In this document: piece after piece, positions 1-57,147 of the stretch
How positions within the stretch are numbered: position 1 is the first letter of the stretch
Layout of the letters: each line of letters starts with the position of its first letter
DNA from: Fimbriimonadaceae bacterium
GTDB lineage: Bacteria; Armatimonadota; Fimbriimonadia; Fimbriimonadales; Fimbriimonadaceae
Length of the DNA stretch: 57,147 nt
Direction of reading: 5' to 3'
Assembly (NCBI GenBank): GCA_019638835.1
Contig: JAHBTC010000003.1
Span: forward strand, 1 to 57,147
Translations under genes and position numbers: made by a program
The notes under the pieces: model-generated
The model's input: the letters and a program-made list of their open reading frames with translations, nothing else
Databases searched by the model: none
What the model was told of the DNA's origin: nothing

Positions 1-1308
1 GCGTTCCAGTACGCTGCAAGCAATCGGGGCGCGTACGCCGCTTTCGCAGACAACATAGATCGTTTCCTCGACGGGAAGCGAATCCATGGACCGAGGGAGT
101 ACTCCAAGAGGGATCTCCGCTGCTTTCGGCACATTCCGACCGCCAACTCGTTCGTTTCTGCCCCGAATATCCACCCGATAATCATCGTCACCGAGTTCAC
201 TGGCGAGAATCTCTGAGCCAGCAGCGGTCTTGCCCGCGATGGCGTCAGCACCGACCCAACCGACCACTCGGTCAATGCCGATCAGTCGCAAGCGTCGTTG
301 GGCTTCTTCCGCATCAGATTGGTTCGCCGCTACCAGAACAATGTCTTGGTCATAACCGATCAGCCACCCGGCATAGTTTACAAATCCACCGTACAACGGA
401 ATGTGAAGTGAGCCCTTCCGGTGCGACTTGAGATAGTCGGCGGACGGCCGAACATCAAGCACGAGAGTTTGGTCTGCCTCCGCTTCCGTCAAGGCATCGG
501 CACCCCATAGCCGGTGCATTTTGGGCAAGTTGCGCACCATCCCCGGACCGACTTTGTTGAGGTGCTTCATCTTCGCGAAATAGGTGGGCGCCTCGGGCTG
601 ACCATCAAGAACGGAGCCGACAAACTCGTCTTCCGAAGCAAAAGACCACGCCCAACTTGTTGCCTTTTCGTAGCCGAGAGTGCTGACCGGGATGCCACCC
701 AAAGCCTTACCGCAGGAAGAACCCGCACCGTGGGCGGGCCAAACAATCAGCCGGTCTGGCAGCCCGGCGAACTTAGTAATGGAACGATAGAGGTTCCGTG
801 CTCCCGGTTCGGCCGTGCCGGCGATCCCGGCGGCGTTTTCAAGAAGATCGGGACGTCCAACGTCACCCACAAAGACGAAATCTCCGGTGAAGGCGCCGAG
901 AGGAGTTCCCGCCCGTTCCTCAAGCACGAAACTAATATGCTCCGGCGTATGGCCAGGGGTATGCATGACGACAAGTCGGCCGCCACCTACCGTGATTACA
1001 TCTCCATCTTTGAGGATGCGAGTGCCGAACGGATTGTCATACGCATAAGTCCAGTCCGGTCCACCTTCGCCACTCAGAAGGAGTTCCGCTTCCGCTACGT
1101 AAGCGAGTTCTCGCGCACCCGAAAGGTAATCCGCATGAATGTGCGTCTCGGTCACTTTCGTAATGCGGACGCCTTCTGACTGAGCCACCGCGAGGTACCG
1201 GTCAATGTCTCGATCCGGGTCAATCACGATGGATTCGCCTGAAGCCGGACATCCGACAAGATAACTCCACTGTGAAAGGGGTTCATTCCAGAACGACTTC
1301 AGAATCAC
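1..1308 (-). CDS. MBL-fold hydrolase fused to rhodanese domains (partial, runs off left edge)
   Basis: The minus-strand frame is open from a GTG at 1308 to base 1, giving 436 codons with no stop, so the C-terminus is outside the window. The N-terminal half is a metallo-beta-lactamase domain: THIHADYLSG at residues 55-64 and a later HTPGHTPEH motif supply metal ligands of the persulfide dioxygenase/glyoxalase II type. Two rhodanese modules follow. The first (from about residue 285) has no cysteine in its loop; the second has CESGVRA near the edge and could be active. The family oxidises glutathione or thiol persulfides to sulfite or thiosulfate. The GTG overlaps the stop of the upstream rhodanese gene (GTGA), implying coupling. 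The operon context of rhodanese plus sulfite exporter supports sulfide detoxification. Family confident; exact substrate inferred. Confidence 0.85.
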   Translation of the reverse strand, partial: MILKSFWNEPLSQWSYLVGCPASGESIVIDPDRDIDRYLAVAQSEGVRITKVTETHIHADYLSGARELAYVAEAELLLSGEGGPDWTYAYDNPFGTRILKDGDVITVGGGRLVVMHTPGHTPEHISFVLEERAGTPLGAFTGDFVFVGDVGRPDLLENAAGIAGTAEPGARNLYRSITKFAGLPDRLIVWPAHGAGSSCGKALGGIPVSTLGYEKATSWAWSFASEDEFVGSVLDGQPEAPTYFAKMKHLNKVGPGMVRNLPKMHRLWGADALTEAEADQTLVLDVRPSADYLKSHRKGSLHIPLYGGFVNYAGWLIGYDQDIVLVAANQSDAEEAQRRLRLIGIDRVVGWVGADAIAGKTAAGSEILASELGDDDYRVDIRGRNERVGGRNVPKAAEIPLGVLPRSMDSLPVEETIYVVCESGVRAPIACSVLER

Positions 1309-1853
1309 GCTTGCACCTCTTTAGGTTTGGCTGTCTGGTTCCAGGGCATCTTGGCCAGCACCGCCGCCATACCACAGATATTAGTCAATCCCGCGAAGGT
1401 CAAACCGGCCCCTACGAAAGCTGCTATGCCAAACCAGCCCGGAGATACTGTGAATCCTAAGGCGACACCAATGAGAACAAGGATTCCGGCGACGAGTCGC
1501 ACTTGTCGCTCAAGAGCCCATGTGCTCTTTGCCGACTTTACGAGAGGGTTGCCCGCATCCGCCCACGCCTGAGTGCCTCCTTCAAGCACGAAGATCTGGT
1601 CATGATTACCCTGCAATTGATTTTCGGCGATGCATGCTCGCCGTCCCGATTGGCACACCAGAACGACGGTTCGGTGCTGGTCCAGGTCTTCGACTCGATT
1701 CACGACTTCTTCTAGGGGCATGAAGTAAGTGCCAGGGATATGTCCGGCGGCGTATTCGCCGGCACCGCGAACGTCGACAAGTTGTACGGCTTTGCCGCTA
1801 CTCATCCAATTCTGAAGTTCGGAAACGGTCACGCGTTGAGTGCTCATATTCAT
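1305..1853 (-). CDS. Rhodanese-like sulfurtransferase with C-terminal membrane anchor (YgaP type)
   Basis: 182 residues. Residues about 8-105 form a single rhodanese domain with active-site loop CQSGRRA, whose cysteine carries the persulfide. The C-terminal part (about 115-175) has two hydrophobic helices of the DUF2892 type, the architecture of E. coli YgaP, which places the sulfurtransferase on the inner face of the membrane. It sits between a TauE-type exporter (35-base gap upstream) and an MBL-rhodanese enzyme (4-base overlap downstream). It probably moves sulfane sulfur between enzymes of sulfide oxidation. The start could be ATG 1853 or ATG 1847; no clear ribosome binding site is visible and an inverted repeat covers this spot. 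Confidence 0.85.
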   Translation of the reverse strand: MNMSTQRVTVSELQNWMSSGKAVQLVDVRGAGEYAAGHIPGTYFMPLEEVVNRVEDLDQHRTVVLVCQSGRRACIAENQLQGNHDQIFVLEGGTQAWADAGNPLVKSAKSTWALERQVRLVAGILVLIGVALGFTVSPGWFGIAAFVGAGLTFAGLTNICGMAAVLAKMPWNQTAKPKEVQA

Positions 1854-1869
1854 TCAGTGGTCACTGAAT
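1852..1869. promoter_or_regulatory. 8-bp inverted repeat overlapping the rhodanese start codon
   Basis: ATTCAGTG-GT-CACTGAAT is a perfect 8-bp inverted repeat with a 2-base centre. It lies in the 35-base gap between the TauE gene and the rhodanese gene and overlaps the first start codon. The ATTC...GAAT ends resemble in style the operators of ArsR-family sulfide sensors. It could equally be an RNA hairpin controlling translation. No regulator gene of that family is in the window. Confidence 0.45.
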
Positions 1870-1888
1870 CAATAAACGATTCATGGTC

Positions 1889-2698
1889 CTACGAAAAGAG
1901 AATCTCTTTGATGAGGATCGCGGTTCCTGCGATCCAAATGAATATCCCGAACCCTTTTCTGAGCCCGGCGGGCTTCCAGTTCTTAGCGACCGATTGCCCC
2001 ACAAACATTCCGACAAAGGCGATTGCGAGAGTCAAGAGACAAGCTCCTCGAATCTCGGGTGTAAGGCTCGGCCATGATGACCCTCCAGCGGCGAGTGACT
2101 GAATCGCGATAATCACGAGCGAAGTGCCAACCGCTTCCGGCATATCGAGTCCGCAAATCAGCACGAGTGCGGGAACGGCGAGCAGCCCGCCCCCTGCTCC
2201 CACTAGCCCCGCAAGGGCTCCGACCGACGCCCCTAACGCCAAAGAGACGAGGATACGGTCCGGACGCGGTGCCTCATGTTGGGCCGACTTTGGGGGCCAA
2301 ATCATTGACCTCCCCGATGCAAGCATTAGGAACGAGAAGATCACAAGAATTCCCTGATCTTTTGTAATCGGACCCCATTGATCGGGGAGAGCGGGCACCA
2401 CAACCGATTTCATGAGAACGGCCATCGGCGTGGCCCCGAGGACAAACGGTATCGCCTTTTGCCAGTGGACAAGCCCCCGGCGGTGAGCGTTGAGCGCGCC
2501 TGCCGCCGCCGTCGCACCGACCACCAATAGCGACGGGCCAGTAGCGGTAGTTGCGGCGATGCCGAATCCGTACACGAAGATCGGCACACTCATGATGGAG
2601 CCGCCACCTCCCATCACCCCGAGAAGTCCGCCCATCAGTAACGCCCCAATCAGACTAAGTACGCCGGCAACGCCTTCAAGAGGGGGGAGGGAAATCAT
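1889..2698 (-). CDS. TauE/SafE-family sulfite exporter-like permease
   Basis: 269 residues, almost entirely hydrophobic, with about eight predicted membrane segments. The glycine-rich N-terminal repeat (GGLLGVMGGGGSIMSVPI) and a second copy near residue 150 (GALAGLVGAGGGLLAVPAL) are the duplicated signature of the TauE/SafE (DUF81) permeases. Members export sulfite, sulfoacetate or related organosulfur anions. It begins 17 bases after an ECF sigma gene and is followed by rhodanese and MBL-rhodanese genes, so export of sulfite made by those enzymes is a reasonable inference. The substrate is not visible in the sequence. A second TauE-type gene lies at 5044-5793. Confidence 0.88.
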   Translation of the reverse strand: MISLPPLEGVAGVLSLIGALLMGGLLGVMGGGGSIMSVPIFVYGFGIAATTATGPSLLVVGATAAAGALNAHRRGLVHWQKAIPFVLGATPMAVLMKSVVVPALPDQWGPITKDQGILVIFSFLMLASGRSMIWPPKSAQHEAPRPDRILVSLALGASVGALAGLVGAGGGLLAVPALVLICGLDMPEAVGTSLVIIAIQSLAAGGSSWPSLTPEIRGACLLTLAIAFVGMFVGQSVAKNWKPAGLRKGFGIFIWIAGTAILIKEILFS

Positions 2699-2715
2699 AG
2701 TAGTCCAGTGCCGAG

Positions 2716-3258
2716 TTATTCCTTGATGGATTCATTCGAGAGGCACAAAAACCGATCCAAAGAGATCCTTAGATGTTTTCTCGCCCGATACAGCCGACTC
2801 TTGAGTGCGGCTTCGCTGACCATCTCGCGCCGAGCCGCTTCCGCGATCGAAAAATCCTCCAATTCGCAAAGTTCGTAGGCACGTCGCATGTCTGGGGCGA
2901 GCGAGTCAAGGGCTAACTGCATACACGATTTCAACTCCTCTTGTTCGATCGCCAACTCCGCCGTTTCGGGGATCATCGGCTCCGCGATCTGATCTAATGA
3001 AAGTGCTTGCCTCAAGTCGTCTCGCCGCTGGATGTGATGACAAACTCGGTTCGCCACTGTGCCGAGCCAACTCCGCATCGCTTGAGGGTGATCCAGTTTT
3101 CCAGCATTCTGGAACGCGGCGATCATGGTTTCGACCAATGCATCTTCGGCGTCCTCTCTACGATGACAGGTCCGCACCAACTGACGGTACACCGAGTCTT
3201 TGTGATGGTTGAGTTGTCGCTCGACATCCATGAGCCATATTCGTTCTACCCGCAGCAC
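2716..3258 (-). CDS. ECF-type RNA polymerase sigma factor
   Basis: 180 residues from GTG 3258, or 171 from ATG 3231 (MDVERQ), which is also plausible. Region 2 (about residues 14-80) contains the RREDAEDAL core-binding signature and an SWLGTVANRVC helix; region 4 (about 120-170) has a helix-turn-helix with DFSIAEAARREMVSEAALKSR read across two helices. No anti-sigma gene is adjacent. Instead the gene leads directly into the TauE/rhodanese/MBL genes, suggesting it directs that operon or is expressed with it. It carries five cysteines, including CHR and CHH clusters, more than most ECF factors; a thiol-sensing role is only a guess. Confidence 0.88.
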   Translation of the reverse strand: MLRVERIWLMDVERQLNHHKDSVYRQLVRTCHRREDAEDALVETMIAAFQNAGKLDHPQAMRSWLGTVANRVCHHIQRRDDLRQALSLDQIAEPMIPETAELAIEQEELKSCMQLALDSLAPDMRRAYELCELEDFSIAEAARREMVSEAALKSRLYRARKHLRISLDRFLCLSNESIKE

Positions 3259-3301
3259 TCAACCTATAGACCAACGGCGACGTAGGTAAACCAGAAACCC
3301 T

Positions 3302-4006
3302 ATGCGCCTGCGACCCGATCAATCGAGCCTTCTTGCCGCCGGCGCGGTCACGTTTGCGATCTGGGCTTTTCCGATATTGCGACCTCTCGGGTTACCTCTT
3401 GAGTTCCTAAACACTCTCTTCCACGAACTCTGCCACGCCTTTGCAACGGTACTCACCGGGGGCGGCGTCGCCGTGATTTACGTATTCGCGGATGGCGGCG
3501 GCGTTACCCAAACGTACGGTGGATTCGGTCCGGCGATCAGCAGTGCGGGATACGTCGGCACCGCACTCATCGGATCGGGGCTCGTTGCCGGCTCACGGAC
3601 TCGGGATTCCGCCAAGCAGTCCATCATGTCTTCCGGGATCATTCTCACGGCCGGGTGCGGTATTTGGCTTCGCGGCGAACTCGTTGGCCTTCTTGCCGGG
3701 CTGTTCTGGATTCTGCTCTTCTTTCTCGCTGTTCGGGCAAAGTCAGGCGACTGGATCCGCTGGGTCGGGCAATTCCTTGGGTTGCAGCTTGCATTGAGTA
3801 GTGTTCAAGCATTCTCGCCCCTCTTTGCCGCGGTTCATATGGGGCAACACAACGACGCTCTCAATATGCAGGAGTTCACCGGCATACCCGGCATGTTCTG
3901 GGCCAGTATCTGGATGCTCTTGGCTCTCGCCGGGATCGGTTTTGGATTGTGGAGGGCGTGGGGCAACGCGCAACCCATTCGGTTCAATTTCCGTCGTTCT
4001 AAGTGA
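3302..4006 (+). CDS. M50B-like integral membrane metalloprotease
   Basis: 234 residues with about five or six membrane segments. HELCHA at about residues 41-46 is the HExxH zinc motif in the position and context of the peptidase M50B-like family (LFHELCHAFATVLTGG). These proteins resemble site-2 proteases but most have unknown substrates. The ATG at 3302 is close to the divergent ECF sigma start at 3258, so the 43-base gap must hold promoters for both. The stop overlaps the GTG of the following SPFH gene, so the two are probably co-translated; membrane protease plus SPFH scaffold is a common functional pairing. Confidence 0.75.
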   Translation: MRLRPDQSSLLAAGAVTFAIWAFPILRPLGLPLEFLNTLFHELCHAFATVLTGGGVAVIYVFADGGGVTQTYGGFGPAISSAGYVGTALIGSGLVAGSRTRDSAKQSIMSSGIILTAGCGIWLRGELVGLLAGLFWILLFFLAVRAKSGDWIRWVGQFLGLQLALSSVQAFSPLFAAVHMGQHNDALNMQEFTGIPGMFWASIWMLLALAGIGFGLWRAWGNAQPIRFNFRRSK

Positions 4007-4983
4007 AGGCTGGACCTTCTCTCATGGCACAACCTCCCTTTTTGGTGAACACAAACTCTGGCGTCCCTGTCCGTGCGGTTGCCGATCCTGCGCCCCGATT
4101 ACCGAATCCCATCCCCTTCATCGTTACCGTGATGGGTGTCGGGGCGGGATTCCTTGCCGCCGGGGCCGCCATCTCCTCGCCGGTCGCCGCCGGAGCCATG
4201 GTCGCTGGAGGCGTCATCGGGGCGATTGTGGGAAGCGCGTTTAGAATCGCTGCCCAATGGGAGAAAGGGATCGTTTTTCGGTTCGGTAAGTACGTACGTT
4301 CCACGGGGCCGGGGCTCTTCTTTTTGATGCCGTTTGTGGATTCGGTACGTGTGGTGGATACGCGCATCATGACGCTCGACGTGCCGCACCGCCAAGCGAT
4401 CACCAAAGACAACGTGCCCGTGAAACTCGACGGCGTCATCTTCCTGCGAGTCACCGACCCAAGCGCGGCGGTCATTCGGGTGCAGAACTACACCCGTGCG
4501 GTGCTGGAATACGCTCAAACCGCCCTGCGGGACATCGTCGGCGGCATGACACTGGACGAAATCCTCGCCGACCGCGAATTGCTGGGCCGACGGGTAGAAG
4601 AGATGGTGGAGGCAGAGATAGATGGTTGGGGCTTGGACGTCGCCGCGATCCGGATTCAAGACATTGAGTTGCCCGAAGATTTGAAGCGCGTGATGGCCCG
4701 CCAAGCCAGTGCAGAACGCGAAAAGCGTGCGACCATCACCAAAGCAGAAGGCGATGCCGAAGCGGCCAACAACCTCGCCATGGCCGCCGAAAGGATGGCC
4801 GCCGCCCCCGGCGCACTCCAGTTGCGAACGCTTCAGACCCTCGATAGCCTCGGCGCAAGTTCCAGCAACACCGTCGTCCTGGCGGTGCCGATTGAGATGA
4901 TGCAAAACCAAGCAATGGCCCCGGCGCTCGTCAAAGCGCTTGCGCCAAAAGAAGGAAGCGAGCCGCCGAAGCATGAAGGTTAG
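4003..4983 (+). CDS. SPFH/band 7 (slipin/stomatin-like) membrane protein
   Basis: 326 residues from GTG 4003 (overlapping the previous stop as GTGA) or 319 from ATG 4024; neither has a clear Shine-Dalgarno. A glycine/alanine-rich hydrophobic stretch (about residues 45-80) anchors it. The SPFH domain begins EKGIVFRFGKY and continues through GPGLFFLMPFVD to about residue 250, followed by a charged coiled-coil segment with EREKRATITKAEGDAEAA, typical of slipins. Such proteins form membrane rings that organise or restrain proteases. The tail is rich in alanine and lysine. It follows an M50-type protease, an association often seen for NfeD/slipin systems although no NfeD is present. Confidence 0.88.
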   Translation: MKAGPSLMAQPPFLVNTNSGVPVRAVADPAPRLPNPIPFIVTVMGVGAGFLAAGAAISSPVAAGAMVAGGVIGAIVGSAFRIAAQWEKGIVFRFGKYVRSTGPGLFFLMPFVDSVRVVDTRIMTLDVPHRQAITKDNVPVKLDGVIFLRVTDPSAAVIRVQNYTRAVLEYAQTALRDIVGGMTLDEILADRELLGRRVEEMVEAEIDGWGLDVAAIRIQDIELPEDLKRVMARQASAEREKRATITKAEGDAEAANNLAMAAERMAAAPGALQLRTLQTLDSLGASSSNTVVLAVPIEMMQNQAMAPALVKALAPKEGSEPPKHEG

Positions 4984-5015
4984 GTTGCGTTGATCTAATC
5001 GCCATTTTTCATTGA

Positions 5016-5033
5016 TACCGGCTCAACCCGGTA
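5016..5033 (+). terminator. Small hairpin between SPFH and TauE genes
   Basis: TACCGG-CTCAAC-CCGGTA forms a 6-bp stem with a 6-base loop 32 bases after the SPFH stop and 10 before the TauE GTG. No T-run follows, so it may be a weak terminator, an attenuating structure, or chance. Confidence 0.3.
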
Positions 5034-5043
5034 CGCTCATGGC

Positions 5044-5793
5044 GTGACTCCGCAGGAAATGGCCATCTTTTTCGTGGCGGGAATCCTTTCCGGGGGAGTC
5101 AACGCCGTGGCCGGAGGCGGTTCGCTCGTCTCCTTCCCCATTCTCCTCGCCTCTGGTATTCCGAGCGTCTCAAGCAGTGCAACCAATACGGCCGCTCAGG
5201 TGGCAGGAGGGATTAGCGGCGCGTGGGGCCTTCGTGACCGCTTGAAAGGCCAGGGCAAGAGAATTGGCGAACTGATGCTCGTTACCGTCCTTGGCGCCGT
5301 AGCGGGGGCCCTGCTACTCAGCCAAACCAAGGACGAAGACTTCAGTAACCTCGTCCCCATTCTCATCTTCTTAGGAGTATTGGTGCTTGCCCTCAAGCCT
5401 GTGATCGCGGCCCGGTTCCAACGTGTGAAGCAAGGACTTGTCTGGGCGATCCTTCTCCAACTCGCGATCAGCATCTACGGCGGCTACTTTGGAGCCGGGA
5501 TGGGCATTCTCATGCTCGCCGTGCTCGGCCTCGTGAGTACCGGCGACACTCACGACGACAACGCCCTCAAGAACGTTCTCGGTCTTGGGATCAACTTTTC
5601 GGCGGCTGTGTTCCTGGCCTTCAAGGGTGCGATTTCGTGGGGGCCAGCAATCGCGGTGTCGGTAGGTTCGCTCCTTGGGGCGTACGGTACGGCCCGAGCG
5701 AGTCTGAGAATGAACCCTGAATTGCTCCGCTGGCTCGTCGTCTCATACGGCGTAATCATGGGCGGCTACTTCGCTTACCGAACCTGGTTTTAG
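5044..5793 (+). CDS. TauE/SafE-family permease (second copy)
   Basis: 249 residues starting at GTG 5044; the ATG at 5039 is followed at once by an in-frame stop. The N-terminus carries the family signature GILSGGVNAVAGGGSLVSFP, and the second half repeats it (YGGYFGAGMGILML near residue 143). About eight hydrophobic helices are visible. This is the family of sulfite/organosulfur anion permeases, but this copy is closer in pattern to the YfcA-like branch than the one at 1889-2698. It stands alone after the SPFH gene with a small hairpin between. Substrate unknown. Confidence 0.85.
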   Translation: MTPQEMAIFFVAGILSGGVNAVAGGGSLVSFPILLASGIPSVSSSATNTAAQVAGGISGAWGLRDRLKGQGKRIGELMLVTVLGAVAGALLLSQTKDEDFSNLVPILIFLGVLVLALKPVIAARFQRVKQGLVWAILLQLAISIYGGYFGAGMGILMLAVLGLVSTGDTHDDNALKNVLGLGINFSAAVFLAFKGAISWGPAIAVSVGSLLGAYGTARASLRMNPELLRWLVVSYGVIMGGYFAYRTWF

Positions 5794-5819
5794 ATTTTTC
5801 GCCTATTTTTGCGAATTCG

Positions 5820-5880
5820 TTCTACTAGGACTTGACAGGACCAGTAGAAACGTCTATACTGTTTTTGCGTCTACTAGAAC
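5820..5880 (+). promoter_or_regulatory. Near-consensus sigma-70 promoter flanked by repeated TCTACT elements
   Basis: TTGACA at 5832-5837 and TATACT at 5855-5860 are separated by exactly 17 bases, one of the best matches to a housekeeping promoter in the window. Around it are three copies of one element: TTCTACTAGGAC just upstream of -35, an inverted TTCTACT within the spacer (5849 to 5843), and TCTACTAGAAC near 5870 just after the start of transcription. Such placement would let a repressor occlude the promoter. It drives the ATG at 5892. Confidence 0.75.
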
Positions 5881-5891
5881 TGGAGACAGCG

Positions 5892-6140
5892 ATGAACGAG
5901 ATCTATCTTCAAGAGCAGTTGAGCCGGATTCGCAAGGCGGTTGTTTCGCGCGAAGTCCAGCGGTTGGCCCAGCGGGCATGGCGACAAGGAGGGCGACTTC
6001 GTGTTGACCTCAGTTCTCTTTCACCAACCATGGTCGAAGAGATCCGATACGGCTTGCGACAGGAAGGGTTCCGATTCGCAGCGCGACGCGGTAACCGCTT
6101 CACGCTGGTCTATCACCCAGCCCTGCCCTTGGCAGCCTAA
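5892..6140 (+). CDS. Small basic protein of unknown function (82 residues)
   Basis: Start chosen at ATG 5892 (MNEIYLQ) because GGAG lies 7 bases upstream and a strong promoter ends at 5860; the frame remains open further upstream but would cross the promoter. The product is arginine-rich and has no signal peptide or membrane segment. It has a predicted helical first half and an RLRVDLSSLSP / RFTLVYHP beta-like second half, which could be a small nucleic-acid or protein-binding fold. I do not recognise the family. Its stop overlaps the stop region of the convergent ribH gene. The repeated elements around its promoter suggest tight repression. Confidence 0.6.
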   Translation: MNEIYLQEQLSRIRKAVVSREVQRLAQRAWRQGGRLRVDLSSLSPTMVEEIRYGLRQEGFRFAARRGNRFTLVYHPALPLAA

Positions 6141-6640
6141 ATCACTCCACTGTCAGGATGCGAGGGGGAGTCATCCTCCTCGCTGGCAGACATCACCTGC
6201 AGCACGCTCGCGAGTTCAATCGCGGCCAGAGTAGCCTCCCGACCCTTGTTGCCGAGTTTCATCCCGGCGCGTTCAACGGCTTGTTCACTGGAATCCGGGG
6301 TAAGAATCCCCCACGTCACCGGGCGACCACTCGCGACCTGCAGATCCATCAAAGCCCGGCTCACGTCGGCGGCGAGCAGATGAGCATGACTCGTCGCACC
6401 CTGCAGGATGCATCCTAAGGCGATCACTCCATCCACTCCTTCGTGGAGCGCCCTCGACGCAACCGGCGGTATCTCCCATGTCCCCGGCACCCAAATAACA
6501 AGTGGTTCTCCGGCGTTGTGCTGATGCAGGGTCTCGATTGCACCGTTGAGCAGTTCACGGGTCACAAACTCGTTCCACCGGCTCACGACAATGGCAAAGT
6601 GCTTCCCTTCCGCATTCATGGCCCCTTGGATCACCGGCAT
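6137..6640 (-). CDS. ribH: 6,7-dimethyl-8-ribityllumazine synthase
   Basis: Penultimate step of riboflavin synthesis, condensing the pyrimidine-diamine with a butanone phosphate. From ATG 6640 it is 167 residues; ATG 6676 in frame would add 12. Motifs in order: SRWNEFVTRELL (substrate-binding loop near residue 18), VPGTWEIP, GATSH with the conserved catalytic histidine, LTPDSSEQAVERAG and GNKG. Length matches the family (about 155 residues). It is divergent from the glcF-like gene at 6699 and convergent with the small gene at 5892. The bifunctional ribF lies far away at 23304, so riboflavin genes are scattered here. Confidence 0.92.
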   Translation of the reverse strand: MPVIQGAMNAEGKHFAIVVSRWNEFVTRELLNGAIETLHQHNAGEPLVIWVPGTWEIPPVASRALHEGVDGVIALGCILQGATSHAHLLAADVSRALMDLQVASGRPVTWGILTPDSSEQAVERAGMKLGNKGREATLAAIELASVLQVMSASEEDDSPSHPDSGVI

Positions 6641-6698
6641 GCCGCAGATTCTAGCCGCCTGCACCAGGTAAGACATCCATCTAGGTGGGACGCGAACC

Positions 6699-7898
6699 GT
6701 GAACGAAAGCCTTGGCGACTTGACGGCAGCCTGCATCAAGTGCGGGTTCTGTCTCGAATCGTGCCCCACGTTCCGACTCTCTGGCAACGAAGTTGAATCT
6801 CCAAGAGGCCGAATCAACCTCGTCCGCGCCGCCGTGGAGGGTGAAATCGAATGGAAAGACACACAGCATTCGCTAGACACCTGCCTGGGGTGCAGGGCCT
6901 GCGAGACGGCTTGTCCTAGCGGAGTCCGCTACGGGGCAATCTTGGAGTCTTCGCGGGTCGAACTTCGCCGGCGAAGTCATAACCAAGCTTATGACGGGCT
7001 TCTGAACTTGATGACCTCGCCGTCAGCATTGCAGGCGCAACTGATCGCTGCGCGCCTGTTACCGACCACTCGGATTCCCCGCTTCCTCTCTAAGTTCATC
7101 TCGAACGACCCCCCGGAAGCCGATCTTCCCCGCGTATCCGATGCTTACCCATGGCCACCGGTCGAAGCGAAGTCGTTGCCCCCGGTGCGGGGAGAGGTGG
7201 CCCTGCTAGAAGGCTGTGTCATGCGGGTGCTCTATCCCGATGTGAACGAAGCGACCGTTAGGCTCCTACGGCGCGTCGGCTTGCGCGTCGTGCCAGTTGA
7301 CGTCGGATGTTGTGGCGCGCTCCACGCCCATGCGGGGGACGCGACCACCGCAAGCGAGCGCGAAGAAGCAATGCGCCAACTCTTGCCGATTGACATGCCT
7401 TTGGTTGTCAATTCCGCAGGATGCGGGAGCCATCTGCTGGAGACACGCATTGCGTCACAGGTTGCCGAAATCAGCACTCTTTTAGTCGCAAATGGGCTAC
7501 ATCAAAGATTGCAGACGGCACCGGGACTCTCAAACACTACCGTTACCTACCACGATGCCTGCCATCTCGCGCACGGTCAGGGAGTCCGCTCTGCTCCCCG
7601 CGAACTGATTGCCGCAATCCCTGGGGTGACGCTTGTCGAACTATCCGAACCGGACACCTGCTGCGGGAGTGCAGGCACCTATAACTTGACCCAACCCCGG
7701 CGGGCGAGGGCCCTGCTTGACCGCAAGTGGGAGAACATAGTGGCAACCGGTGCAAGCATCGTCGCTACAGGTAATCCCGGGTGCCATGCTTGGATCTCGC
7801 AAGCGGCCCGAGAGCAAGGTCGCCAAGTCCGGATCATGCACACGTTAGACCTTCTGGAGAGTGCCTTCTCTGGTCTGCGACCCGAGGCAGAATTCTAG
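6699..7898 (+). CDS. glcF: Glycolate oxidase iron-sulfur subunit-like protein
   Basis: 399 residues from GTG 6699. Two 4Fe-4S ferredoxin motifs lie at the N-terminus (CIKCGFCLESCP and CLGCRACETACPSG), followed by two CCG domains (CCGALHAHAGD near residue 205 and CCGSAGTYNL near residue 322). This is the architecture of GlcF, which passes electrons from the flavoprotein GlcD/GlcE to the quinone pool during glycolate oxidation. No flavin subunit is in the window, so a related lactate or other 2-hydroxyacid system cannot be excluded. The start is 59 bases from the divergent ribH start. The stop is followed closely by a tRNA gene. Confidence 0.82.
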   Translation: MNESLGDLTAACIKCGFCLESCPTFRLSGNEVESPRGRINLVRAAVEGEIEWKDTQHSLDTCLGCRACETACPSGVRYGAILESSRVELRRRSHNQAYDGLLNLMTSPSALQAQLIAARLLPTTRIPRFLSKFISNDPPEADLPRVSDAYPWPPVEAKSLPPVRGEVALLEGCVMRVLYPDVNEATVRLLRRVGLRVVPVDVGCCGALHAHAGDATTASEREEAMRQLLPIDMPLVVNSAGCGSHLLETRIASQVAEISTLLVANGLHQRLQTAPGLSNTTVTYHDACHLAHGQGVRSAPRELIAAIPGVTLVELSEPDTCCGSAGTYNLTQPRRARALLDRKWENIVATGASIVATGNPGCHAWISQAAREQGRQVRIMHTLDLLESAFSGLRPEAEF

Positions 7899-7922
7899 CC
7901 CCGGTACACTTCCTCTCTGCTG

Positions 7923-7995
7923 GCCCTGGTAGCTCAGTGGATAGAGCAACGGCCTTCTAAGCCGTTGGTCGGAGGTTCGATTCCTCTCCAGGGCG
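7923..7995 (+). tRNA. tRNA-Arg (anticodon TCT)
   Basis: The 73-base sequence folds as a complete cloverleaf: acceptor GCCCTGG pairs with CCAGGGC, D-arm GCTC/GAGC, anticodon stem ACGGC/GCCGT with loop CTTCTAA, and T-arm GGAGG/CCTCT with loop TTCGATT. The TCT anticodon reads AGA arginine codons. CCA is not encoded. Confidence 0.97.
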
Positions 7996-8123
7996 CCCCT
8001 GCCTCACGTGGCGCGCTTCTTTCTTATCCTGCCGGTGGAGTCGAGAAACACCTCTCCTTCGACCCTTTGGCGCTTGGACCGAACCATTCAAGTCCCCACC
8101 CTCACGGGTACCCTCGCCAGCCG

Positions 8124-9191
8124 ATGCGCGAGCGGCTACAGGAGATCCTCGATAAGTTCGATGCGATAGAAGCCCAACTCCAAGATCCCGAAGTGGTAAT
8201 GGACCACAACGAGTTGGAACGGCTTGGTCGCGCCCGCGCCGAACTCGCCGACATCGTGGACGTAGTACGCGAATATCTCAAGGCGCAACGTGAACTGGAA
8301 GAAAGCAAGGCACTGATTGATGACCACGATATGCGAGAGATGGCCCTTCTCGAAATCGAGTCACTCACTCCTCGCATCTCCGAATACGAAGAGACGCTCA
8401 AGCGCATGCTCTTGCCTAAGGATTCCAACGATGAGAAGAACGTCATCATGGAGATTCGCGCTGCCGCCGGAGGTGATGAAGCCGCTCTGTTTGCCGCCGA
8501 ACTGTTCCGACTCTACACCCGATATGCGGAAAGAAGAGGTTGGAAAGTAGAAGTTTCCGACGTGGAAGAGATCGGTATCGGCGGGATGAGTCGCGTGGTA
8601 TTCACGATCGCGGGCGCCGGGGCCTATAGTCAACTCAAGCACGAATCCGGGGTTCATCGAGTACAACGAGTCCCCGCAACGGAGAGCCAAGGGCGCATTC
8701 ATACCAGCACCGCTACCGTCGCCGTCCTCCCCGAAGTCGAAGAAAGAGATGTCGAAATCAACGAGAAAGACCTTGAAATCAGTACATTTCGCAGCAGTAG
8801 TGCGGGAGGGCAGCACATGCAAAAAAACGAGACCGCCATCCGTATCGTGCACAAACCAAGTGGCATCGTAGTCACCTGCCAGGATGAGCGGAGCCAGCAA
8901 CAGAACAAGCTACGCGGTCTGGCAGTGCTTCGGGCCAAACTCTATGAGGCCGAGCAGGAGCGTCAGGCAAAAGAGCAAGGGGCGCTGCGCAAGGGGCAGA
9001 TTGGTTCCGGCGACCGGAGCGAGAAGATTCGGACGTACCACTTCCCGCAAGACCGCGTGACCGACCACCGGATCGGGCTGTCGCTCCACAGCATCCTGCT
9101 CTATATGGATGGCGACATTCAAAGGATGATTGACGCTCTTATCCAGGAGGAGCAGACCCGACTCTTGCTCCAGAGCGGAAACGACAGCTAA
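8124..9191 (+). CDS. prfA: Peptide chain release factor 1
   Basis: 355 residues from ATG 8124 (MRERLQEILDK), close to the usual 360; the open frame extends upstream into the tRNA and is not coding there. The stop-codon-recognition segment RVPATESQGRIHTSTAT carries the RF1-type PAT tripeptide, and the GGQ motif that triggers peptidyl-tRNA hydrolysis is in SSAGGQHMQKNETA. An N-terminal coiled-coil helical region (about residues 1-100) is also typical. RF1 terminates translation at UAA and UAG. The partner methyltransferase prmC is not adjacent here. Confidence 0.95.
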   Translation: MRERLQEILDKFDAIEAQLQDPEVVMDHNELERLGRARAELADIVDVVREYLKAQRELEESKALIDDHDMREMALLEIESLTPRISEYEETLKRMLLPKDSNDEKNVIMEIRAAAGGDEAALFAAELFRLYTRYAERRGWKVEVSDVEEIGIGGMSRVVFTIAGAGAYSQLKHESGVHRVQRVPATESQGRIHTSTATVAVLPEVEERDVEINEKDLEISTFRSSSAGGQHMQKNETAIRIVHKPSGIVVTCQDERSQQQNKLRGLAVLRAKLYEAEQERQAKEQGALRKGQIGSGDRSEKIRTYHFPQDRVTDHRIGLSLHSILLYMDGDIQRMIDALIQEEQTRLLLQSGNDS

Positions 9192-9389
9192 CCAAACGAC
9201 ATCGCCGCGCCGTTTCATGCCTCAGCCCGCGCCGGGTTTAAGCTACCTGGTCTGGGTCAAATTCTCAACATGCGGAGAACACGGCAACTCTCACTCGCTG
9301 TGGCTGCGATTGTCTGCTCCAAGTAATTTTGAAACCCACGAACATCAATCCATTCAAAGCGTCCACCCTAAGAGGGCGGAGGCATTAAG

Positions 9390-9419
9390 GTAGGTTTGCC
9401 GGCTGAGTCCGGTTCCTAC
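9390..9419. terminator. Hairpin between convergent prfA and secreted orphan
   Basis: GTAGG pairs with CCTAC and, inside, GCCGG with CCGGT around a CTGAGT loop; the structure overlaps the stop codon of the minus-strand gene ending at 9416. No strong T-run follows on either strand. The 224-base gap 9192-9415 before it holds no recognisable gene. Confidence 0.4.
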
Positions 9420-10279
9420 TGGGGAACAAATCCGTTCTGTTGCAAGAACTCAAGGGGAAGAAAGGCACCGTATCCTCGGGTGGGGACCGTACCGGACAGA
9501 GTAATGACCTCGTCATTGAGTTTCACTCGGTCTGCCCCAGGATAGATTGTGACTTTGCCTCCGGCACTGGTCACATCAATCGTCGCTGGAGAGAGATTCA
9601 ATTTGGCGGGCCACTGATTACGATTTGCCAGTTCAACGACATCCAGATAGGTAGACCCTTGCTTGTCCTTTAGAATTGCGTAAGTATGTCCATTCAGGAA
9701 CAAGCTGTCCTGCTCAAACTGGCGCCCGGTGGCCTCACTCAGGTGCCACCGCATGAAAGCGACGACGAAGCTACGAAGTGGCTCCTTAGGTCCGCCAATT
9801 GTTGCACTCCTTCCTTCGGTCCTGACGGGAAACCAAATCAGGCTTGCTCTAGCACTTTGGGAATAGATTATTGGCTGAACGCTTTGATCAAATGCGCCGA
9901 AACAAGCCTCGACTTGATCTCCCGGCCTCCGTCGGGTAACTTGTCTCAACAAACGTCCGTCGCCAATCGTCAAGATCGAGCCAATTGGATTACCATCTGG
10001 CGAGCCCTTCGCCAGTGAATCGCCCGTGACAGATTCGCTCCTGCGGGGCCAAAAGAAGATGTCCTTCTCTAAAGCCTGAATCAATGGCAAGTCAAAGAAA
10101 GCGACCTCGGACTTAAAGGAGACGTCCAAGTGTTCGCTGTGCGCCATGAGCATGTCAAAAGTACCGTCCGAGCTAGCTTCATCACCTTCGCGAATAACAA
10201 ATGAGGAACTGGCGGCTAACTCTTTGAGCGGCGAGTTATAGGACGAAACAAGGAGGAAGAATGCGGCGATGTTCAGCAT
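9416..10279 (-). CDS. Secreted or membrane-anchored protein with C-terminal copper-amine-oxidase-N-like domain
   Basis: The likely start is ATG 10279 (MLNIAAFFLLVSS), two bases after the stop of the preceding gene, giving 287 residues with a short N-terminal hydrophobic segment. The central part is unrecognised. The last 60 residues (GGKVTIYPGADRVKLNDEV, then GAFLPLEFLQQNG) resemble the repeat found in copper amine oxidase N-terminal/stalk-like domains, which often act as extracellular binding modules. It is translationally coupled to the larger secreted protein upstream, so the pair probably works together at the cell surface. Function unknown. Confidence 0.55.
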   Translation of the reverse strand: MLNIAAFFLLVSSYNSPLKELAASSSFVIREGDEASSDGTFDMLMAHSEHLDVSFKSEVAFFDLPLIQALEKDIFFWPRRSESVTGDSLAKGSPDGNPIGSILTIGDGRLLRQVTRRRPGDQVEACFGAFDQSVQPIIYSQSARASLIWFPVRTEGRSATIGGPKEPLRSFVVAFMRWHLSEATGRQFEQDSLFLNGHTYAILKDKQGSTYLDVVELANRNQWPAKLNLSPATIDVTSAGGKVTIYPGADRVKLNDEVITLSGTVPTRGYGAFLPLEFLQQNGFVPQ

Positions 10280-10281
10280 GA

Positions 10282-11580
10282 CTATTCCACTCCGGCAGCA
10301 AACCATGTGGTTTCCGCCAAACCTTCTAGTGCCGGCAGCGCTCCCGGTGTGACCACTGGGAATCCAAGGCCTGATGGCACGCTCCAAGTGTCAACTCCGC
10401 TGATGAACTTTCGGTATGTCAAACCATTCATCTTCGGATCATTGAATGTCTGCCACGATCCGGACGGGTTCCAAAGCCAAGCCGGATTCATATAAGTGAA
10501 TCCAGATAGATCCTCTAGATAACCTGCCGCACCATCATTGACTGAGCCAACGCTTGTGGATTGATAATGTACTGCAAACCTGATCTGGTAGTAGTTATCG
10601 TTATTTGTAGCATCCGAGCCAACGGGACAGAAGAGGTTAGTGAAGAAGTCAATGGACTCCTCATTCTCTGACTCGATATTCTCTTGCAGTTGAACGACTC
10701 TCCCACTGGCAGAGACCCCTTGCGACTGAATCAGAATCGTTAGAAATCCATTGATGTCGTAACAATTCCCGGGGACTATTCCGTTACTCTGCCTGTCAGT
10801 CAGGAACGCCTTCAGTCTGTACTTCTGATTTGTGAAGTTCAAATAAAGCGTTGCGGTCGTTCCCAAATTATAGGCGAAGATGTGTCCAAAGTACAGACCC
10901 TGAGTCACCTCCCGAATCACATCTGCTTGGGCAGACTCTTCTTGCGCAAACGTGCACGACATGTCCAACATCTCTGTCCAGACGGGGTCCATGACTCCCG
11001 TAGGATCATCAAACGTAATGTACGCGGTCTGGAAGTTGATCTGCCCGTTCCACGGGGAGGGATTTCCGCCCGGAACTTGGACGCCAAAGTTGCCTTCAAT
11101 CCGCAAAGTACATTGGATGTGTCCTTTGGTAACAAAAGCTGGCAGTCCAGCGAAGGCCAATGTGGCAGACCCGTTCTGATTGATCGGCACATTCAGTGCA
11201 ACGTCATCCGCGCTGAGGAGCGTGTCGGGAATCGTAACCGGAGGAGGCGCACCCCAGGGAACCGCCCATGGTTCGGTATCGTGAATGTAGCGGGCGTCCT
11301 GAACGAGGATCACGCCCTCAAAGTCATCCGTGGGATTATTGTTGTGGAAAGAGATGCTGACCGTTGCTGTGCCTCCCTTTTCGTATACGATTTTGTAAGT
11401 GACGCCCTCGACCGCGGGCAGAAGACTCGGAAATGTGTTTTTGTCCGTGGCGTCCGCGTTGCCTGTCCAGTTCGTCAAGGAAGGAACGAACGAGAGCGTA
11501 GGCGAACCGCCACCAGGCTGTGCCAGGCTTGCCGCGATCAGTCCGAGACTAAGAATGGCACATAGCAAACGGCTCTTCAT
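10282..11580 (-). CDS. Secreted protein of unknown function
   Basis: 432 residues with a clear signal peptide (MKSRLLCAILSLGLIAASLAQ) and a hydrophilic, beta-rich, asparagine- and glycine-rich mature region. Aromatic residues are common and there is no recognised catalytic motif or C-terminal sorting tail. The composition suggests a surface or matrix beta-sandwich protein. The gene is the first of a coupled pair with 9416-10279. A run of 13 G bases lies 40 bases before its start codon. I do not recognise the family. Confidence 0.6.
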   Translation of the reverse strand: MKSRLLCAILSLGLIAASLAQPGGGSPTLSFVPSLTNWTGNADATDKNTFPSLLPAVEGVTYKIVYEKGGTATVSISFHNNNPTDDFEGVILVQDARYIHDTEPWAVPWGAPPPVTIPDTLLSADDVALNVPINQNGSATLAFAGLPAFVTKGHIQCTLRIEGNFGVQVPGGNPSPWNGQINFQTAYITFDDPTGVMDPVWTEMLDMSCTFAQEESAQADVIREVTQGLYFGHIFAYNLGTTATLYLNFTNQKYRLKAFLTDRQSNGIVPGNCYDINGFLTILIQSQGVSASGRVVQLQENIESENEESIDFFTNLFCPVGSDATNNDNYYQIRFAVHYQSTSVGSVNDGAAGYLEDLSGFTYMNPAWLWNPSGSWQTFNDPKMNGLTYRKFISGVDTWSVPSGLGFPVVTPGALPALEGLAETTWFAAGVE

Positions 11581-11619
11581 GATCGGATAGTAGGCTCCGT
11601 TGTTCCAATCTTAACGCAT

Positions 11620-11632
11620 GGGGGGGGGGGGG
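11620..11632. repeat. 13-base poly-G tract upstream of secreted-protein gene
   Basis: Thirteen consecutive G on the plus strand (C on the coding strand) lie 40-52 bases before the ATG at 11580, in the short gap after the oxidoreductase gene. Homopolymers of this length slip during replication and can vary promoter spacing; they also commonly cause sequencing errors. Confidence 0.9.
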
Positions 11633-11683
11633 CTTTCGACCTATATTTGAGTCTAATTTTAAGCGGTCCGATAGAAAAGTAGG

Positions 11684-12646
11684 TTAGGGCGCAAACAACA
11701 CCGCCGCCCCGTTCTGTTCGCTACTCCGATACGCTCCTTCCGTAATCTGCTGCACGAACAGACCGCACTCCAATGGCGCGTAGACCTCCGCCTCCCCGCG
11801 CAGGGCCGCCAAGAAGTTCACCACCGGAGACTCCGCCTCGGGCCAGTTTTCGAACGTTGCCTTGGTCCCGTCCCGATACACCACCCGCACCACCTCATCT
11901 TCGATGAACACCACGCCCCGCTCGAACCAGTAGGCATGGCGTTCGTGCCAGACGTTCGCATCCCCGATCACCGAGACTTGGAGCACCGCGCCGTTATCCA
12001 GCACAGCGGTCACATACCCTTGAATATCTACTTCGGTGTCGCGGTTGTCCACCAGAGCCGAGATGCGTACGGGTCGCCGCCCCGTCGCCCACAGCGTAAC
12101 GTCCACCATATGGCTCCCGCTGTCGTGGAGCATCCCGCCGCCCGCGACGGAAAGCTTCTGTCGCCAAGTGCCCATCGTAAACTGTTTCCACGACTGCGCT
12201 AGGTGACACGTGATTGCCTGCAACTCGCCAAAAGTGTCCGCCTGCACCTGTGACCGGAGCCAACGGAATGGCCCCTGGCCATGCCTCTGATATGCTAACC
12301 CCGCCTTGAGGCCACTCGCGTCCCGGGCGGCGATCATCTGTTCCGCTTCGGTGATACTGATCGCGATTGGTTTCTCCAGCAAGACATTCGCTCTGGCAGC
12401 GAATGAATCCACGACTTGCTGACAATGGTCGGCATGCGGGCTGGCAATGAAGACTGCGTCGGGTCGCACCTCATCCAACATCGCGCGATGGTCGGCATAG
12501 TGGGGCGCAGAAACAAGCTCGGCGGTTTGCGAAAGTTGATTTGGGTCTGGGTCACAAAGGGCAACCACATTGAGGTTGGCATTCTGACGGAGGTGGTGGC
12601 GCATGATGCCGCCGCAACCGATGAGGGCGAGTCGGGGACCGGACAC
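11684..12646 (-). CDS. Gfo/Idh/MocA-family NAD(P)-dependent oxidoreductase
   Basis: 320 residues from GTG 12646. The N-terminal Rossmann fold starts with LALIGCGGIMRHH; ANVLLEKPIA near residue 95 holds the EKP motif whose lysine is catalytic in this family, and GMLHDSGSHMVDV near residue 175 supplies the conserved aspartate and histidine. Members oxidise or reduce sugars, inositols and related polyols. No sugar operon is adjacent, so the substrate cannot be named. The gene runs divergently from the metalloprotease at 12752. Confidence 0.85.
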   Translation of the reverse strand: MSGPRLALIGCGGIMRHHLRQNANLNVVALCDPDPNQLSQTAELVSAPHYADHRAMLDEVRPDAVFIASPHADHCQQVVDSFAARANVLLEKPIAISITEAEQMIAARDASGLKAGLAYQRHGQGPFRWLRSQVQADTFGELQAITCHLAQSWKQFTMGTWRQKLSVAGGGMLHDSGSHMVDVTLWATGRRPVRISALVDNRDTEVDIQGYVTAVLDNGAVLQVSVIGDANVWHERHAYWFERGVVFIEDEVVRVVYRDGTKATFENWPEAESPVVNFLAALRGEAEVYAPLECGLFVQQITEGAYRSSEQNGAAVLFAP

Positions 12647-12751
12647 ATCAAAACGTTACCTTCGGTTCACATCTCGCCAAATGGTGTGTCCACGGTTGTA
12701 ACTGATTCAATTGACAGGGAAAACCTGACGAAATCGTGGAAAGAGCGGGGT

Positions 12752-13435
12752 ATGAGCGGGCGATGGGCGATAGCATTGACGTCGGTTCTCTTGGTGGCTG
12801 GCGCGGCCCCGGCAAGCACACAAACCAAAGTTCAGCGATTTCTGAGCGATGCCGAGCAATCTCTCGCCGTTGGCGATTTGGCCCGCGCCGAAGCGCAACT
12901 GGACGCCAGTGCCCAGGGTCGCTTTCGCATCGGGATTGATTGGGAGAATCTCTCGGTCGCTGAGCAAGCACCCCTTCGCAGTGCCCTTGACGACGCCGCA
13001 ATTGCGTGGAACCAAGCGACGGGCGAAGACCTTTGGGAGATCATCGAAAGCAACGCACCGATCCGGATTCGCTTTGCTCCGCGTGCGGCATTCCATGCTC
13101 AAGCGGCCGCCGGAAGAGCTTTCTGGACTCGCAACGTGGTGGCGTTTGGCGATCAGTACGTGGCCAACCTCCGCGCCGATATCGTGATCGGTCAGACGGG
13201 CCCGGACGGACTTGCGCTGTCTCCCGCCGCGCTACGACACACGATCATGCACGAACTCGGTCATGTCTTGGGGCTAGAAGATGGGAGTACCGGTGTCATG
13301 GGTCCCCTTACGCTTTCGCGCCCGGCAACCGCGCCGAGCGATTCCGATCTCGCTTCCCTACTCGACTTGCGGCAACGTGCGCGAAACGTCCGGGTCAGCG
13401 TCGAGATGTACCGAATGTTCGCCCGCCGAACCTGA
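12752..13435 (+). CDS. Secreted matrixin-like zinc metalloprotease
   Basis: Start set at ATG 12752 (MSGRWAIALTS), which gives a good signal peptide (hydrophobic core to about residue 20) and 227 residues; the longer open frame upstream overlaps the divergent oxidoreductase gene. HELGHVLGLED near residue 170 is the HExxHxxGxx(H/D) zinc motif of metzincins, with aspartate in the third ligand position as in some M10-like proteins. Downstream GVMGP provides a Met-turn-like methionine. A short helical region precedes the catalytic domain. The substrate is unknown. Confidence 0.7.
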   Translation: MSGRWAIALTSVLLVAGAAPASTQTKVQRFLSDAEQSLAVGDLARAEAQLDASAQGRFRIGIDWENLSVAEQAPLRSALDDAAIAWNQATGEDLWEIIESNAPIRIRFAPRAAFHAQAAAGRAFWTRNVVAFGDQYVANLRADIVIGQTGPDGLALSPAALRHTIMHELGHVLGLEDGSTGVMGPLTLSRPATAPSDSDLASLLDLRQRARNVRVSVEMYRMFARRT

Positions 13436-13466
13436 TCCCCCGCTTCGCGGGTAGGGTGAAGTTCGG

Positions 13467-14282
13467 ATGCGGATCGGTCACGCCCTCAATTTGACTTTCG
13501 GGGCCGGCATCGGTGCGCTCGTTTACGGAGGACTGTTCGGGCTCCGCGACCTGAAACTCGAGCACCATCGACTCGATCTCCCGAGTTGGCCGGAAGAAAA
13601 GGATGGCTACCGGATCGCCGTTCTCGCCGACCCACATGTCCGCGACCCGTGGAGCGTCCGTCTGATGCAACGCGCGATCCTTATGGCCATTGAGTCTGAG
13701 CCGGATGTTATCTGTCTCTTAGGCGACTATATAAGTTATTGGCGGTCAGGAGCCCTAGAGTTGGTCGAAGATGCCCTTGCTCCTCTGGCGGATTGGCCCG
13801 GGCCCAAGCTCGCGGTCCCCGGAAATCACGATTCGTTTAGCGGAGATCCAAAGCGGCTTGTACCCTTGTTTGATCGGTTCGGCATCGAACTGCTGTTCAA
13901 TGAGCATCGAGTGGTAGATGGGGTGGTGTTTATCGGGCTGGAGAGTGCGTTGGAGGGAATGCCCGATCCCATGTCTGCGCTCCAGAATGCGCCGCTGGAA
14001 CATCCAGTTGTTTGCCTTTGGCACGAGCCGGATTGGGCGGATTTACTTCCAGAGGGAATCGCCCTGGCACTCTCCGGACACACCCACGGCGGACAATTTT
14101 TGACTCCGTGGGGGTGGGCACCGGGCCTACCAACAGGGGGTAAACGGTTTGTGCGCGGGTTTTTTCCGGACTTGCCAGTACCGCTTTATGTGAGTCGCGG
14201 CATTGGCACCACCGGGCCGCCTTCGAGGCTGTTTTGCCCCGGTGAAGTAACGCTTCTGCGGGTTCACGCGAGCAAAACCTAA
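13467..14282 (+). CDS. Membrane-anchored metallophosphoesterase (YkuE-like)
   Basis: 271 residues. A hydrophobic N-terminus (about residues 6-24) is followed by the calcineurin-like phosphoesterase motifs in order: ADPHVRD (D-x-H), LLGDYISY (GD), VPGNHDSF (GNHD), LWHEPD (H) and SGHTHGGQ (GHTH). All metal ligands are present. This pattern fits the YkuE/LpxG-like branch of membrane phosphoesterases, some of which act on lipid-linked UDP sugars. It lies 31 bases after the metalloprotease gene and just before the flagellar cluster. Confidence 0.82.
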   Translation: MRIGHALNLTFGAGIGALVYGGLFGLRDLKLEHHRLDLPSWPEEKDGYRIAVLADPHVRDPWSVRLMQRAILMAIESEPDVICLLGDYISYWRSGALELVEDALAPLADWPGPKLAVPGNHDSFSGDPKRLVPLFDRFGIELLFNEHRVVDGVVFIGLESALEGMPDPMSALQNAPLEHPVVCLWHEPDWADLLPEGIALALSGHTHGGQFLTPWGWAPGLPTGGKRFVRGFFPDLPVPLYVSRGIGTTGPPSRLFCPGEVTLLRVHASKT

Positions 14283-14343
14283 AGTAGATTGCAAAGTTCT
14301 TGACCTAAGGCACCCTGTTAGAAATACCGAATGACAATGCAGG

Positions 14344-15066
14344 ATGCAAAGAGGTGTTTATTCTGCCGGTTCGGCGATGATCAATGCGCAGTCCGCATTG
14401 GACATCATCGCGCAGAACCTCGCGAACGCCTCGACGACGGCTTACAAGCGCGATGGCATCGCGTTCAATGAAAGCCTGACTCGAACAATGGCGAACTACT
14501 CGGGCAACGGCCGAATCCTCGGCACGCTTGGCTCGGCGCCGGGAGTTCAAGTTCGATTTACGGACAACTCTGCGGGCCCGATCAACGCCACCGGACGTCC
14601 CCTCGACGTCGCACTTCGTGGCGAAGGTGCATTCGCGGTTCAGACCCCGACCGGCACCCAATATACGCGAGACGGTTCATTTACCCTTGATCGTCAACAA
14701 CGACTGGTGAGTTCCGACGGTTATCCCGTTCTGGATGGACGAGGGCGACCCATTGGTCCACTCACGGGAGAAGTTGAGATTGACGAAAACGCAAACGTGA
14801 TCGCCAACGGTCAAACGGTGGCTACCCTTGCGGTCTTCACCGGCAACTTTTCGAAAACTGGCGGCAACCTTTGCGCCTGCCCCAACCCCCAGGTCGTTCG
14901 CGACCCCCGTGTTTCCACGCGATCTCTCGAAGGAAGCAACGTACAAGCCGTTGACGAGATGATTGCCATGATCAAAACCCAGCGTGTGTTCGAGATGGCC
15001 CAACGCTCCGCTATCGGCCAAGACGAAATCACGCAACGACTTATCCAGACCCTGAACTCCCGCTAA
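14344..15066 (+). CDS. flgF: Flagellar basal-body rod protein FlgF-like
   Basis: 240 residues. The N-terminal helix has the rod/hook signature (ALDIIAQNLANASTTAYKRD), the central part has the GEGAFAVQT and YTRDGSFTLD motifs shared by FlgE/F/G, and the C-terminus has EGSNVQAVDEMIAMIKTQRVFEM. Proximal rod proteins assemble in the periplasm after export by the flagellar type III system. It is the first gene of the flagellar cluster and is directly followed by flgG, supporting FlgF rather than FlgG. It carries an unusual CACP motif (residues about 178-181) in the central domain. Confidence 0.85.
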   Translation: MQRGVYSAGSAMINAQSALDIIAQNLANASTTAYKRDGIAFNESLTRTMANYSGNGRILGTLGSAPGVQVRFTDNSAGPINATGRPLDVALRGEGAFAVQTPTGTQYTRDGSFTLDRQQRLVSSDGYPVLDGRGRPIGPLTGEVEIDENANVIANGQTVATLAVFTGNFSKTGGNLCACPNPQVVRDPRVSTRSLEGSNVQAVDEMIAMIKTQRVFEMAQRSAIGQDEITQRLIQTLNSR

Positions 15067-15175
15067 TCCCTGGCTCGCCGGTCGCCCTTGCTAAAGGCTG
15101 ATCGGTGAAGGGGTGGACGAGGCCAGATGCGCCGAGTCTGCGGGTCCGACCAAAAACAGATCGAGACCAAACCTT

Positions 15176-15964
15176 ATGATGAGAGCATTGAATACCGCCG
15201 GCACCGGAATGGTGGCGCAGCAGATGAACTTGGACGTCCTGGCGAACAACCTCGCCAACGTCAACACCACGGGCTTCAAATCCCAGAGGGCTGAGTTCCA
15301 AGACATCATGTACCAAACCTACCGTTCGAGCGGCGCAACAATTGGTGGCACTTTTACGGCCCCCGAATCAGCCCAGATCGGTCTTGGTTCGCGGTTTGTG
15401 GCCAGTGCCACGAGTTTCGCGCAAGGCGCACTCCAGAACGCCACTGGAACCTTTGATATGGCAATCCTTGGGAATGGTTTCTTCAAGGTTTCTCTCCCCG
15501 ATGGCTCGTTTGGCTATACGCGAGACGGATCGTTTCGCACCGACGCTAACGGCCTCGTCGTAAACCAAGACGGATACCCGCTTGAGCCAGCTATCACCGT
15601 CGAGTCGGGGACGACGGCGGTCACGATCAGCCAAGATGGCACTGTTTCCGGTACGACGCCGGGCAGTGACTCCCCCTCAACGATCGGACAGATTACAGTT
15701 TCGACTTTCCCCAATCCGGGTGGCCTGACCCGCGTTGGTCAAAACCTCTTTCGCGCAGGCGGCAACAGCGGCGACCCGTCTGATGTGGCTCCGGGGTCGC
15801 AAGGATCGGGATCCTTGGTGCAGGGTCACCTTGAGGGCTCCAATGTGCAAATCGTGGACGAGATGGTGCACATGATTACCGCTCAGCGTGCGTACGAAAT
15901 CAACTCGAAAGCGATCATGACGGCCGACGAGATGCTCTCGATCCTCAACAATCTCAAGCGGTGA
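15176..15964 (+). CDS. flgG: Flagellar distal rod protein FlgG
   Basis: 262 residues from ATG 15176 (MMRALNTAGTG), matching the usual 260; the upstream extension of the frame is ignored. Conserved FlgG features: LDVLANNLANVNTTGFKS, FQDIMYQTY, AILGNGFFKV, YTRDGSFRTD, and the C-terminal EGSNVQIVDEMVHMITAQRAYE. It forms the distal rod that passes through the P and L rings encoded downstream. It is separated by 109 bases from flgF and by only 7 bases from the following flgA-like gene. Confidence 0.95.
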   Translation: MMRALNTAGTGMVAQQMNLDVLANNLANVNTTGFKSQRAEFQDIMYQTYRSSGATIGGTFTAPESAQIGLGSRFVASATSFAQGALQNATGTFDMAILGNGFFKVSLPDGSFGYTRDGSFRTDANGLVVNQDGYPLEPAITVESGTTAVTISQDGTVSGTTPGSDSPSTIGQITVSTFPNPGGLTRVGQNLFRAGGNSGDPSDVAPGSQGSGSLVQGHLEGSNVQIVDEMVHMITAQRAYEINSKAIMTADEMLSILNNLKR

Positions 15965-15971
15965 TGACCCG

Positions 15972-17150
15972 ATGATCTGTACTCTTCTTCTCATCACCCA
16001 AGCAACAACGACTGTTCCCGTCCGAGTCGACGGGGCGGGCTACTTGCGATTCGTCGACAATGGACGCGTGGTCTACACCCGCGAAGCCGAACTCACGGTC
16101 AAAGACGGGCAAATCGTTCATAAGAGCGGGCAATCTCTCATCCCCGCGATTCGGACGACATCACCGACTTTTTCGATTGATCTTGAGGGAAATGTCCAAT
16201 CGGGAGGTAACTCTGTTGGACGGATTGTCCTCGCTTTGTTCGACTCCGAGACGCCTCAGTTTTCTGGTGTATTCGCTACAGCGACCTCTCGACCGAGATT
16301 AGGGAACCCAGGCGAGGACTTGACTGGTGTCATCCGCACGGATAGACCCACGCAGAGCCAAACCCAAACGACTGTCCCGACATCCTCAACCACCACAACC
16401 CAAACGAACAGTCGGGTGGAAATCCGTCCCTCGGATGCCGAGCGAAACCGGACCCCGGTCGCACCCGGGCACATCCGCATTCATGTACGAGGCGAAGTCG
16501 TCCTCAATGGCGACCAAGCGACCATGGCCGATATCGCCGAGATTGATGGTGTAGCCTCCGTAACTTCCTCGGTCGGTAAGGTCGTAATCACGACGACGCC
16601 ACCCGTAGGAATCAATCGAACTCTGGACATCAACTATCTGGGCGCCCGCGTTCGCCCCGCCCTACCCCCGGATACAGAGATTGATTGGGAAGGTGCAACC
16701 AAAGTCGTCATCGCCCGCGAATGCCAAACGGTTTCGGTGGATCAAATCCTTGCCGTGGCCAAGTCTGCCGCGACCGAACAAACAGGGGCTACCTTATTCA
16801 TCGATCCGACAAACCTATCGGCCATGCCCGCACCGCTTGGCGCGCTCGAAGTCGTAGCCGAGAGAGTATCAGTAAGCGGAGTTCGCATTACGGTTCAGGT
16901 AGCCGCGATGGTTGAGGGACAACGAGTTGCAACGCGAACCGTGATCCTGACCAACAACGCACCCGTTACAAATCTTCGCCCCGGTCAGCGAATCGCCGTC
17001 CGCGTTGTCCGCAATGCTCTGATCGTTGAGTTGCAAGCGACAATTCGGCAAGTTACGCCCGCCACGAATAGCGTGACGGTGCAAACCGAAGCCGGGGCAG
17101 TGCTCACCGGTTCCCTGGCAGCAGACGGAGTAGTGGAGGTGAAAGCATGA
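15972..17150 (+). CDS. flgA: FlgA-like P-ring chaperone with N-terminal FlgG-like domain
   Basis: 392 residues, much longer than typical FlgA (about 220). The C-terminal 230 residues are FlgA: an HIRIHVRGEVVLNG start, a TMADIAEIDG motif and a terminal SAF domain beginning RPGQRIAVRVVRN. Residues about 17-115 instead resemble the central domain of FlgF/FlgG (GAGYLRF, VVYTREAELTVKDG, SGQSLIPAI, FSIDLEGNVQ, VGRIVLALF). A T/S/Q-rich linker (about 118-145) joins them. FlgA helps FlgI assemble the P-ring in the periplasm. The signal peptide is short and unusual. The stop overlaps the flgH start (ATGA). Confidence 0.85.
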   Translation: MICTLLLITQATTTVPVRVDGAGYLRFVDNGRVVYTREAELTVKDGQIVHKSGQSLIPAIRTTSPTFSIDLEGNVQSGGNSVGRIVLALFDSETPQFSGVFATATSRPRLGNPGEDLTGVIRTDRPTQSQTQTTVPTSSTTTTQTNSRVEIRPSDAERNRTPVAPGHIRIHVRGEVVLNGDQATMADIAEIDGVASVTSSVGKVVITTTPPVGINRTLDINYLGARVRPALPPDTEIDWEGATKVVIARECQTVSVDQILAVAKSAATEQTGATLFIDPTNLSAMPAPLGALEVVAERVSVSGVRITVQVAAMVEGQRVATRTVILTNNAPVTNLRPGQRIAVRVVRNALIVELQATIRQVTPATNSVTVQTEAGAVLTGSLAADGVVEVKA

Positions 17151-17749
17151 TCAAGAGCCTTTGGCCGTTGCTTCTCGTAACCGTTGCTATCGGACAGGAT
17201 CAGGGTGCGATCCCTGACAAGACCAATCCTGGGTCATTGACCAGCCCGACAAGCGGCAACCCATTCATGGACCGCGTTGCACGTAGGGCGGGAGACATCG
17301 TTACGATCGTCATCGAGGAAGAAACGGTCAGTAACTTCTCCGCTTCAACAAATGCCGGCAAGACTGACAGCAACGACATTAGCGCGAACTTCTTCAATGA
17401 TTTTTTGAACCGCATCCTGCGGCCAGTGACGACAGCGGCCTCAAGTTCGGTTGGCGGCAACGGTCGGACGAATCAGACCAGCAATATGTCGGCCCGGATG
17501 AGCGTCGTAGTTCGCGAAGTCCTTCCGAACGGCAACCTTGTTCTTGAAGGAACTCGCTCACTCGTCACGAATCGCGAGACCCAAACGATTGTGCTGACAG
17601 GAATCGTGCGGCCCTTCGATATCAAGCCCGACAACACCGTGAAGAGCACGGCACTCGCCGACGCCCAGATTCGCATGGAAGGCCAAGGCATGATTGCCGA
17701 CCGCCAACGACGCGGCATCCTGACCCAAATCCTGGACTGGTTGTTCTAA
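17147..17749 (+). CDS. flgH: Flagellar L-ring protein FlgH (no lipobox cysteine)
   Basis: 200 residues, slightly short of the usual 230. The signal peptide-like start (MIKSLWPLLLVTVAIGQ) is followed by the FlgH core: ARRAGDIVTIVIEEETVSNFSA, then GNGRTNQTSNMSARMSVVVREVLPNGNLVLEG and the IVRPFDI and ADAQIRMEGQG motifs, read as separate blocks. It forms the ring in the outer membrane, so the organism has one. Most FlgH proteins are lipoproteins, but this one contains no cysteine at all. Coupled to flgA (ATGA) and flgI (TAATG). Confidence 0.93.
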   Translation: MIKSLWPLLLVTVAIGQDQGAIPDKTNPGSLTSPTSGNPFMDRVARRAGDIVTIVIEEETVSNFSASTNAGKTDSNDISANFFNDFLNRILRPVTTAASSSVGGNGRTNQTSNMSARMSVVVREVLPNGNLVLEGTRSLVTNRETQTIVLTGIVRPFDIKPDNTVKSTALADAQIRMEGQGMIADRQRRGILTQILDWLF

Positions 17750-18990
17750 TGAAGTTCATTCCCCTTTCCATCATCGTTTCCTTCGCGCTCGCCTCTGCGA
17801 CTTTCGCTCAGACGACGCCCCCGCCGACCCAAGCAGATCCGCCACTGACGGAAGGGCAGCAACGCGCCATTCAACAGCAGATGAATGAGCAGGCGGCTCA
17901 ACAAAGGCAGGCTCGACGGCTGGCGATCCAAGAAGTTGCGAGTGAGGGTTTGCCGGTAAGACTCGGAGATATCGGTGGCTTTCGCGGCGCCCGTTCCAAC
18001 AAGATCATTGGTTACGGACTGGTGGTCGGTTTACAGGGCACGGGCGACTCTCGATCCACTCCCTTCACGGCTACACTGATGGCAAACGCCCTCGCCCGTT
18101 GGGGAACCCAAGTCAACGAGCAGCAGTATCGCGCTAAGAACATCGCGGTCGTATCGGTGACCGCGGAACTGCCCGCGTTTGCCGCGCCGGGACGAAAAAT
18201 GGATGTCACGGTTAGCTCTTTAGGAGATGCCGGCAGCCTTCAAGGCGGATTCCTCCTTCCAACGACTCTGGCCGCGCTCACGAACCCCGATGATGTGTAT
18301 GCGGTAGCTAGTGGTGCCGTGAGCATCGGTGGCTATAACGTCGGCTCGGGAGGAAGTAGTCAACGTACCAATCACGCAAACGTAGCGGTGATCCAAAACG
18401 GGGCGGACGTGGAGCGCAGCGTCGCCACACAGATTCTGTTTGCGGGAAACGTCATGTTCTTCGATTTGGATGAGCCGGACTTCACAACAGTTGAGCGTGC
18501 GGTGAGCGTCATCAATAACGAATTCGTTGACATCCATGCGGTCGCCGATGATGGAGTGACGATCCGACTCATCATTCCCGAAGGTGTTCCCGCGACTTAC
18601 GCGGCCAAAGAGATTGAAGGGCTAATCGTTAAAGCGAACCTGCCTGCGAGTGTTGTGATCAATGAACGCACCGGAACGATCGTTATTGGTGGCGATGTCA
18701 AACTCGGTCCGGCAGTGATTGCACACGGCTCACTGAAGGTTCGTATTGATACCGACTTCGCGATCAGTCAACCGTTGCCGTTCAGCGATGGCCAAACCGT
18801 CGTTGTCGCCGTACCAACTACGCAAGTCCAAGAAGGTGATGCCCAGATAGCGGTCGTTGCTCCCAATGCGACCGTCGAAGATCTTGCACAGATCCTCCAG
18901 ACATTGAAGGTTTCGGCTCGCGACATTATCGCCATCTTGCAGGCGCTCGCCGACCAAGGTGCCCTCAAGGCCAGGGTGATTCAACGATGA
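17749..18990 (+). CDS. flgI: Flagellar P-ring protein FlgI
   Basis: 413 residues versus about 365 in E. coli. After a signal peptide ending at about residue 21, a roughly 45-residue proline- then glutamine-rich segment precedes the FlgI core. The core opens with RLGDIGGFRGARSNKI then GYGLVVGLQGTGD and continues with FTATLMANAL, KNIAVVSVTAELP and GRKMDVTVSSLGDA; the C-terminus has the typical VEDLAQILQTLKVS. FlgI polymerises around the rod in the periplasm or peptidoglycan layer. It overlaps flgH by one base and flgJ by four. Confidence 0.95.
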   Translation: MKFIPLSIIVSFALASATFAQTTPPPTQADPPLTEGQQRAIQQQMNEQAAQQRQARRLAIQEVASEGLPVRLGDIGGFRGARSNKIIGYGLVVGLQGTGDSRSTPFTATLMANALARWGTQVNEQQYRAKNIAVVSVTAELPAFAAPGRKMDVTVSSLGDAGSLQGGFLLPTTLAALTNPDDVYAVASGAVSIGGYNVGSGGSSQRTNHANVAVIQNGADVERSVATQILFAGNVMFFDLDEPDFTTVERAVSVINNEFVDIHAVADDGVTIRLIIPEGVPATYAAKEIEGLIVKANLPASVVINERTGTIVIGGDVKLGPAVIAHGSLKVRIDTDFAISQPLPFSDGQTVVVAVPTTQVQEGDAQIAVVAPNATVEDLAQILQTLKVSARDIIAILQALADQGALKARVIQR

Positions 18991-19364
18991 TCAACACCAC
19001 GATTACGAATCACCTGCGACCGGATTGGCTCCGTGACCTTGCGGGTCGACTCGGAGCAAGCGACGGCAAAATTGAACCCACGGAAGAGCAGAAGTCGCAG
19101 CTTAAGCGACTGCAAGATTCGGCGGAGCAGTTTGAGGCAGTGTTCGTCAAGAAACTAATCTCTGACATGCGTAAGTCAATGACTTCCGGATCAAACGGTC
19201 CTATGGCCGATCTCGCCAATGACTTCCTAGACGACACGCTTTCTAAAGCTGTGTCCAGCGGGCCGAACGGATTTGGATTGGCTCGCAACGTATTCCTCGC
19301 TACATCAGCCGCTTACTTGCGGACGATCCCGACCCCAACTACGGAAACCAATATCAATGGCTAA
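18987..19364 (+). CDS. flgJ: FlgJ N-terminal rod-binding domain protein
   Basis: 125 residues containing only the rod-binding domain: FEAVFVKKLISDMRKSM (about residues 50-66) and LANDFLDDTLSKAVS, then GFGLARNVF. The C-terminal muramidase domain of enteric FlgJ is absent, as in many non-enteric bacteria, so another enzyme must open peptidoglycan for the rod. It starts within the last bases of flgI (ATGA) and ends inside the next gene's first codons, consistent with one long mRNA. Confidence 0.85.
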   Translation: MINTTITNHLRPDWLRDLAGRLGASDGKIEPTEEQKSQLKRLQDSAEQFEAVFVKKLISDMRKSMTSGSNGPMADLANDFLDDTLSKAVSSGPNGFGLARNVFLATSAAYLRTIPTPTTETNING

Positions 19365-19836
19365 GTTGACCAAAGAACTCCAAACCCTATGGTGGGATTG
19401 GCTCGGAACTGCCGAAAGGCTGACTCAAGTCCTCCACCAGCAAACGGTAGCCCTCACGCTTCGACGTGTGGAGCAAATCGATGACCTCCAACCGACACTC
19501 GATGCCCTCATGCTCAAGATGGGCGAAATCGATGACCGTGCTGCGGCACTCGCCTTAGAACTGGCCGAACAGTTGGGAACCGAACCCAACCTTCGAAGTT
19601 TGGTGGGTGCGCTTGAAAAAGCCGAAGCGCAACAGGTTCAGTCTCTCGCTAACCGAGTGATCGTTGTTGGGCGCAACGTGCAACTGATCATTGACAAGAA
19701 CCGAGTGCTGATCGAAAGCGAAATCGAATACATCCAAGGTACGGCCGCGATCGTCATGCGAGAGGCCGCCGAACAGACCCAAGGATACGGTTCATCGGCA
19801 CCATCCCGTACCGTTGCGGTGGACCAAGCGGCTTAA
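19357..19836 (+). CDS. flgN: Probable FlgN-type flagellar export chaperone
   Basis: 159 residues from ATG 19357, overlapping the flgJ stop by 8 bases; upstream in-frame codons belong to flgJ's region. It is predicted almost entirely alpha-helical, rich in E, Q, L and A, with no signal peptide. Its position immediately before flgK and flgL matches FlgN, the cytoplasmic chaperone that delivers the hook-filament junction proteins to the export gate. Sequence similarity to FlgN is weak by eye, so the call rests mainly on size, helical pattern and location. Confidence 0.65.
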   Translation: MAKLTKELQTLWWDWLGTAERLTQVLHQQTVALTLRRVEQIDDLQPTLDALMLKMGEIDDRAAALALELAEQLGTEPNLRSLVGALEKAEAQQVQSLANRVIVVGRNVQLIIDKNRVLIESEIEYIQGTAAIVMREAAEQTQGYGSSAPSRTVAVDQAA

Positions 19837-19860
19837 TCTGCCGAAGATAAGGAGTGGATC

Positions 19861-21231
19861 ATGAGCGGATCGTTTCAGGGCATCAGCATTGCGTCCACGG
19901 CGTTGAGGAATTTTCAACTCGCCGTGAACACGGTGGGCCACAACATCGCGAACGTGAATACCCCCGGTTACAGTCGGCAACGGGTGGACCTGCGCACCTC
20001 TGTACCAACAACCTTTTTTCAGAACGGGCGCCAAGCTTACGGGACGGGCGTTAGCCTTGCGGGTATCTCCCGCGCCCGAGACCTTTATCTGGAACAGCGG
20101 TCGCGAACTCTTCAGGGAGATCTAGGGCGTGCGTCAACTTTAGCTTCAACGCTCAGTGCGGTGGAAGGCGTCTTTCAAGAGCCGTCTGACAATGGCATTA
20201 GTAATGCTCTCGGCAAGTTCTTTGACGGATGGAGTGCGCTAGGGTCAAGACCGGATGATCCTGCGGCCCGCGCTCAAGTGCGACAGGCTGGTCAAGTACT
20301 TACCGATCGCATTCGAACGGCAGCACGAGACCTCGCCACTCTCAGTGCGGCAAACCAGGGCCAACTGAGTAACGCCTTTGACCAAATCGATCGGTTAGCA
20401 GGTCAGATTGCTCAACTCAACAATGAGATTCGTGAGTTTGCCGGCGGATCAGGAAGCCCGAACGACCTGATGGACCAGCGTGACCTTGCCGTTCAGCAAC
20501 TCAGCGAACTGGTTGATGTCCGCGTCGAGAACTTAGAAGACGGAACTTATTCGGTTTATACAGCGGGTTTCACCCTCGTGGAAGGTGCCCGGGCGCGGAA
20601 CATCCCGCGCACGGTCGATGCCGCGACCAGTAGCCTCACCTATAACGGTGGATCCTATCCAATCCGTGGGGGGGTTCTGGCCGGATTGCTACAAACGACC
20701 GCCGCGATTAATGTGCGCTCAACTGAGCTTGACTCATTGGCAAATGAACTGCGGACTCAAATCAACACCTTGCACACGCAAGGGTTGAACAATGGGGTGA
20801 CCGGAATCAACTTCTTTGACCCTGCCGCTAACGGAGCGATGGGATTTGATCTGAGTACAGAAGTCAAGGCATCAAGCAGCAATGTGATGTCTTCGGTCAC
20901 CGGCAACGCTTCCGATGGCGGCTTGGCCCTGGGACTCGCTTCATTGCGAGAAAGCACTTGGGTCGCTCTAGGAAACCGTTCGTTTGACGGTTATTACGAA
21001 GCCGCGGTCAACCAAGCCGCGACGGAGGCCAACTATTACGCTGGAGCCCAAGACACGGTGGAAGCGATGCTCGTCCAGGTCACTGCCCAGCAAGAATCAG
21101 TAAGCGGAGTCTCCATTGACGAGGAGATGGCCGAGATGGTGAAGATGCAACGAAGTTACCAAGCGGCGGCCCGCGCCCTCACGGTTTTCGACCAAATGAC
21201 CGAAGATGTCATTAACATGCTTCGTCGGTAG
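19861..21231 (+). CDS. flgK: Flagellar hook-filament junction protein FlgK
   Basis: 456 residues with AAGGAG 6 bases before the ATG. N-terminal helix LAVNTVGHNIANVNTPGYSR and GTGVSLAGISRARDLYLEQR are diagnostic, and the C-terminus (SIDEEMAEMVKMQRSYQAAA, then LTVFDQMTEDVINML) forms the partner helix of the D0 domain. It is shorter than the enteric protein (about 547) mainly because the outer domain is reduced. It caps the hook and joins it to FlgL and the filament. Confidence 0.95.
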   Translation: MSGSFQGISIASTALRNFQLAVNTVGHNIANVNTPGYSRQRVDLRTSVPTTFFQNGRQAYGTGVSLAGISRARDLYLEQRSRTLQGDLGRASTLASTLSAVEGVFQEPSDNGISNALGKFFDGWSALGSRPDDPAARAQVRQAGQVLTDRIRTAARDLATLSAANQGQLSNAFDQIDRLAGQIAQLNNEIREFAGGSGSPNDLMDQRDLAVQQLSELVDVRVENLEDGTYSVYTAGFTLVEGARARNIPRTVDAATSSLTYNGGSYPIRGGVLAGLLQTTAAINVRSTELDSLANELRTQINTLHTQGLNNGVTGINFFDPAANGAMGFDLSTEVKASSSNVMSSVTGNASDGGLALGLASLRESTWVALGNRSFDGYYEAAVNQAATEANYYAGAQDTVEAMLVQVTAQQESVSGVSIDEEMAEMVKMQRSYQAAARALTVFDQMTEDVINMLRR

Positions 21232-21263
21232 CGATTCTCGCTATCTGGAGGGATGAATAGACG

Positions 21264-22151
21264 ATGAGAATCAGCACGAGTCAGATGTACACGACGAACA
21301 TGGCGAATATTTCGCAGGCTCAGTCGCGCTACGTTCGGGCTCAACAACAGGTCACGACGGGACGTCGCTTCGAGAAAATGAGCGAAGACCCGTTGGCCGG
21401 ACAGCAAGTGCTGAACGCCCGTCGTCTTCGCGGACGTATTGAGCAGTTCGATAAGAACTTGCGACATGCGGACGAATATGTTGGGGTAACGGAGACGACC
21501 CTTGGCGAAGTCAGTGACCTGATGAAGCGAGCGCAGGTGCTCGCCATTTCGGGGGCGAATGACACCAACGACGCAAACTCACGTGAGGCAATGGCCACAG
21601 AAATCCAAGAGATACAGAAGCGTCTCGTGGACCTGGGCAACACCCGCACGTCAACCGGAGGCTACGTTTTCTCCGGTCAGGACTCCAAGACGGAGGCGTT
21701 TGTGACGGACCCCAATGGCGCCTTGACCTATCAAGGCGACGACTTGCCCGTGGTGGTGGAGCACCGCGCGGGCGAAACGATGAGAATTAATCTCAGTAAT
21801 GCAGATTCGCTGTGGAGCACGGCGTATTCGGCACTTGAGAGTCTCAAAAACCATCTCCGATCAGGGCAATCTTCTTTGATCGGTGACACGGATGTCCAGG
21901 CCTTGGTCACGGCTCGCGAAGCGATTGACCAAGCCCGCGGTGAAGCCGGCGTAACAGCGCAATCGGTCTCGTTCCAACGGAGCCAGAACCAGAAGCGAAT
22001 GGACGACCTCACCGCTCAGATCGGCGAGGCGCAGGATGTTGACCTTGCCGAGGCAATCAGCCGCCTGAATCTGGCGGAAACGGCGTACACCGCCGCGCTG
22101 CAAACAACGGCGCGAGTGTCGCAACTTAGCCTGATGGACTTCCTGCGATGA
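21264..22151 (+). CDS. flgL: Flagellar hook-filament junction protein FlgL
   Basis: 295 residues. N-terminal MRISTSQMY and QQQVTTGRRFEKMSEDPLAG match the flagellin-like D0/D1 helices of FlgL, and VDLAEAISRLNLAETAYTAAL with a final LSLMDFLR forms the C-terminal helix. It links FlgK to the flagellin filament; no flagellin gene is in this window. The stop overlaps the fliW start (ATGA). Confidence 0.94.
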   Translation: MRISTSQMYTTNMANISQAQSRYVRAQQQVTTGRRFEKMSEDPLAGQQVLNARRLRGRIEQFDKNLRHADEYVGVTETTLGEVSDLMKRAQVLAISGANDTNDANSREAMATEIQEIQKRLVDLGNTRTSTGGYVFSGQDSKTEAFVTDPNGALTYQGDDLPVVVEHRAGETMRINLSNADSLWSTAYSALESLKNHLRSGQSSLIGDTDVQALVTAREAIDQARGEAGVTAQSVSFQRSQNQKRMDDLTAQIGEAQDVDLAEAISRLNLAETAYTAALQTTARVSQLSLMDFLR

Positions 22152-22600
22152 CAACGAATCGAACCTATACTTCCTTACGCTTCGGCGAACTTAACCTTGA
22201 ACCTGACGATATCATTCTCTTTGAGGCTGGCTTGGTCGGCTTTCCAAACCTCCGCGAGTTCGTGTTCGTGGAGCACAAACCCGGATCGCACTTCCTCTGG
22301 ATGCAGAGTCTTGATGCTCCGGAAATCGCGTACCTTGTAGTGGATCCCGGAAAGTACATCGCAAACTATTCGCCCGCGATGCCCGCAGTATGGGCCCACG
22401 CACTTGAACTGAATGAAGAGACGCCCCGTCTCGTCTATACTATTGTCAATATCCCTTCGGGACAGCCTGAACTGATGACGATGAACCTTGCGGGGCCAAT
22501 CGTAATCAATGCGGAGAACCGGAAAGCGGGCCAAATCGTGTTGGAGGATGAGATGTATTCCATCCGACACCGAGTGTTCCCGGATTCTGCCGCCGCATAA
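22148..22600 (+). CDS. fliW: Flagellar assembly factor FliW
   Basis: 150 residues with the FliW pattern: [22 protein letters not shown] at the N-terminus (two adjacent blocks), a central region with [19 protein letters not shown], and [15 protein letters not shown] near the end. FliW binds the translational regulator CsrA and also flagellin, releasing CsrA when flagellin accumulates. Here it sits directly before csrA and overlaps flgL, the standard arrangement for this feedback circuit. Confidence 0.95.
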
Positions 22601-22635
22601 GCGGGCGTTTTGCAGGGAAGCCAAGGAGGGCGACC

Positions 22636-22842
22636 ATGCTGGTTCTGACCAGGAAAGTCAATCAAACCATAATCATTGGGGACCAGATCGAGGTCGTTGT
22701 TCTCGAAGTTCGAGGTGAACAAGTGCGCCTGGGCATCAAGGCGCCACGCGATGTCGTTGTGCACCGAAAAGAGATCTATGATCAGATCCAGAGCGAGAAC
22801 GAATCCGCTACGGCAATCAATCCCGACGACATTCCCGATTAG
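22636..22842 (+). CDS. csrA: Carbon storage regulator CsrA
   Basis: 68 residues, normal for CsrA. Sequence blocks [33 protein letters not shown] and [13 protein letters not shown] are family-typical, including the RNA-binding arginine in the last block. CsrA binds GGA motifs in mRNA leaders and blocks translation, classically of flagellin. The preceding gap contains AAGGAGG as ribosome binding site plus another GGA, so self-regulation is possible. Partner FliW is encoded immediately upstream. Confidence 0.97.
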
Positions 22843-22845
22843 GTC

Positions 22846-23310
22846 GTGAGTTTCCGCGACTACAAATCTCGAGTCGGTGATGCCTTACGGAGCGCTGACA
22901 CGCCAATTCTTCTTACGCTTATGCTCTTTGGGGGCGTCGGCATTGGTTTTGTTCTCTCGCAAGGTTCGCGAACCCGGCTAGAACTCGCTCTCAGTGCCTT
23001 ACCTCCATCTCTTGCGGCGATCGCGTTGTTCCTCCTGGTGTTTATCGTGCCTGAATTCTGGGGCGAACGCTTTCGTACCCCCCTCAACTTCCTCGTACCC
23101 TTGTTGATGGCAGGATTTGTGTACGCCGCCAGTTCGCTTGCCGATACGGCTGGGATTGCGACCATGCGGTTTGCGGAGTTCGCGCGCACCGACCTGATCT
23201 GGACCCGCCCGCTGGTATTGACCTGTGGTTTTGCCTTGAGCGTGCTGTTCCTTTCGGGCTGGGCGGCAATAAAAGCAAAGGGGCAGCCCAAGGAGCCAGA
23301 CTCTTGCTGA
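22846..23310 (+). CDS. Small integral membrane protein of unknown function
   Basis: 154 residues from GTG 22846, three bases after the csrA stop. Four hydrophobic segments are visible (about residues 20-38, 48-68, 80-100 and 122-142) with a short basic N-terminus and a charged C-terminal tail. No family is recognised. Its end overlaps the TTG start of ribF, so it is probably transcribed with csrA and ribF. A link to flagella is suggested only by position. Confidence 0.65.
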   Translation: MSFRDYKSRVGDALRSADTPILLTLMLFGGVGIGFVLSQGSRTRLELALSALPPSLAAIALFLLVFIVPEFWGERFRTPLNFLVPLLMAGFVYAASSLADTAGIATMRFAEFARTDLIWTRPLVLTCGFALSVLFLSGWAAIKAKGQPKEPDSC

Positions 23311-24221
23311 CCCATTTTGGTACGGCAAGCCTCAAGCCGTTCTGGGAGTCAAGTGTCGTGTGCATCGGCACATTCGACGGAGTCCATCGCGGTCATGCTC
23401 ATGTCATCGGCCGTGCCGTCTCGCTGGCCCACGAATCGGAGCAACCATGCGCTTTGGTGACTTTTGACCGCCACCCCGCACAGGTTCTTCGACCGGCCAC
23501 CCGGCCCCCGATTCTCGCGACCCTCGAGCAGAATCTACGGCAGTTTCGGACACTTGGGGTGTCGATCTGTTTGATTCTTCCTTTCGATCAGTCTCTTGCG
23601 CAAACGGAAGCCGCTGAGTTTGCTAATCACGTGTTCGACGAATGCTTGCGAGCCAAACGCATCGTGGCCGGTCATGACTTCGCATTTGGCAAGGATCGCG
23701 GCGGCACCCCTGAGTGGCTTCGGAGCCGCTACGACACCGAGATTGTTCCCCCATTTTCGCCAGAAGGCACTCGAATCAGCAGTTCAATGATTCGCGAGGC
23801 AGTCGCATCAGGGCAAGTTGAGCGAGCTTGCGAGGCCCTCGGCCGCCCCTTTGCCTTGGCCGGCGTGGTTGTAAAGGGACAGCAGTTAGGGCGAACGCTT
23901 GGATTCCCGACCGCAAACTTGGCCCGAAGTTCAGAACAAGTCGTTCCGGGTGATGGGGTTTATGCGGGATGGGCACACATTGACGGACGAGTTTTCGCCG
24001 CCGCCACGAGCGTCGGGATGCGGCCCACCGTCGGTGGCACCCAGCGAACGGTCGAAGCCTATCTGTTGGATTACCCCGGCGAGGAAATCTACGGCAGGGC
24101 AATGGAACTCTCCTTCGTGACCCGGCTTCGCCCAGAGATGCACTTTGGCACCGTCGAGGAAATGGTTGTCCAAATGCACGAAGACGTGCGCCAGACTCGC
24201 GAGCGCCTTCACTTCTCCTAG
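23304..24221 (+). CDS. ribF: Bifunctional riboflavin kinase / FAD synthetase
   Basis: 305 residues. The TTG at 23304 is chosen because AAGGAG lies 8 bases upstream and no better start precedes the family's first motif. The N-terminal FAD synthetase domain has VVCIGTFDGVHRGHAHVI (the nucleotidyltransferase HxGH-like region) and SSSMIREAVASG (ISSTxIR-like); the C-terminal riboflavin kinase domain has GRTLGFPTANL and the VEAYLLDYPGEEIYG block. It converts riboflavin to FMN and FAD. It overlaps the upstream membrane-protein gene by 7 bases. Confidence 0.95.
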   Translation: MLTHFGTASLKPFWESSVVCIGTFDGVHRGHAHVIGRAVSLAHESEQPCALVTFDRHPAQVLRPATRPPILATLEQNLRQFRTLGVSICLILPFDQSLAQTEAAEFANHVFDECLRAKRIVAGHDFAFGKDRGGTPEWLRSRYDTEIVPPFSPEGTRISSSMIREAVASGQVERACEALGRPFALAGVVVKGQQLGRTLGFPTANLARSSEQVVPGDGVYAGWAHIDGRVFAAATSVGMRPTVGGTQRTVEAYLLDYPGEEIYGRAMELSFVTRLRPEMHFGTVEEMVVQMHEDVRQTRERLHFS

Positions 24222-24224
24222 ACC

Positions 24225-24255
24225 AAAAAAGTGCCCCCGCCACAAGGACGAGGGC
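24225..24255 (-). terminator. Intrinsic terminator of the minus-strand secreted-protein gene
   Basis: Read on the minus strand: GCCCTCG, a 9-base loop and CGGGGGC (7-bp stem with one T:G pair), then AC and six T. It lies 51 bases beyond the stop at 24306 and serves that gene; it may also stop ribF transcripts from the other side. Confidence 0.75.
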
Positions 24256-24305
24256 TAGGGGTGGTTGGTGATGGTTATTTGTTTTTTGGGGATGAGTGCG
24301 ACCCT

Positions 24306-24656
24306 TTAGCGACTGCGGATGTATCCGCTGTAACGCTGTGCCGGGCCATAGTTCTCGAACACAAGATCGAGAGTTGTTCGACGCATGACTTCAACGACCA
24401 CTAAGGGTTCGTTGTCGTCGAGCGTGTCGGATGCGATCAGGCTTCCAGCCCCATCGTAGACTTTGAGATCGAGATCACAAGTCCGGCGGTTGCCTTCGGC
24501 ATATATTGAATAAGTGCCGGGTGTGAACTCGAAAGTGCGCACATGGTACGAGTCTGCACCGAGATTTCCGTTCAGACCCGCGTAAGAACCCGAGATGCCG
24601 AAGGCGGAAACGAGGAGAGAGGCCGCCAACAATCCAAAAGTGAGTCTCCGTTTCAT
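24306..24656 (-). CDS. Small secreted protein with one PPC-like domain (paralogue 1)
   Basis: 116 residues: signal peptide (MKRRLTFGLLAASLLVSAFG...) then one domain of about 85 residues. The domain pattern is GxL, GTYSIYAEG, CDLDLKVYDGAGSLIA, DTLDDNEPLV and ENYGPAQRYSGYIRSR. This resembles the bacterial pre-peptidase C-terminal (PPC) fold, normally an appendage of secreted proteases, but here it stands alone. It is the last of three paralogous genes (24306, 24842, 25393) placed head to tail, each with its own CRP-type operator and promoter. Function unknown; a secreted binding or structural role is likely. Confidence 0.72.
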   Translation of the reverse strand: MKRRLTFGLLAASLLVSAFGISGSYAGLNGNLGADSYHVRTFEFTPGTYSIYAEGNRRTCDLDLKVYDGAGSLIASDTLDDNEPLVVVEVMRRTTLDLVFENYGPAQRYSGYIRSR

Positions 24657-24701
24657 TTTCGTTGTTGTATGCGCTGGGCCTACTCTCCTCTCTACAAACG
24701 T

Positions 24702-24774
24702 AGTATCGCGCCTCAGAAACAGGGGGTCGTCATCTAGTTCACGCGGAAGGTGTGATCTAGATCACACCTTCCGC
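24702..24774 (-). promoter_or_regulatory. CRP-type operator (32-bp palindrome) and promoter of paralogue 1
   Basis: TGTGATCTAGATCACA at 24751-24766 is an exact TGTGA-N6-TCACA site. The symmetry extends outward as GCGGAAGG (24743-24750) and CCTTCCGC (24767-24774), giving a perfect 32-bp palindrome. On the minus strand GATACT at 24707-24702 is a candidate -10 whose centre is 54 bases from the operator centre; no good -35 is visible, as expected for an activator-dependent promoter. The ATG is 45 bases after the -10. Confidence 0.75.
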
Positions 24775-24807
24775 CGACGCTATATGTGAGGGCCGCCGCG
24801 TTCCGTC

Positions 24808-24828
24808 GCAACGACCCCCTGGGGTTGC
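24808..24828 (-). terminator. Hairpin after paralogue 2
   Basis: GCAA...TTGC encloses CCCC...GGGG with a 3-base bulge, 14 bases past the stop at 24842. No T-run follows, so it is a weaker terminator candidate than those of the neighbouring paralogues. Confidence 0.4.
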
Positions 24829-24841
24829 TCTTGAGAGAATC

Positions 24842-25201
24842 TCAGTCCACTTGCCGGATGTATCCGGTGTAGCGCTGGGAAACCCCGTTGTTCACGATCT
24901 CAACGTGGCCGCGTCCGCCGCGATCCAGCGAGAACTCCACGAGTGGCTCGTTGTCGATCAGTTCATCCTTGCCACACAGATTGCCGTATCCGTCATAGAC
25001 GAAGATATCAAGATCGCTGTAAGCATTCGTGCCTTCTAAGTAGATGACATAGTCGCCAGCACTCAAGGTGTAGTCCCGAGTGACTACCGAGTCGGCACCA
25101 ATTCGACCGGATACCGTTTGTCTCCAACCTACGGCGGCCTGAGAAATGGCTAGGGCGCAGACTGCAGAAACGACGAAGATGTTGCGGGTGATGTTTTTCA
25201 T
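24842..25201 (-). CDS. Small secreted protein with one PPC-like domain (paralogue 2)
   Basis: 119 residues from ATG 25201 (MKNITRN), which gives a signal peptide ending near residue 24; the open frame further upstream crosses the promoter and operator. The single domain matches its neighbours: VSGRIGADS, AGDYVIYLEG, SDLDIFVYDGYGNLCG, DELIDNEPLVEF and NNGVSQRYTGYIRQ. An AAGG lies about 13 bases before the start. The leader just before the ATG (AACGGAAAATG) resembles those of paralogues 1 and 3, indicating that gene and control region duplicated together. Confidence 0.72.
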   Translation of the reverse strand: MKNITRNIFVVSAVCALAISQAAVGWRQTVSGRIGADSVVTRDYTLSAGDYVIYLEGTNAYSDLDIFVYDGYGNLCGKDELIDNEPLVEFSLDRGGRGHVEIVNNGVSQRYTGYIRQVD

Positions 25202-25244
25202 TTTCCGTTTTCCTTGAGTCGCTTTCTTTGCGGCTCGTAAGATG

Positions 25245-25310
25245 ATTGTCGCCCAGCGGAAATGCTTGCACCCGCAATGATTCACAGGCGAAATGTGATG
25301 TAGATCACAT
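25245..25310 (-). promoter_or_regulatory. CRP-type operator and promoter of paralogue 2
   Basis: TGTGATGTAGATCACA at 25294-25309 matches TGTGA-N6-TCACA exactly, flanked symmetrically by A and T. On the minus strand GACAAT at 25250-25245 (4 of 6 matches to TATAAT) lies at the same 54-base centre-to-centre distance seen at the other two genes, and 43 bases before the ATG. Confidence 0.72.
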
Positions 25311-25333
25311 CCATCGTTTGCCAAAAACTTGAG

Positions 25334-25373
25334 GTCTCAAAAGGAGACGCCCGCCGGCCAACGGCCGACGGGC
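25334..25373 (-). terminator. Strong double hairpin terminating paralogue 3
   Basis: GCCCG/CGGGC and CGGCC/GGCCG form a long GC-rich stem with an AAC loop at 25349-25373. On the minus strand it is followed by a second small hairpin (GTCTC/GAGAC) whose loop contains TTTT. It starts 19 bases after the stop at 25393. Confidence 0.65.
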
Positions 25374-25392
25374 GAGGTTGATTCCAAAGGGA

Positions 25393-26046
25393 TCAGAGGC
25401 GGCGGATACTTCCGGAATACGCCTGAGCGGCGCCGTAGTTGAACACCTTGATCGTGTAGGACTGGCTGCTGGACACTCGGAACTCAACAATCGGATTGTT
25501 GTCTTCCAATTCGTCCGAGCCCACCAAGTCACCTCGCGAGTTGTAGACAAAGCAGTCAAGATCGCCACGACTATTCCGGCCCGTCAAATCAACCCGATAC
25601 GTGCCATTGGATAGGCTCAGAGTGAACTCATCCGATTCGGACTCGACCAAGTAGCCCTCCATCGTGCGCATGAAACTCTGTGGAGCCGTGACCCCCGTTG
25701 ATCGAATGTTTCCCCGATAGGACTGTGACACCCCATAGTTCATCACTTGAACGGTGTACGTACCAGTTGAAGCGGCCCGGAAATCAACGATCGGATTGTT
25801 ATCGTCGAGATCATCACTCCCAATCAGATCGCCGTCCGCATTGTAAACAAAGCAGTCAAGATCTCCCCGAGTGTTACCACCGGTCAAATCCACCTTATAG
25901 TCTCCACGCGTCAAGGCAAACTCAAACTCCTTACTGTCTCCTTCCCCGAGATATCCACTGATCGAACGCTCCCAGAATGTTGCTTGTGCGATGGCGATGG
26001 CCGCAACGCAGCCAAAGGCGACGAGGTTTCGATTGATGTTCATCAT
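25393..26046 (-). CDS. Secreted protein with two tandem PPC-like domains (paralogue 3)
   Basis: 217 residues from adjacent ATGs at 26046 and 26043. A signal peptide (to about residue 22) is followed by two copies of the domain in the neighbouring genes, at about residues 25-115 and 127-216. Both contain DLDCFVYN, a GDL(I/V)GSD block, a D(L/E)xDNNPIV block and NYG(V/A)(S/A)Q(S/A)Y(R/S)G. A TGVTAPQS linker joins them. The two copies are more alike to each other than to the single-domain paralogues, so the second arose by internal duplication. AGGA lies about 11 bases before the start. Function unknown. Confidence 0.75.
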   Translation of the reverse strand: MMNINRNLVAFGCVAAIAIAQATFWERSISGYLGEGDSKEFEFALTRGDYKVDLTGGNTRGDLDCFVYNADGDLIGSDDLDDNNPIVDFRAASTGTYTVQVMNYGVSQSYRGNIRSTGVTAPQSFMRTMEGYLVESESDEFTLSLSNGTYRVDLTGRNSRGDLDCFVYNSRGDLVGSDELEDNNPIVEFRVSSSQSYTIKVFNYGAAQAYSGSIRRL

Positions 26047-26087
26047 TTTCGTTTCCTAGAGCCGTCTCAAATTTGGCTCATGCAAAC

Positions 26088-26152
26088 AGTATCACGTCAC
26101 CAAAATCAGATGAAAGTCGTTCATTCACACGTCATAGGTGATTTAGATCACA
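26088..26152 (-). promoter_or_regulatory. CRP-type operator and promoter of paralogue 3
   Basis: GGTGATTTAGATCACA at 26137-26152 differs from TGTGA-N6-TCACA by one base and overlaps the stop codon of the regulator gene. On the minus strand GATACT at 26093-26088 is identical to the -10 of paralogue 1 and lies at the same 54-base centre distance. The ATG is 41-44 bases downstream. Confidence 0.68.
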
Positions 26153-26867
26153 AAGGAGCAGCCATCGCCTTCAGAGCTTTGATCTGTATAAGAATAATCC
26201 TTTGTTTTTCATCATATTCGATCAGCCCTTCTCGGCGCCAACGTCCCAATGCTTTGTTCGTGTGTTCTCGGGAGCAGTGGATGAGACGCGACAATGTCTT
26301 CTGACTAAGTTCAAGCGGAATCAACACGGTTCGGTCTTCGCGCCGAATTCCCGTTCGCCTTGCCAAGTCAATAAGGGTATGCGCTAATCGCGCGTCGGCT
26401 GACCAAAACGATGCAACTCTGTCGGTGATACTTTCCACCAGTTTTTCGCCAAGTAACTTGATCATCCCCATAGCGATGAGTGGGTCGTCTTCTAACCCTT
26501 CCTGAATCTGCACTCCTGACCAAGCGTAGACACGGCATTCGGTCATCGCAATTACGTCCGCTGTCCGTCCCGACTCGACGACCATGGAGAGTTCCCCAAT
26601 GATCTCTCCTGGCCCCCTCAGTTTGAGAAGCGTACTTTCCCCCGGTGCAGTTTCTGATTCGATGCTGAGAAATCCTTCAAGAATGATGAATAGCAATCCC
26701 GCCGGGTCATCTTTGAAGAACAGATTGTTGCCCTCCGCCACTTTCCGAATACTTCCGCCGGAACAGTACTGAGCGATTTGCGATTCACTTAACTCCTGAA
26801 AGAGGAGCGACTTGGACAGCAGTTCGATCACTTCCGATGGTGCGGGCGACTTTGCGATATGGCTCAA
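26148..26867 (-). CDS. CRP/FNR-family transcription regulator
   Basis: 239 residues from TTG 26867, whose first bases overlap the cyclase-like gene's TGA (TTGA) and which has AAGGAG 10 bases upstream. Residues about 20-140 form a cyclic-nucleotide-binding domain with a phosphate-binding cassette (GEL 91-93, RTA 101-103) like that of E. coli CRP, so cNMP binding is likely. The C-terminal winged helix has recognition helix CSREHTNKAL (198-207); R200 and E201 correspond to CRP R180 and E181, which read TGTGA. That agrees with the TGTGA-type sites before the next three genes. It lacks the N-terminal cysteines of FNR. Confidence 0.9.
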   Translation of the reverse strand: MSHIAKSPAPSEVIELLSKSLLFQELSESQIAQYCSGGSIRKVAEGNNLFFKDDPAGLLFIILEGFLSIESETAPGESTLLKLRGPGEIIGELSMVVESGRTADVIAMTECRVYAWSGVQIQEGLEDDPLIAMGMIKLLGEKLVESITDRVASFWSADARLAHTLIDLARRTGIRREDRTVLIPLELSQKTLSRLIHCSREHTNKALGRWRREGLIEYDEKQRIILIQIKALKAMAAPL

Positions 26868-27940
26868 TTGGGCATGTCTCCTTGTCGGATAGGGGTTCCA
26901 TCACCTTGCGCGTTGCCTCCTCCTGGCCGGAAGTTGGGGGTGACGTCAATACTCTGTTCGCCGTTCGGTCGAGACGAGTCAGGGACGAAATCGTTGGTGC
27001 CTTGGTTTAAGGGTCGCGTTCGCGAGCGACCGTCCTCGTTGGTATTCGAGAAACCCGTTCGGTCGGGCTCCGCCTTCGGGATCTCAATCGGCTTGTCTTC
27101 CAAATCTGCCTGGGACGTAGTCTCAACACTTGAAGGAAGAGTTGGATTCGGCTCGTTTTGTCTCGACTGATAAATTTGGAATCCCATTGCTCCGAACGAA
27201 CCGAGAATGATCACAAGCAATACCAGGATGTAAGCCGTCCTCGCCCGCTGGTCGCCTTCCTCGTACTTCTTTTGAATCGCGCTGAGCTCATTTTTCCTAT
27301 GCTCGTCCTTAACGCCATCAAAAAATGCCCTTGCCGCGTCGCCGCTCAACTCTTCATCGGTCAGCGGTTGGTCCACGGGAGGCATGATTCGATAAGCACG
27401 CACTGAATGCGGAACCCCTTTGATATCAACCGGCCCAAGAAAGTGGCGGCGGTACTTGAGGTTAGAACGCGCGATGTTGTCAATCTCCTCGGAGACGATG
27501 ATCTCATTGGGTCCAGCCATCTGCTCCAGGCGGGCCGCGACCGCGACGGCCATCCCACTCACGGTGCCTTCTACCATCACGATATCGGAAGCGTGAATGC
27601 CGATGCGATGCCGAATCGGGAGTCGGTCCTTGGCTTCCGCATTGTCTTGCCGAGACCACTCCAACATATGGAGAGCCGCCTCCAAAGTCCGAACGGGGCT
27701 TGGGAAAACGGCCTTCCAACCATCGCCACGGTCTGTGACGATAGAACCTCCCGACTCTTCGATGAATTTGCGGAATTGAGTGAGGTGACGGCGCACCTCG
27801 CGAACGATAGACTCTTCGGCTTGAGACGTCATTGACGTGAAGCCGTGAATGTCCGATTGAAGGACCGTCGCAAACTGGCGACCGACCTCCTCCGTCGCTG
27901 GTTCAGGACGTGGAGATTCCATCACACCACCCGTACGCAT
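26864..27940 (-). CDS. Membrane protein with N-terminal class III nucleotidyl cyclase domain
   Basis: 358 residues from ATG 27940 (or ATG 27922). Residues about 20-185 form a class III cyclase homology domain: metal-binding D30 in SDIHGFTSMT and D73 in RGDG, HRIGIHAS near 111, and VAARLEQ near 134 with R137. Two usual catalytic residues differ: the purine-binding lysine position is T69 and the transition-state asparagine position is A133. A helix at 236-257 spans the membrane, leaving a proline- and asparagine-rich tail of about 100 residues outside. It is coupled to the CRP gene, so it is the obvious candidate source or modulator of its ligand. Confidence 0.85.
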   Translation of the reverse strand: MRTGGVMESPRPEPATEEVGRQFATVLQSDIHGFTSMTSQAEESIVREVRRHLTQFRKFIEESGGSIVTDRGDGWKAVFPSPVRTLEAALHMLEWSRQDNAEAKDRLPIRHRIGIHASDIVMVEGTVSGMAVAVAARLEQMAGPNEIIVSEEIDNIARSNLKYRRHFLGPVDIKGVPHSVRAYRIMPPVDQPLTDEELSGDAARAFFDGVKDEHRKNELSAIQKKYEEGDQRARTAYILVLLVIILGSFGAMGFQIYQSRQNEPNPTLPSSVETTSQADLEDKPIEIPKAEPDRTGFSNTNEDGRSRTRPLNQGTNDFVPDSSRPNGEQSIDVTPNFRPGGGNAQGDGTPIRQGDMPN

Positions 27941-27995
27941 ACTACTTGATGTAGGTGCGGCACTGACTCACTTTTCTTTACGTCTGAAACGAAAA

Positions 27996-28472
27996 ATGAA
28001 GCGCAATTTGCTCATTCTCTTCGGCGTAATCGTGGTCGCGCTCTTGAGTGTTGGATTTGTGGTCGCTTCCCGGCAACCAAGTGACGAAGCTTTGATTCGC
28101 GATTCGCTCGAGTCGGCTGTCGCCGCGAGCCGCGATGGTGCGCCGGGGAGCCTTTACGCCGAACTTAGCCGAAGCCTTGAAGTAAACGGGCAGATGGTTG
28201 GTCGCGATCCGGAAGTCAATGAGTTCATTAAGAAACTCAAACCCGAAATTGCTCTGGGGGAATACACGCCTGTTGTGGACGGCGACACGGCAACCGTCAC
28301 AACCGCCGCGAACGTTACTTTCGGTCTTGGTAACTTTTCGAACACGCAGGTCATCAACCGAGTTGAGATTGAGTTTGCAAGGGAGAGAGCCACCAAATGG
28401 GTTTTCATCCCGACCCACAAGTGGCGAATTACAAAGGTGAGCGCGCCCGATTTTGTTGCGCCCGACTACTGA
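27996..28472 (+). CDS. Membrane-anchored protein of unknown function
   Basis: 158 residues. One N-terminal membrane helix (about residues 5-25) is followed by a soluble domain with alternating helix and beta segments (RDSLESAVAASRDG then VNGDTATVTTAANV-like strands), reminiscent of NTF2-like or DUF4878-type lipoprotein-like domains, but I cannot assign it. It runs divergently from the cyclase gene with a 55-base gap that must hold both promoters. Its end overlaps the convergent SRPBCC gene by 7 bases. Confidence 0.6.
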   Translation: MKRNLLILFGVIVVALLSVGFVVASRQPSDEALIRDSLESAVAASRDGAPGSLYAELSRSLEVNGQMVGRDPEVNEFIKKLKPEIALGEYTPVVDGDTATVTTAANVTFGLGNFSNTQVINRVEIEFARERATKWVFIPTHKWRITKVSAPDFVAPDY

Positions 28473-28927
28473 CTCGCGGTTCGAGTCACAGACTCGGCGC
28501 GACGCTTGATGGCGTCCAAAATGGCTTCAAGATTCTGGCGAACCAGTCCAAAAATGACTTTCCCGACCAGCGGGCCCAGCCCCGGAACTCGGTACTCATA
28601 GTTCATCACGCTGTCAAATCGGGTTCCCCCGTTCTCTTCGGAGAACTTCCAAGTGCCATCCATTGTGTCGTAATCGCCTTCCAACTGTTTAAAGTAGCAA
28701 CAATGTCCGGCGTCATCCCATTCATCTTGCTGCCGCCATCGGACTTTTAGTTTGAAAGCGTTCACAACTCCCACATAATCGCTGACAACGCGACTTCCGT
28801 CCTCTTCAACCACCGTCAACGACTCCAGGTCCTCCATAAACTCGGGAAAAGATCGGTTATCCTTCGCGATAGCCAAAACGGTATCGAGCGGAGCGGCGAT
28901 CCAGGTGGATGTTTCCACGGTGGGCAT
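28466..28927 (-). CDS. SRPBCC-family (START/polyketide cyclase-like) protein
   Basis: 153 residues from ATG 28927 (MPTVETSTWIAAP); a GTG at 28954 in frame would add nine. The pattern is typical of the SRPBCC helix-grip fold: TSTWIAAPLDTVLAIAKD at the start, DLESLTVVEEDG, YVGVVNAFKLKVRWRQ, an EGDYDTMDGTWKF strand pair and a long C-terminal amphipathic helix (VRQNLEAILDAIKRR). Such proteins bind lipids or other hydrophobic ligands. Neighbours give no clue to the ligand. Confidence 0.75.
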   Translation of the reverse strand: MPTVETSTWIAAPLDTVLAIAKDNRSFPEFMEDLESLTVVEEDGSRVVSDYVGVVNAFKLKVRWRQQDEWDDAGHCCYFKQLEGDYDTMDGTWKFSEENGGTRFDSVMNYEYRVPGLGPLVGKVIFGLVRQNLEAILDAIKRRAESVTRTASQ

Positions 28928-28987
28928 GGCCCATGATGACGGAATCGGCGGCACGGTCTAAGGACGTAGAGAACAGACGAGGCCCAA

Positions 28988-30004
28988 ATGAGTCAAGAGA
29001 TCGAAGACCATCCGACTATGCGCGCACTGATCCTGGAAGAGCCGGGAACGATCGGATTGAGGCAGGTTCCAATTCCCACTGCAGGTCCCGGTGAAGTTCT
29101 TGTCCGGGTGAAAGCTGCCCCCACGTGCGGAACTGATCTTAAGGCGTTTCTCAGGGGACACCCGCAGATTCCCATGCCGGGAGTGTTCGGGCACGAATAC
29201 AGCGGAATCGTTGCCGCCGTAGGGAGCGACGCACCCTTTGAACTTGGTGACCATGTGATGGGAGTTCACTCCGCACCTTGCCAAGATTGCGCATGGTGCC
29301 AAAAAGGACAAGAGAACCTATGTGACTCCATCATGGCGACGAAGGTGTTAGGTAGTTACGCCGAGTATCTATTGATTCCTGCCCGAGTCGCAAAACTCAA
29401 TCTCTTCCACAAACCCGCATGGCTTAGCTTTGAAAGAGCGGCTCTCCTCGAACCTCTAGCTTGTGTCGCACACGGTATTGAGAGACTGAAGACTAACGAA
29501 GATGACCGCGTACTGATTATCGGTCCGGGTGCAATCGGCCTGATGTTCGTAGCCGCGCTAAGGCTCCTTGGGTACCGGAACATAGTGCTCGCAGGACGGA
29601 ACCAAACCCGACTCGCGATCGGAGAGCGGTTTGGAGCCGAATCTGTAGCGCTAGACCAAGTACAGGGGCACTTTGACCTCGTAATTGAATGTACGGGAAA
29701 AGTGGAAGTATGGGAGCGCAGTCTTGACCACGTTCGTCGCGGCGGAAACCTGATGCTGTTCGGCGGATGTCCTGCCGGCAGCAAGGCATGCTTTGATACA
29801 AGTCGCATGCATTACGACGAGATCACGCTTTTGAGTCCGTTTCATTTCGGGACAAAAGCGGTACGCACCGCAAGGTCGTGGCTTCTCGATCCTGAATTCG
29901 ACCTCTCCCCCCTCGTAACCGCCGAGCGCGACCTGAGCGAAGGTGAGGCAGTCTTCCGTGATCTCGAAGCGGGGATCGGACTGAAATACATCTTCCGCCC
30001 ATGA
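28988..30004 (+). CDS. Zinc-dependent medium-chain alcohol dehydrogenase (1 of 2)
   Basis: 338 residues from ATG 28988, with GAGG six bases upstream; ATG 29018 is an alternative. Catalytic zinc ligands lie in PTCGTD and GHEYSG, the structural zinc site is CQDCAWCQKGQENLC (four cysteines), and the NAD(P)-binding Rossmann motif is GPGAIGL. This is the threonine/sorbitol dehydrogenase-like branch of the MDR superfamily. It overlaps a second, divergent paralogue by four bases (ATGA), so the two are made together and might form a pair acting on one pathway. Substrate unknown. Confidence 0.82.
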   Translation: MSQEIEDHPTMRALILEEPGTIGLRQVPIPTAGPGEVLVRVKAAPTCGTDLKAFLRGHPQIPMPGVFGHEYSGIVAAVGSDAPFELGDHVMGVHSAPCQDCAWCQKGQENLCDSIMATKVLGSYAEYLLIPARVAKLNLFHKPAWLSFERAALLEPLACVAHGIERLKTNEDDRVLIIGPGAIGLMFVAALRLLGYRNIVLAGRNQTRLAIGERFGAESVALDQVQGHFDLVIECTGKVEVWERSLDHVRRGGNLMLFGGCPAGSKACFDTSRMHYDEITLLSPFHFGTKAVRTARSWLLDPEFDLSPLVTAERDLSEGEAVFRDLEAGIGLKYIFRP

Positions 30005-30957
30005 AACTGGCCCGCTATTACGCCGGCGGAGAACTTCGAATCGAGGAGGCGCCCGTCCCCGCTTGTCCGGCCGGGGGCCTTCTCGTTCGTACAGAGGCAT
30101 GTGGCCTTTGTTCGGGCGAACTCATGACGTGGTATCTCGATCGCAAGGCACCCCACGTGATCGGACACGAGGTCGCAGGAATCGTGGTGGAGAGCGAGGA
30201 TTCTCGGTTTCCAGTTGGATGCCGGGTTGTGCCCCACCATCACGCGCCCTGCGGCAACTGTGAACTCTGTCGCCGAGGCGCATTTGTTCATTGCCCTACA
30301 TGGAAGAGCACACGGCTAGTGCCAGGCGGGATGGCTGAGTTCTTTGCTGTTTCTGCGGAACTCCTCACCGATACTCATCGAGCGGACGACTTGAACCCTC
30401 GTGATGCGGCGCTCGTTGAGCCCCTTGCCTGCGTCTGCAAACAAATCCGTCGTCTGGGCAACCCCTGCGGTGACTCCGTGGCGATCGTCGGCCTTGGGGT
30501 CATGGGGTTGCTTCATATGCAGCTCCTCGAAGGAGCAGTCGGATTTGACATCAATGAAGAGCGTGTGGACAGGGCGAGGCGCATGGGATTGGACGCCCGA
30601 GAGAACTCTCTGGAGCACAAGTTTTCGAACATTGTTGTAATGCCTGGGTCTGAGAAGGCGGTTGAATTTGCGCTTGATATCGCTGCCCCCGATGCCACGA
30701 TCGGGCTGTTTGCGCCTTTAGCTCCTGGTGCTGCCCCGCTCCATCCATGGGAGGACTACTACTTCAACGATATCAAGTGGATCAATAGCTACTCGTGCGG
30801 CCCCAACGACACGGCAGAAGCGATATCACATATCCGTGCCAAACGCGTGAAAGCTTTGGATGTGGTGAGTGATTTCATCCCTCTTGATGCTCTGCCTATG
30901 GCGTACGGAAAGATGCAACGAGGGGAGATCCTGAAGGCAATGGTTGTCTTCGACTAA
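30001..30957 (+). CDS. Zinc-dependent medium-chain alcohol dehydrogenase (2 of 2)
   Basis: 318 residues. Catalytic zinc motifs CGLCSGE and GHEVAG, structural site CGNCELCRRGAFVHC, and Rossmann motif GLGVMGL are all present. It is about 20 residues shorter than its upstream neighbour, partly because the segment between the Rossmann glycines and the cofactor-binding strand (LLEGAVGFDIN) is shortened. That could alter cofactor preference. The start ATG overlaps the stop of the first dehydrogenase. The two proteins are clearly paralogous but well diverged. Confidence 0.8.
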   Translation: MKLARYYAGGELRIEEAPVPACPAGGLLVRTEACGLCSGELMTWYLDRKAPHVIGHEVAGIVVESEDSRFPVGCRVVPHHHAPCGNCELCRRGAFVHCPTWKSTRLVPGGMAEFFAVSAELLTDTHRADDLNPRDAALVEPLACVCKQIRRLGNPCGDSVAIVGLGVMGLLHMQLLEGAVGFDINEERVDRARRMGLDARENSLEHKFSNIVVMPGSEKAVEFALDIAAPDATIGLFAPLAPGAAPLHPWEDYYFNDIKWINSYSCGPNDTAEAISHIRAKRVKALDVVSDFIPLDALPMAYGKMQRGEILKAMVVFD

Positions 30958-31026
30958 GCCCATCGGCACCAGTTTTTCACTCGCTGACGCGCTCCGCCGT
31001 ACTTTCAACCGTCTAAGATAGACACG

Positions 31027-32265
31027 ATGAACCTCCGCACCCTCCTTTGCGTAGGCTGCTCACTCCTCCTTGTGGGCGTGAAGGCGGCGGAACATCGTGA
31101 GTTCCTACCCGGGGCTCCGCTCTGGGTCGAGCAAGCCGTTGCGGTGCGGCAAGAGGCAAATCCCCCAGAACAAGAGAAAGCGGACGGGGCACTAGCCCGA
31201 GATATTGAAGCCGACCAAAAACTTGGAGCCGAAGTTTACAAAGAGATCGCAGAGCAGGTCACATTCGACGAGACCGAAGAAATCGGCGGTCGGGTGAGCG
31301 CCATCGGCGCGAAACTTGCCCTGATCGCAAACGACACGCACGCCCTCGCCCTTTGGGGAGACAAACGCTTCGTCAAGTTGGACTATAAGTTTTTCGTTAT
31401 CAAAGACGACGAGGTGAATGCGTTCTCTGTTCCAGGGGGATACATCTATATCTACACTGGCTTGCTAGACTTTTGTGAGTCAGATGACGAGTTGGCAGGC
31501 GTCATCGGACACGAAATCGCGCACGCGTCATTCCGGCATGTCGCCGAGATGCAGAAGCGGCGTTCCACAATCGATCTTGCGACTCTCCCCCTTCTACTCG
31601 TCGCAATTCTCACGAATAGCCCCGACGCGGGAAACGCAATGATCGGTATGCAGGCCCTCAGCCTCGCCTTATCTTCAGGATGGAGTGTCGAAGCCGAAAC
31701 GTCCGCCGATTATGGGGGGCTCCAGTACATTCGAAAGAGCGACTACAACCCGACAGGATTGCTGACTTTCATGGAGCGACTCGGTGCAAGAGATCGTCTC
31801 TCTCCCGTCCAAAACCTCGGCATTCTCCGTACCCACCCGCCGTCCTCCGAGCGGATTCAGTTTCTGCGAACCGAGATGAACAACTTGGATATTCCGATTC
31901 AGCGGAGCAAAGTAACCAAGTCATTCCGTGCTTCGATCGAGTCAACCGATGTTGGAAGTCTAAGGCTCATGTTCGGCGAGATTCCGATCCACGATTTCAA
32001 TGGTTCGGATGCTATTCCTCGGGCGGACGCGGCCGTGGAAGCCCTCAATCAGTTCTTTGATAAAGAGCCCTACTTAATGGACTTCGAGATGACGTCGACC
32101 GGAGTTGTGCGTGGCCTAAATCGAAGGTTGTTTGAAGTTCGCATGGAAGACTTAGAGGGCCAGAACCGGACCCTAAATGAAACGATAGAGGAAGTCCGCA
32201 ACAACATGAAACGTGCGCTCTTCGACTTTAACTTCAAGATCGGTCAATCTCGTACACCGCGCTGA
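31027..32265 (+). CDS. Secreted M48-family zinc metalloprotease
   Basis: 412 residues with a signal peptide (MNLRTLLCVGCSLLLVG...). The zinc motif is HEIAHASFRH near residue 160 (HExxH followed by a conserved histidine), preceded by VNAFSVPGGYIYIYTGLLD, the typical M48 signature, and followed by SVEAETSADYGGLQYI carrying the third ligand glutamate. BepA/YfgC-like M48 proteins act in outer-membrane quality control; this one lacks obvious TPR repeats and has an unassigned C-terminal 120 residues. Its 3' end overlaps the convergent hydrolase gene by 22 bases. Confidence 0.88.
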   Translation: MNLRTLLCVGCSLLLVGVKAAEHREFLPGAPLWVEQAVAVRQEANPPEQEKADGALARDIEADQKLGAEVYKEIAEQVTFDETEEIGGRVSAIGAKLALIANDTHALALWGDKRFVKLDYKFFVIKDDEVNAFSVPGGYIYIYTGLLDFCESDDELAGVIGHEIAHASFRHVAEMQKRRSTIDLATLPLLLVAILTNSPDAGNAMIGMQALSLALSSGWSVEAETSADYGGLQYIRKSDYNPTGLLTFMERLGARDRLSPVQNLGILRTHPPSSERIQFLRTEMNNLDIPIQRSKVTKSFRASIESTDVGSLRLMFGEIPIHDFNGSDAIPRADAAVEALNQFFDKEPYLMDFEMTSTGVVRGLNRRLFEVRMEDLEGQNRTLNETIEEVRNNMKRALFDFNFKIGQSRTPR

Positions 32266-33422
32266 ACTGCATCTAACAACGCTGCCGGAAAATCTCGCCC
32301 GTAGAAAGACAGCGTTGCTTCGTATCCGCCTTCGTCGTACTCGGCGGATGTAAGCATGTAACCTGCCCATCCGTTGACGTGACTTACGATCATCACTGGC
32401 CTGGGACCGGCCGCGTTTTCGACAGCGCGCGCGAGGTCACCTGTCGGTTCGCCCGGTACTCCAATGATTCGCAAGTTCCCGATCTTCAGAATTGTCAGGT
32501 TCGCTTCTGTCGGAGCGAAACGGGCCACGGCCATGTTCGCGAGCACCGGAACGATTCCGTATTCTTCGGCGAACGACGGATGAGGCGTGGCATCGGGGAG
32601 ATAAATCGGTACCGATCGAAAAGTGATCGAATCCGCATCGCTTGCCAATGGGTTTGGCGCAAGCGCTTCACTGAGCGCCATCACTCGCTGTCCATAGTTT
32701 CGTACATCAGCGAATGTTGAACCATCCACTTTCGGACTGGCGTCCCCGATGGGGCCGGGTACGGCGAAGGGAATCCCCCTTCTCATCACATACCCCGGCC
32801 AATCTCCGTTGGAATGGCGCTCCTCTTCGCCAAGGATCGTTGCGTGGGCAGGATTTACAAGAATGAGCGGCCTGTGATCGGCAAACAATGTGTACATCCA
32901 CTGATACGGTTGCCCGGTTGGCCGTCGCAGTCGATTCAAAGTCCTCGCACTGGTTTTCGACCAACCGTATTGCCGCGCGTTCAACGGAGAACCGAGTGAA
33001 CGCCTCACCAACTCCGTGATTTGGTTCGCGTAGTGTTCCGCCTCACTTCGGTCAAACACCGCGATCCCGGGCACGCGAAGGGTCATCCTCGCATTTAACA
33101 TTTGGGTGTCCGGAGCGCAATGCGTATGGGTCGCGATCATCATGAGATCGACTCCGTCACCGAGGCGATTCTTCACCGCCGACACCAACGACTCGGGCAC
33201 CGTGAGCCCCTCTATGACTACGATGGTGATGGGTCGGTTTCGACCCGCAAGTGTCACGGCACGGGCAAACAACACCTGCCCTCCAGGTTCCATTAGCGCA
33301 TCACCACGGGCGGTGTATCCCCCCAGCGGAACAGGCCGCAAGGGCACGAGTGGATGCTCAACATATCTTGGCCCCTGGGGAACTACGCCCAATGCGACAG
33401 CGACCATGGCCCAAACGGACAT
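32244..33422 (-). CDS. Neutral/alkaline ceramidase-like secreted hydrolase
   Basis: 392 residues with a short hydrophobic N-terminus (MSVWAMVAVALG). MIATHTHCAPDTQ near residue 98 matches the zinc-binding THTHxxP region of neutral/alkaline ceramidases, and GPIGDASP near residue 225 matches the family's G-x-x-GD-x-SP loop; FGNGD-like and C-terminal VSHVNGWAGYMLT blocks also fit. It is shorter than true ceramidases (about 650), lacking the C-terminal Ig-like domain, so the substrate may differ. Convergent with the M48 protease and divergent from the gene at 33468. Confidence 0.72.
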   Translation of the reverse strand: MSVWAMVAVALGVVPQGPRYVEHPLVPLRPVPLGGYTARGDALMEPGGQVLFARAVTLAGRNRPITIVVIEGLTVPESLVSAVKNRLGDGVDLMMIATHTHCAPDTQMLNARMTLRVPGIAVFDRSEAEHYANQITELVRRSLGSPLNARQYGWSKTSARTLNRLRRPTGQPYQWMYTLFADHRPLILVNPAHATILGEEERHSNGDWPGYVMRRGIPFAVPGPIGDASPKVDGSTFADVRNYGQRVMALSEALAPNPLASDADSITFRSVPIYLPDATPHPSFAEEYGIVPVLANMAVARFAPTEANLTILKIGNLRIIGVPGEPTGDLARAVENAAGPRPVMIVSHVNGWAGYMLTSAEYDEGGYEATLSFYGRDFPAALLDAVQRGVRD

Positions 33423-33467
33423 TGGGTCAGTTTATTCGATGACTTTCAACCTGCTACACTTACGGGG

Positions 33468-35096
33468 ATGAGCGTGACGCTCCGGATGGCGTCGGACCAG
33501 GTTCAAGTAGAGCCCGGTTCCACCGTAGCCCTCGCCTTAGAGATTCAACTCACGGGCGACGAGAGCGACCGATTTGAACTGACCGTTGAAGGGCTGGATC
33601 CGGCCTGGGTTGCGGTTCCCGAACCCACGTTTGAGATCGTTCCTGGTGAACTTAGTACTCAGCGTGTTTTCTTCAAGCCGTCGCGCGAAAGCGAAAGCAT
33701 CGCTGGCTCCTACCCTTTTGTCGTTCAGGTCCGTTCACTCAATACCGGCGAAGCGCGCACGCAACAAGGCATCCTCGTCATCAAACAGTTTCACCACCTC
33801 ACAGCGGACCTGACCCCCCGTCGCGCTCAAGTCAAAGGTACAGGATCGGAAGAGCCGAACTTCCGGGTCGCCATCACCAACCTCGGAAACGTCGATGAAG
33901 TCCTTCACCTAAGCGCAAGTGATAACGAAGGCAACTTGGCGTGCGAATTTGCGGACGAGCAAGTCATGGTCTCCCCTGGGCAAACCATCGCGTTGCCGAT
34001 CTCGGTGCGTCCAAAGAAAAAGGCAACTTTAGCCGCGACACGCCTTCACACATTCACCGTCATGGCGCGGAGCGTGGACCAGCCAGCGGTCGGCGCAAGC
34101 ACGCAGGGTCACCTTGAACAAAAGGCGATCATTTCTCCGAGCATCCTTGCTTCCCTCATCGTTTTCGCTGGACTGATCGCAGCCTGGTTTCTAATGATGC
34201 CGAAGCCCCCGAAGATTGTGACGGCAAGCGTCTCTCCGGCGACCGTCGAAGTCGGGATGCCTGTTGACATGAATTGGAAGGCAACGAATGCTGAAACGGT
34301 GGAACTTGTCATCGGAGAAGTTACCGTCAGCACTACCCTCGATCCCGTGATGCCTAGCTACTCGTGGACTCCAGAGGCTGAAGGAACATATGATGTTTCC
34401 ATCACTCCCGTGAAGGGCGAGTGGAAAGGCCAACCTTGGAGGCAAACCATTACTGTTTCGGAGCGACCCAAGTCAGTCGCTCCAGATATCATGACGTTTG
34501 ATATCCAGCCCCGGCGCGTGAAGGTCGGTGACAGCTACCAGATCTCATATCGGGTGAACGATGCTGTCGTCAAGCTTTCACTCAGCCCTATTGGACGCGA
34601 CTTGGATCCAAAAGGCGACGGCGTCCGCCTCCAGGCAGACCTTCCGGGGCAGTTCGACTACAAGTTGACCGCGACGAATGCGGACGGAGAGTCGGTCACC
34701 GAAACCATTCGGATTGAGTTCTTTGAGGGATCGGATGCCGCCATAGTCGCGTTTAAGGCAAGTGCGTTAGAGGTTGAGCCGGGTACAGAAGTTACACTGG
34801 AGTGGACCGTCACCGAGACCGCCCGACTTGAGCTAAGTCACGCCGGCACGACGCAGACCTTGACGGCCGCTACCGGTACCACGATTGTCGTGGTTGAGAA
34901 GGACACCACGTTCCGCTTGACCGCGTTTGATGCGAGGGGCCTCAAGACCTCGCAGGAGATCACGGTCAAAGTGAAGGTCGAGTCGCCGCCCGAAAATGTG
35001 CCCCCGCTAGACCCGCCAGCAAGCCCGACGAGCACTACGGCGGGCCCATCGACTGCAGGGGGCGGCGGCGGTCGGAATCCTGACAAGCCAAACTAA
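33468..35096 (+). CDS. Single-pass membrane protein with Ig-like domains
   Basis: Start set at ATG 33468 (MSVTLRMASDQ) with GGGG just before it; the open frame continues upstream but overlaps the divergent gene. 542 residues. Two beta-sandwich domains of the NEW3/COG1470 type (about 1-115 and 120-240) precede one membrane helix (about 247-268), and three further Ig-like domains follow (each starting with a KIVTASVSPATVEVG-like strand). The tail is P/S/T/G-rich. Without a signal peptide, the N-terminal half should be cytoplasmic and the rest extracytoplasmic. Function unknown. Confidence 0.65.
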   Translation: MSVTLRMASDQVQVEPGSTVALALEIQLTGDESDRFELTVEGLDPAWVAVPEPTFEIVPGELSTQRVFFKPSRESESIAGSYPFVVQVRSLNTGEARTQQGILVIKQFHHLTADLTPRRAQVKGTGSEEPNFRVAITNLGNVDEVLHLSASDNEGNLACEFADEQVMVSPGQTIALPISVRPKKKATLAATRLHTFTVMARSVDQPAVGASTQGHLEQKAIISPSILASLIVFAGLIAAWFLMMPKPPKIVTASVSPATVEVGMPVDMNWKATNAETVELVIGEVTVSTTLDPVMPSYSWTPEAEGTYDVSITPVKGEWKGQPWRQTITVSERPKSVAPDIMTFDIQPRRVKVGDSYQISYRVNDAVVKLSLSPIGRDLDPKGDGVRLQADLPGQFDYKLTATNADGESVTETIRIEFFEGSDAAIVAFKASALEVEPGTEVTLEWTVTETARLELSHAGTTQTLTAATGTTIVVVEKDTTFRLTAFDARGLKTSQEITVKVKVESPPENVPPLDPPASPTSTTAGPSTAGGGGGRNPDKPN

Positions 35097-35101
35097 CGGG
35101 C

Positions 35102-36634
35102 ATGCCCCGCGCCCTTCTTTCGGTCACTGACAAGTCAGGACTCATTGAGTTTGCTCACGCCCTCTCATCGCGTGGATTCGAACTTGTGAGCACCGGAGGG
35201 ACCGCTAAGACAATTCGAGAGAGTGGGCTTGCAGTTACCGATGTGAGTGCCGTAACTGGCTTCCCGGAAATACTGGACGGGCGCGTCAAAACACTTCACC
35301 CCCATGTTCATGCCGGTCTACTCGCAGATCTCCGAACACCGGCCCATGTGGAGACCTTGAACGAGCAAGGAATAGCACCGTTCGACATTGTCGCCGTGAA
35401 CCTCTATCGTTTCGAAGAAACGGTTCGGGGTGGAGCTACCTGGGATGCGATGGTCGAGTCCATTGATATCGGTGGTCCCGCGATGGTACGAGCGTCGGCC
35501 AAGAACCACGCAAACGTACTCATCGTGACGGAGCCGAGCGACTATGACCGTGTTATCTCGCTTTGGGATAGTGGGGCGACCGAAGCATCGAGACGGGAAC
35601 TGGCTGCGAAGGCGTTTGCTCACACCGCCCTCTACGATTCCATGATTGCTCGCCACATGGCAAGCGAACTGGGGTTGGATCCGATTTCAAATCGAGTTAC
35701 AATCGGCCTTCGCCTTCGGCAGTCGCTTCGTTACGGCGAAAACTCTCATCAATATGCAGGGTTGTATGAAGACCCGCTAGCACAAGGCGGATTGGCTCAA
35801 GCCCGAATTGTGGGAGGGAAAGAAGTTAGCTACAACAATTTGCTGGACGCCGAGGCAGCTTGGGGGCTTGTCTGTGACCTTCCTGACCACTCAGTTGCAA
35901 TTATCAAGCACGGTAATCCCTGCGGCGCTGCTTCGATGGGTAACGCATCTGAGAGTTACCGTGCCGCACGTGCTGCCGACCCGATTTCAGCCTTCGGTGG
36001 AATCGCGGCCCTGAACGGCATTCTGGACCGATCAGCCGCCGAAACAATGGCGGAGAAAGGCAACTTTCTCGAAGTGGTTCTCGCAAGAGAGATCACAAAA
36101 GAAGCCGAAGAAGTGTTTGCGCATCGCGCCGGATGGGGTCCAGATTGTCGGCTCATTGAAGTGTCAAAGTCCACGTCTCCGGCCCTGACCCTCAGAGCGA
36201 TTAGTGGCGGCTATCTGGTTCAGACTGCCGACGAAATAGGCAATGCAAGTGATTGGCGAGCGGCAACGGATCGCCAGCCAACTGAAACCGAGTGGAGTGC
36301 GCTACGGATGGCCTGGCGAATTGTTCCGCACGTCAAGTCCAACGCGATTGTGATCGCGGACTCACATCGCTTGCTCGGTGTCGGTGCGGGGCAGATGAAT
36401 CGAGTTCAATCTGTTCGACTCGCATTAGAACAGGCAGGAGATCAGTCACAAGGCGCGGCCCTCGCGAGCGATGCGTTCTTCCCCTTCCCCGACAGTATCG
36501 AAACGGCCGCAAAAGCAGGGATCAAAGCAATCATCCAGCCTGGTGGCAGTAAGAAGGATAGCGACGTCATTGCGGCGGCAAATGCCCACGGAATCGCGAT
36601 GGTTTTGACTGGGCGACGACATTTTCGCCACTAA
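35102..36634 (+). CDS. purH: Bifunctional AICAR formyltransferase / IMP cyclohydrolase
   Basis: 510 residues, normal for PurH. The N-terminal cyclohydrolase domain shows LLSVTDKSGLIEFA, STGGTAKTIRESG, RVKTLHPHVHAGLL and SIDIGGPAMVRASAKNH; the C-terminal transformylase domain has RYGENSHQYAG, IIKHGNPCGAA, AFGG and a final KAIIQPGGSKKD block. It performs the last two steps of de novo IMP synthesis. It begins 5 bases after the preceding gene, possibly on the same transcript. Confidence 0.97.
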   Translation: MPRALLSVTDKSGLIEFAHALSSRGFELVSTGGTAKTIRESGLAVTDVSAVTGFPEILDGRVKTLHPHVHAGLLADLRTPAHVETLNEQGIAPFDIVAVNLYRFEETVRGGATWDAMVESIDIGGPAMVRASAKNHANVLIVTEPSDYDRVISLWDSGATEASRRELAAKAFAHTALYDSMIARHMASELGLDPISNRVTIGLRLRQSLRYGENSHQYAGLYEDPLAQGGLAQARIVGGKEVSYNNLLDAEAAWGLVCDLPDHSVAIIKHGNPCGAASMGNASESYRAARAADPISAFGGIAALNGILDRSAAETMAEKGNFLEVVLAREITKEAEEVFAHRAGWGPDCRLIEVSKSTSPALTLRAISGGYLVQTADEIGNASDWRAATDRQPTETEWSALRMAWRIVPHVKSNAIVIADSHRLLGVGAGQMNRVQSVRLALEQAGDQSQGAALASDAFFPFPDSIETAAKAGIKAIIQPGGSKKDSDVIAAANAHGIAMVLTGRRHFRH

Positions 36635-36698
36635 AAAGAGGCATGCGCCGCAAAATTGCGGTTACCTCTGAGTAGAATAGTGCGTCGAAGGTTTCAAT

Positions 36699-37004
36699 AT
36701 GACGGTCAAGAATCAGAACGACCTAATCGTGGCGATCGTCGCTGGCGTACTTGGACTCACCGCAATCGGCGTTTCGTACGGTACGGCCCGCAAGCCGAAC
36801 CCGCCCGCAACACCGCAGGCTATCGTGACGGCCCCGGCGGAAGCACCTCCGGGCGCAGTCGTTTATGCGAACGGAACGGGAACTTCGGCACAAGGCGGAT
36901 TCGGGCAAGGTGGCCCCACCGGTGGAGCGCCGATAGGCGGTGCCGGAGCGCGACCTGGGCAGCCGTCAAACATTCCCCAGCGCCCGAGTATCGCCGCTCA
37001 GTAA
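36699..37004 (+). CDS. Small membrane-anchored Gly/Pro/Ala-rich protein
   Basis: 101 residues: a charged N-terminus, one membrane helix (about residues 8-26) and a disordered tail rich in G, P, A and Q. No recognised domain. It lies between purH and a strong hairpin at 37033. It may be a small periplasm-facing anchor; its reality is supported by the uninterrupted frame and membrane helix but not by any homology I can see. Confidence 0.5.
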   Translation: MTVKNQNDLIVAIVAGVLGLTAIGVSYGTARKPNPPATPQAIVTAPAEAPPGAVVYANGTGTSAQGGFGQGGPTGGAPIGGAGARPGQPSNIPQRPSIAAQ

Positions 37005-37032
37005 CCTGTTGCGGCAGGGTTCAATACCCATA

Positions 37033-37063
37033 AGCACCTGTCCCCGATGGGGCAGGTGCTTTC
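37033..37063 (+). terminator. Terminator-like hairpin upstream of mreB
   Basis: AAGCACCTG pairs with CAGGTGCTT and CCCC with GGGG around a GAT loop, leaving a single bulged T; a pyrimidine-rich TTTCCTATCTCTC follows. It ends the 36699 gene transcript. The only upstream ATG of the mreB frame (37047) lies inside this hairpin. Confidence 0.7.
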
Positions 37064-37109
37064 CTATCTCTCAATACCCGTCATAATTCGGGTTCAACTT
37101 GGTTCTCTT

Positions 37110-38156
37110 TTGACTTTTTGGCGCAACTTCACTTACCGATTCTCCCGCGACATCGGAATTGACCTCGGAACAGCGAACACCCTTGTGTTCGTTGCGGGGC
37201 GCGGTGTCCTTCTGAGGGAGCCAAGCGTCGTTGCCGTTAACAAGGACGACGGTTCTGTCATCGCTGTTGGAACCGAGGCCAAGCGAATGCTCGGGAGAAC
37301 CCCCGCAAATATCGTCGCAGTTCGACCGCTTCGCGACGGGGTCATTGCTGACTATGAGCAAACCTATAAGATGATCGATGGGTTCATCAAGCGGTCAAAG
37401 GGGCCGATGACGTTGCGGATGACCGTTGTCGTCGGCATTCCTAGTGGGGTCACCGAAGTGGAGCGTGACGCCGTATTGGACGCATGTAAGCGGGCTGGTG
37501 CAACTCGAGCCTATGTCATCGAAGAGCCGATGGCGGCCGCGATAGGCGCGGGGATGCCGATTGACGAACCGATTGGATCCATGATTGTGGACATCGGCGG
37601 CGGTACCACCGAAGTAGCCGTGATCTCTCTCTCCGGCATCGTACACTCGCGTTCCGTTCGCGTGGCAGGAGACGAGATTGATGAAGCGATTTCTAACTAC
37701 GTACGCCGCGCTTACAATCTATTCATCGGGGAGCGGACCGCAGAGCAAATCAAGCTTGATATCGGAAGCGCATTCCCCTTGGCGCAAGAGTTGGAGATGG
37801 CCATCAAGGGCCGTGATCTCGTCACTGGCCTTCCCCGATCAGCAGTCATAACAAGTGAGGAGATTCGTCAAGCGATCTCCGAACCAGTGCGCGAGATCGT
37901 CGAAGCTGTCAAGTTGACACTTGAAGCCACTCCCCCCGAACTTGCCGCCGATGCCATGCACCACGGAATCGTTTTGGCGGGCGGAGGCGCCCTTCTTCGG
38001 GGGCTCGACAAACTGATTACCCAAGAAACCGGCATGCCCGTGCTGATCGCACCAAATCCTCTTGATTGCGTCGCCATCGGAACCGGAAGGATGCTGGACG
38101 AGTTGCACTCGAACCCGAACTTCCGACGAATGCTAGAAAAGGCGTCACGAACGTGA
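37110..38156 (+). CDS. mreB: Rod shape-determining protein MreB
   Basis: From TTG 37110 the protein is 348 residues, essentially the standard MreB length, and begins about ten residues before [16 protein letters not shown]; an ATG at 37047 would add 21 residues but falls within a terminator hairpin. Actin-fold nucleotide motifs include [22 protein letters not shown] and [10 protein letters not shown]. MreB filaments under the inner membrane guide lateral wall synthesis and rod shape. The stop overlaps the mreC GTG start. Confidence 0.95.
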
Positions 38157-38953
38157 AAGAGAGGCGCGGACTCGACTGGATCTTTCTTGGCTCCATTCTC
38201 GTGGTCGCGTTCCTTCTGAGCCGGATGCAGGCCTCTGCCATTGCCGCAGGTCAAACTGATGTAGTCAGCCGTTTTGTTCGCTCCATCTTTATGCCGGTCG
38301 GGGCGGTGCTTCGAGGACCAGCGACATCCCTTGCCGGAGGGTTCTCCGACATTTTCTCCGCTGGCGCTTTGCGCTCTGAAAACGACCAACTTCGACGGGA
38401 GAAGGCCGACATGAAACTGGCGGTTGGCGAAAGAGAAGCGCTCGTCCGCGAAAACCAAAGGCTTCGCGATCTCCTGAAGGCACCAAACTACGGTCGCGTC
38501 ACTATCAGCGGTGAGATCACCGGTTACTTCCCCTTTCAGCAGCGGATCACAGTAAATCGGGGGAGCAACGACAAGGTCAAAGCAGGCATGGCGGTGGTCA
38601 GCGACGGATCTCTCCTCGCCGTGGTCCAAACCGTTGATGCTTCTCGGTGCCAAGCCCTTCTCATCTCGTCGCCCGCACTGAGCGTTGGAGCGGCGATCAA
38701 CGGGGAGTTACCAGTCGCGGGAATTACGAGGGGCGACCGACCTGGCAGGCTAATCTTTGACTTCGTTGACCCCGTTCCCGTCAAGCCGGGTGCGAGTGTT
38801 GTCACATCTGGGTTCAGTGACATGATCCCTGCCGGAATCCCGATCGGCGACGTGAGTGAGGTTCGGGATGACCGCGATTACGGAACGCGTCGCGCTTTTG
38901 TTGTTCCCACCGGACGGGTAGCGAGCGGGCGGGAGGTCTTGATCGTCCGATGA
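38153..38953 (+). CDS. mreC: Rod shape-determining protein MreC
   Basis: 266 residues from GTG 38153, overlapping mreB by GTGA. A membrane helix near residues 8-26 is followed by a coiled coil ([19 protein letters not shown]) and then the periplasmic beta-barrel domain with [26 protein letters not shown] and [14 protein letters not shown] blocks. MreC links MreB to the wall-synthesis enzymes. Coupled to mreD by ATGA. Confidence 0.93.
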
Positions 38954-39432
38954 GACCGGAACTTGGTTGGGGCTTTGGCGCGCTTGTCTTTATCCTCGGC
39001 GCTGGATTGAGCACGGCTTGGCCCGGTGGCGCGCTTGGCCCCGGCGGCTCAACTGACCTGATGCTCTTGATCAGTCTGCTGATTGCCTCATTCGCCTCGC
39101 CCCGTGCGGGAGTGTTTCTCGGGTTTGCCGCCGGACTGGTTGCGGGGGGCCTCGCGGGGGCCGACATGGGACCACTGATTGTCTCTCGGGCAATACCCTG
39201 CTTCGCTCTCGGCTTTCTTCCCCAAAGAGATGCCAACGTACAACTCTCGACTCGATTGATTCTGGTCGTGATTGCCTACGCGGCGGCCCAGTTCATCCTG
39301 ATGTTCTTAGCCCCTCCGGCAGACATTGGAGCGTTCCTTCGGGTAACAATGGCCGGTGCCATGATCAACGCTGCTCTGGCGTGGCCGATGGCGGCCCTGC
39401 TTCAGCGATGGTTCACTCGGCGATTCCTTTAG
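38950..39432 (+). CDS. mreD: Rod shape-determining protein MreD-like
   Basis: 160 residues with about five membrane segments and no soluble domain. Sequence is poorly conserved in this family, so the assignment rests on size, topology and position after mreC with a 4-base overlap. LGFAAGLVAGGLAGADMG is compatible with the MreD glycine-rich helix. MreD completes the MreBCD complex in the inner membrane. The usual pbp2/rodA partners do not follow; a glutamate dehydrogenase gene does. Confidence 0.82.
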   Translation: MRPELGWGFGALVFILGAGLSTAWPGGALGPGGSTDLMLLISLLIASFASPRAGVFLGFAAGLVAGGLAGADMGPLIVSRAIPCFALGFLPQRDANVQLSTRLILVVIAYAAAQFILMFLAPPADIGAFLRVTMAGAMINAALAWPMAALLQRWFTRRFL

Positions 39433-39450
39433 ACCGGAACGACAAACGAT

Positions 39451-40701
39451 ATGAGCGGGCAACGCGTGCTGAACATGGCGAGGGAGCAACTTGCGACCGC
39501 CGCCTCCATCTTGAACATTGACGAGGGCCTTCACCAGGTACTCGCGCACCCGGTGCGCCAGGTCATTGTCAACTTCCCCGTAGTTCATGACAACGGCGAA
39601 GTAGCCGTATACGAGGGGTACCGAGTCCAGCACAACCTGAGCCGTGGACCGACGAAAGGCGGAATCCGCTTCCACCCGGATGTGGACGTTGAAGAAACGA
39701 CTGCCCTCTCCATGTGGATGACGTGGAAGTGTGCCGTCGTCAATATCCCGTACGGTGGAGCGAAGGGTGCTGTCAAGGTCAACACCAAGCAACTGAGCCG
39801 TCGAGAGATTGAGAAGCTTGCTCGGCGATACGCCACTTCGATCAACATGATCATTGGCGAGCGAAGTGACATCCCAGCGCCGGACATTGGCACGAATGCC
39901 GAAGTAATGGGGTGGATTATGGACACCCTTTCCATGCAACATGGTTATACGGTTCCTGGCGTAGTGACGGGAAAGCCGATCGAACTCGGTGGTTCCGAGG
40001 GTCGTGTTGAAGCCACTGGCCGAGGAGTCGTGGTTTCCGCGATTGAAGCGTGTCGCGCTACCGGCATTGATTTTGAAGGAGCCAAGATCGCAGTCCAAGG
40101 ATTTGGAAACGTCGGTTCGGTGGCCGCGCGTCTTTCAGAACAACATGGAGCCAAGGTTGTCGCCGTCAGCGATGCCACTGGAGGCATCTACAACGAAAAC
40201 GGTCTCCCTGTCAACGAGTTGTATCAGAAATTCTCCGGCGTGGAAGGCGGCATCCGCAACTACAAGGAATGCGACGAAATCTCCAACGAAGACTTGTTGG
40301 AAGTCAAATGTGAAGTTTTGATGCCTTCTGCGATTCAGGAGCAGATCACCGAGAAGAACGCAAAAAAGATAAAGGCCAAGCTGGTCGTAGAAGGCGCGAA
40401 CGGGCCGACAACGCCCGAAGCCGACCGAATTCTCGGTGACAAGGGCGTCATGATCGTGCCCGACATCCTTGCGAATGCCGGTGGTGTCGTCACGTCGTAC
40501 TTCGAATGGGTTCAAGATCTTCAGAACTTCTTCTGGGAAGAGGACCAAGTCAACGACCGACTCGCCAAGATCATGCAACGGTCATTCGCTTCAGTCCACG
40601 ACATGGCCGTCAAGCACAAAGTGGACATGCGTACGGCGGCAATGTTGATTGCCGTACAACGTGTTGCGGAAGCAACTACGATGCGCGGCATCTTCCCGTA
40701 A
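39451..40701 (+). CDS. gdh: Glutamate dehydrogenase
   Basis: 416 residues, the length of hexameric GDHs of the RocG/GudB type. LSRGPTKGGIRFHP contains substrate-binding lysine, PYGGAKGAVKV the catalytic lysine, and SDIPAPDIGTN the catalytic aspartate; the cofactor domain has VQGFGNVGSVAA, and NGPTTPEAD and DILANAGGVVTSYFEW follow. It interconverts glutamate with 2-oxoglutarate and ammonia. The GFGNVG motif followed downstream by a neutral or acidic residue suggests NAD but does not prove it. It starts 18 bases after mreD. Confidence 0.94.
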   Translation: MSGQRVLNMAREQLATAASILNIDEGLHQVLAHPVRQVIVNFPVVHDNGEVAVYEGYRVQHNLSRGPTKGGIRFHPDVDVEETTALSMWMTWKCAVVNIPYGGAKGAVKVNTKQLSRREIEKLARRYATSINMIIGERSDIPAPDIGTNAEVMGWIMDTLSMQHGYTVPGVVTGKPIELGGSEGRVEATGRGVVVSAIEACRATGIDFEGAKIAVQGFGNVGSVAARLSEQHGAKVVAVSDATGGIYNENGLPVNELYQKFSGVEGGIRNYKECDEISNEDLLEVKCEVLMPSAIQEQITEKNAKKIKAKLVVEGANGPTTPEADRILGDKGVMIVPDILANAGGVVTSYFEWVQDLQNFFWEEDQVNDRLAKIMQRSFASVHDMAVKHKVDMRTAAMLIAVQRVAEATTMRGIFP

Positions 40702-40705
40702 GCTC

Positions 40706-41008
40706 TTATCTCGGGACAGCGACGGTTGCCTCTTTGCCGGCAACCGTCGCCCACTCTCTCACTTCCCACCTATCGATCAACCCCTCCCGCACATAGGGAT
40801 CGGTCTCTGCGAACAGCTTCGCTGCTGATCCATCTTCGCCCCGGAACAGTAACATCGCCGTATCCGTCGGGCCCAAGAGCGCTCCGCCCAGCACCAATTC
40901 TCCCCGCTCCACTGCCTCGTCTGCGAGCCGTAAATGGGCACCCCGAAACTCTGGGCGGCGTTCAAGATAGTTTGGCGCGAGGTGGTAGATCAGCAAGAAG
41001 TGACGCAT
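40706..41008 (-). CDS. YCII-related domain protein
   Basis: 100 residues, the usual size of YciI-like proteins. The pattern MRHFLLIYHLAPNYLERRPEFRGAHL, split as two blocks, with HLRLADEAVERGELVLGG and a DPYVREGLIDRWEVREW C-terminus fits the family, which folds like a dimeric ferredoxin-like enzyme; several members are dehalogenase- or peroxidase-like but the role is usually unknown. It is convergent with the glutamate dehydrogenase gene, four bases away. Confidence 0.82.
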   Translation of the reverse strand: MRHFLLIYHLAPNYLERRPEFRGAHLRLADEAVERGELVLGGALLGPTDTAMLLFRGEDGSAAKLFAETDPYVREGLIDRWEVREWATVAGKEATVAVPR

Positions 41009-41068
41009 GATTCTCGCGTTTTACCAGCGACTTCAGCACGGCCCGTCCGGTATCTTCCGCTCGTTCTC

Positions 41069-41695
41069 ATGGCGATGACACCTGAATCAGGCTCTCCTCC
41101 GGCCCCTGCAACCGCACATGCCGCGATCGTTGCCCCGCAGTACGAACTGAAGCGGCAGATCATGCAACTCGTAGGGCGTAACTTCCGGGTCTACGATTCG
41201 AATGCTCAACTGGTCTTGTTCTGTCACCAAAAAGGGTTCAAGTTGAAAGAGGATCTCCGGGTGTACCGAGACGAAGCCAAAACTCAAGAAGTCATGGCAA
41301 TCGGTGCCCGGAAAATCATTGACTTCTCCGGTGCATACGACGTGACTGACTCGGTTACCGGAGAGAAGATTGGCGTCCTCCGCCGAATGGGGATGAAATC
41401 CATCATCCGAGATGAGTGGATCGTCATGGATGCGAATGAGCAAGTCATTGGGAAAGTGATTGAGGACAATATGGTGCTGGCCCTGCTGCGCCGCTTTGCC
41501 AATTTGATCCCGCAGAACTACGATCTCCTTATGAACGATGGATCGCGGGCGGTGGACTTCCGAGGTAACTGGAACCCATTTGCGTACCGTTTGGTCGTTG
41601 ACTTTGCGGATGATCCGCAGGGTCGGATGGACCGTCGCCTCGCCTTCGCGATGGCATTCTTGCTCGCCGCGATTGAAGGTCGGCAAGGCGGCTAG
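41069..41695 (+). CDS. LURP-one/scramblase-like family protein
   Basis: 208 residues from ATG 41069 (MAMTPESG); the frame extends further but overlaps the divergent YCII gene. The sequence shows repeated beta-strand hairpins: YELKRQIMQLVGRNFRVYD, EDLRVYRDEAKTQEV, YDVTDSVTGEKIGVLRR, DEWIVMDANEQVIGKVIED and NYDLLMNDGSRAVDF, a tubby-like barrel pattern typical of LURP-one-related and phospholipid scramblase proteins. A final helix (RLAFAMAFLLAAIE) is amphipathic or membrane-seeking. Function unknown in bacteria. Confidence 0.72.
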   Translation: MAMTPESGSPPAPATAHAAIVAPQYELKRQIMQLVGRNFRVYDSNAQLVLFCHQKGFKLKEDLRVYRDEAKTQEVMAIGARKIIDFSGAYDVTDSVTGEKIGVLRRMGMKSIIRDEWIVMDANEQVIGKVIEDNMVLALLRRFANLIPQNYDLLMNDGSRAVDFRGNWNPFAYRLVVDFADDPQGRMDRRLAFAMAFLLAAIEGRQGG

Positions 41696-41748
41696 TCGAC
41701 GCCGTAGGACTGATGAGCGAGGCGGGTATCATCCTCGCTCATCCCCGT

Positions 41749-41834
41749 GCGCAGGTGGTGGAATTGGTAGACACGCTACCTTGAGGTGGTAGTGCTCACA
41801 AGGCGTGAAGGTTCGAGTCCTTTTCTGCGCACCA
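41749..41834 (+). tRNA. tRNA-Leu (anticodon GAG)
   Basis: A class II tRNA with a long variable arm. Acceptor GCGCAGG pairs with TCTGCGC, the anticodon stem CTACC/GGTAG encloses TTGAGGT with anticodon GAG, and the T-loop is GGTTCGAGTCC. Unlike the tRNA-Arg at 7923, CCA is encoded (41832-41834). Confidence 0.96.
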
Positions 41835-41856
41835 AACACTTTTTTTGGGGGAGGAT

Positions 41857-42798
41857 ATGCCGCAAGAGCAACCCCCTTCCCTTGCCCAAGTTGAAGAGTT
41901 CCTTTTGCGTCACGGGCTCCCGACTGAAAACATCACTCTCCTCCCGCCGGCCGGAATGGTGAATCACGTTTTTTGCATTGGTGACACTCACTGCCTCCGC
42001 GTCAATCGACAAGATGTAGAGGAAGACGACGCCTATACCGAGCGAGCAGTGCTTCCCATCGTAGCCCTCGCCGACATCCCGCACCCAAGGCTATTAGTGT
42101 TTGATGATTCTCGCACGACTTTGCCGACTGCCGCCACCGTGTATGAGTGGATTGAAGGCGAAACTGTCGGTACGAACCCGCCCACTTTTGCCCAGTTTCG
42201 GGTTCTGGCGGGCGATCTTGGGCGTGCGATGGCGCGAATCCATGCGCTACCCACCGACCGTATTGAGGAGCGCTTCCTCGACCCTGCAGACCCGTATGAC
42301 TTAGACAGCGAGTTGGCGAACGCGACCCGCGAAATGACTTTGGATGGCTATCACCTCTCATGGTTTGCCAGATGGGGGCAACGGCTCATGGAGGCGGGCG
42401 GCCCAACCCCCACGCGCTTCATCCACAACGACTTGCACGGAGGCAACATCATGTACGACGGAACGACCGGGCACCTTCGCGCAATCCTCGATTGGGGCGA
42501 TGTGGGTTACGGCGACCCAGCCATCGAGTTCAACACGCTCCCAGTCTGGATATGGGATGACCTTCTTGTCGCCTACGAGTCAGAAGGCGGCACTCTCGGC
42601 CCGGGAGGTGAGTTCCGACTCCTCGCTCACTATATTGATTCGGCATTTCGGTTCATGAGCGCGGACTTCGTCAATATGAAAGAGATTCACTCGCCTTGGT
42701 GGCCACGCCCGCTTAGCCGATGGGCGGAACTCACCTTTTGGATGGCCCGGGGGGCCTCACCTCGCTGGAGTGAAGCCTTCCAACTCGCCTTCGACTAA
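41857..42798 (+). CDS. Aminoglycoside phosphotransferase-family kinase
   Basis: 313 residues. ATG 41857 is chosen because GGGGGAGG lies 2-9 bases upstream. FIHNDLHGGNIMYDG near residue 190 is the catalytic HxDxxxxN loop, and AILDWGDVGYGDPAIEF holds the DxD-like magnesium-binding aspartate, both as in APH/choline kinase-like enzymes. An N-terminal nucleotide-binding lobe begins near residue 20. The family phosphorylates antibiotics, choline, homoserine or sugars; the substrate here is not evident, and chromosomal location suggests metabolism rather than resistance. Convergent with alaS, overlapping by four bases. Confidence 0.85.
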   Translation: MPQEQPPSLAQVEEFLLRHGLPTENITLLPPAGMVNHVFCIGDTHCLRVNRQDVEEDDAYTERAVLPIVALADIPHPRLLVFDDSRTTLPTAATVYEWIEGETVGTNPPTFAQFRVLAGDLGRAMARIHALPTDRIEERFLDPADPYDLDSELANATREMTLDGYHLSWFARWGQRLMEAGGPTPTRFIHNDLHGGNIMYDGTTGHLRAILDWGDVGYGDPAIEFNTLPVWIWDDLLVAYESEGGTLGPGGEFRLLAHYIDSAFRFMSADFVNMKEIHSPWWPRPLSRWAELTFWMARGASPRWSEAFQLAFD

Positions 42799-45467
42799 GC
42801 GCCGACTACTTGCCGCACGATTTCAACAGCGGTTGCCAGGGCTTCATCCACCTTTGTGGCATCCCTTCCACCGGCGGTCGCGAACTCCGGTCGTCCGCCC
42901 CCTCCGCCACCAGTCACCTGAGCGACTGCCTTGACTAGATTGCCGGCATGGGCCCCCGCAGCCAGGGCAACCGCGCCGCACTTCGCGGCAATCAACACCT
43001 TCCCATCAGTCACCGATACCACCAACGCAACGCTACTTGGTGACTTTTCAACCAAACGATCTGCCACCAACTTTACGGCGGCGGCGTCAGCATCCTCTAG
43101 CCTCTCCGTACGCAACACTACCGCTCCGATCTTCGTTTCGCTCACCGCGCCACCCCCCGATGCGGCCATTCGCTCGCGCCTCTTCCTTTCTTCCTTTAGC
43201 TGCTCGCTCAAGCGATCAATGGCGTCAGGCACCTCGCGAATTGCGGTTTTCAGCCGACGCGCCGCCTCTTCGAGCAGTGCCGACTCCTCCCGCACCGACG
43301 CGATCGCGGCTTCGCCGCACACCGCAACAATGCGTCGAACTCCCCCCGCCGCGCTTCCTTCGCTCACGATGCGGAATAGTCCAATCTGACCCGTATTCCC
43401 AACATGAACACCGCCGCATAGTTCTCGGCTGAAACTAGGCTCGCTCATTGGCATACCACCGATTTGCACTACGCGTACGCGATCGGCGTACTTCTCACCG
43501 AACAGCGCCATGGCACCCATGCCACGCGCTTCTTCTATGGCTAAGTCGGAGTAGATCACAACCGGGAGTGCATCCATCACCATTTGGTTGACGCGATCCT
43601 CAACCTGCTCCCGTTCGTTTGAGGTCATCCCCGCTCCATGCGTGAAGTCAAATCGCAATTCTTCCGGGGCAACCCGAGATCCGGCCTGAGTGACATGTGT
43701 GCCGAGAGTCTCTCTCAGCGCGGCATGAAGCAGGTGAGTAGCGGTGTGGTGTTTGATGATCGCGCGGCGCCGGGACTCGTCCACTTGAGCCGCAGCCGAC
43801 TTGCCGACCGGGCTAAATCCATCGGGCGCACCAGAAACACGGTGCACAAAGACTCCATCTTCCTTGACGACGTCGCTCACCGTCAGGGTCACCCCTTCAA
43901 CTATAATCGTTCCTGTATCCCCGACTTGCCCCCCTGACTCTGCGTAGAAAGGCGTGTCTGCAAGGGCGATTCGGCCTGGCGCGTAACCAACGACTTCCGA
44001 ATCGTGATTCGTTCGGTCGTAGCCGACAAATCGAGTTGGAGGTACCTCCCGTCCCCAATCTGATCCTCCAACTTCGGCGTAGACGCTCTCCATTTCGCTC
44101 GCCCCGCGCGAGCGAGCCTGAGCTTCGGCCATGGCGGTGGCGTAGCCCGCGTCATCAATCTCAACGCCTCGCTCATGGGCCAGTTCACGCGTGATCTCCA
44201 CCGGGAACCCATAAGTGTCGTAGAGGCGGAAAGCGACCTCACCCGGTAGAACACCATCCTTGACCCTGCTCAGTTCGGCAGAAAGCAAGTCGGTTCCTTG
44301 GGCGAGCGTGCGCCGAAATTGCGCTTCTTCGTTCCGCAAAGTCTCTTCGATGACTTCTCTTCGCTCAACGATCTCGTGATAATGGTCCCCCATGGCTTCG
44401 ACCACCGCCCCCACCAATTGGTGCAGAAAGAGATCAGTGAAGCCTAACCCACGTACACCCTTCAGTACGGCCCGACGTATGAGCCTGCGAAGAACGTACC
44501 CGCGTCCCGAATTACTCGGCAAGACACCGTCCGCGATACAAAACGTCGCCGACCGAAGATGGTCGGCGATGATGCGTTGGGCAACATCTGCCTGGCCGTT
44601 CCCATACATCGGCGCCCCAATCTCCATCAGGGCAGCAAAGATTGGCGCAAAAACGTCGGTATCGTAAACGCTGGAAAACCCGCTCAGGACGGCCGACGTT
44701 CGCTCAATTCCCATTCCAGTGTCCACGCTTCGGAACGGTAACTCTGGCATACCCGTCTTCGTCCATCCCTTTTCGGCCGCATCTCCTTGCCACTCGTATT
44801 GGATGAACACATCGTTCCAGATTTCAAGCCACAGACCCTGAGACTCGTCGCGCAGCCAGTCTTCTGTCGAATAAGGCGCGCCGGGCGCCGGGCCGTCCCC
44901 CGTCCAATAGAACATCTCTGAGTTCGGGCCGCACGGACCGGGAGGGCCCTTGCTGAACGAACCGGCGGGCCAGTAATTCGTCTCCTCGCCAAGCCGAAAA
45001 ACGCGCGTTGCGGGATCAATACCCGCCGCGGAAAGGTGAGAATGCCATGCGGTTTCGGCTTCATCATCCTCCAAAAACACCGTAAAAGATAGCCTGGTTG
45101 GGTCAAGCGCTAACCATTTGGATGAGGTGAGAAACTCCCAGCTATAGGCAATTGCCTCGGTCTTGAAGTAGTCACCAAATGAGAAATTCCCGAGCATCTC
45201 GAAAAATGTGAGGTGGCTCGTATCTCCGGTTTCGTCAATGTCTCCCGTCCGCAGGCACTTCTGAGCGGTGATGAGACGGGGGTGTGGAGGTTGCGCCGCG
45301 CCGCGAAAGTACGGTTTGAACTGCACCATTCCCGCTCCATTAAAAAGAAGTGACTCGTCCAACCTTCCGGTTACGTCGTAGGGCACCAGATTCCCGGATG
45401 GATGATTCTGGTGGCCCTTCTCCGCAAAGAAGGCGAGAAACTTGCGGCGGAGTTCGCGAACCGTCAT
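42795..45467 (-). CDS. alaS: Alanyl-tRNA synthetase
   Basis: 890 residues from ATG 45467 (MTVRELRRKFLAFFAEKGH), the usual AlaRS start; ATG 45503 would add 12. The catalytic domain shows FNGAGMVQFKPYF, TGDIDETGDTSHLTFFEM and GPCGPNSEM; the editing domain has IIKHHTATHLLHAAL (HxxxH) and RELCGGVHVGNTG (CxxxH), and a C-terminal C-Ala region is glycine-rich (GGGGGGRPEFA). It charges tRNA-Ala and clears mischarged serine. Confidence 0.97.
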   Translation of the reverse strand: MTVRELRRKFLAFFAEKGHQNHPSGNLVPYDVTGRLDESLLFNGAGMVQFKPYFRGAAQPPHPRLITAQKCLRTGDIDETGDTSHLTFFEMLGNFSFGDYFKTEAIAYSWEFLTSSKWLALDPTRLSFTVFLEDDEAETAWHSHLSAAGIDPATRVFRLGEETNYWPAGSFSKGPPGPCGPNSEMFYWTGDGPAPGAPYSTEDWLRDESQGLWLEIWNDVFIQYEWQGDAAEKGWTKTGMPELPFRSVDTGMGIERTSAVLSGFSSVYDTDVFAPIFAALMEIGAPMYGNGQADVAQRIIADHLRSATFCIADGVLPSNSGRGYVLRRLIRRAVLKGVRGLGFTDLFLHQLVGAVVEAMGDHYHEIVERREVIEETLRNEEAQFRRTLAQGTDLLSAELSRVKDGVLPGEVAFRLYDTYGFPVEITRELAHERGVEIDDAGYATAMAEAQARSRGASEMESVYAEVGGSDWGREVPPTRFVGYDRTNHDSEVVGYAPGRIALADTPFYAESGGQVGDTGTIIVEGVTLTVSDVVKEDGVFVHRVSGAPDGFSPVGKSAAAQVDESRRRAIIKHHTATHLLHAALRETLGTHVTQAGSRVAPEELRFDFTHGAGMTSNEREQVEDRVNQMVMDALPVVIYSDLAIEEARGMGAMALFGEKYADRVRVVQIGGMPMSEPSFSRELCGGVHVGNTGQIGLFRIVSEGSAAGGVRRIVAVCGEAAIASVREESALLEEAARRLKTAIREVPDAIDRLSEQLKEERKRRERMAASGGGAVSETKIGAVVLRTERLEDADAAAVKLVADRLVEKSPSSVALVVSVTDGKVLIAAKCGAVALAAGAHAGNLVKAVAQVTGGGGGGRPEFATAGGRDATKVDEALATAVEIVRQVVGA

Positions 45468-45525
45468 GATGTGAGTGAAAGCGTACCAGTCACTCTCATC
45501 CACGCTCCGTGCCCGTGGGGCGGGA

Positions 45526-45984
45526 TTACTTGACCGGGATGACCAACTCGGTCAGAGCGTTCTCCATACCCACAATCTGACAATCATTGAGATATATCTC
45601 GGAGCACGGCATTTGTAGTTCCCGCCCGGTTGCCTCGGCCTTCGTCCAAAACTCCTCCCAGACTTCCCCCAGTTGCTCGTATGGTCCTTTGTGGACATAA
45701 GTGATGGCTTCGCCGCCGGGCAATTCGACCTTCCGAATCGCGGGATTATCCCACTCATAGTCCTCCGGTACGATGACCGCAGCGATGCTCCGCAGTTCAC
45801 TCTCAGGAGTGGCCATCGGGTCGTCGTAGAAAACTCCGATCACTCCCTGCATCGGAACGCCTGAACTCGCGGCCCATCCGCAAATCTGCCCAAACTTTTC
45901 TCCGATTTGGTTGTACGCACCTGAGTGATCCACGGCGGCCAACGTTAGGCTCGGCATCATTTTCTCCTTGATTTCCATGGTCAA
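45526..45984 (-). CDS. GyrI-like (AraC effector-binding) small-molecule-binding protein
   Basis: 152 residues without a DNA-binding domain. The pattern LTLAAVDHSGAYNQIGEKFGQI at the start, VIGVFYDDPMATPESELR, GGEAITYVHKGPYEQLGEVWEEF and ELQMPCSEIYLND is that of the GyrI-like/SOUL-type effector-binding domain, with the characteristic EIYLND ending. Members bind small ligands or, like E. coli GyrI, inhibit gyrase. It lies between alaS and the kynurenine genes with no overlap, so context is uninformative. Confidence 0.82.
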   Translation of the reverse strand: MTMEIKEKMMPSLTLAAVDHSGAYNQIGEKFGQICGWAASSGVPMQGVIGVFYDDPMATPESELRSIAAVIVPEDYEWDNPAIRKVELPGGEAITYVHKGPYEQLGEVWEEFWTKAEATGRELQMPCSEIYLNDCQIVGMENALTELVIPVK

Positions 45985-46020
45985 ACCCTACCTAATCAAT
46001 CAATAGAACGCCTCAGAATC

Positions 46021-47205
46021 TCAGATTGACTGAACGCGGGCAATTCGTTCGGCGGCTTCCGTTAGCTGAGCGAAAGTGTTGAGGAAGTCCGGCCCCAGTC
46101 GAACAAATGATCCACGAGCATCGGCATTCACGCCTTCCGCTTTAAGAACCGAACACAACGCATTCGGAATGGTCGCGGGCAACAGAACGAATGCCCCGAA
46201 CCGGTTCTCGTCGGCTGGCTCGAACACTCCGACGTTGCGAGTCCGCAGAGCCTCGCGTAAGTGACGTTGCAAAGTTAGGTTGTGCGCTCGTATTTGTCCA
46301 ACGCCAACTTCACGAGTTATAGCGAGTCCGGGATTTGCTTGGTACGCCGTAATCACCGGTGGAGTGCTCTCCTGCCAACCTTGGCCGCCGGGCCACCGCT
46401 CCGCATGTTCAGGTCGTTCGTACGAGAAGGTGTCTCTCTTGGCAAACCATCCGGTGTCGAGAGTCCTCTTCGAGTCATCCGCCGCAACTCGGGGATGAAG
46501 GCCAAGGAAGCAGGCTCCAGGTCCGCCTCGTAGGTACTTGTAGCACCCACCAATCACAAAGTCGGCGTCCAACTCCATCTGGTTGAACGGCAACACCCCT
46601 AACCCGTGGTAGGCGTCAATGACGACTAGGGCACCCAATGAGTGCGCATGTGCAATCAGGTCGCTCAGGCCCGGTAACACCTGCCCCGTTCCGAAGGTGA
46701 CCGCCGAAAGCACGACAAGGTCTGTACCGGAGGTGATCTCTGACTGAATCGCTTCGTGCGTAAAGAGGGCAACCGGACCCTCGTTCTCTGACGCTTCGAC
46801 AAAATGCAATTCTGCTCGGCCCGCATCTCGGTAAGCGCGAAGGATGAAGTCCACGCTATCAAACTCACCGGCAGTCGCAACCACCCGAATAGGGCGATCC
46901 CACGAAAACGAATTCAAAACGGCTCGCAAACCTTGGCCCGCCGAAGTCTTCGCGACGATCAAATCGGGTTCGGGAAGCGAAAGCAAGTCCGCAATTTGCT
47001 CCCGAAACTCAGCCATCTCGCCGAGCCAACCATCTTCCGACCATGCACTGTCCAGTTGTGTTGCCCAAGATTCTGTAAATCGCGAGAGATTCTCGAATGC
47101 CACGTCGGGCAATCTCCCAAGTGAATGATTCGCCAGATAGATCTCATTTTCATCTCGTGCTAACACTCGAGAGAAGCGAGGACGAATCTGGTCGGCCCAA
47201 CTCAT
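46021..47205 (-). CDS. kynU: Kynureninase
   Basis: 394 residues from ATG 47205, which overlaps the stop of the dioxygenase gene (ATGA); the longer open frame upstream belongs to that gene. [12 protein letters not shown] near the N-terminus, [28 protein letters not shown] with its aspartate facing the PLP ring, and [18 protein letters not shown], which contains the PLP-binding lysine, match kynureninase. It cleaves kynurenine to anthranilate and alanine. No kynurenine formamidase lies beside it. Confidence 0.88.
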
Positions 47206-48044
47206 GACCGCAACTCCGTGCGTACATCCCAGAGTTCGGGGAATAGACGAATATGTATCGCTCGCCGCAAGAACGACACTCCACTTGATCCGCCTGTTCC
47301 CATCTTGTGGCCGATGATCCTCTCCACCGTCAACATATGGCGAAATCGCCAAAGTGAAAACTGCTCTTCCACGTCCACTAACTTCTCGCACATTTCATAC
47401 GCGTCCCAGAAGTCGCGGGGATTCTCATAGATCGTCCGAAAGACTTCTGTCACCCCCGGATTCGCCTCGTAGGGAGCCGACCAATCACGCTCTACTGCTT
47501 GGTGTGGAATGGGTAATCCGCGACGACCAAGGTGCCGCAGAAACTCGTCGTACAGGCTCGGTTGGTTGAGCGCAAGTTCCAACTCAGCGGCAGTTTCAGG
47601 GCGGTGTCGGAACACCTCAATTGCTCTTGGCTCCTTGTTACCAAACAGGAATTCGATCATCCGATATTGGTGCGACTGAAATCCACTTGCCCGCCCGAGG
47701 ACGCCGCGAAACTGGACATATTCGCTGGGAGTCAGAGTCTCCAGAACAGACCACTGCTCAAACAGCATGCGCTGGATGTGCTTCACCCGTGCGAGAATTT
47801 TGAAACTCGGGCCGAGGGTGTCGTGCTGCACGAAACCGATTGCCTCACGCAATTCGTGGATGACCAGTTTCATCCACAATTCGCTTGTTTGATGCTGAAT
47901 AATGAACAGAAGTTCGTCGTGGTGCTCCGGTTCGCTCAACGGTTTTTGAGCGGAAAGAACCTGGTCGAGCGCAAGGTAACCGCTGTAATCCAACCGATCG
48001 GGAAACTCCGTGTGTATCCCGGCATCAACGCCGCGACTGGGCAT
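47202..48044 (-). CDS. kynA: Tryptophan 2,3-dioxygenase
   Basis: 280 residues from ATG 48044, the standard size. Family blocks: [38 protein letters not shown] with histidine and arginine/glutamate substrate contacts, [20 protein letters not shown], and [25 protein letters not shown] (split at RII), where HMLTVER carries the haem-ligating histidine. It opens the indole ring of tryptophan to N-formylkynurenine and is coupled to kynureninase. The gap to the divergent gene at 48104 is 59 bases. Confidence 0.95.
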
Positions 48045-48103
48045 GATCAAAGCATACCGGGGCTCAGGAACTGTCTCCACGAGTACAATCCCGCCTTCTG
48101 CTG

Positions 48104-49264
48104 ATGGCCGCGACGCCCTCCCCCCGGCCGACCTCATCTCACGTGAGCGAACGACTGCAACTACCGGTTGTCCAGTTGGTTCTGGGTATGGAACCCCTCT
48201 CCCCGGACTCATCGCTTCGGGTCGCCGCCAGTCTTATGGCGAATGAGGGCTACCCAGCAATACCCATTGCCGATGACAGGGGATATCTGGGTCTGATCCG
48301 CGAAAAGGAACTGGCCCGGGCCCTTGCCGACGGCGTGAATCCCGACGCCCCTCTTGCACCGTACGTCAACGAAGCCTGGCCCAGCATTGGGCCAATGGAA
48401 ACGGCGGCGGCGGCACTCCGAGCACTCGTTCAAAACGAAGCCGATGCGCTCGCTGTCGTCGGACAAAAAGGAGAAGTGATCGGGATTGTCACTCCGAGCC
48501 GGCTTCACGTCCCGCTCGAGTATCGCAACCGCCCGCAGCAGGTTGGCGGGATGGCGACACCGTTCGGAGTCTATTTGACAACGGGAAACGCTCGCGCCGG
48601 AAAGAAAGGCTGGGAATTAGTGGCGGCCGGAGCATTCCTCTTCTCCCTATTTGTCTTAGGGGCGCACGTGGCTCTGGGGATTGTCAATGCACTGCAGCTT
48701 TCGCCTGTTCGTAACGCCGGGATCTTTGAGGCAATCACCTCCATCCTGTTCTTACTGTTCCTGCGCTTGTCGCCGATGGCGAAGATTCACGCGGCCGAAC
48801 ATATGGCAGTTCATGCGATTGAGCGCGAGGAAGCGATCTCCATTGATGTCCTCAAGAGGATGCCGCGCGTGCACCCCCGTTGCGGCACAAACCTCGCCGT
48901 AGCCGCAACGTTGTTCCTAAGCCTTTTCAACGCTCCGTGGCCGTTGGATCAAGAAGTCAAGTTGCTGATTGCGTTGATCGTTACCGTGATGCTTTTCCGT
49001 CCTGTTGGGGCCTTCGTTCAGCAATACATTACGACCGCCCCCCCTAAGGACAAACATCTTCAACTCGGTGTGGACGCGGCAGAGGAGATGCTTACGATCT
49101 ACGAAACACAGTACGTACCCCCGGCTTCAGTTGGCCAAAAGCTTTTCAATAGCGGTCTGATCCAGATCATGGCGGGGGCGATCGTTTCCCAATTGGTCTT
49201 ATTCGCCCTCTACGAACTGCTCAGAGTGCCAATGGCCTGGCGGGTAATCTCGGGAATCTCATAA
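48104..49264 (+). CDS. CBS-domain pair fused to DUF1385 membrane protein
   Basis: 386 residues. Residues about 20-140 hold a tandem CBS pair ([21 protein letters not shown] and a second copy ending [16 protein letters not shown]), which usually senses adenine nucleotides. From about residue 150 the DUF1385 family follows: [26 protein letters not shown] and [13 protein letters not shown], with four or five membrane helices. DUF1385 proteins usually stand alone; their role is unknown. It precedes secG by 12 bases. Confidence 0.8.
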
Positions 49265-49276
49265 GGAGCCTTTGAA

Positions 49277-49519
49277 ATGAGCATGACCACCTACAACGTG
49301 ATGGCAGGCATCACCGGAATCGTGGCCTTCGCCTTGATCGCCCTCGTTTTCCTCACCGGAAAAGGCGATGCAATGGGTGGTGGCGGCGGTGGCGTGCGCA
49401 CAACTTTCAAGGGTAAGGCGAGTTTCGAAGATCAGGTTTCACGCCTCACGCTTTCGCTTGCGGGCGCATTTGTCGTCCTGACGATCATCCTTGACTTCAT
49501 CTCCCAGCGGATCAGATAA
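49277..49519 (+). CDS. secG: Preprotein translocase subunit SecG
   Basis: 80 residues, two membrane helices (about 8-26 and 58-75) joined by a glycine-rich loop (GGGGGG) and an RTTFKGKASFEDQVSRLTL segment, the standard SecG plan. SecG assists protein passage through SecYEG. AAGGAG lies about 7 bases before ATG 49277. Its end overlaps the next gene's TTG start region by 29 bases. Confidence 0.88.
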   Translation: MSMTTYNVMAGITGIVAFALIALVFLTGKGDAMGGGGGGVRTTFKGKASFEDQVSRLTLSLAGAFVVLTIILDFISQRIR

Positions 49520-50234
49520 GCGGTTCCGGTTCCTGCACACCAACGACCTTCACGGGCGACTTGACCGCGCCCGCACCGATGCATTGCGCACTCCGCGAAG
49601 TGAGGCCAACCTCTACTTTGATTCCGGCGACCTCATTCAGACCGGGAATTTGGGTGTGCCCCTTGGCCCTGACCCTGCATGGGGTCACCTTGCCAGCCTA
49701 GATTGTTCGGCAAGCGTAATCGGCAACCGGGAAACGCATATTCTTGCCCTACCCTTCAGAGCGAAACTTGATGGGGCACGACATCCCATACTCTGCGCCA
49801 ATATGCGCACCTCCGGCGGGCAAGTTGTGTTACCCGGAACTTGGAGTACCGTGGTCAATGGGCTTCGCATATCCGTCGTTGGCGTGATCGTAGCGATGGT
49901 CACTAAGAGGATGAAATCAGCGGCCATCAGTGCCTACATTTGGGACGATCCCATCGAAACTGCGATCCGGGAAGGAGAACGGCTACGCTCCAATGCCGAC
50001 GTGCTTATTGCGCTCACGCATATCGGATTACCCCAAGATAAGCGGCTTGTCGAGCAAACTGATTTATATGACATCGTAGTTGGAGGACATAGTCACGACG
50101 TGCTTGATACGCCGCTGAATCACGCTGGAACTTGGATTGTTCAGGGCGGCTCTCATGGCAGATTCTATGGGCTCTACGAGTACGATTTAGCGACCAAGTG
50201 TCTGACTGGAGGTCTCCATCCTTGGCTCTCTTAA
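49491..50234 (+). CDS. 5'-nucleotidase-like metallophosphoesterase with altered GNHE motif
   Basis: 247 residues from TTG 49491, the only usable start before the first motif. HTNDLHGR, DSGDLIQTGN, ALTHIG and GGHSHDV give the D-x-H, GD, H and GHxH metal ligands of 5'-nucleotidase N-terminal domains. The remaining GNHE motif reads GNRE, replacing the conserved histidine with arginine. There is no signal peptide and no C-terminal substrate domain, so it is cytoplasmic and short. It overlaps secG by 29 bases and ccmA by 13. Activity may be reduced or changed. Confidence 0.75.
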   Translation: MTSSPSGSDKRFRFLHTNDLHGRLDRARTDALRTPRSEANLYFDSGDLIQTGNLGVPLGPDPAWGHLASLDCSASVIGNRETHILALPFRAKLDGARHPILCANMRTSGGQVVLPGTWSTVVNGLRISVVGVIVAMVTKRMKSAAISAYIWDDPIETAIREGERLRSNADVLIALTHIGLPQDKRLVEQTDLYDIVVGGHSHDVLDTPLNHAGTWIVQGGSHGRFYGLYEYDLATKCLTGGLHPWLS

Positions 50235-50791
50235 GTGCGCAAGAACTGGGAAAACGGTTTGGTGCCCGGTGGCTGTTTCGGCGAGTGGAATTCGATCTCG
50301 AGATCGGAGATTCGTTGCTTCTGACCGGCGCAAACGGTTCCGGAAAGTCGACTCTACTTCGTGTGCTTGCGGGATTGATCTCCCCTTCTGAGGGGAAAGT
50401 CGGCCGTCCCGAACACATCGGTTACGCGGCCCTCGATCAGTCACTCTATCCTGCTTTATCGGCGGCCGAGCATCTTACATGGGCAGCCGAACAGCGCGGT
50501 ATTGAACCGAACATCGATCTCTGGATGGAGCGAACCGGGTTGACCGATCGGAAACAAGTTGTTGGCACCTATTCCACGGGGATGCGTGGCCGACTCAAGT
50601 TGGCATTGGCTTTCCAAGCCGCACCATCTCTTGTGCTCCTTGATGAGCCATCAGTTGCCCTCGATGAAGGCGGAATCGGACTGCTAACGGAGCTTTTGGC
50701 CGAGCAGAAGGGCCGAGGGGCCATGGTTATCGCCACGAACAACCAGGAGGATTTGCGATTTGGCACCGCCAAACTCGAACTGGGCACGTAG
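50222..50791 (+). CDS. ccmA: Heme exporter ATP-binding protein CcmA
   Basis: 189 residues from TTG 50222 (MALLSAQELGKRFG), overlapping the preceding gene by 13 bases; the frame extends upstream but that is antisense in character to nothing useful. Walker A is TGANGSGKST, the signature is YSTGMRGRLKL, and Walker B is SLVLLDEPSVAL. The short length and following ccmB/ccmC genes identify it as CcmA of the cytochrome c maturation system I rather than a general ABC ATPase. Confidence 0.88.
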   Translation: MALLSAQELGKRFGARWLFRRVEFDLEIGDSLLLTGANGSGKSTLLRVLAGLISPSEGKVGRPEHIGYAALDQSLYPALSAAEHLTWAAEQRGIEPNIDLWMERTGLTDRKQVVGTYSTGMRGRLKLALAFQAAPSLVLLDEPSVALDEGGIGLLTELLAEQKGRGAMVIATNNQEDLRFGTAKLELGT

Positions 50792-51455
50792 TATCGCTTC
50801 GGCCCTGCGGAAGGAGTGGTCCGCAGAAATCAGGGCGCGGCACGGCTTTTTCTCCGCGACTCTTTTCGGTCTGCTTACGGTGGTTGCGGTGAGCCTTGCG
50901 GGTTACTACAATCAGCCTTCGGGCGAGTTTGCCGCCTTGCTTCTCGTCCTTGCGGTGCTGTTTAGCGTCACCGTTTCCGTTCCTCGGGTTTTCTTAGCCG
51001 AGGACGAACTCGGCACGATGGATACCCTTCGCGTGATCGCCGACCCCTACGCGGCATACGTTGGAAAGGTGCTCTACTCCCTTGCGAGTAATGCCTTGCA
51101 GTCGATCCTTCTCACAATTCTCTTCATCGTCTTTGCTAAGCCAGAAATCAGTAATTATGGTTATGTTATTGCTGGACCAATATCCTTTTCTCTCGCTGTA
51201 GCCTCCGGCGTCGCCTTCTGTTCGGCACTGGTCTTAGGCGCGACAAATCGGTGGACACTTGCCCTTGTAGTGTCGTTGCCTGTTTGCCTACCTCTCGTTT
51301 TCTTGGGCGTAGCAGGAATCGCCGTCGGATTCGGGGTGGGAGCCCCGAGTACCGGGAACGGAATGATCGCCATTCAAGTATTGGCTTCCATTGCTTGGCT
51401 GGCGCTCGGAACAATCGTCGCCGGACAACTTTGGCGGCTTGATCGGTCCCCGTGA
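50760..51455 (+). CDS. ccmB: Heme exporter membrane protein CcmB
   Basis: 231 residues from TTG 50760, overlapping ccmA by 32 bases. Six membrane segments are visible; the N-terminal ALRKEWSAEIRAR and central FLAEDELGTMDTLRVI-then-DPYAAYVGK blocks are typical of CcmB. Together with CcmA it forms the ABC component that, with CcmC, loads heme onto CcmE in the periplasm. It overlaps ccmC by four bases. Confidence 0.88.
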   Translation: MAPPNSNWARSIASALRKEWSAEIRARHGFFSATLFGLLTVVAVSLAGYYNQPSGEFAALLLVLAVLFSVTVSVPRVFLAEDELGTMDTLRVIADPYAAYVGKVLYSLASNALQSILLTILFIVFAKPEISNYGYVIAGPISFSLAVASGVAFCSALVLGATNRWTLALVVSLPVCLPLVFLGVAGIAVGFGVGAPSTGNGMIAIQVLASIAWLALGTIVAGQLWRLDRSP

Positions 51456-52216
51456 GTTCGAGTCCATCCTGCCAGAATCAATCAAAGGCAGATTTGCGAT
51501 CACGCTCCTCCCTCCTCGCTTGGTTCGCTACGGCACTCACCGCCGGGCATACGGTGTACGCATTTCTTATCCCTCCTACGGTCGCCTTCCGCGACAACGA
51601 TCTTGCGCGGATCATCGCTTGGCACTTGCCCTGTGCTTGGATCACCACGATTCTCGTCCTAGCGATGGGCTTTTTTGGCGTACGGGCTCTGTTCAAGCCC
51701 AGCGTACGCGACTTCGCACGCCTCGAAGCGACAACGGAACTCGCGGTTCTGTTTGCGGCCATGACTCTTCTCACCGGAATCTTGTTTTCCCGAGTGCAGT
51801 GGGGAGCGTTCTGGCAATGGGATCCCCGTCAAACTTCGTTTCTGTTTCTCTTCTTTCTTATGGCTGCCGCGCTCGCTCTCCGGGCCGGATTTGGCGACTC
51901 CGAAAAGCGCGACCAAGTTTCGGCGGCGTACGCGGCGGCACTGACTCTGCCCGCACTCTTCCTTATTTTCGTCTTTCCTCGATTGCCTCAAGTGCAGAGT
52001 TTTCACCCGAAACAAGCCGGATTTGACTCGGTCTACTGGCTGGCCATCACCGGAGGGTTGGTCGCTTACGGATTGTGGACTCAAGTTTTGCTAGTGAGGC
52101 GAATCGCACTTGGCGTCGCTGAGCGAACCCCTAAATCTCATAAGGAGGATGAGAACGATGATTCTAATCGCGGCAATCGCACCTCTGATCCTGTGGTGCG
52201 GCCTGTTTCTCTATAG
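51452..52216 (+). CDS. ccmC: Heme-handling protein CcmC
   Basis: 254 residues, six predicted membrane helices. WGAFWQWDPRQTS is the WWD heme-binding signature and IIAWHLPCAW and QSFHPKQAG supply the flanking histidines that coordinate heme. CcmC transfers heme to CcmE. The charged C-terminal tail (about the last 25 residues) is overlapped in another frame by a tiny ccmD-like gene. Confidence 0.88.
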   Translation: MSSSPSCQNQSKADLRSRSSLLAWFATALTAGHTVYAFLIPPTVAFRDNDLARIIAWHLPCAWITTILVLAMGFFGVRALFKPSVRDFARLEATTELAVLFAAMTLLTGILFSRVQWGAFWQWDPRQTSFLFLFFLMAAALALRAGFGDSEKRDQVSAAYAAALTLPALFLIFVFPRLPQVQSFHPKQAGFDSVYWLAITGGLVAYGLWTQVLLVRRIALGVAERTPKSHKEDENDDSNRGNRTSDPVVRPVSL

Positions 52217-52241
52217 CTTCCGTCTCCGTCGTCCAGCATAA
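52158..52241 (+). CDS. ccmD: Tiny CcmD-like membrane peptide
   Basis: 27 residues (MILIAAIAPLILWCGLFLYS and a basic FRLRRPA end), one membrane helix with positive charges on one side. AAGGAGG sits 9 bases before ATG 52158. It is nested in a different frame in the last codons of ccmC, exactly where ccmD is found in other bacteria. CcmD is a small, poorly conserved helix that helps release holo-CcmE; this one is unusually short. Confidence 0.6.
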   Translation: MILIAAIAPLILWCGLFLYSFRLRRPA

Positions 52242-52284
52242 CCGGTGCCATGACCGCGAGGGTTGACGGTGTATATTCCTCCGA

Positions 52285-53358
52285 ATGCGTAAAGAGTCCC
52301 TCAAGTTTCTCAAGAACCTGATTGAGGCCCCGTCTCCGTCTGGCTACGAGGAACCTGCCGCCGAGGTCGTTCGCGAATACACAAAGTTTGCGGACCTCCA
52401 ACACACGGATCGCCATGGCAACACCTGGGCGGCCCTGAATCCCAAAGCGGACATGAAAATTATGCTCGCCGGGCACATGGATGAGATCGGGTTTCAGGTG
52501 CGCTACATTGACGATAAGGGATTAGTCTTTTTTGCCGGAATCGGCGGCCATGACACGATGATCCCTCTCGGTCAGAGCGTTTATATCCACGGACGCGAAC
52601 GGGTGACGGGGGTCATTGGCAAGAAGCCGATCCACCTCCTCACCGATGCCGAGCGAGGCAAGCGACCGGAGATGCACAACATGTGGATTGATATCGGTGC
52701 CTCCACAAAGGAAGAAGCCGAAAAGGTCATCCGAGTTGGCGACCCGATCACCTATCGCACCGGATTCATTGAATTGATGGGCGACCGCGCCGCAGCCAGA
52801 GGATTTGATAACCGGGTGGGCACCTGGTCGGTCATGGAGGCTCTGCGCCTACTCAAAGATGACGGGGGGTTAGATCCTAAAGTAGGAGTTTACGCTGTCG
52901 CGACGGTTCAGGAAGAGATCGGTCTACGAGGAGCCCGGACCGCCGCCCACGCTATCAACCCACAGAGCGGACTGGCGATTGACGTTGACTTTGCGATCGA
53001 CCATCCTGGGTTGAGCAAGTCGCAGTACGGTGAAACGAACATCGGTGATGGCCCCAGCGTCACACGCGGAGCGAACATCAATCCGATCGTTTTTGATCTC
53101 ATTGAACAGGGCGCAAAGGCCGAAGAAATCCCTTATCAAGTGGCTGCTGAGCCCGGCGGAACCGGCACCGATGCAAATGCGATGCAGGTCACGCGCGATG
53201 GCATGGCCACTGGCCTCGTTGGTATCCCTCTCCGGTATATGCATACGCCCGTGGAAGTGCTTTCACTAACCGACACGGCGAACGCGGCCCGTATCATGGC
53301 GGCGTATTGCCGGCAAGTGAAGCCGGACACTGATTTCACTCCGCGACGCAAGAAGTAG
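52285..53358 (+). CDS. M42-family aminopeptidase (FrvX/glutamyl aminopeptidase-like)
   Basis: 357 residues. LAGHMDEIGFQV near residue 68, GFDNRVGTWS near residue 174, TVQEEIGLRGAR near residue 210 and VDVDFAIDHPG-type block around 235 provide the two-metal site (H, D, EE, D) of the M42 family, and a final HTPVEVLSLTD region carries the last histidine. These enzymes assemble into tetrahedral dodecamers that trim peptides in the cytoplasm. Start ATG 52285 follows the ccmD stop by 43 bases, and a hairpin lies downstream. Confidence 0.93.
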   Translation: MRKESLKFLKNLIEAPSPSGYEEPAAEVVREYTKFADLQHTDRHGNTWAALNPKADMKIMLAGHMDEIGFQVRYIDDKGLVFFAGIGGHDTMIPLGQSVYIHGRERVTGVIGKKPIHLLTDAERGKRPEMHNMWIDIGASTKEEAEKVIRVGDPITYRTGFIELMGDRAAARGFDNRVGTWSVMEALRLLKDDGGLDPKVGVYAVATVQEEIGLRGARTAAHAINPQSGLAIDVDFAIDHPGLSKSQYGETNIGDGPSVTRGANINPIVFDLIEQGAKAEEIPYQVAAEPGGTGTDANAMQVTRDGMATGLVGIPLRYMHTPVEVLSLTDTANAARIMAAYCRQVKPDTDFTPRRKK

Positions 53359-53381
53359 CACCATTCCTGGTCACCGTATTT

Positions 53382-53447
53382 TCACCGGGTCCCAGTCCAG
53401 CGACCCGGTGACTTCCGGTCGGTACCGCCAAGTTAACACTGGACTGG
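53382..53447 (+). promoter_or_regulatory. Hairpin with loop complementary to a downstream segment
   Basis: TCACCGGGTC and GACCCGGTGA make a perfect 10-bp stem (53382-53411) around a 10-base loop. Nine loop bases, CCAGTCCAG (53392-53400), are the exact complement of CTGGACTGG at 53439-53447, shortly before the next gene's ATG at 53466. It may be just a terminator for the M42 gene, but the loop pairing would allow a pseudoknot or switch. Confidence 0.45.
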
Positions 53448-53465
53448 TACCTTTCTTGCCGTACT

Positions 53466-54557
53466 ATGGTTATGTTCCGACGGTCGGCCCTGCTCGCGCT
53501 CGGCATTGTTCTCGCGGTGGCGGCCCAAGCCGATACCCTTCGAATCGCTTCTTGGAACATATCCAACTATAACGGGGGGCGCACCTCCGATCTTCAAAAC
53601 GCGGTGTACGGCACATTCCAAGGCCGCCAATTCGCACCAGACGTGCTCTTCGGTCAAGAAATTCTTTCTGATTCTGCCGCCATTTCTATGCGAAACGCAT
53701 TGAATTCCGCAGCGGGATCACCCGGTGATTGGGCGTACTGGAACAACGGAGTCGGCGGCAATAACCAGAACGTGTTCTTCTACCGAACCTCTCGTGTCAA
53801 CGGGGTCGCTTCCACACTTATTGCCGCCGGCACTACGACAACCAACCCGCGCGATCTTTATCGATTTGACTTCCAAATCACGGGGAACGCCAATGGTGAA
53901 ATCGTAAGTGTTTACAACACGCACATGAAGTCAGGGCAAACCCAAGCCGACGAAGACCGCCGACTGATTGAGGCTAACTTAGTTCGGCTCAACGCTAATA
54001 GCTTGGCATCCGGTTTCCATCCAGTTGTTTTGGGTGACTTCAACATGCGGACAGGCACGGAGCAAGCGTATCAGACAATGACGGCCTCCACCGGAAACGA
54101 TCGCGGAAGGTTTTTCGACCCGATTGGCACCTCTGGAACTTGGTATCAGCAGTCGAGTAAGCGATTCGTGCATACCCAAGATCCTTCGGGAACAGGTGGA
54201 ATGGATGACCGACACGACCAGATACTGATGGCTTCGACGTACAACGACGGCGTGGGCCTGGAGTATGTCGGCATGTTTGGCACAGCGTATAGCACGACGA
54301 CGTGGAATGACCCCAACCACTCCTACCGAGCATGGGGCAATGACGGAACGTCTTACAACACGAGTCTGACTATAACGGGCAACACAATGGTTGGCGACTC
54401 CATCGCGCAATCACTCGTGAATGTTGCGACCGTGAACGGGGGGCACCTTCCCGTGTTTGCCGACCTGCAATACACGGCGGTTCCGGAACCGGCTTCCATG
54501 GTCGCGCTCGGCGCAGGCTTGCTCGCCCTTACGCGACGTCGACGAAATCGAAACTAA
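53466..54557 (+). CDS. Secreted endonuclease/exonuclease/phosphatase-family protein with PEP-CTERM tail
   Basis: 363 residues. A signal peptide (to about residue 22) precedes an EEP-fold domain: LRIASWNISNYNGG near the start, DVLFGQEIL with the catalytic glutamate, VVLGDFNMRTG (D-x-N) and a C-terminal VNGGHLPVFADL with the terminal histidine. The end, VPEPASMVALGAGLLAL then RRRR, is a PEP-CTERM signal that an exosortase would process. It is probably a surface or matrix nuclease or phosphodiesterase. Confidence 0.88.
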   Translation: MVMFRRSALLALGIVLAVAAQADTLRIASWNISNYNGGRTSDLQNAVYGTFQGRQFAPDVLFGQEILSDSAAISMRNALNSAAGSPGDWAYWNNGVGGNNQNVFFYRTSRVNGVASTLIAAGTTTTNPRDLYRFDFQITGNANGEIVSVYNTHMKSGQTQADEDRRLIEANLVRLNANSLASGFHPVVLGDFNMRTGTEQAYQTMTASTGNDRGRFFDPIGTSGTWYQQSSKRFVHTQDPSGTGGMDDRHDQILMASTYNDGVGLEYVGMFGTAYSTTTWNDPNHSYRAWGNDGTSYNTSLTITGNTMVGDSIAQSLVNVATVNGGHLPVFADLQYTAVPEPASMVALGAGLLALTRRRRNRN

Positions 54558-54643
54558 GTAGTAATTGGGCAAGAATTACTCAAAACTTGTCCTTCATTGC
54601 TGAGGTCTATCGACCGTGACCGGTAGACTGAGAAGTAGGAGGC

Positions 54644-55042
54644 ATGTTCTTGGTAGCACGATTCACTTCGTTCACCGTATTTCTTTGCCTTCTCCTGATG
54701 GGTTCGGCAGTCCACGCGCAGATTGAGACCACCACCGCAGACGGGCGACGCGTCGTCATCATCCGGCAGTCACGCCAGCCCGAAACCGTTTTTGACCGAC
54801 TCAAAATGGTGGGAGAGGGTCGACGCCCACTCGTTGGCGTCGGCGGTCGGCGACGGTCTCAGCCTCTACTCAACCTGCGGGTGCTTCGTTCGGTCGTAAC
54901 TCCGACTCGCATTCCTCGCGCGCGCGGTGGATTCGGTCACTGGTACGCAACCAACCACTTACTCCCTTGGGCCGCGATTGCCTTCGTTGGAATCACCCTG
55001 ATCACATCGGGCATGTCGGTCTCGATCAAGCGAGATCAATAA
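54644..55042 (+). CDS. Small secreted/membrane protein of unknown function
   Basis: 132 residues: signal peptide (to about residue 26), an arginine-rich basic middle and a C-terminal membrane helix (about 105-125, WAAIAFVGITLITSGMSV). No family recognised. It lies between the PEP-CTERM nuclease and a convergent protease, with a bidirectional hairpin after it. Confidence 0.5.
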   Translation: MFLVARFTSFTVFLCLLLMGSAVHAQIETTTADGRRVVIIRQSRQPETVFDRLKMVGEGRRPLVGVGGRRRSQPLLNLRVLRSVVTPTRIPRARGGFGHWYATNHLLPWAAIAFVGITLITSGMSVSIKRDQ

Positions 55043-55067
55043 GCCCCTCGCGCGGACGCAAGGGGCT
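55042..55067. terminator. Bidirectional terminator between convergent genes
   Basis: AGCCCCT and AGGGGCT form a 7-bp stem around CGCGCGGACGCA, starting at the last base of the stop of the 54644 gene and 17 bases from the stop of the minus-strand protease. T-runs are poor on both sides. Confidence 0.5.
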
Positions 55068-55083
55068 CTATCGGTTTCCCCGA

Positions 55084-57147
55084 CTAACGGATTCGCTTCA
55101 GCAGTTCTTGAACTGCTTTGTCCAACTGAGGGTCATTACCGGCCTGCCACTGGTTCGGGTCGTAAAGCACCTCAAAGTCCGGCTTGCGCCCATTTCTTTC
55201 TAGGTTTTCCATCCCGAAAGTGTATGCACCGCTCCCCGGCATTCGTATCTGACCGCCGTCCCAAAGTCCATAGGCGCCAGTACCGATGACGCCGCCTGCG
55301 GTGCGCTCTCCAATAACGGGACCCAGTTTCATGTAACTGAACCCTTCACTGAAGATCTCCGCGTTGCTGAAGGAGTACTGGTTCGTCAACGTTGCCGCCG
55401 GCATTTCCAGCGCGTTGCCCCGGTAGTTGTTCTCGCTGAATCGAAACTCCGGCATATCTCGGTTCGTTCGGATAAGCCATGGCTCCTTGCGCATGATGTT
55501 CAGGATGATATGGCTGGTGTAACCGCCTCCATTGAATCTGACATCAACAAGCACTCCGTCTTTACCGTCAAGGTCGGTCTGGATTTCACGCAGGAAGGTA
55601 TCCAGACTCGATTCATTCATGCCTTGGATATGAATGTAGCCAAAACGACCGTTGCTTTTTTCCTCAACGTACCGCTTGTTCCACTGCACCCAGTCGTCAT
55701 AGGCAACGCTAGAAACCGCCCCGCGCGAAATAGGCTTTATCGCAATCTCCATTGTGCGGCCACCTCGTCTCACCGTGAGCATCGTCTTACGCCCGGCCGA
55801 GCCGTCCAATAGTTCGGCGGCAGACTTGGCGGCCCCGAGAGCAACCCCATCAATCGCCGTGACGGTGTCTCCAACCAGCAATGTGCTGTCGGGATGGGCA
55901 GCCGGCGTCCCTTCGTAAACCTTCTGCACAACATACTGACCCCGCATCACCGCCGCCGGATCCCAATTGACTCCGAGCCATCCGGTGCTGCTCCGCTCCG
56001 ATGACGCGGAGGGCGAAGAGGGTGCGGTTGCACCAAGGTGAGAGCTGTCGAGTCGTTCCATCATTTCACCCATCAGAGCGTAGAAGTCCTGGCGACTCGT
56101 TGCGTGCGGCACGATCGGCTCGAATTCCGCGCGAATCCGATCCCATCCACGGCCGTTCATGTTCGGGTCGTAGTAGAAGCGGCTCATTGCCCACCAGATT
56201 TCCGCAAAGAGGGCCTTCTCTTCTGCGGCCTGGTCCACCCGCCACTCGGCACTTGCATTGATCGGACTGACGCTGTTGTTACGAAGATCAAGCGCCAACA
56301 ACCGTCCACCGCTGGCGATCAGATAAGCCTTCGTTGCGGTGCGATCCGCGACTCCGGCAAAACCGGTAACACCCGGAACCGCGCTCGTGCCGCCTGTAGC
56401 CAGATTGACGACCGAGAACTGCCCGTCAACGTTCGCCCAGACGGAAGAACCGTTTGGATGCGGATAGATTCCGCCAACCGAGGAGTTGGTCAAGGTTCGG
56501 ACTCGTAGCCGCAAGCCTCGCTCAACGACGCGAACGACTCCATCCGGCTTGAATGGTGGCGTCTCCTCTTCATTCAGCGCGTCCTCATCAAACGTAACGG
56601 GTTCGGGCACGAGCCTGACCGCGTAGAGCGGAGCCGTGCTGTTTCGGACTTCGGAGTAGTTGTTGCCTTCAATCGCTGAGAAAGCGACAAACTGTCCATC
56701 CGATGAGAACACCGGAGTCGAAGCGGATTTACCCGCCACGTAGACTACGGAACCTTCCCCACCTTCAACGGGATGGATGCGAACTTCGACCCCGCGAATA
56801 CGATCCACCGAGACAGCGAGCCACTTGCTATCCGGCGACCAACTGAACACTGTCGCCCCAAGGAGCGCTGAACCCATTCCTCCTTCGGTGATCACGCGCA
56901 CCGGGCCACCGGAGGCCGACCTCACACAGAGTTGATGATCGCCCCGAATAAAAGCGACCCATTTTCGGTCAGGCGACAACTGTGCCCCCGAAATGTCCGC
57001 TGATTCAGTGAGCCACTCGCTGACATTGCCGTCTCGGTCTACAGTCGCTAGATACCGCTTGCTCTCGTCCCCAGTGGCGACGTACAAGATACGATCATCG
57101 TCGAGCCACATTGGACTTGTATCTGGGCGCACATCAGTTGTGAGTCG
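55084..57147 (-). CDS. Tricorn-like protease: beta-propeller, PDZ and S41 peptidase domains (partial)
   Basis: The minus-strand frame is open to base 57147, so the N-terminus lies beyond the right edge; 687 codons are visible. The N-terminal half has repeated WSPDSKWLAV/SPDRKWVAF/SSDGQFVAF blades of a TolB/tricorn-type propeller. Next are a helical segment and a PDZ domain (GWLGVNWD to AVQKVYEGTPAAHPD-like region), then the S41 catalytic core with GFGYIHIQGM-like and DVRFNGGGYTS blocks, and NAEIFSEGF, where the serine before NAEIF is the nucleophile, then GERTAGGVIGTG. Such proteins degrade peptides in the periplasm or cytoplasm. Confidence 0.9.
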   Translation of the reverse strand, partial: RLTTDVRPDTSPMWLDDDRILYVATGDESKRYLATVDRDGNVSEWLTESADISGAQLSPDRKWVAFIRGDHQLCVRSASGGPVRVITEGGMGSALLGATVFSWSPDSKWLAVSVDRIRGVEVRIHPVEGGEGSVVYVAGKSASTPVFSSDGQFVAFSAIEGNNYSEVRNSTAPLYAVRLVPEPVTFDEDALNEEETPPFKPDGVVRVVERGLRLRVRTLTNSSVGGIYPHPNGSSVWANVDGQFSVVNLATGGTSAVPGVTGFAGVADRTATKAYLIASGGRLLALDLRNNSVSPINASAEWRVDQAAEEKALFAEIWWAMSRFYYDPNMNGRGWDRIRAEFEPIVPHATSRQDFYALMGEMMERLDSSHLGATAPSSPSASSERSSTGWLGVNWDPAAVMRGQYVVQKVYEGTPAAHPDSTLLVGDTVTAIDGVALGAAKSAAELLDGSAGRKTMLTVRRGGRTMEIAIKPISRGAVSSVAYDDWVQWNKRYVEEKSNGRFGYIHIQGMNESSLDTFLREIQTDLDGKDGVLVDVRFNGGGYTSHIILNIMRKEPWLIRTNRDMPEFRFSENNYRGNALEMPAATLTNQYSFSNAEIFSEGFSYMKLGPVIGERTAGGVIGTGAYGLWDGGQIRMPGSGAYTFGMENLERNGRKPDFEVLYDPNQWQAGNDPQLDKAVQELLKRIR

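Follow-up and report, generated by a model that had tools for sequence, protein, structure and literature searches.

Our analysis of a 57,147-nucleotide stretch of DNA from a Fimbriimonadaceae bacterium (contig JAHBTC010000003.1; hereafter the window) revealed an flgA gene in which, according to sequence profiles and predicted structure, a complete D1 domain of the distal rod protein FlgG stands ahead of the P-ring chaperone FlgA. The gene (15972..17150, plus strand, start codon ATG) encodes a protein of 392 aa, in which sequence, model and structure matches delineate a leader, a FlgG-type D1 domain, a linker and a FlgA core.

Domain architecture and genomic context

The D1 domain occupies residues ~13-125 (16008..16346, plus strand), as delimited by VIA-align, profile searches and the Pfam model LlgE_F_G_D1 (PF22692). 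This model matched residues 19-76 of the window protein alone (E 3.5e-5), with a score of 24.3 that is just below the curated cut-off of 27 bits, and it matched the N-domains of 36 of 38 relatives, at best with E 2.9e-13. A search of the PDB sequences with residues 1-153 of the single protein returned chance rows and no flagellar match, and a profile was therefore needed. Profile A6, built from 75 FlgA N-domains (FlgA-N) and searched against PDB sequences, matched FlgG (E 2.7e-14, spanning Salmonella FlgG 90-216), FlgE (1.8e-8) and FlgF (0.012). In the AlphaFold2 model, pLDDT was ~88-98 per ten-residue block over residues 11-120, and a separate model of residues 1-143 had a mean pLDDT of 89.7. 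Structural comparison with VIA-align gave Z 16.4 for the Salmonella FlgG fragment 6jf2 (114 residues, rmsd 2.1, FlgG residues 91-219) and Z 16.5 for the FlgE D-I domain 9wwj; the top 21 entries were rod or hook proteins only, with Z of at least 10.7, and the next entry, the first non-flagellar one, had Z 2.8. Since the D1 domain of FlgG was modelled as residues 91-222 (PMC5288503, in excerpt), the fusion holds essentially the whole of D1 and neither D0 helix. Pfam, profile and structure agree in showing the D1 domain of the rod/hook family, and on this evidence the segment is a complete FlgG-type D1. The N- and C-terminal D0 helices, which serve polymerisation, are absent from both the sequence and the model, and the window protein has no Pfam match to Flg_bb_rod or Flg_bbr_C. 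As the N-terminal segment of a rod protein is missing, export of the fused protein by the flagellar type III apparatus would not be expected.

The earlier note on this DNA had read a FlgG-like central domain ahead of FlgA, lacking the long helices that polymerise the rod. The profile and structure matches to FlgG bear this out, the helices are indeed missing, and the fold predicted for residues 17-115, on which the proposal had been staked, is that of the FlgE/FlgG D1. All five of its by-eye correspondences with FlgG lie in register in the alignment of 75 FlgA-N with 94 FlgG D1 domains. The bounds of 17-115 located the domain correctly but ended it too early, as it runs to ~125. Chance similarity of the N-domain by eye was ruled out by profile, structure and distribution, and a frameshift or mis-assembly joining two genes was ruled out by the identical continuous frame in 75 loci.

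The T/S/Q-rich linker described in the same note is present at residues ~126-164 (16347..16463, plus strand). In the AlphaFold2 model of both domains, based on 38 relatives (mean pLDDT 89, pTM 0.56), residues 126-150 are the sole longer stretch with pLDDT <50; such a pTM is to be expected where two domains have no set orientation to each other. The FlgA core follows at residues 165-392 (16464..17147, plus strand) and has the FlgA fold with a C-terminal beta-barrel (332-392). Thermotoga FlgA 17-283 (3frn) aligns with window residues 167-392 (Z 8.0 over 120 residues, rmsd 11.1), and we attribute this rmsd to a probable domain swing. The barrel matches the Salmonella FlgA structures 3vjp (Z 9.9 over 59 residues, 333-392) and 3tee (Z 8.4 over 60 residues, 332-392). 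The window core alone has no Pfam match at E<=1, and 13 of 16 aligned FlgA cores match ChapFlgA, the best at 3e-10. By sequence and model the C-terminal part is FlgA with a divergent core; what had been called a normal FlgA has the FlgA fold but a divergent sequence.

The leader comprises residues ~1-11 (15972..16004, plus strand; the end is approximate). It is hydrophobic and thus a candidate Sec signal peptide, but very short and, lacking K and R, uncharged. Among the 73 of 75 fused FlgA with a usable ATG start, K or R occurs within the first nine residues in 8, versus 25 of 33 FlgA without D1 and 70 of 77 FlgH; before this count, as before the tree, distribution and dN/dS analyses, loci repeating a genome were dropped.

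The gene belongs to an operon-like row of flgF, flgG, fused flgA, flgH and flgI, followed by flgJ-, flgN-, flgK- and flgL-like frames; the names flgH, flgJ, flgN, flgK and flgL in the window were assigned by reading the sequences. On the plus strand, flgF (14344..15066) was recognized by family-model matches, and flgG (15176..15964; TIGR02488, E 8e-97) encodes the distal rod protein, which comes closest to the fused domain in profile scores. The fused gene overlaps at its end with flgH (L ring; 17147..17749, plus strand), assigned also from gene order, and flgI (P ring; 17749..18990, plus strand) encodes the presumed client. Adjoining flgH/flgI in the rod/ring operon, the fused gene occupies the place of an flgA. 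In the neighbour listing of 38 fused loci, the upstream same-strand frame has a FlgG-like end in 37, the exception being another frame at L027, and a FlgH-like frame lies downstream in most. Among these loci no downstream FlgH-like frame is listed at L008, L014, L027, L034 and L040, and at L022 and L044 the listed downstream frame does not read FlgH-like. The same listing gives no upstream FlgG at L041, a locus without D1. In G041 and G055, two genomes of family f2, which lacks the fusion, the FlgG-like D1 match is distant from flgA or lies on a different contig, in contrast to the Fimbriimonadaceae.

Origin, distribution and divergence from rod FlgG

The FlgA-N profile gave a median of 62.5 bits with 94 FlgG D1 domains and 13.2 bits with 66 FlgF D1 domains, and in the reverse scoring of 75 FlgA-N the FlgG profile gave 32.2 and the FlgF profile 12.3, all three profiles having been built from the same loci. 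Because FlgA-N scores far closer to the D1 of FlgG than to that of FlgF, a D1 copy from the neighbouring flgG is the likely source of the fused domain. An origin from FlgF was rejected on the far lower scores of FlgF D1 with the FlgA-N profile. An origin from FlgE appears less likely on its weaker PDB match (1.8e-8 versus 2.7e-14 for FlgG), although FlgE and FlgG tied in structure, this comparison being with PDB sequences and structures rather than with local FlgE. Nine close pairs were compared for selective constraint: the dN/dS of D1 was 0-0.10 in the eight with a value, indicating purifying selection and similar to that of the FlgA core (0.03-0.32, eight pairs with a value), and the linker was looser in several pairs.

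The FlgA-core profile matched 191 of 291 genomes of the window's phylum, which is the scope of the distribution given here (no absence is claimed for other phyla). The earlier note had called for a survey of FlgA lengths across Armatimonadota and other phyla; our survey of FlgA architecture found D1 in 75 of 93 FlgA loci within the order: 69/71 in family f1 (Fimbriimonadaceae), 5/6 in f5, 1/1 in f3, 0/14 in f2 and 0/1 in f4. These loci come from 94 in-order genomes, with G023 left out owing to a FlgA split over contigs, though its N-domain was seen. Outside the order, none of the 20 FlgA loci read by frame in the same phylum has D1, and the A6 scan of 80 genomes gave only FlgG-, FlgF- and FlgE-like matches (best E 9.0e-21), judged by frame length and neighbourhood and not each against the place of FlgA. 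The loci and the scanned genomes (4 in both) cover all outside-order genomes with an FlgA match but G102 (96 of 97). Fusion-bearing genomes are labelled Fimbriimonadaceae, Fimbriimonas, Chthonomonas (MAG labels) or Armatimonadetes, and include Uphvl-Ar1 and Ar2; in a scan of the named genomes, alignment A4 detected 13 loci and the window protein by itself none.

In the FlgA-core tree, which was built by a quick method without bootstrap and has many weak branches, the presence of D1 needs three changes without the outgroup rows and four with them, and L040, the f3 locus, is placed beside the outgroup. There is modest support in these sequences for one gain of D1 and two losses, one in G036 with G126 and the other in G046. 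These three genomes have a FlgA without D1, otherwise standard, nested among fused relatives; the D1-less nested loci are L042, L087 and L092. At L042, flgA begins directly after flgG, as in a clean loss. A pseudogene remnant of D1 was rejected for G036, the one of the three genomes inspected this closely, where none is left and the short FlgA starts right after flgG.

The surface of the Salmonella rod bears acidic patches, made up of D109, D154 and E203 of FlgG, opposite K63 and K95 of FlgI, and efficient assembly of the P ring requires these two rod-facing lysines (PMC8298488, in excerpt). In the joint alignment of 75 FlgA N-domains and 94 FlgG D1 domains, the D109 equivalent is D/E in 45/75 FlgA-N (D in 78/94 FlgG), the D154 equivalent is D/E in 53/75 (41/94 in FlgG), and the E203 equivalent is leucine in 51/75. 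Within FlgG segment 178-199, the residues F, N, G, L, G, N and G are nearly invariant in the 94 FlgG; this feature of the rod/hook family is mostly not retained in the 75 FlgA-N, F90 excepted, and residues of rod packing have been lost. Arginine is found at R26 in 70/75 FlgA-N (7/94 FlgG), at R84 in 58/75 (3/94) and at R122 in 47/75 (6/94). The position of R107, basic in 60/75 FlgA-N, is acidic in 65/94 FlgG, which amounts to a charge reversal, and the median net charge is +1 for FlgA-N and -7 for FlgG D1. As residues fixed in the rod have been lost, the FlgI-facing acid has been partly kept and conserved basic residues of its own have been gained, the fused D1 is, to judge by its sequence, not a passive rod copy.

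Turning to FlgI, lysine stands at the K63 equivalent in 54/60 proteins from fused loci and 15/15 from loci without D1, and the K95 equivalent is K/R in 47/60 and 15/15, respectively, so that a basic residue is missing there in 13/60 versus 0/15; only identical stretches were removed from these counts, a few genomes may count twice, and the K95 contrast, not being independent by descent, was not used as evidence of co-evolution. The FlgI of the window keeps the K63 equivalent (K130) and has glycine (G162) at the rod-facing K95 equivalent.

Related inserts in AmpG-family transporters

The FlgA-N profile also matched a 644-aa frame in G007 (E 1.2e-12) and a 610-aa frame in G127 (E 7.5e-11). TIGR00901 matched both (E 2.8e-38 and 2.2e-43, respectively), in each case under the NCBI cut-off, and their sequences assign both frames to the AmpG family within the major-facilitator transporters; a muropeptide substrate may be supposed from these family scores below the cut-offs. 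In G127, the core profile found no FlgA, and there is no other D1 match; the insert is located between the predicted membrane helices ~149-167 and 264-282, and the helix count together with an arginine-rich stretch after the second helix places the loop that bears it probably on the periplasmic side. In Fimbriimonadaceae, AmpG-family transporters with a D1-like insert in a loop between predicted membrane helices were delineated by the FlgA-N profile at L164 (415-2232, minus strand) and L178 (988-2904, plus strand), and further inserts occur at L179-L208.

Inserts longer than 60 aa are present in 19 of 30 transporter loci (31 frames, one locus being split in two) and absent from 11. Ten of the 19 match the FlgA-N profile at E<1e-3, seven the FlgG profile and ten the FlgF profile. 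Nine FlgA-N-matching inserts score higher with FlgA-N than with the FlgG and FlgF profiles, the best insert reaching 57 bits versus 26 with FlgG, and six score best with FlgF. The conserved arginines of FlgA-N are not evident by eye in the inserts. The D1 module was thus re-used in the transporters, and FlgA was probably part of its source.

Possible function and comparison with known systems

We tentatively propose, with a probability of about 0.45, that the fused D1 acts as a surrogate of the rod surface on the FlgI chaperone. In an ancestor of some Fimbriimonadales, as homology and distribution show, a copy of the D1 of FlgG came to stand before FlgA. The fused FlgA would be exported and its core, by analogy with Salmonella FlgA, would bind FlgI; D1, swinging on the linker, could then contact the face of FlgI or the surface of the rod, which normally meet in the finished P ring. 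FlgI would be kept from premature ring closure and handed over at the rod. Salmonella FlgA binds FlgI via its C-terminal domain (PMC4895218, in excerpt), which leaves the N-terminus free for another task; the same text discusses FlgA as a possible pilot of FlgI and regards the sorting of FlgI to the nascent flagellum as an unknown mechanism. Targeting of FlgI to the rod by D1 is plausible and is consistent with the synteny, the FlgG origin of the domain and this published question. The surrogate reading is further favoured by the complete D1 fold with FlgG as its closest relative, the flgG and flgH neighbours, the low dN/dS, the retention in 69/71 loci of Fimbriimonadaceae, the acid at the D109 and D154 equivalents, and the K63 equivalent kept in 54/60 FlgI.

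The net charge of +1 versus -7, the loss of E203 and of the 178-199 residues, and the new conserved arginines speak against a simple mimic of the rod. The same charge shift, together with R107 at a position that is acidic in 65/94 FlgG and the acidic surface of the Salmonella rod (PMC5288503, in excerpt), would suit a basic D1 that docks on the rod as FlgI does with K63/K95, a rod-bound FlgA then being a landing pad; from the sequences at hand we consider such docking quite improbable. Against the surrogate, the standard FlgA without D1 in G036, G126 and G046 suggests that the domain is dispensable. These three genomes would agree with a passive spacer or a stability or solubility tag, derived from a duplicated flgG D1 and maintained because it helps the fused protein to fold; so would the flexible linker, with no fixed contact between the modelled domains (pTM 0.56), and the adjacency of flgG and flgA makes a fusion by local duplication easy. 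However, D1 has a dN/dS about as low as that of the FlgA core, it carries near-invariant FlgA-specific residues such as R26 (70/75), and it was retained in 69/71 loci, which makes a passive role doubtful.

The surrogate reading is also weakened by the loss of the FlgI K95 equivalent in the window and its non-basic state in 13/60 fused loci, and by the occurrence of the domain in transporters of the AmpG family, which do not involve a rod. This occurrence would fit a general periplasmic binding module of the lineage with a link to the cell wall and not to the rod: such a domain is present both in FlgA, which serves a ring embedded in peptidoglycan, and in one loop of putative muropeptide transporters; 10 of 19 inserts match the FlgA-N profile, nine of them better than the FlgG and FlgF profiles, and G127 carries its insert without any other D1 match. 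Such a module appears unlikely to us, as the FlgA-N arginines are not evident by eye in the inserts, the insert is missing in 11/30 loci and far more variable, the substrate is deduced only from family scores below the NCBI cut-offs, and no D1 domain is known to bind peptidoglycan. More speculatively, the D1 of the rod might have left the rod in the Fimbriimonadales and become a portable periplasmic address module, directing P-ring subunits to the rod in FlgA and re-used for another cell-wall-linked partner in the AmpG-family transporters. A structural part of a nanomachine would then have been turned into a targeting tag, an idea that we hold with little confidence.

A natural chaperone with the FlgI-facing domain of the rod offers a concrete, removable part for testing how FlgI is sorted to the rod. 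A ring chaperone bearing the outer domain of the shaft itself may hint at how the parts of the ring find their way to the shaft. A domain of the rod is here conserved in a non-rod protein, and transporters carry it as an insert. Among the publications searched, no paper describes a D1-FlgA fusion in its title or the start of its abstract.

In comparison to known systems, the window protein shares with the FlgA of Salmonella (3vjp, 3tee) and Thermotoga (3frn) the core fold, the C-terminal barrel and the place between flgG and flgH/flgI, whereas the N-terminal rod D1 and linker are absent from both. The extra domain of Thermotoga FlgA (D0, residues 17-84; PMC4895218, in excerpt) differs from the D1 of the window, since 3frn 17-283 aligns with window residues 167-392. 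With the D1 of FlgG, the N-domain has in common a complete fold and 25-26% identity to Salmonella FlgG over 112-114 residues; it differs in the absence of the D0 helices, the loss of most of the 178-199 invariants, a leader as its N-terminus and a positive charge. The AmpG-family transporters of Fimbriimonadaceae carry a similar D1 module, probably periplasmic and often closest to FlgA-N, but there it is inserted between two membrane helices and is patchy and divergent, in contrast to the N-terminal fusion in FlgA.

Follow-up and report, generated by a model that had tools for sequence, protein, structure and literature searches.

The analyzed window is a 57,147-nt stretch of Fimbriimonadaceae DNA, in which five genes, all on the minus strand, encode a class III cyclase-fold protein, a CRP-family regulator, and three paralogous secreted proteins with a predicted PPC fold:

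26864-27940, minus strand: cyclase, 358 aa, with an N-terminal cyclase domain followed by a single membrane helix and a C-terminal tail modelled as disordered
26148-26867, minus strand: CRP-family regulator, 239 aa, TTG start, with the Pfam domains cNMP_binding and HTH_Crp_2
25393-26046, minus strand: PPC3, 217 aa, secreted, two PPC domains (PF04151)
24842-25201, minus strand: PPC2, 119 aa, secreted, one PPC-fold domain (by paralogy with PPC3 and by structure model)
24306-24656, minus strand: PPC1, 116 aa, secreted, one PPC-fold domain (paralogue of PPC2 and PPC3)

The cyclase and CRP genes share 4 bp (TTGA), in which the cyclase stop codon overlaps the TTG start of the CRP gene, and this TTG is preceded by AAGGAG 10 nt upstream. 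Gene calls, Pfam matches and paralogy all agree with the first-pass annotation, which had described TTGA-coupled cyclase-like and CRP genes followed by three paralogous secreted genes; its further description of the secreted outputs as single-domain proteins holds for PPC1 and PPC2, but not for PPC3. The start of PPC2 was taken as ATG; a longer TTG frame from 25324 would cross one of the operators described below (operator 2).

PPC3, which begins with a signal-peptide-like stretch, matches PF04151 (PPC; 1.8e-10, 42 bits vs a curated cut-off of 25.9) over two stretches, and hence carries two PPC domains. Neither PPC1 nor PPC2 alone has a Pfam match; PPC1 and both domains of PPC3 are 34–42% identical to PPC2, and the structure predicted for PPC2 (pLDDT 83) resembles PPC/collagen-binding domains (Tk-SP, ColG/ColH and the PPC domain of a Bacillus collagenase). 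PPC1–3 are thus predicted to adopt the PPC/collagen-binding beta-sandwich fold.

The first gene of the cassette matches Guanylate_cyc (PF00211, 4.2e-12), and its predicted domain structure has the class III cyclase fold when compared with 3mr7, 4wp8, 1ybu and 1wc1 (target TM-score up to 0.92). No sensor domain was recognized in it, the model showing one membrane helix and the disordered tail. Although the fold, both metal-binding aspartates (Asp30 and Asp73) and the transition-state arginine (Arg137) are present, the substrate lysine, the substrate aspartate and the transition-state asparagine are replaced (T69, T126 and A133, respectively), so that a local source of ligand is doubtful; judged from sequence and model, "cyclase" is an assignment by fold. 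The same pattern extends to the cyclases that are paired with a CRP gene in seven related genomes: in all eight proteins D30, D73 and R137 are invariant, the lysine is replaced by T, A or S, and an invariant RGDG-x-K (Arg71 and Lys76 here) surrounds the second metal aspartate, while the aspartate position reads T/H/Q/V/Q/Q/N/E and the asparagine position is A in every genome except G025, where it is T. For the Lys-to-Thr change we found no precedent in an active cyclase.

These replacements raise the possibility that the paired protein is non-catalytic or makes another product, with cAMP being supplied by other cyclases, and that it binds a nucleotide and tunes the CRP or acts as the partner of an active cyclase. 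We regard this as quite conceivable, if somewhat short of probable. The loss of all three residues and the shared RGDG-x-K in eight of eight proteins fit it, as do the presence in the genome of two further class III cyclases with canonical Lys, Asn and Arg (among six cyclase-domain matches in all) and the clustering of Rhodospirillum centenum cgrA with non-catalytic guanylyl cyclase subunits (PMC4681086). Against it, both metal aspartates and the arginine are kept throughout; moreover, Ma1120 is active with alanine at the asparagine position and loses activity when asparagine is put back, and the aspartate position varies among known cyclases (PMC4215837).

The regulator combines an N-terminal cNMP_binding domain (PF00027, 2.1e-15) with a C-terminal HTH_Crp_2 domain (PF13545, 3.7e-14), and its relatives in the PDB include GlxR and mycobacterial CRP. 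No other full-length CRP homologue was detected in the genome, the one further match being a 155-aa frame that covers the binding domain alone. The first-pass annotation was correct in stating (i) that the recognition helix keeps the R and E of CRP (R200 and E201, invariant in the clade), and (ii) that the phosphate-binding cassette suits a cyclic nucleotide: GE...R(S/T)A is present as G91 E92 and R101 T102 A103, with G, E and R kept in all eight paired regulators. The third base-reading arginine, which the relatives keep, is replaced by K205. We infer that the ligand is a cyclic nucleotide, most likely cAMP, and likewise infer both DNA binding by the regulator and the direction of its control.

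As had been noted in the initial annotation, each PPC gene is preceded by a TGTGA-N6-TCACA-type operator, about 100 bp upstream of its start; two of these are exact and one has a single mismatch. Each is accompanied by a half-site and a -10-like hexamer:

26137-26152, minus strand: operator 3, before PPC3; TGTGATCTAAATCACC; 1 mismatch; overlaps the CRP stop codon
26125-26129, minus strand: half-site TGTGA, 23 bp from operator 3 towards the promoter
26088-26093, minus strand: -10-like hexamer GATACT, 54 bp from the centre of operator 3 (PPC3)
25294-25309, minus strand: operator 2, before PPC2; TGTGATCTACATCACA; 0 mismatches
25282-25286, minus strand: half-site TGTGA, 23 bp from operator 2 towards the promoter
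25245-25250, minus strand: -10-like hexamer GACAAT, 54 bp from the centre of operator 2 (PPC2)
24751-24766, minus strand: operator 1, before PPC1; TGTGATCTAGATCACA; 0 mismatches; within a 32-bp perfect palindrome (24743-24774)
24739-24743, minus strand: half-site CGTGA, 23 bp from operator 1 towards the promoter
24702-24707, minus strand: -10-like hexamer GATACT, 54 bp from the centre of operator 1 (PPC1)

The loose pattern TGTGAN6TCACA with at most two mismatches is not enriched in the window (20 matches vs 20.7 in shuffles). The tighter form shared by the operators, TGTGATNNANATCACM, has seven strand-matches in the window vs 0.11 expected, a number reached in none of 100 shuffles. In the 2.74-Mb genome, exact TGTGATNNAGATCACA is found at operators 1 and 2 only, one further exact TGTGAN6TCACA exists (C164), and TGTGA sites with at most one mismatch number 57 vs 33 for a reversed-pattern control. 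No operator precedes the window's own cyclase. A near-site at 24464-24479, within the coding sequence of PPC1, is probably a coincidence and was left out of account.

With -10 calls defined as hexamers with 4/6 matches, 54 bp is the sole offset within the range 22–99 at which all three PPC promoters have a qualifying -10-like hexamer, and a peak at 54–55 bp is also seen in the target promoters of the relatives (7/17 vs a mean of 1.0 per offset pair). Furthermore, the 23-bp half-site spacing occurs at 5 of 14 sites that had not been selected for tandemness, while any other spacing occurs at most once. The PPC promoters appear, beyond chance, to be composite class I/II CRP promoters. In E. coli, class I and class II CRP operators sit near -61.5 and -41.5. 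Alternatively, the operators might repress the PPC genes: in four relatives (G038, G053, G055 and G025), tandem sites of the same CRP clade, placed on or behind the -10, seem to act in this way on the cyclase–CRP genes. At the PPC genes, however, every operator precedes its -10 by the same distance, near class I spacing, with a half-site at the class II position, and we consider repression improbable.

The gene order that the first-pass annotation expected in relatives recurs in part. The cyclase–CRP pair is adjacent in seven other genomes of the family, across genera, and the eight paired CRPs form one clade (97/96); a scan of contigs with a single peptide pattern, which distant members may escape, returned seven loci, all of them already-known pairs. 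The PPC genes, however, are not a conserved partner of the pair, being adjacent to it in none of the seven relatives, and the whole cassette is absent from two genomes of the same genus. A 23-bp tandem operator is present in 7 of 8 genomes with the pair vs 2 of 53 without it (p 6e-7). In the four relatives named above, the cyclase or CRP gene is preceded by a -10 with the tandem sites directly on or behind it, an arrangement that suggests autorepression. Because seven relatives have the pair, together with DNA sites characteristic of it, we conclude that it is a real, largely undescribed module.

The absence of the cassette from two same-genus genomes indicates that its makeup may be recent, and is the sole sign that the cassette was gained or lost as one block. 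A mobile-element origin was rejected: GC content shows no clear shift (0.50–0.57 vs 0.54–0.59 around the cassette), and the five genes include no element genes. It could be argued from this absence, and from the lack of PPC genes beside the pair in relatives, that the operators are coincidental or serve another regulator and that the five genes are neighbours by chance. We consider this very unlikely, given the statistics of TGTGATNNANATCACM, the spacings that all three promoters share, and the recurrence of this operator grammar next to the same CRP in further genera.

Among targets of the CRP clade, genes with a signal peptide, as called by a home-made rule, are more frequent than among random genes (19/39 vs 26/127, p 8e-4), but the excess over TGTGA sites in genomes that lack the pair is not significant (8/25, p 0.14), so that a role as "secretome regulator" is only partly supported as a trait specific to this clade.

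We consider it probable that the locus is a local CRP-type module, in which a divergent membrane-anchored cyclase and a co-translated CRP control the three downstream PPC genes. The adjacent cyclase would make or report the CRP ligand; the liganded CRP dimer would bind the strong palindrome (centre at about -63.5) and also, probably with cooperativity, a weaker site or half-site whose centre is at about -40.5. By combined class I and class II activation it would bring RNA polymerase to the -10 hexamer, which lies 54 bp from the main operator, and the small PPC-fold proteins would be exported. In related genera, this CRP clade also appears to exert autorepression through a full tandem operator that sits on the -10/+1 region of the cyclase–CRP genes, and to control other, often exported, proteins. 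The altered active site, the canonical cyclases elsewhere, the lack of an operator at the window's own cyclase, the non-conservation of the PPC genes beside the pair, and -10 calls that match at 4/6 positions count against a local module. The cassette had also been called self-contained, which is unproven: with two canonical cyclases elsewhere and an excess of TGTGA sites genome-wide, the ligand may come from elsewhere and the regulon may reach beyond the locus. More speculatively, and in our estimate rather less likely than not to hold, the tail-anchored cyclase subfamily marked by RGDG-x-K may make a non-standard cyclic nucleotide, or be a nucleotide-sensing co-regulator for its own CRP, whose 23-bp tandem operator would switch between autorepression and activation of exported adhesion-like proteins.

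In the collection of papers searched, we found none on CRP and adenylate cyclase in Armatimonadetes. The locus offers a compact, testable CRP system in Armatimonadota, where a divergent cyclase subfamily is coupled to a CRP whose operators follow a defined grammar: a palindrome, a half-site 23 bp away and a -10 at a distance of 54 bp. The question of the ligand and the switch between activation and repression should therefore be answerable with few reagents.

The system resembles E. coli CRP in operator consensus, in the R and E of the recognition helix and in its class I/II operator positions, and differs from it in the fixed 23-bp tandem, a main operator nearer -63.5, Lys for the third Arg, and a regulator encoded with a cyclase. 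The cyclase shares its fold, both metal aspartates and the arginine with Ma1120, Rv1900c and CyaC (4wp8, 1ybu and 1wc1), but, unlike in these, its cyclase domain precedes a single membrane helix. Ma1120 shares the alanine at the asparagine position (PMC4215837) but keeps the lysine and aspartate, which are both threonine here, where invariant Arg71 and Lys76 lie near the second metal aspartate. The R. centenum cluster RC1_3785-gcyB-gcyC-cgrA likewise combines a CRP homologue with cyclase genes, their subunits described as non-catalytic, and is regulated through a TGTGA-N6-TCACA site, but differs in its cGMP ligand, feed-forward activation and output in cyst development, and the available part of its description reports no PPC genes (PMC4681086).

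The first-pass annotation knew of no described system in which such a pair has adjacent PPC-like outputs. Taken as it stands, this is not supported: the Sinorhizobium meliloti locus clr–cyaD1–SMc02177–SMc02178 joins a cyclase and a CRP to an output shown by experiment to be periplasmic, and has a class I Clr box, centred 61.5 bp from the transcription start at SMc02178 (PMC5498481, PMC4222275). We found no description of outputs consisting of PPC domains only. Both loci combine a class III cyclase gene, a CRP-family gene dependent on cNMP, and neighbouring CRP-activated genes whose exported products have no known function, although cNMP dependence and activation are predicted here and the likeness, one of layout and operator geometry, is of the works-like kind only. 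The S. meliloti cyclases are receptor-like, active and three in number; Clr reads a TGTTCC-N4-GGAACA-type box rather than TGTGA-N6-TCACA; the outputs are not PPC proteins; and the phylum is different. The 23-bp tandem grammar was not found in the parts of the Clr accounts consulted (PMC5498481, PMC4222275). Since a similar layout is described as controlling how often the root is infected by S. meliloti, loci that join a cyclase, a CRP and exported proteins may be a recurring bacterial route to changing the cell surface on cue.

The genome (2.74 Mb in 207 contigs, the window being contig C131) carries the cassette as five minus-strand genes lying between ribF and a small gene, as follows:

23304–24221, plus strand: ribF, one flank of the cassette
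24306–27940, minus strand: the five-gene cassette, namely
minus strand: cyclase-fold protein, 358 aa
minus strand: CRP-family regulator, 239 aa, its gene overlapping the cyclase gene by TTGA
minus strand: PPC3, PPC2 and PPC1, three genes for predicted secreted PPC-fold proteins
27996–28472, plus strand: small gene, the other flank

PPC3 has two PPC domains, and PPC1 and PPC2, detectable as paralogues when the three sequences are compared, have one each; the predicted structure of PPC2 (pLDDT 83) matches the beta-jelly roll of Tk-SP and clostridial collagen-binding/PPC domains. Both same-genus genomes keep the flanking genes in unchanged order, with the homologue of 27996–28472 about 72 bp after ribF, and all five cassette genes are absent between them.

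The TGTGA-N6-TCACA sites upstream of the three PPC genes, two exact and one near-exact, are centred 102.5, 100.5 and 98.5 bp upstream of the start codons. Their shared motif has seven strand-matches in the window against 0.11 expected, a number that none of 100 shuffles reached, and exact matches to TGTGATNNAGATCACA are confined genome-wide to the two exact operators. The sole other exact TGTGAN6TCACA of this genome (contig C164, 26115–26130; locus L122, 2516–2531) sits between two divergently oriented genes, one encoding a lipoprotein-like protein, the other a second exported-looking protein. A one-mismatch site within the PPC1 coding sequence (TGAGATCGAGATCACA, 24464–24479) is probably coincidental.

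Exactly 54 bp from each operator centre lies a -10-like hexamer (GATACT, GACAAT, GATACT), and among offsets of 22–99 only 54 gives at least four of six matches to TATAAT, our criterion for such a hexamer, in all three promoters. In shuffled sequences, a three-promoter coincidence at some offset of 50–57 occurred with a frequency of 0.0008. In all three, a CGTGA or TGTGA half-site also lies 23 bp from the operator start, on the promoter-proximal side. Given a -10 at the usual position, this spacing would place CRP at about -63.5 and -40.5, which we take, from E. coli CRP, to be near the positions used in class I and class II activation.

The first-pass annotation inferred that the cyclase–CRP pair, through such sites, drives three secreted PPC-like proteins, and named synteny in related genomes as a check. 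By that check the pair and the operators are conserved across genera and the PPC outputs are not. In a set of 100 relatives, the top seven CRP matches all fall in genomes with one of the eight best cyclase matches, and there the two genes adjoin in all seven genomes; in G042, G038 and G053, as in the window, CRP start and cyclase stop share 4 bp. Relatives with the pair, where their records carry a name, belong to Fimbriimonadaceae, Chthonomonadaceae and other Armatimonadota. All eight CRPs from these pairs, the window's included, group in a single clade (support 97/96). In G003, a genome without the pair, a region of contig C8 (L206, 2071–3942) has an exact TGTGAN6TCACA about 50 bp upstream of a frame beginning with a cyclase-like DAVGYS motif.

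A tandem operator, two TGTGAN6TCACA sites (exact or with at most two mismatches) whose starts are 23 bp apart, lies 5' of the cyclase gene in G038, G053 and G055 and 5' of the CRP gene in G025. Because it begins at, or two bases past, a TATAAT-like hexamer (TATAAT, TATAAT, TAAACT and TACAAT, respectively), this geometry suggests autorepression of the cyclase/CRP genes. Allowing at most three mismatches of 20, the 23-bp tandem was matched in seven of eight family genomes with the pair versus 2 of 53 without (p = 6e-7), and a reversed-pattern control in 1 of 101 genomes. At sites not selected for tandemness, a half-site at 23 bp was present in 5 of 14, other spacings occurring at most once each. 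Such tandems also occur in the more distant G095, G099 and G100 of the same phylum; in G100 they lie away from a locus (L189, 1493–3478) where a different cyclase-like gene stands directly 5' of a CRP gene.

Where a genome has the pair, the bases flanking the CRP core of its exact sites are complementary more frequently than expected by chance (positions 1–6, 89/228, p = 1e-5), while sites in genomes without the pair have no such trend (p = 0.87). Operator 1 (24751–24766) lies inside a 32-bp perfect palindrome (24743–24774), and a site in G057 has 9-bp complementary arms. CRP-type sites in pair genomes often lie within palindromes far longer than CRP contacts would need. Further long examples surround sites at L151, L152, L112 and L119, all from pair genomes.

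Lipoproteins and other exported proteins are frequent among the genes behind sites in the seven relatives. By a simple signal-peptide rule, and with the window excluded, 19 of 39 predicted targets have a signal peptide versus 26 of 127 genes in regions drawn at random from those genomes (p = 8e-4); relative to TGTGA sites in pair-less genomes (8 of 25) the excess is not significant (p = 0.14). Promoters of several exported-protein targets share a -10 at 54–55 bp. We read this as a predicted regulon biased to exported proteins rather than as a proven secretome switch. At L112 (2651–5501) in G025, a tandem operator stands 5' of an exported-protein gene; the genes after it encode a second exported protein and one that is caspase-like, with YSGHG as its motif (identified by eye), possibly a CRP-controlled operon.

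The cyclase domain has a class III fold by profile match and structure model, with a single long helix containing a membrane span modelled behind it, then a disordered tail; no sensor domain was identified in this protein. Both metal Asp residues and the Arg are present, and T69, T126 and A133 replace the substrate Lys, substrate Asp and transition-state Asn. In the other seven paired cyclases these positions hold A or S; H, Q, V, N or E; and A (T in G025), respectively, and all eight share RGDG-x-K. The Asp position varies among known cyclases, and Ma1120 is active with Ala at the Asn position, restoring Asn abolishing activity (PMC4215837). Joint replacement of all three residues in a putative cyclase is unusual. 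Since the genome encodes further class III cyclase domains, two of which keep Lys, Asn and Arg, the CRP ligand could be supplied by these other cyclases.

In S. meliloti, Clr with cAMP activates a nearby periplasmic-protein gene from a class I site, and by analogy the cassette may work like clr–cyaD1–SMc02178 (PMC5498481, PMC4222275). The locus also resembles R. centenum cgrA, which is clustered with non-catalytic cyclase subunits (PMC4681086). From both systems, as described, it differs in cyclase subfamily, operator grammar, PPC outputs and phylum.

Follow-up and report, generated by a model that had tools for sequence, protein, structure and literature searches.

CRP-dependent promoters and the Fimbriimonadaceae locus

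Class II CRP-dependent promoters carry a CRP site that is centred at -41.5 and overlaps the -35 element. E. coli CRP reads the half-site TGTGA through residues of the R-E-x3-R type. In actinobacteria, the CRP/FNR proteins GlxR and Mt-CRP are global regulators. At class I promoters a single site lies at -61.5, -71.5 or -82.5, upstream of the -35. PMC6301791 gives a class I cooperativity factor in E. coli of 763 at -61.5, 4.15 at -63.5 and 5.80 at -64.5. Tandem sites are found at class III promoters. For example, Vibrio tfoX combines a strong distal CRP site with a degenerate proximal site at -41.5, one half-site of which is poor; the two are 43 bp apart, and the best synergy is given as 40-50 bp upstream (PMC4595672).

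The locus described here lies in a 57,147-nucleotide stretch of DNA from a member of the Fimbriimonadaceae, here called the window. Like E. coli CRP-dependent promoters, its promoters have a TGTGA-N6-TCACA operator; the upstream site is predicted to lie near -64 and the proximal one where class II sites lie, a position at which a -35 is dispensable. Unlike them, they carry two abutting sites at a fixed 22-23 bp, and the distal site is 2-3 bp away from the best class I position in E. coli (PMC6301791). As at tfoX, the distal site is strong and the proximal one, at the predicted class II position, is degenerate; the spacing differs, being 22-23 bp here, with dimers proposed to lie side by side. 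The observation from which the analysis started is confirmed and extends beyond the window; the class I label is incomplete for these promoters. Literature searches returned nothing on a cyclase-CRP pair or CRP sites in Fimbriimonas or Armatimonadota, which is weak evidence given that subscription journals lay mostly outside the search, and no 22-23 bp pair appeared in titles or abstract starts on tandem CRP geometry, which is likewise weak evidence.

A cyclase, a CRP-like regulator and three small secreted proteins

The genes of the module follow one another on the minus strand in the order cyclase, CRP-like regulator and three small genes.

26864..27940, minus strand: gene for a 358-aa class III nucleotide cyclase (Pfam Guanylate_cyc, PF00211, E 4.2e-12, 46.5 bits, cut-off 21.9)
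26148..26867, minus strand: gene for a 239-aa CRP-like regulator, with TTG as start codon (Pfam cNMP_binding 56.9 bits, HTH_Crp_2 52.9 bits)
25393..26046, minus strand: secreted protein gene, 217 aa, two PPC-like repeats (Pfam PPC E 1.8e-10, 42 bits, cut-off 25.9)
25348..25374, minus strand: terminator-like hairpin after the 217-aa gene, 12 pairs, 11 GC, then TCTCCTTTTG
24842..25201, minus strand: small secreted paralogue gene, 119 aa, aligning with the other repeats with 24 invariant columns (alignment A1)
24306..24656, minus strand: small secreted paralogue gene, 116 aa, aligning with the other repeats

The 3' end of the cyclase gene runs into the regulator gene, whose TTG start overlaps the cyclase stop. 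A divergent reading frame upstream of the cyclase (27996-28472) codes for a protein of 158 aa whose N-terminus looks like a membrane anchor.

The cyclase belongs to class III by its Guanylate_cyc domain and by D30, D73 and R137, which are invariant in 8/8 aligned cyclases; we take the two Asp residues to be metal-binding and the Arg to be catalytic. All eight (the window protein and L046, L047 and L096-L100) share an RGDGxK motif. The substrate-specifying Lys and the transition-state Asn are absent at the aligned positions in 8/8 family members, making cyclase activity uncertain. Such a non-standard active site may point to a different product or to an inactive enzyme. The catalytic domain is N-terminal and is followed by a hydrophobic segment and a Pro/Asn-rich tail, an order from which the domain is probably cytoplasmic and the tail outside. 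The best solved relatives are 3mr7 and LipJ (1ybt). The LipJ (Rv1900c) domain, presumably an active enzyme, likewise keeps the metal-binding Asp residues and deviates in alignment at the substrate-Lys and Asn positions; in contrast to LipJ, the protein described here has no lipase domain, carries a membrane segment and a tail after the cyclase domain, and has RGDGxK. A term search of PMC2447327 for Rv1900c residues had no match. With six class III cyclase domains in the window genome, the regulator could also be fed by other cyclases.

The regulator carries both PF00027 and PF13545 above their cut-offs, which places it in the CRP-like branch of the CRP/FNR superfamily. It contains GEL...RTA and CSREHTNKAL motifs. 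Its phosphate-binding cassette conforms to GE..R[ST]A, the form that accommodates a cyclic nucleotide, with G91, E92, R101 and A103 invariant among 10 aligned members; the ligand is putative. It is no orthologue of E. coli CRP by the NCBIfam cut-off (52.3 bits against 266 bits for NF008732), and it has R-E-x3-K where most relatives have R-E-x3-R. By sequence, its best solved relatives are the actinobacterial-type CRP/FNR proteins 3r6s, 4byy and 3d0s, which we take to be GlxR and Mt-CRP. Unlike these, the regulator is in an operon with its own cyclase and lies beside local targets. Binding of the sites by another, global CRP was considered and rejected, since in the window genome no protein but the regulator matches HTH_Crp_2 over its full length. 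Two further matches are partial, covering 42 and 36 of the 70 positions, and one of these exceeds the cut-off.

The products of the three small genes all have a hydrophobic N-terminal stretch and align as repeats of one domain, although the 119-aa and 116-aa proteins have no Pfam match of their own. Terminator-like hairpin sites are as frequent in the region as in shuffled sequence (4 found, 4.0 expected). PPC-type relatives (E <= 1e-6) were found in 4/85 family genomes, namely the window genome (G000), G087, G015 and G063, all of which have the regulator. The closest relative of the PPC protein is in G087, another genus, where the operator, the half-site, TAAAAC at the window offset plus one and an ATG at the same distance are present. 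The relatives in G015 and G063 showed no operator in the upstream DNA examined. In G097, a further small secreted protein lies behind the same promoter layout; it falls below the E-value cut for PPC relatives.

Operators and -10 elements of the window promoters

Each small gene is preceded by a promoter with a distal operator of the form TGTGA-N6-TCACA, a proximal site and a -10-like hexamer.

24751-24766, minus strand: distal operator of promoter 1, TGTGATCTAGATCACA, centre 24758.5, inside a perfect 32-bp palindrome (24743-24774)
24728..24743, minus strand: proximal operator of promoter 1, GTGAACTAGATGAC core, near-complete, one mismatch from the full-pair pattern
24702..24707, minus strand: -10-like hexamer GATACT of promoter 1, predicted start near 24695
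25294-25309, minus strand: distal operator of promoter 2, TGTGATGTAGATCACA, centre 25301.5
25271..25286, minus strand: weaker proximal site of promoter 2, GTGAA half-site at 25285-25281
25245..25250, minus strand: -10-like hexamer GACAAT of promoter 2, predicted start near 25238
26137-26152, minus strand: distal operator of promoter 3, GGTGATTTAGATCACA, centre 26144.5, overlapping the regulator stop codon
26114..26129, minus strand: weaker proximal site of promoter 3, GTGAA half-site at 26128-26124, fitting GTGAYN4RTCACN9GTGA
26088..26093, minus strand: -10-like hexamer GATACT of promoter 3, predicted start near 26081

The operator core GTGATNTAGATCAC occurs three times in the genome (2,742,185 bases, 207 contigs), each time at a window promoter, and its reversed pattern had 0 matches. 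Perfect TGTGAN6TCACA occurs in three places, of which two are window operators and the third is on contig C164 (L048 2116; G000:C164:26115). The 32-bp palindrome around operator 1 is longer than a CRP site needs and may double as a hairpin 3' of the 119-aa gene. An Rfam scan of 24200-28100 gave no match.

The earlier note on this DNA had claimed that the three promoters share one operator-to-minus-10 spacing, and this is borne out. The hexamer centres (24704.5, 25247.5 and 26090.5) each lie exactly 54.0 bp from the operator centre. Its description of the promoters also proved accurate in other respects: the -10-to-ATG distances are similar (45, 43 and 41 bases), leaders resembling AACG(G/A)AAATG are present, and a consensus scan pairs no -35 with the three -10s. 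A common offset with at least 4/6 TATAAT matches at all three promoters arose in 80/20,000 shuffled triples, so that for the window promoters alone the shared 54-bp offset has a p of about 0.004.

A second site 23 bp downstream

All three promoters have the pentamer GTGAA, starting at exactly 16.5 bp from the centre of the operator. This half-site would place the centre of a putative second dimer 23 bp downstream of the operator centre. Promoters 2 and 3 have no more than this half-site at the proximal position. If the start site is placed 7 bases past the -10, the distal operator would be centred at about -63.5 in the window and -64.5 in relatives, and the proximal half-site at -40.5 and -41.5, respectively, the -41.5 of relatives being taken from an ATG at +65. 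A proximal site at the class II position would explain the missing -35.

Complete pairs of sites are found in relatives. Two complete operators separated by any gap of 1-30 were searched for in 85 family genomes, and 17 full pairs were found in 11 of them. The spacing was 23 bp in six pairs, 22 bp in five and 17 bp in two, and 15, 21, 31 and 42 bp occurred once each. The 11 pairs at 22-23 bp (binomial p 1e-9, with two of the 11, both at 22 bp, being identical in sequence) were all in genomes bearing the regulator. The identical 36-base pair occurs in two genera (L126 in G097, and G099:C39), perhaps because the stretch is mobile and shared, or because the bins are cross-contaminated. In an order-wide sample of 113 genomes, a 23-bp pair with one mismatch allowed was present in nine, and in 0/28 of the genomes from other families in the order.

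These sites bear on the class I reading of the earlier note, in which the operator alone would act at a class I position. The operator would be at about -63.5; a simple class I assignment is incomplete, as the proximal site 23 bp downstream had been overlooked. A simple class I promoter would have a single dimer at the distal operator contacting the alpha subunit of RNA polymerase, and GTGAA would play no role. In favour of this reading, the strong operator with its spacing is confirmed, and two of the three proximal sites are half-sites only. However, GTGAA recurs at an identical offset in 3/3 promoters and complete second operators occupy this place in relatives, and neither of the predicted positions, -63.5 or -64.5, is among those of class I sites. 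If E. coli geometry carries over, the distal site by itself would activate poorly in the class I manner, with a factor of 4-6 against 763 at -61.5 (PMC6301791). Simple class I activation is unlikely.

Distribution of the sites and the regulator in the family

A profile search found the regulator in 19/85 family genomes. The pattern GTGAYN4RTCACN9GTGA occurs at 25 places in 10 of the 85, and the reversed-pattern control had 0 matches. This control is imperfect since palindrome words differ in composition, and weight was therefore put on the comparison of genomes with and without the regulator. The pattern was present in 8/19 genomes with the regulator and in 2/66 without it (Fisher p 5e-5). These two, G072 and G074, have the pattern at homologous places inside a reading frame. 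The regulator is absent from 2/2 other genomes of the genus (E <= 1e-10; E <= 1e-30). A profile scan of wider contigs brought up five Armatimonadota relatives, the remaining matches being mainly actinobacterial, and a contig scan with the single regulator sequence found no relative.

In seven other genomes (G025, G008, G097, G083, G081, G070 and G090) the cyclase gene has the regulator gene as its neighbour on the same strand; in G063 the two genes are divergent. Operators of the TGTGA-N6-TCACA form (9 or 10 of 10 bases), tandem or single, adjoin the pair in 5/8 of these genomes. They lie between both genes in G025, before the cyclase in G090, G081 and G070, and between the divergent genes in G063; no operator was found beside the pair in G008, G097 or G083. 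In the operator pairs next to the module of G090 and G025, 51 and 54 bases, respectively, separate the distal centre from the ATG. Activation is unlikely there because the next start codon is so close, which suggests autorepression in some genomes; the same sites may act either way.

Could repression be the general mode of action? The bound regulator would then block the promoters or arrange the DNA, and the cyclic nucleotide would relieve or impose silencing. The position of the G090 and G025 pairs near a start codon is what autorepression predicts, and the proximal site overlaps the -35 region. On the other hand, -10s that lack a -35 call for an activator, and a fixed distance to the -10 across unrelated genes is typical of activators. 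Repression as the general explanation is rather improbable.

The spacing rule outside the window

The position of the -10 was examined at 15 of the 25 pattern matches, chosen for a plausible downstream gene. Those in G072 and G074 (in a reading frame) and G097_C78 (a copy of C20) were dropped, as were seven matches for which no plausible start codon lay at 60-110. Of these seven, G090a+, G025_C8+ and G015_C3 satisfied the mechanical rule and were removed by judgment. A -10-like hexamer lies at offset 52-54 from the operator centre in 13/15 selected promoters, the two with no -10 at the expected place being G081 and G025_C1. At the 12 promoters outside the window, the -10 profile peaks at offset 53, one base beyond that of the window promoters, and 0/5,000 shuffles reached as high. 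When matches were not selected by downstream gene, 16/22 had such a hexamer at 52-54, where 15% would be expected, and 17/25 had one when nothing was dropped. In repeat tests on 18, 22, 25 and 19 matches, the peak stayed at offset 53, with 0/3,000 shuffles as high in each. Even the window hexamers recur one base further, GATACT in G025 and GACAAT in G070.

A signal-like hydrophobic N-terminus was seen in 11/15 target products and 66/250 background reading frames, the 11 not being all independent since they include the three window paralogues. At 5/15 promoters an ATG lies at offset 65. In one of them, G097_C20, this ATG is upstream of a likelier start at 108; in the other four it would be about 7 bases past the -10, so that the transcripts may be leaderless, with sites then at -64.5 and -41.5, although some of the reading frames are short and may not be genes. 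At L106 (3389-3427), L069, L074, L075 and L059, the -10 is closely followed by an ATG at about +65-67, which suggests leaderless transcription in the family.

The likeness of the window promoters might stem simply from recent tandem duplication of the genes. The genes are indeed paralogous, and the leader before the ATG matches at 20/38 positions between promoters 2 and 3. Residual homology is contradicted, however, by promoters in other genera that repeat the spacing within 1 bp, mostly before unrelated genes. The window promoters themselves have diverged: the 30-base stretch from half-site to -10 is 33-37% identical, compared with about 25% when slid, and the proteins are only 33-40% identical. 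Between these promoters the half-site is identical at 5/5 positions and the -10 hexamer at 4-6 of 6. Duplication as the sole source of the likeness is extremely improbable. The claim that the spacing was kept by selection is supported by the low spacer identity and by its repetition in other genera. As judged from these comparisons, the operator-to-minus-10 spacing is supported as functional, being neither a coincidence nor a residue of duplication.

Proposed mechanism

The preferred explanation is that the cyclase-CRP module activates the promoters via two abutting sites near -64 and -41, which we consider likely on the sequence evidence. It starts from the observed gene order, sites, spacing and repetition in relatives. 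A membrane-anchored class III cyclase, co-transcribed with the CRP-like regulator, would make the cyclic nucleotide ligand of the regulator. The ligand-bound regulator would bind TGTGA-N6-TCACA, with a first dimer occupying the strong distal site near -64 at each of the three downstream promoters. A second dimer, aided by the first, would then occupy the weaker site 23 bp downstream, near -41. This proximal dimer would replace the -35 and recruit RNA polymerase to the poor -10. The output would be three small secreted paralogues, one of them with recognisable PPC domains.

A more far-reaching version is tentative. It sees a distinct architecture of the family, in which side-by-side CRP dimers at -64.5 and -41.5 would form one cooperative unit dedicated to the local cyclase and would control mainly genes for secreted proteins and lipoproteins, some of them leaderless. 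The cyclase may then make a nucleotide other than cAMP, read privately by the regulator.

Significance

The locus encodes a predicted and nearly complete signalling circuit, comprising an enzyme, a regulator, sites and targets, and does so in a phylum for which molecular genetics is almost lacking. The circuit is small enough for rebuilding and testing in the laboratory. The tandem spacing of 22-23 bp is shorter than the optimum for tandem CRP sites in E. coli and would test joint activation by abutting dimers. Furthermore, the fixed offset of the -10 is a means of finding further targets in related genomes.
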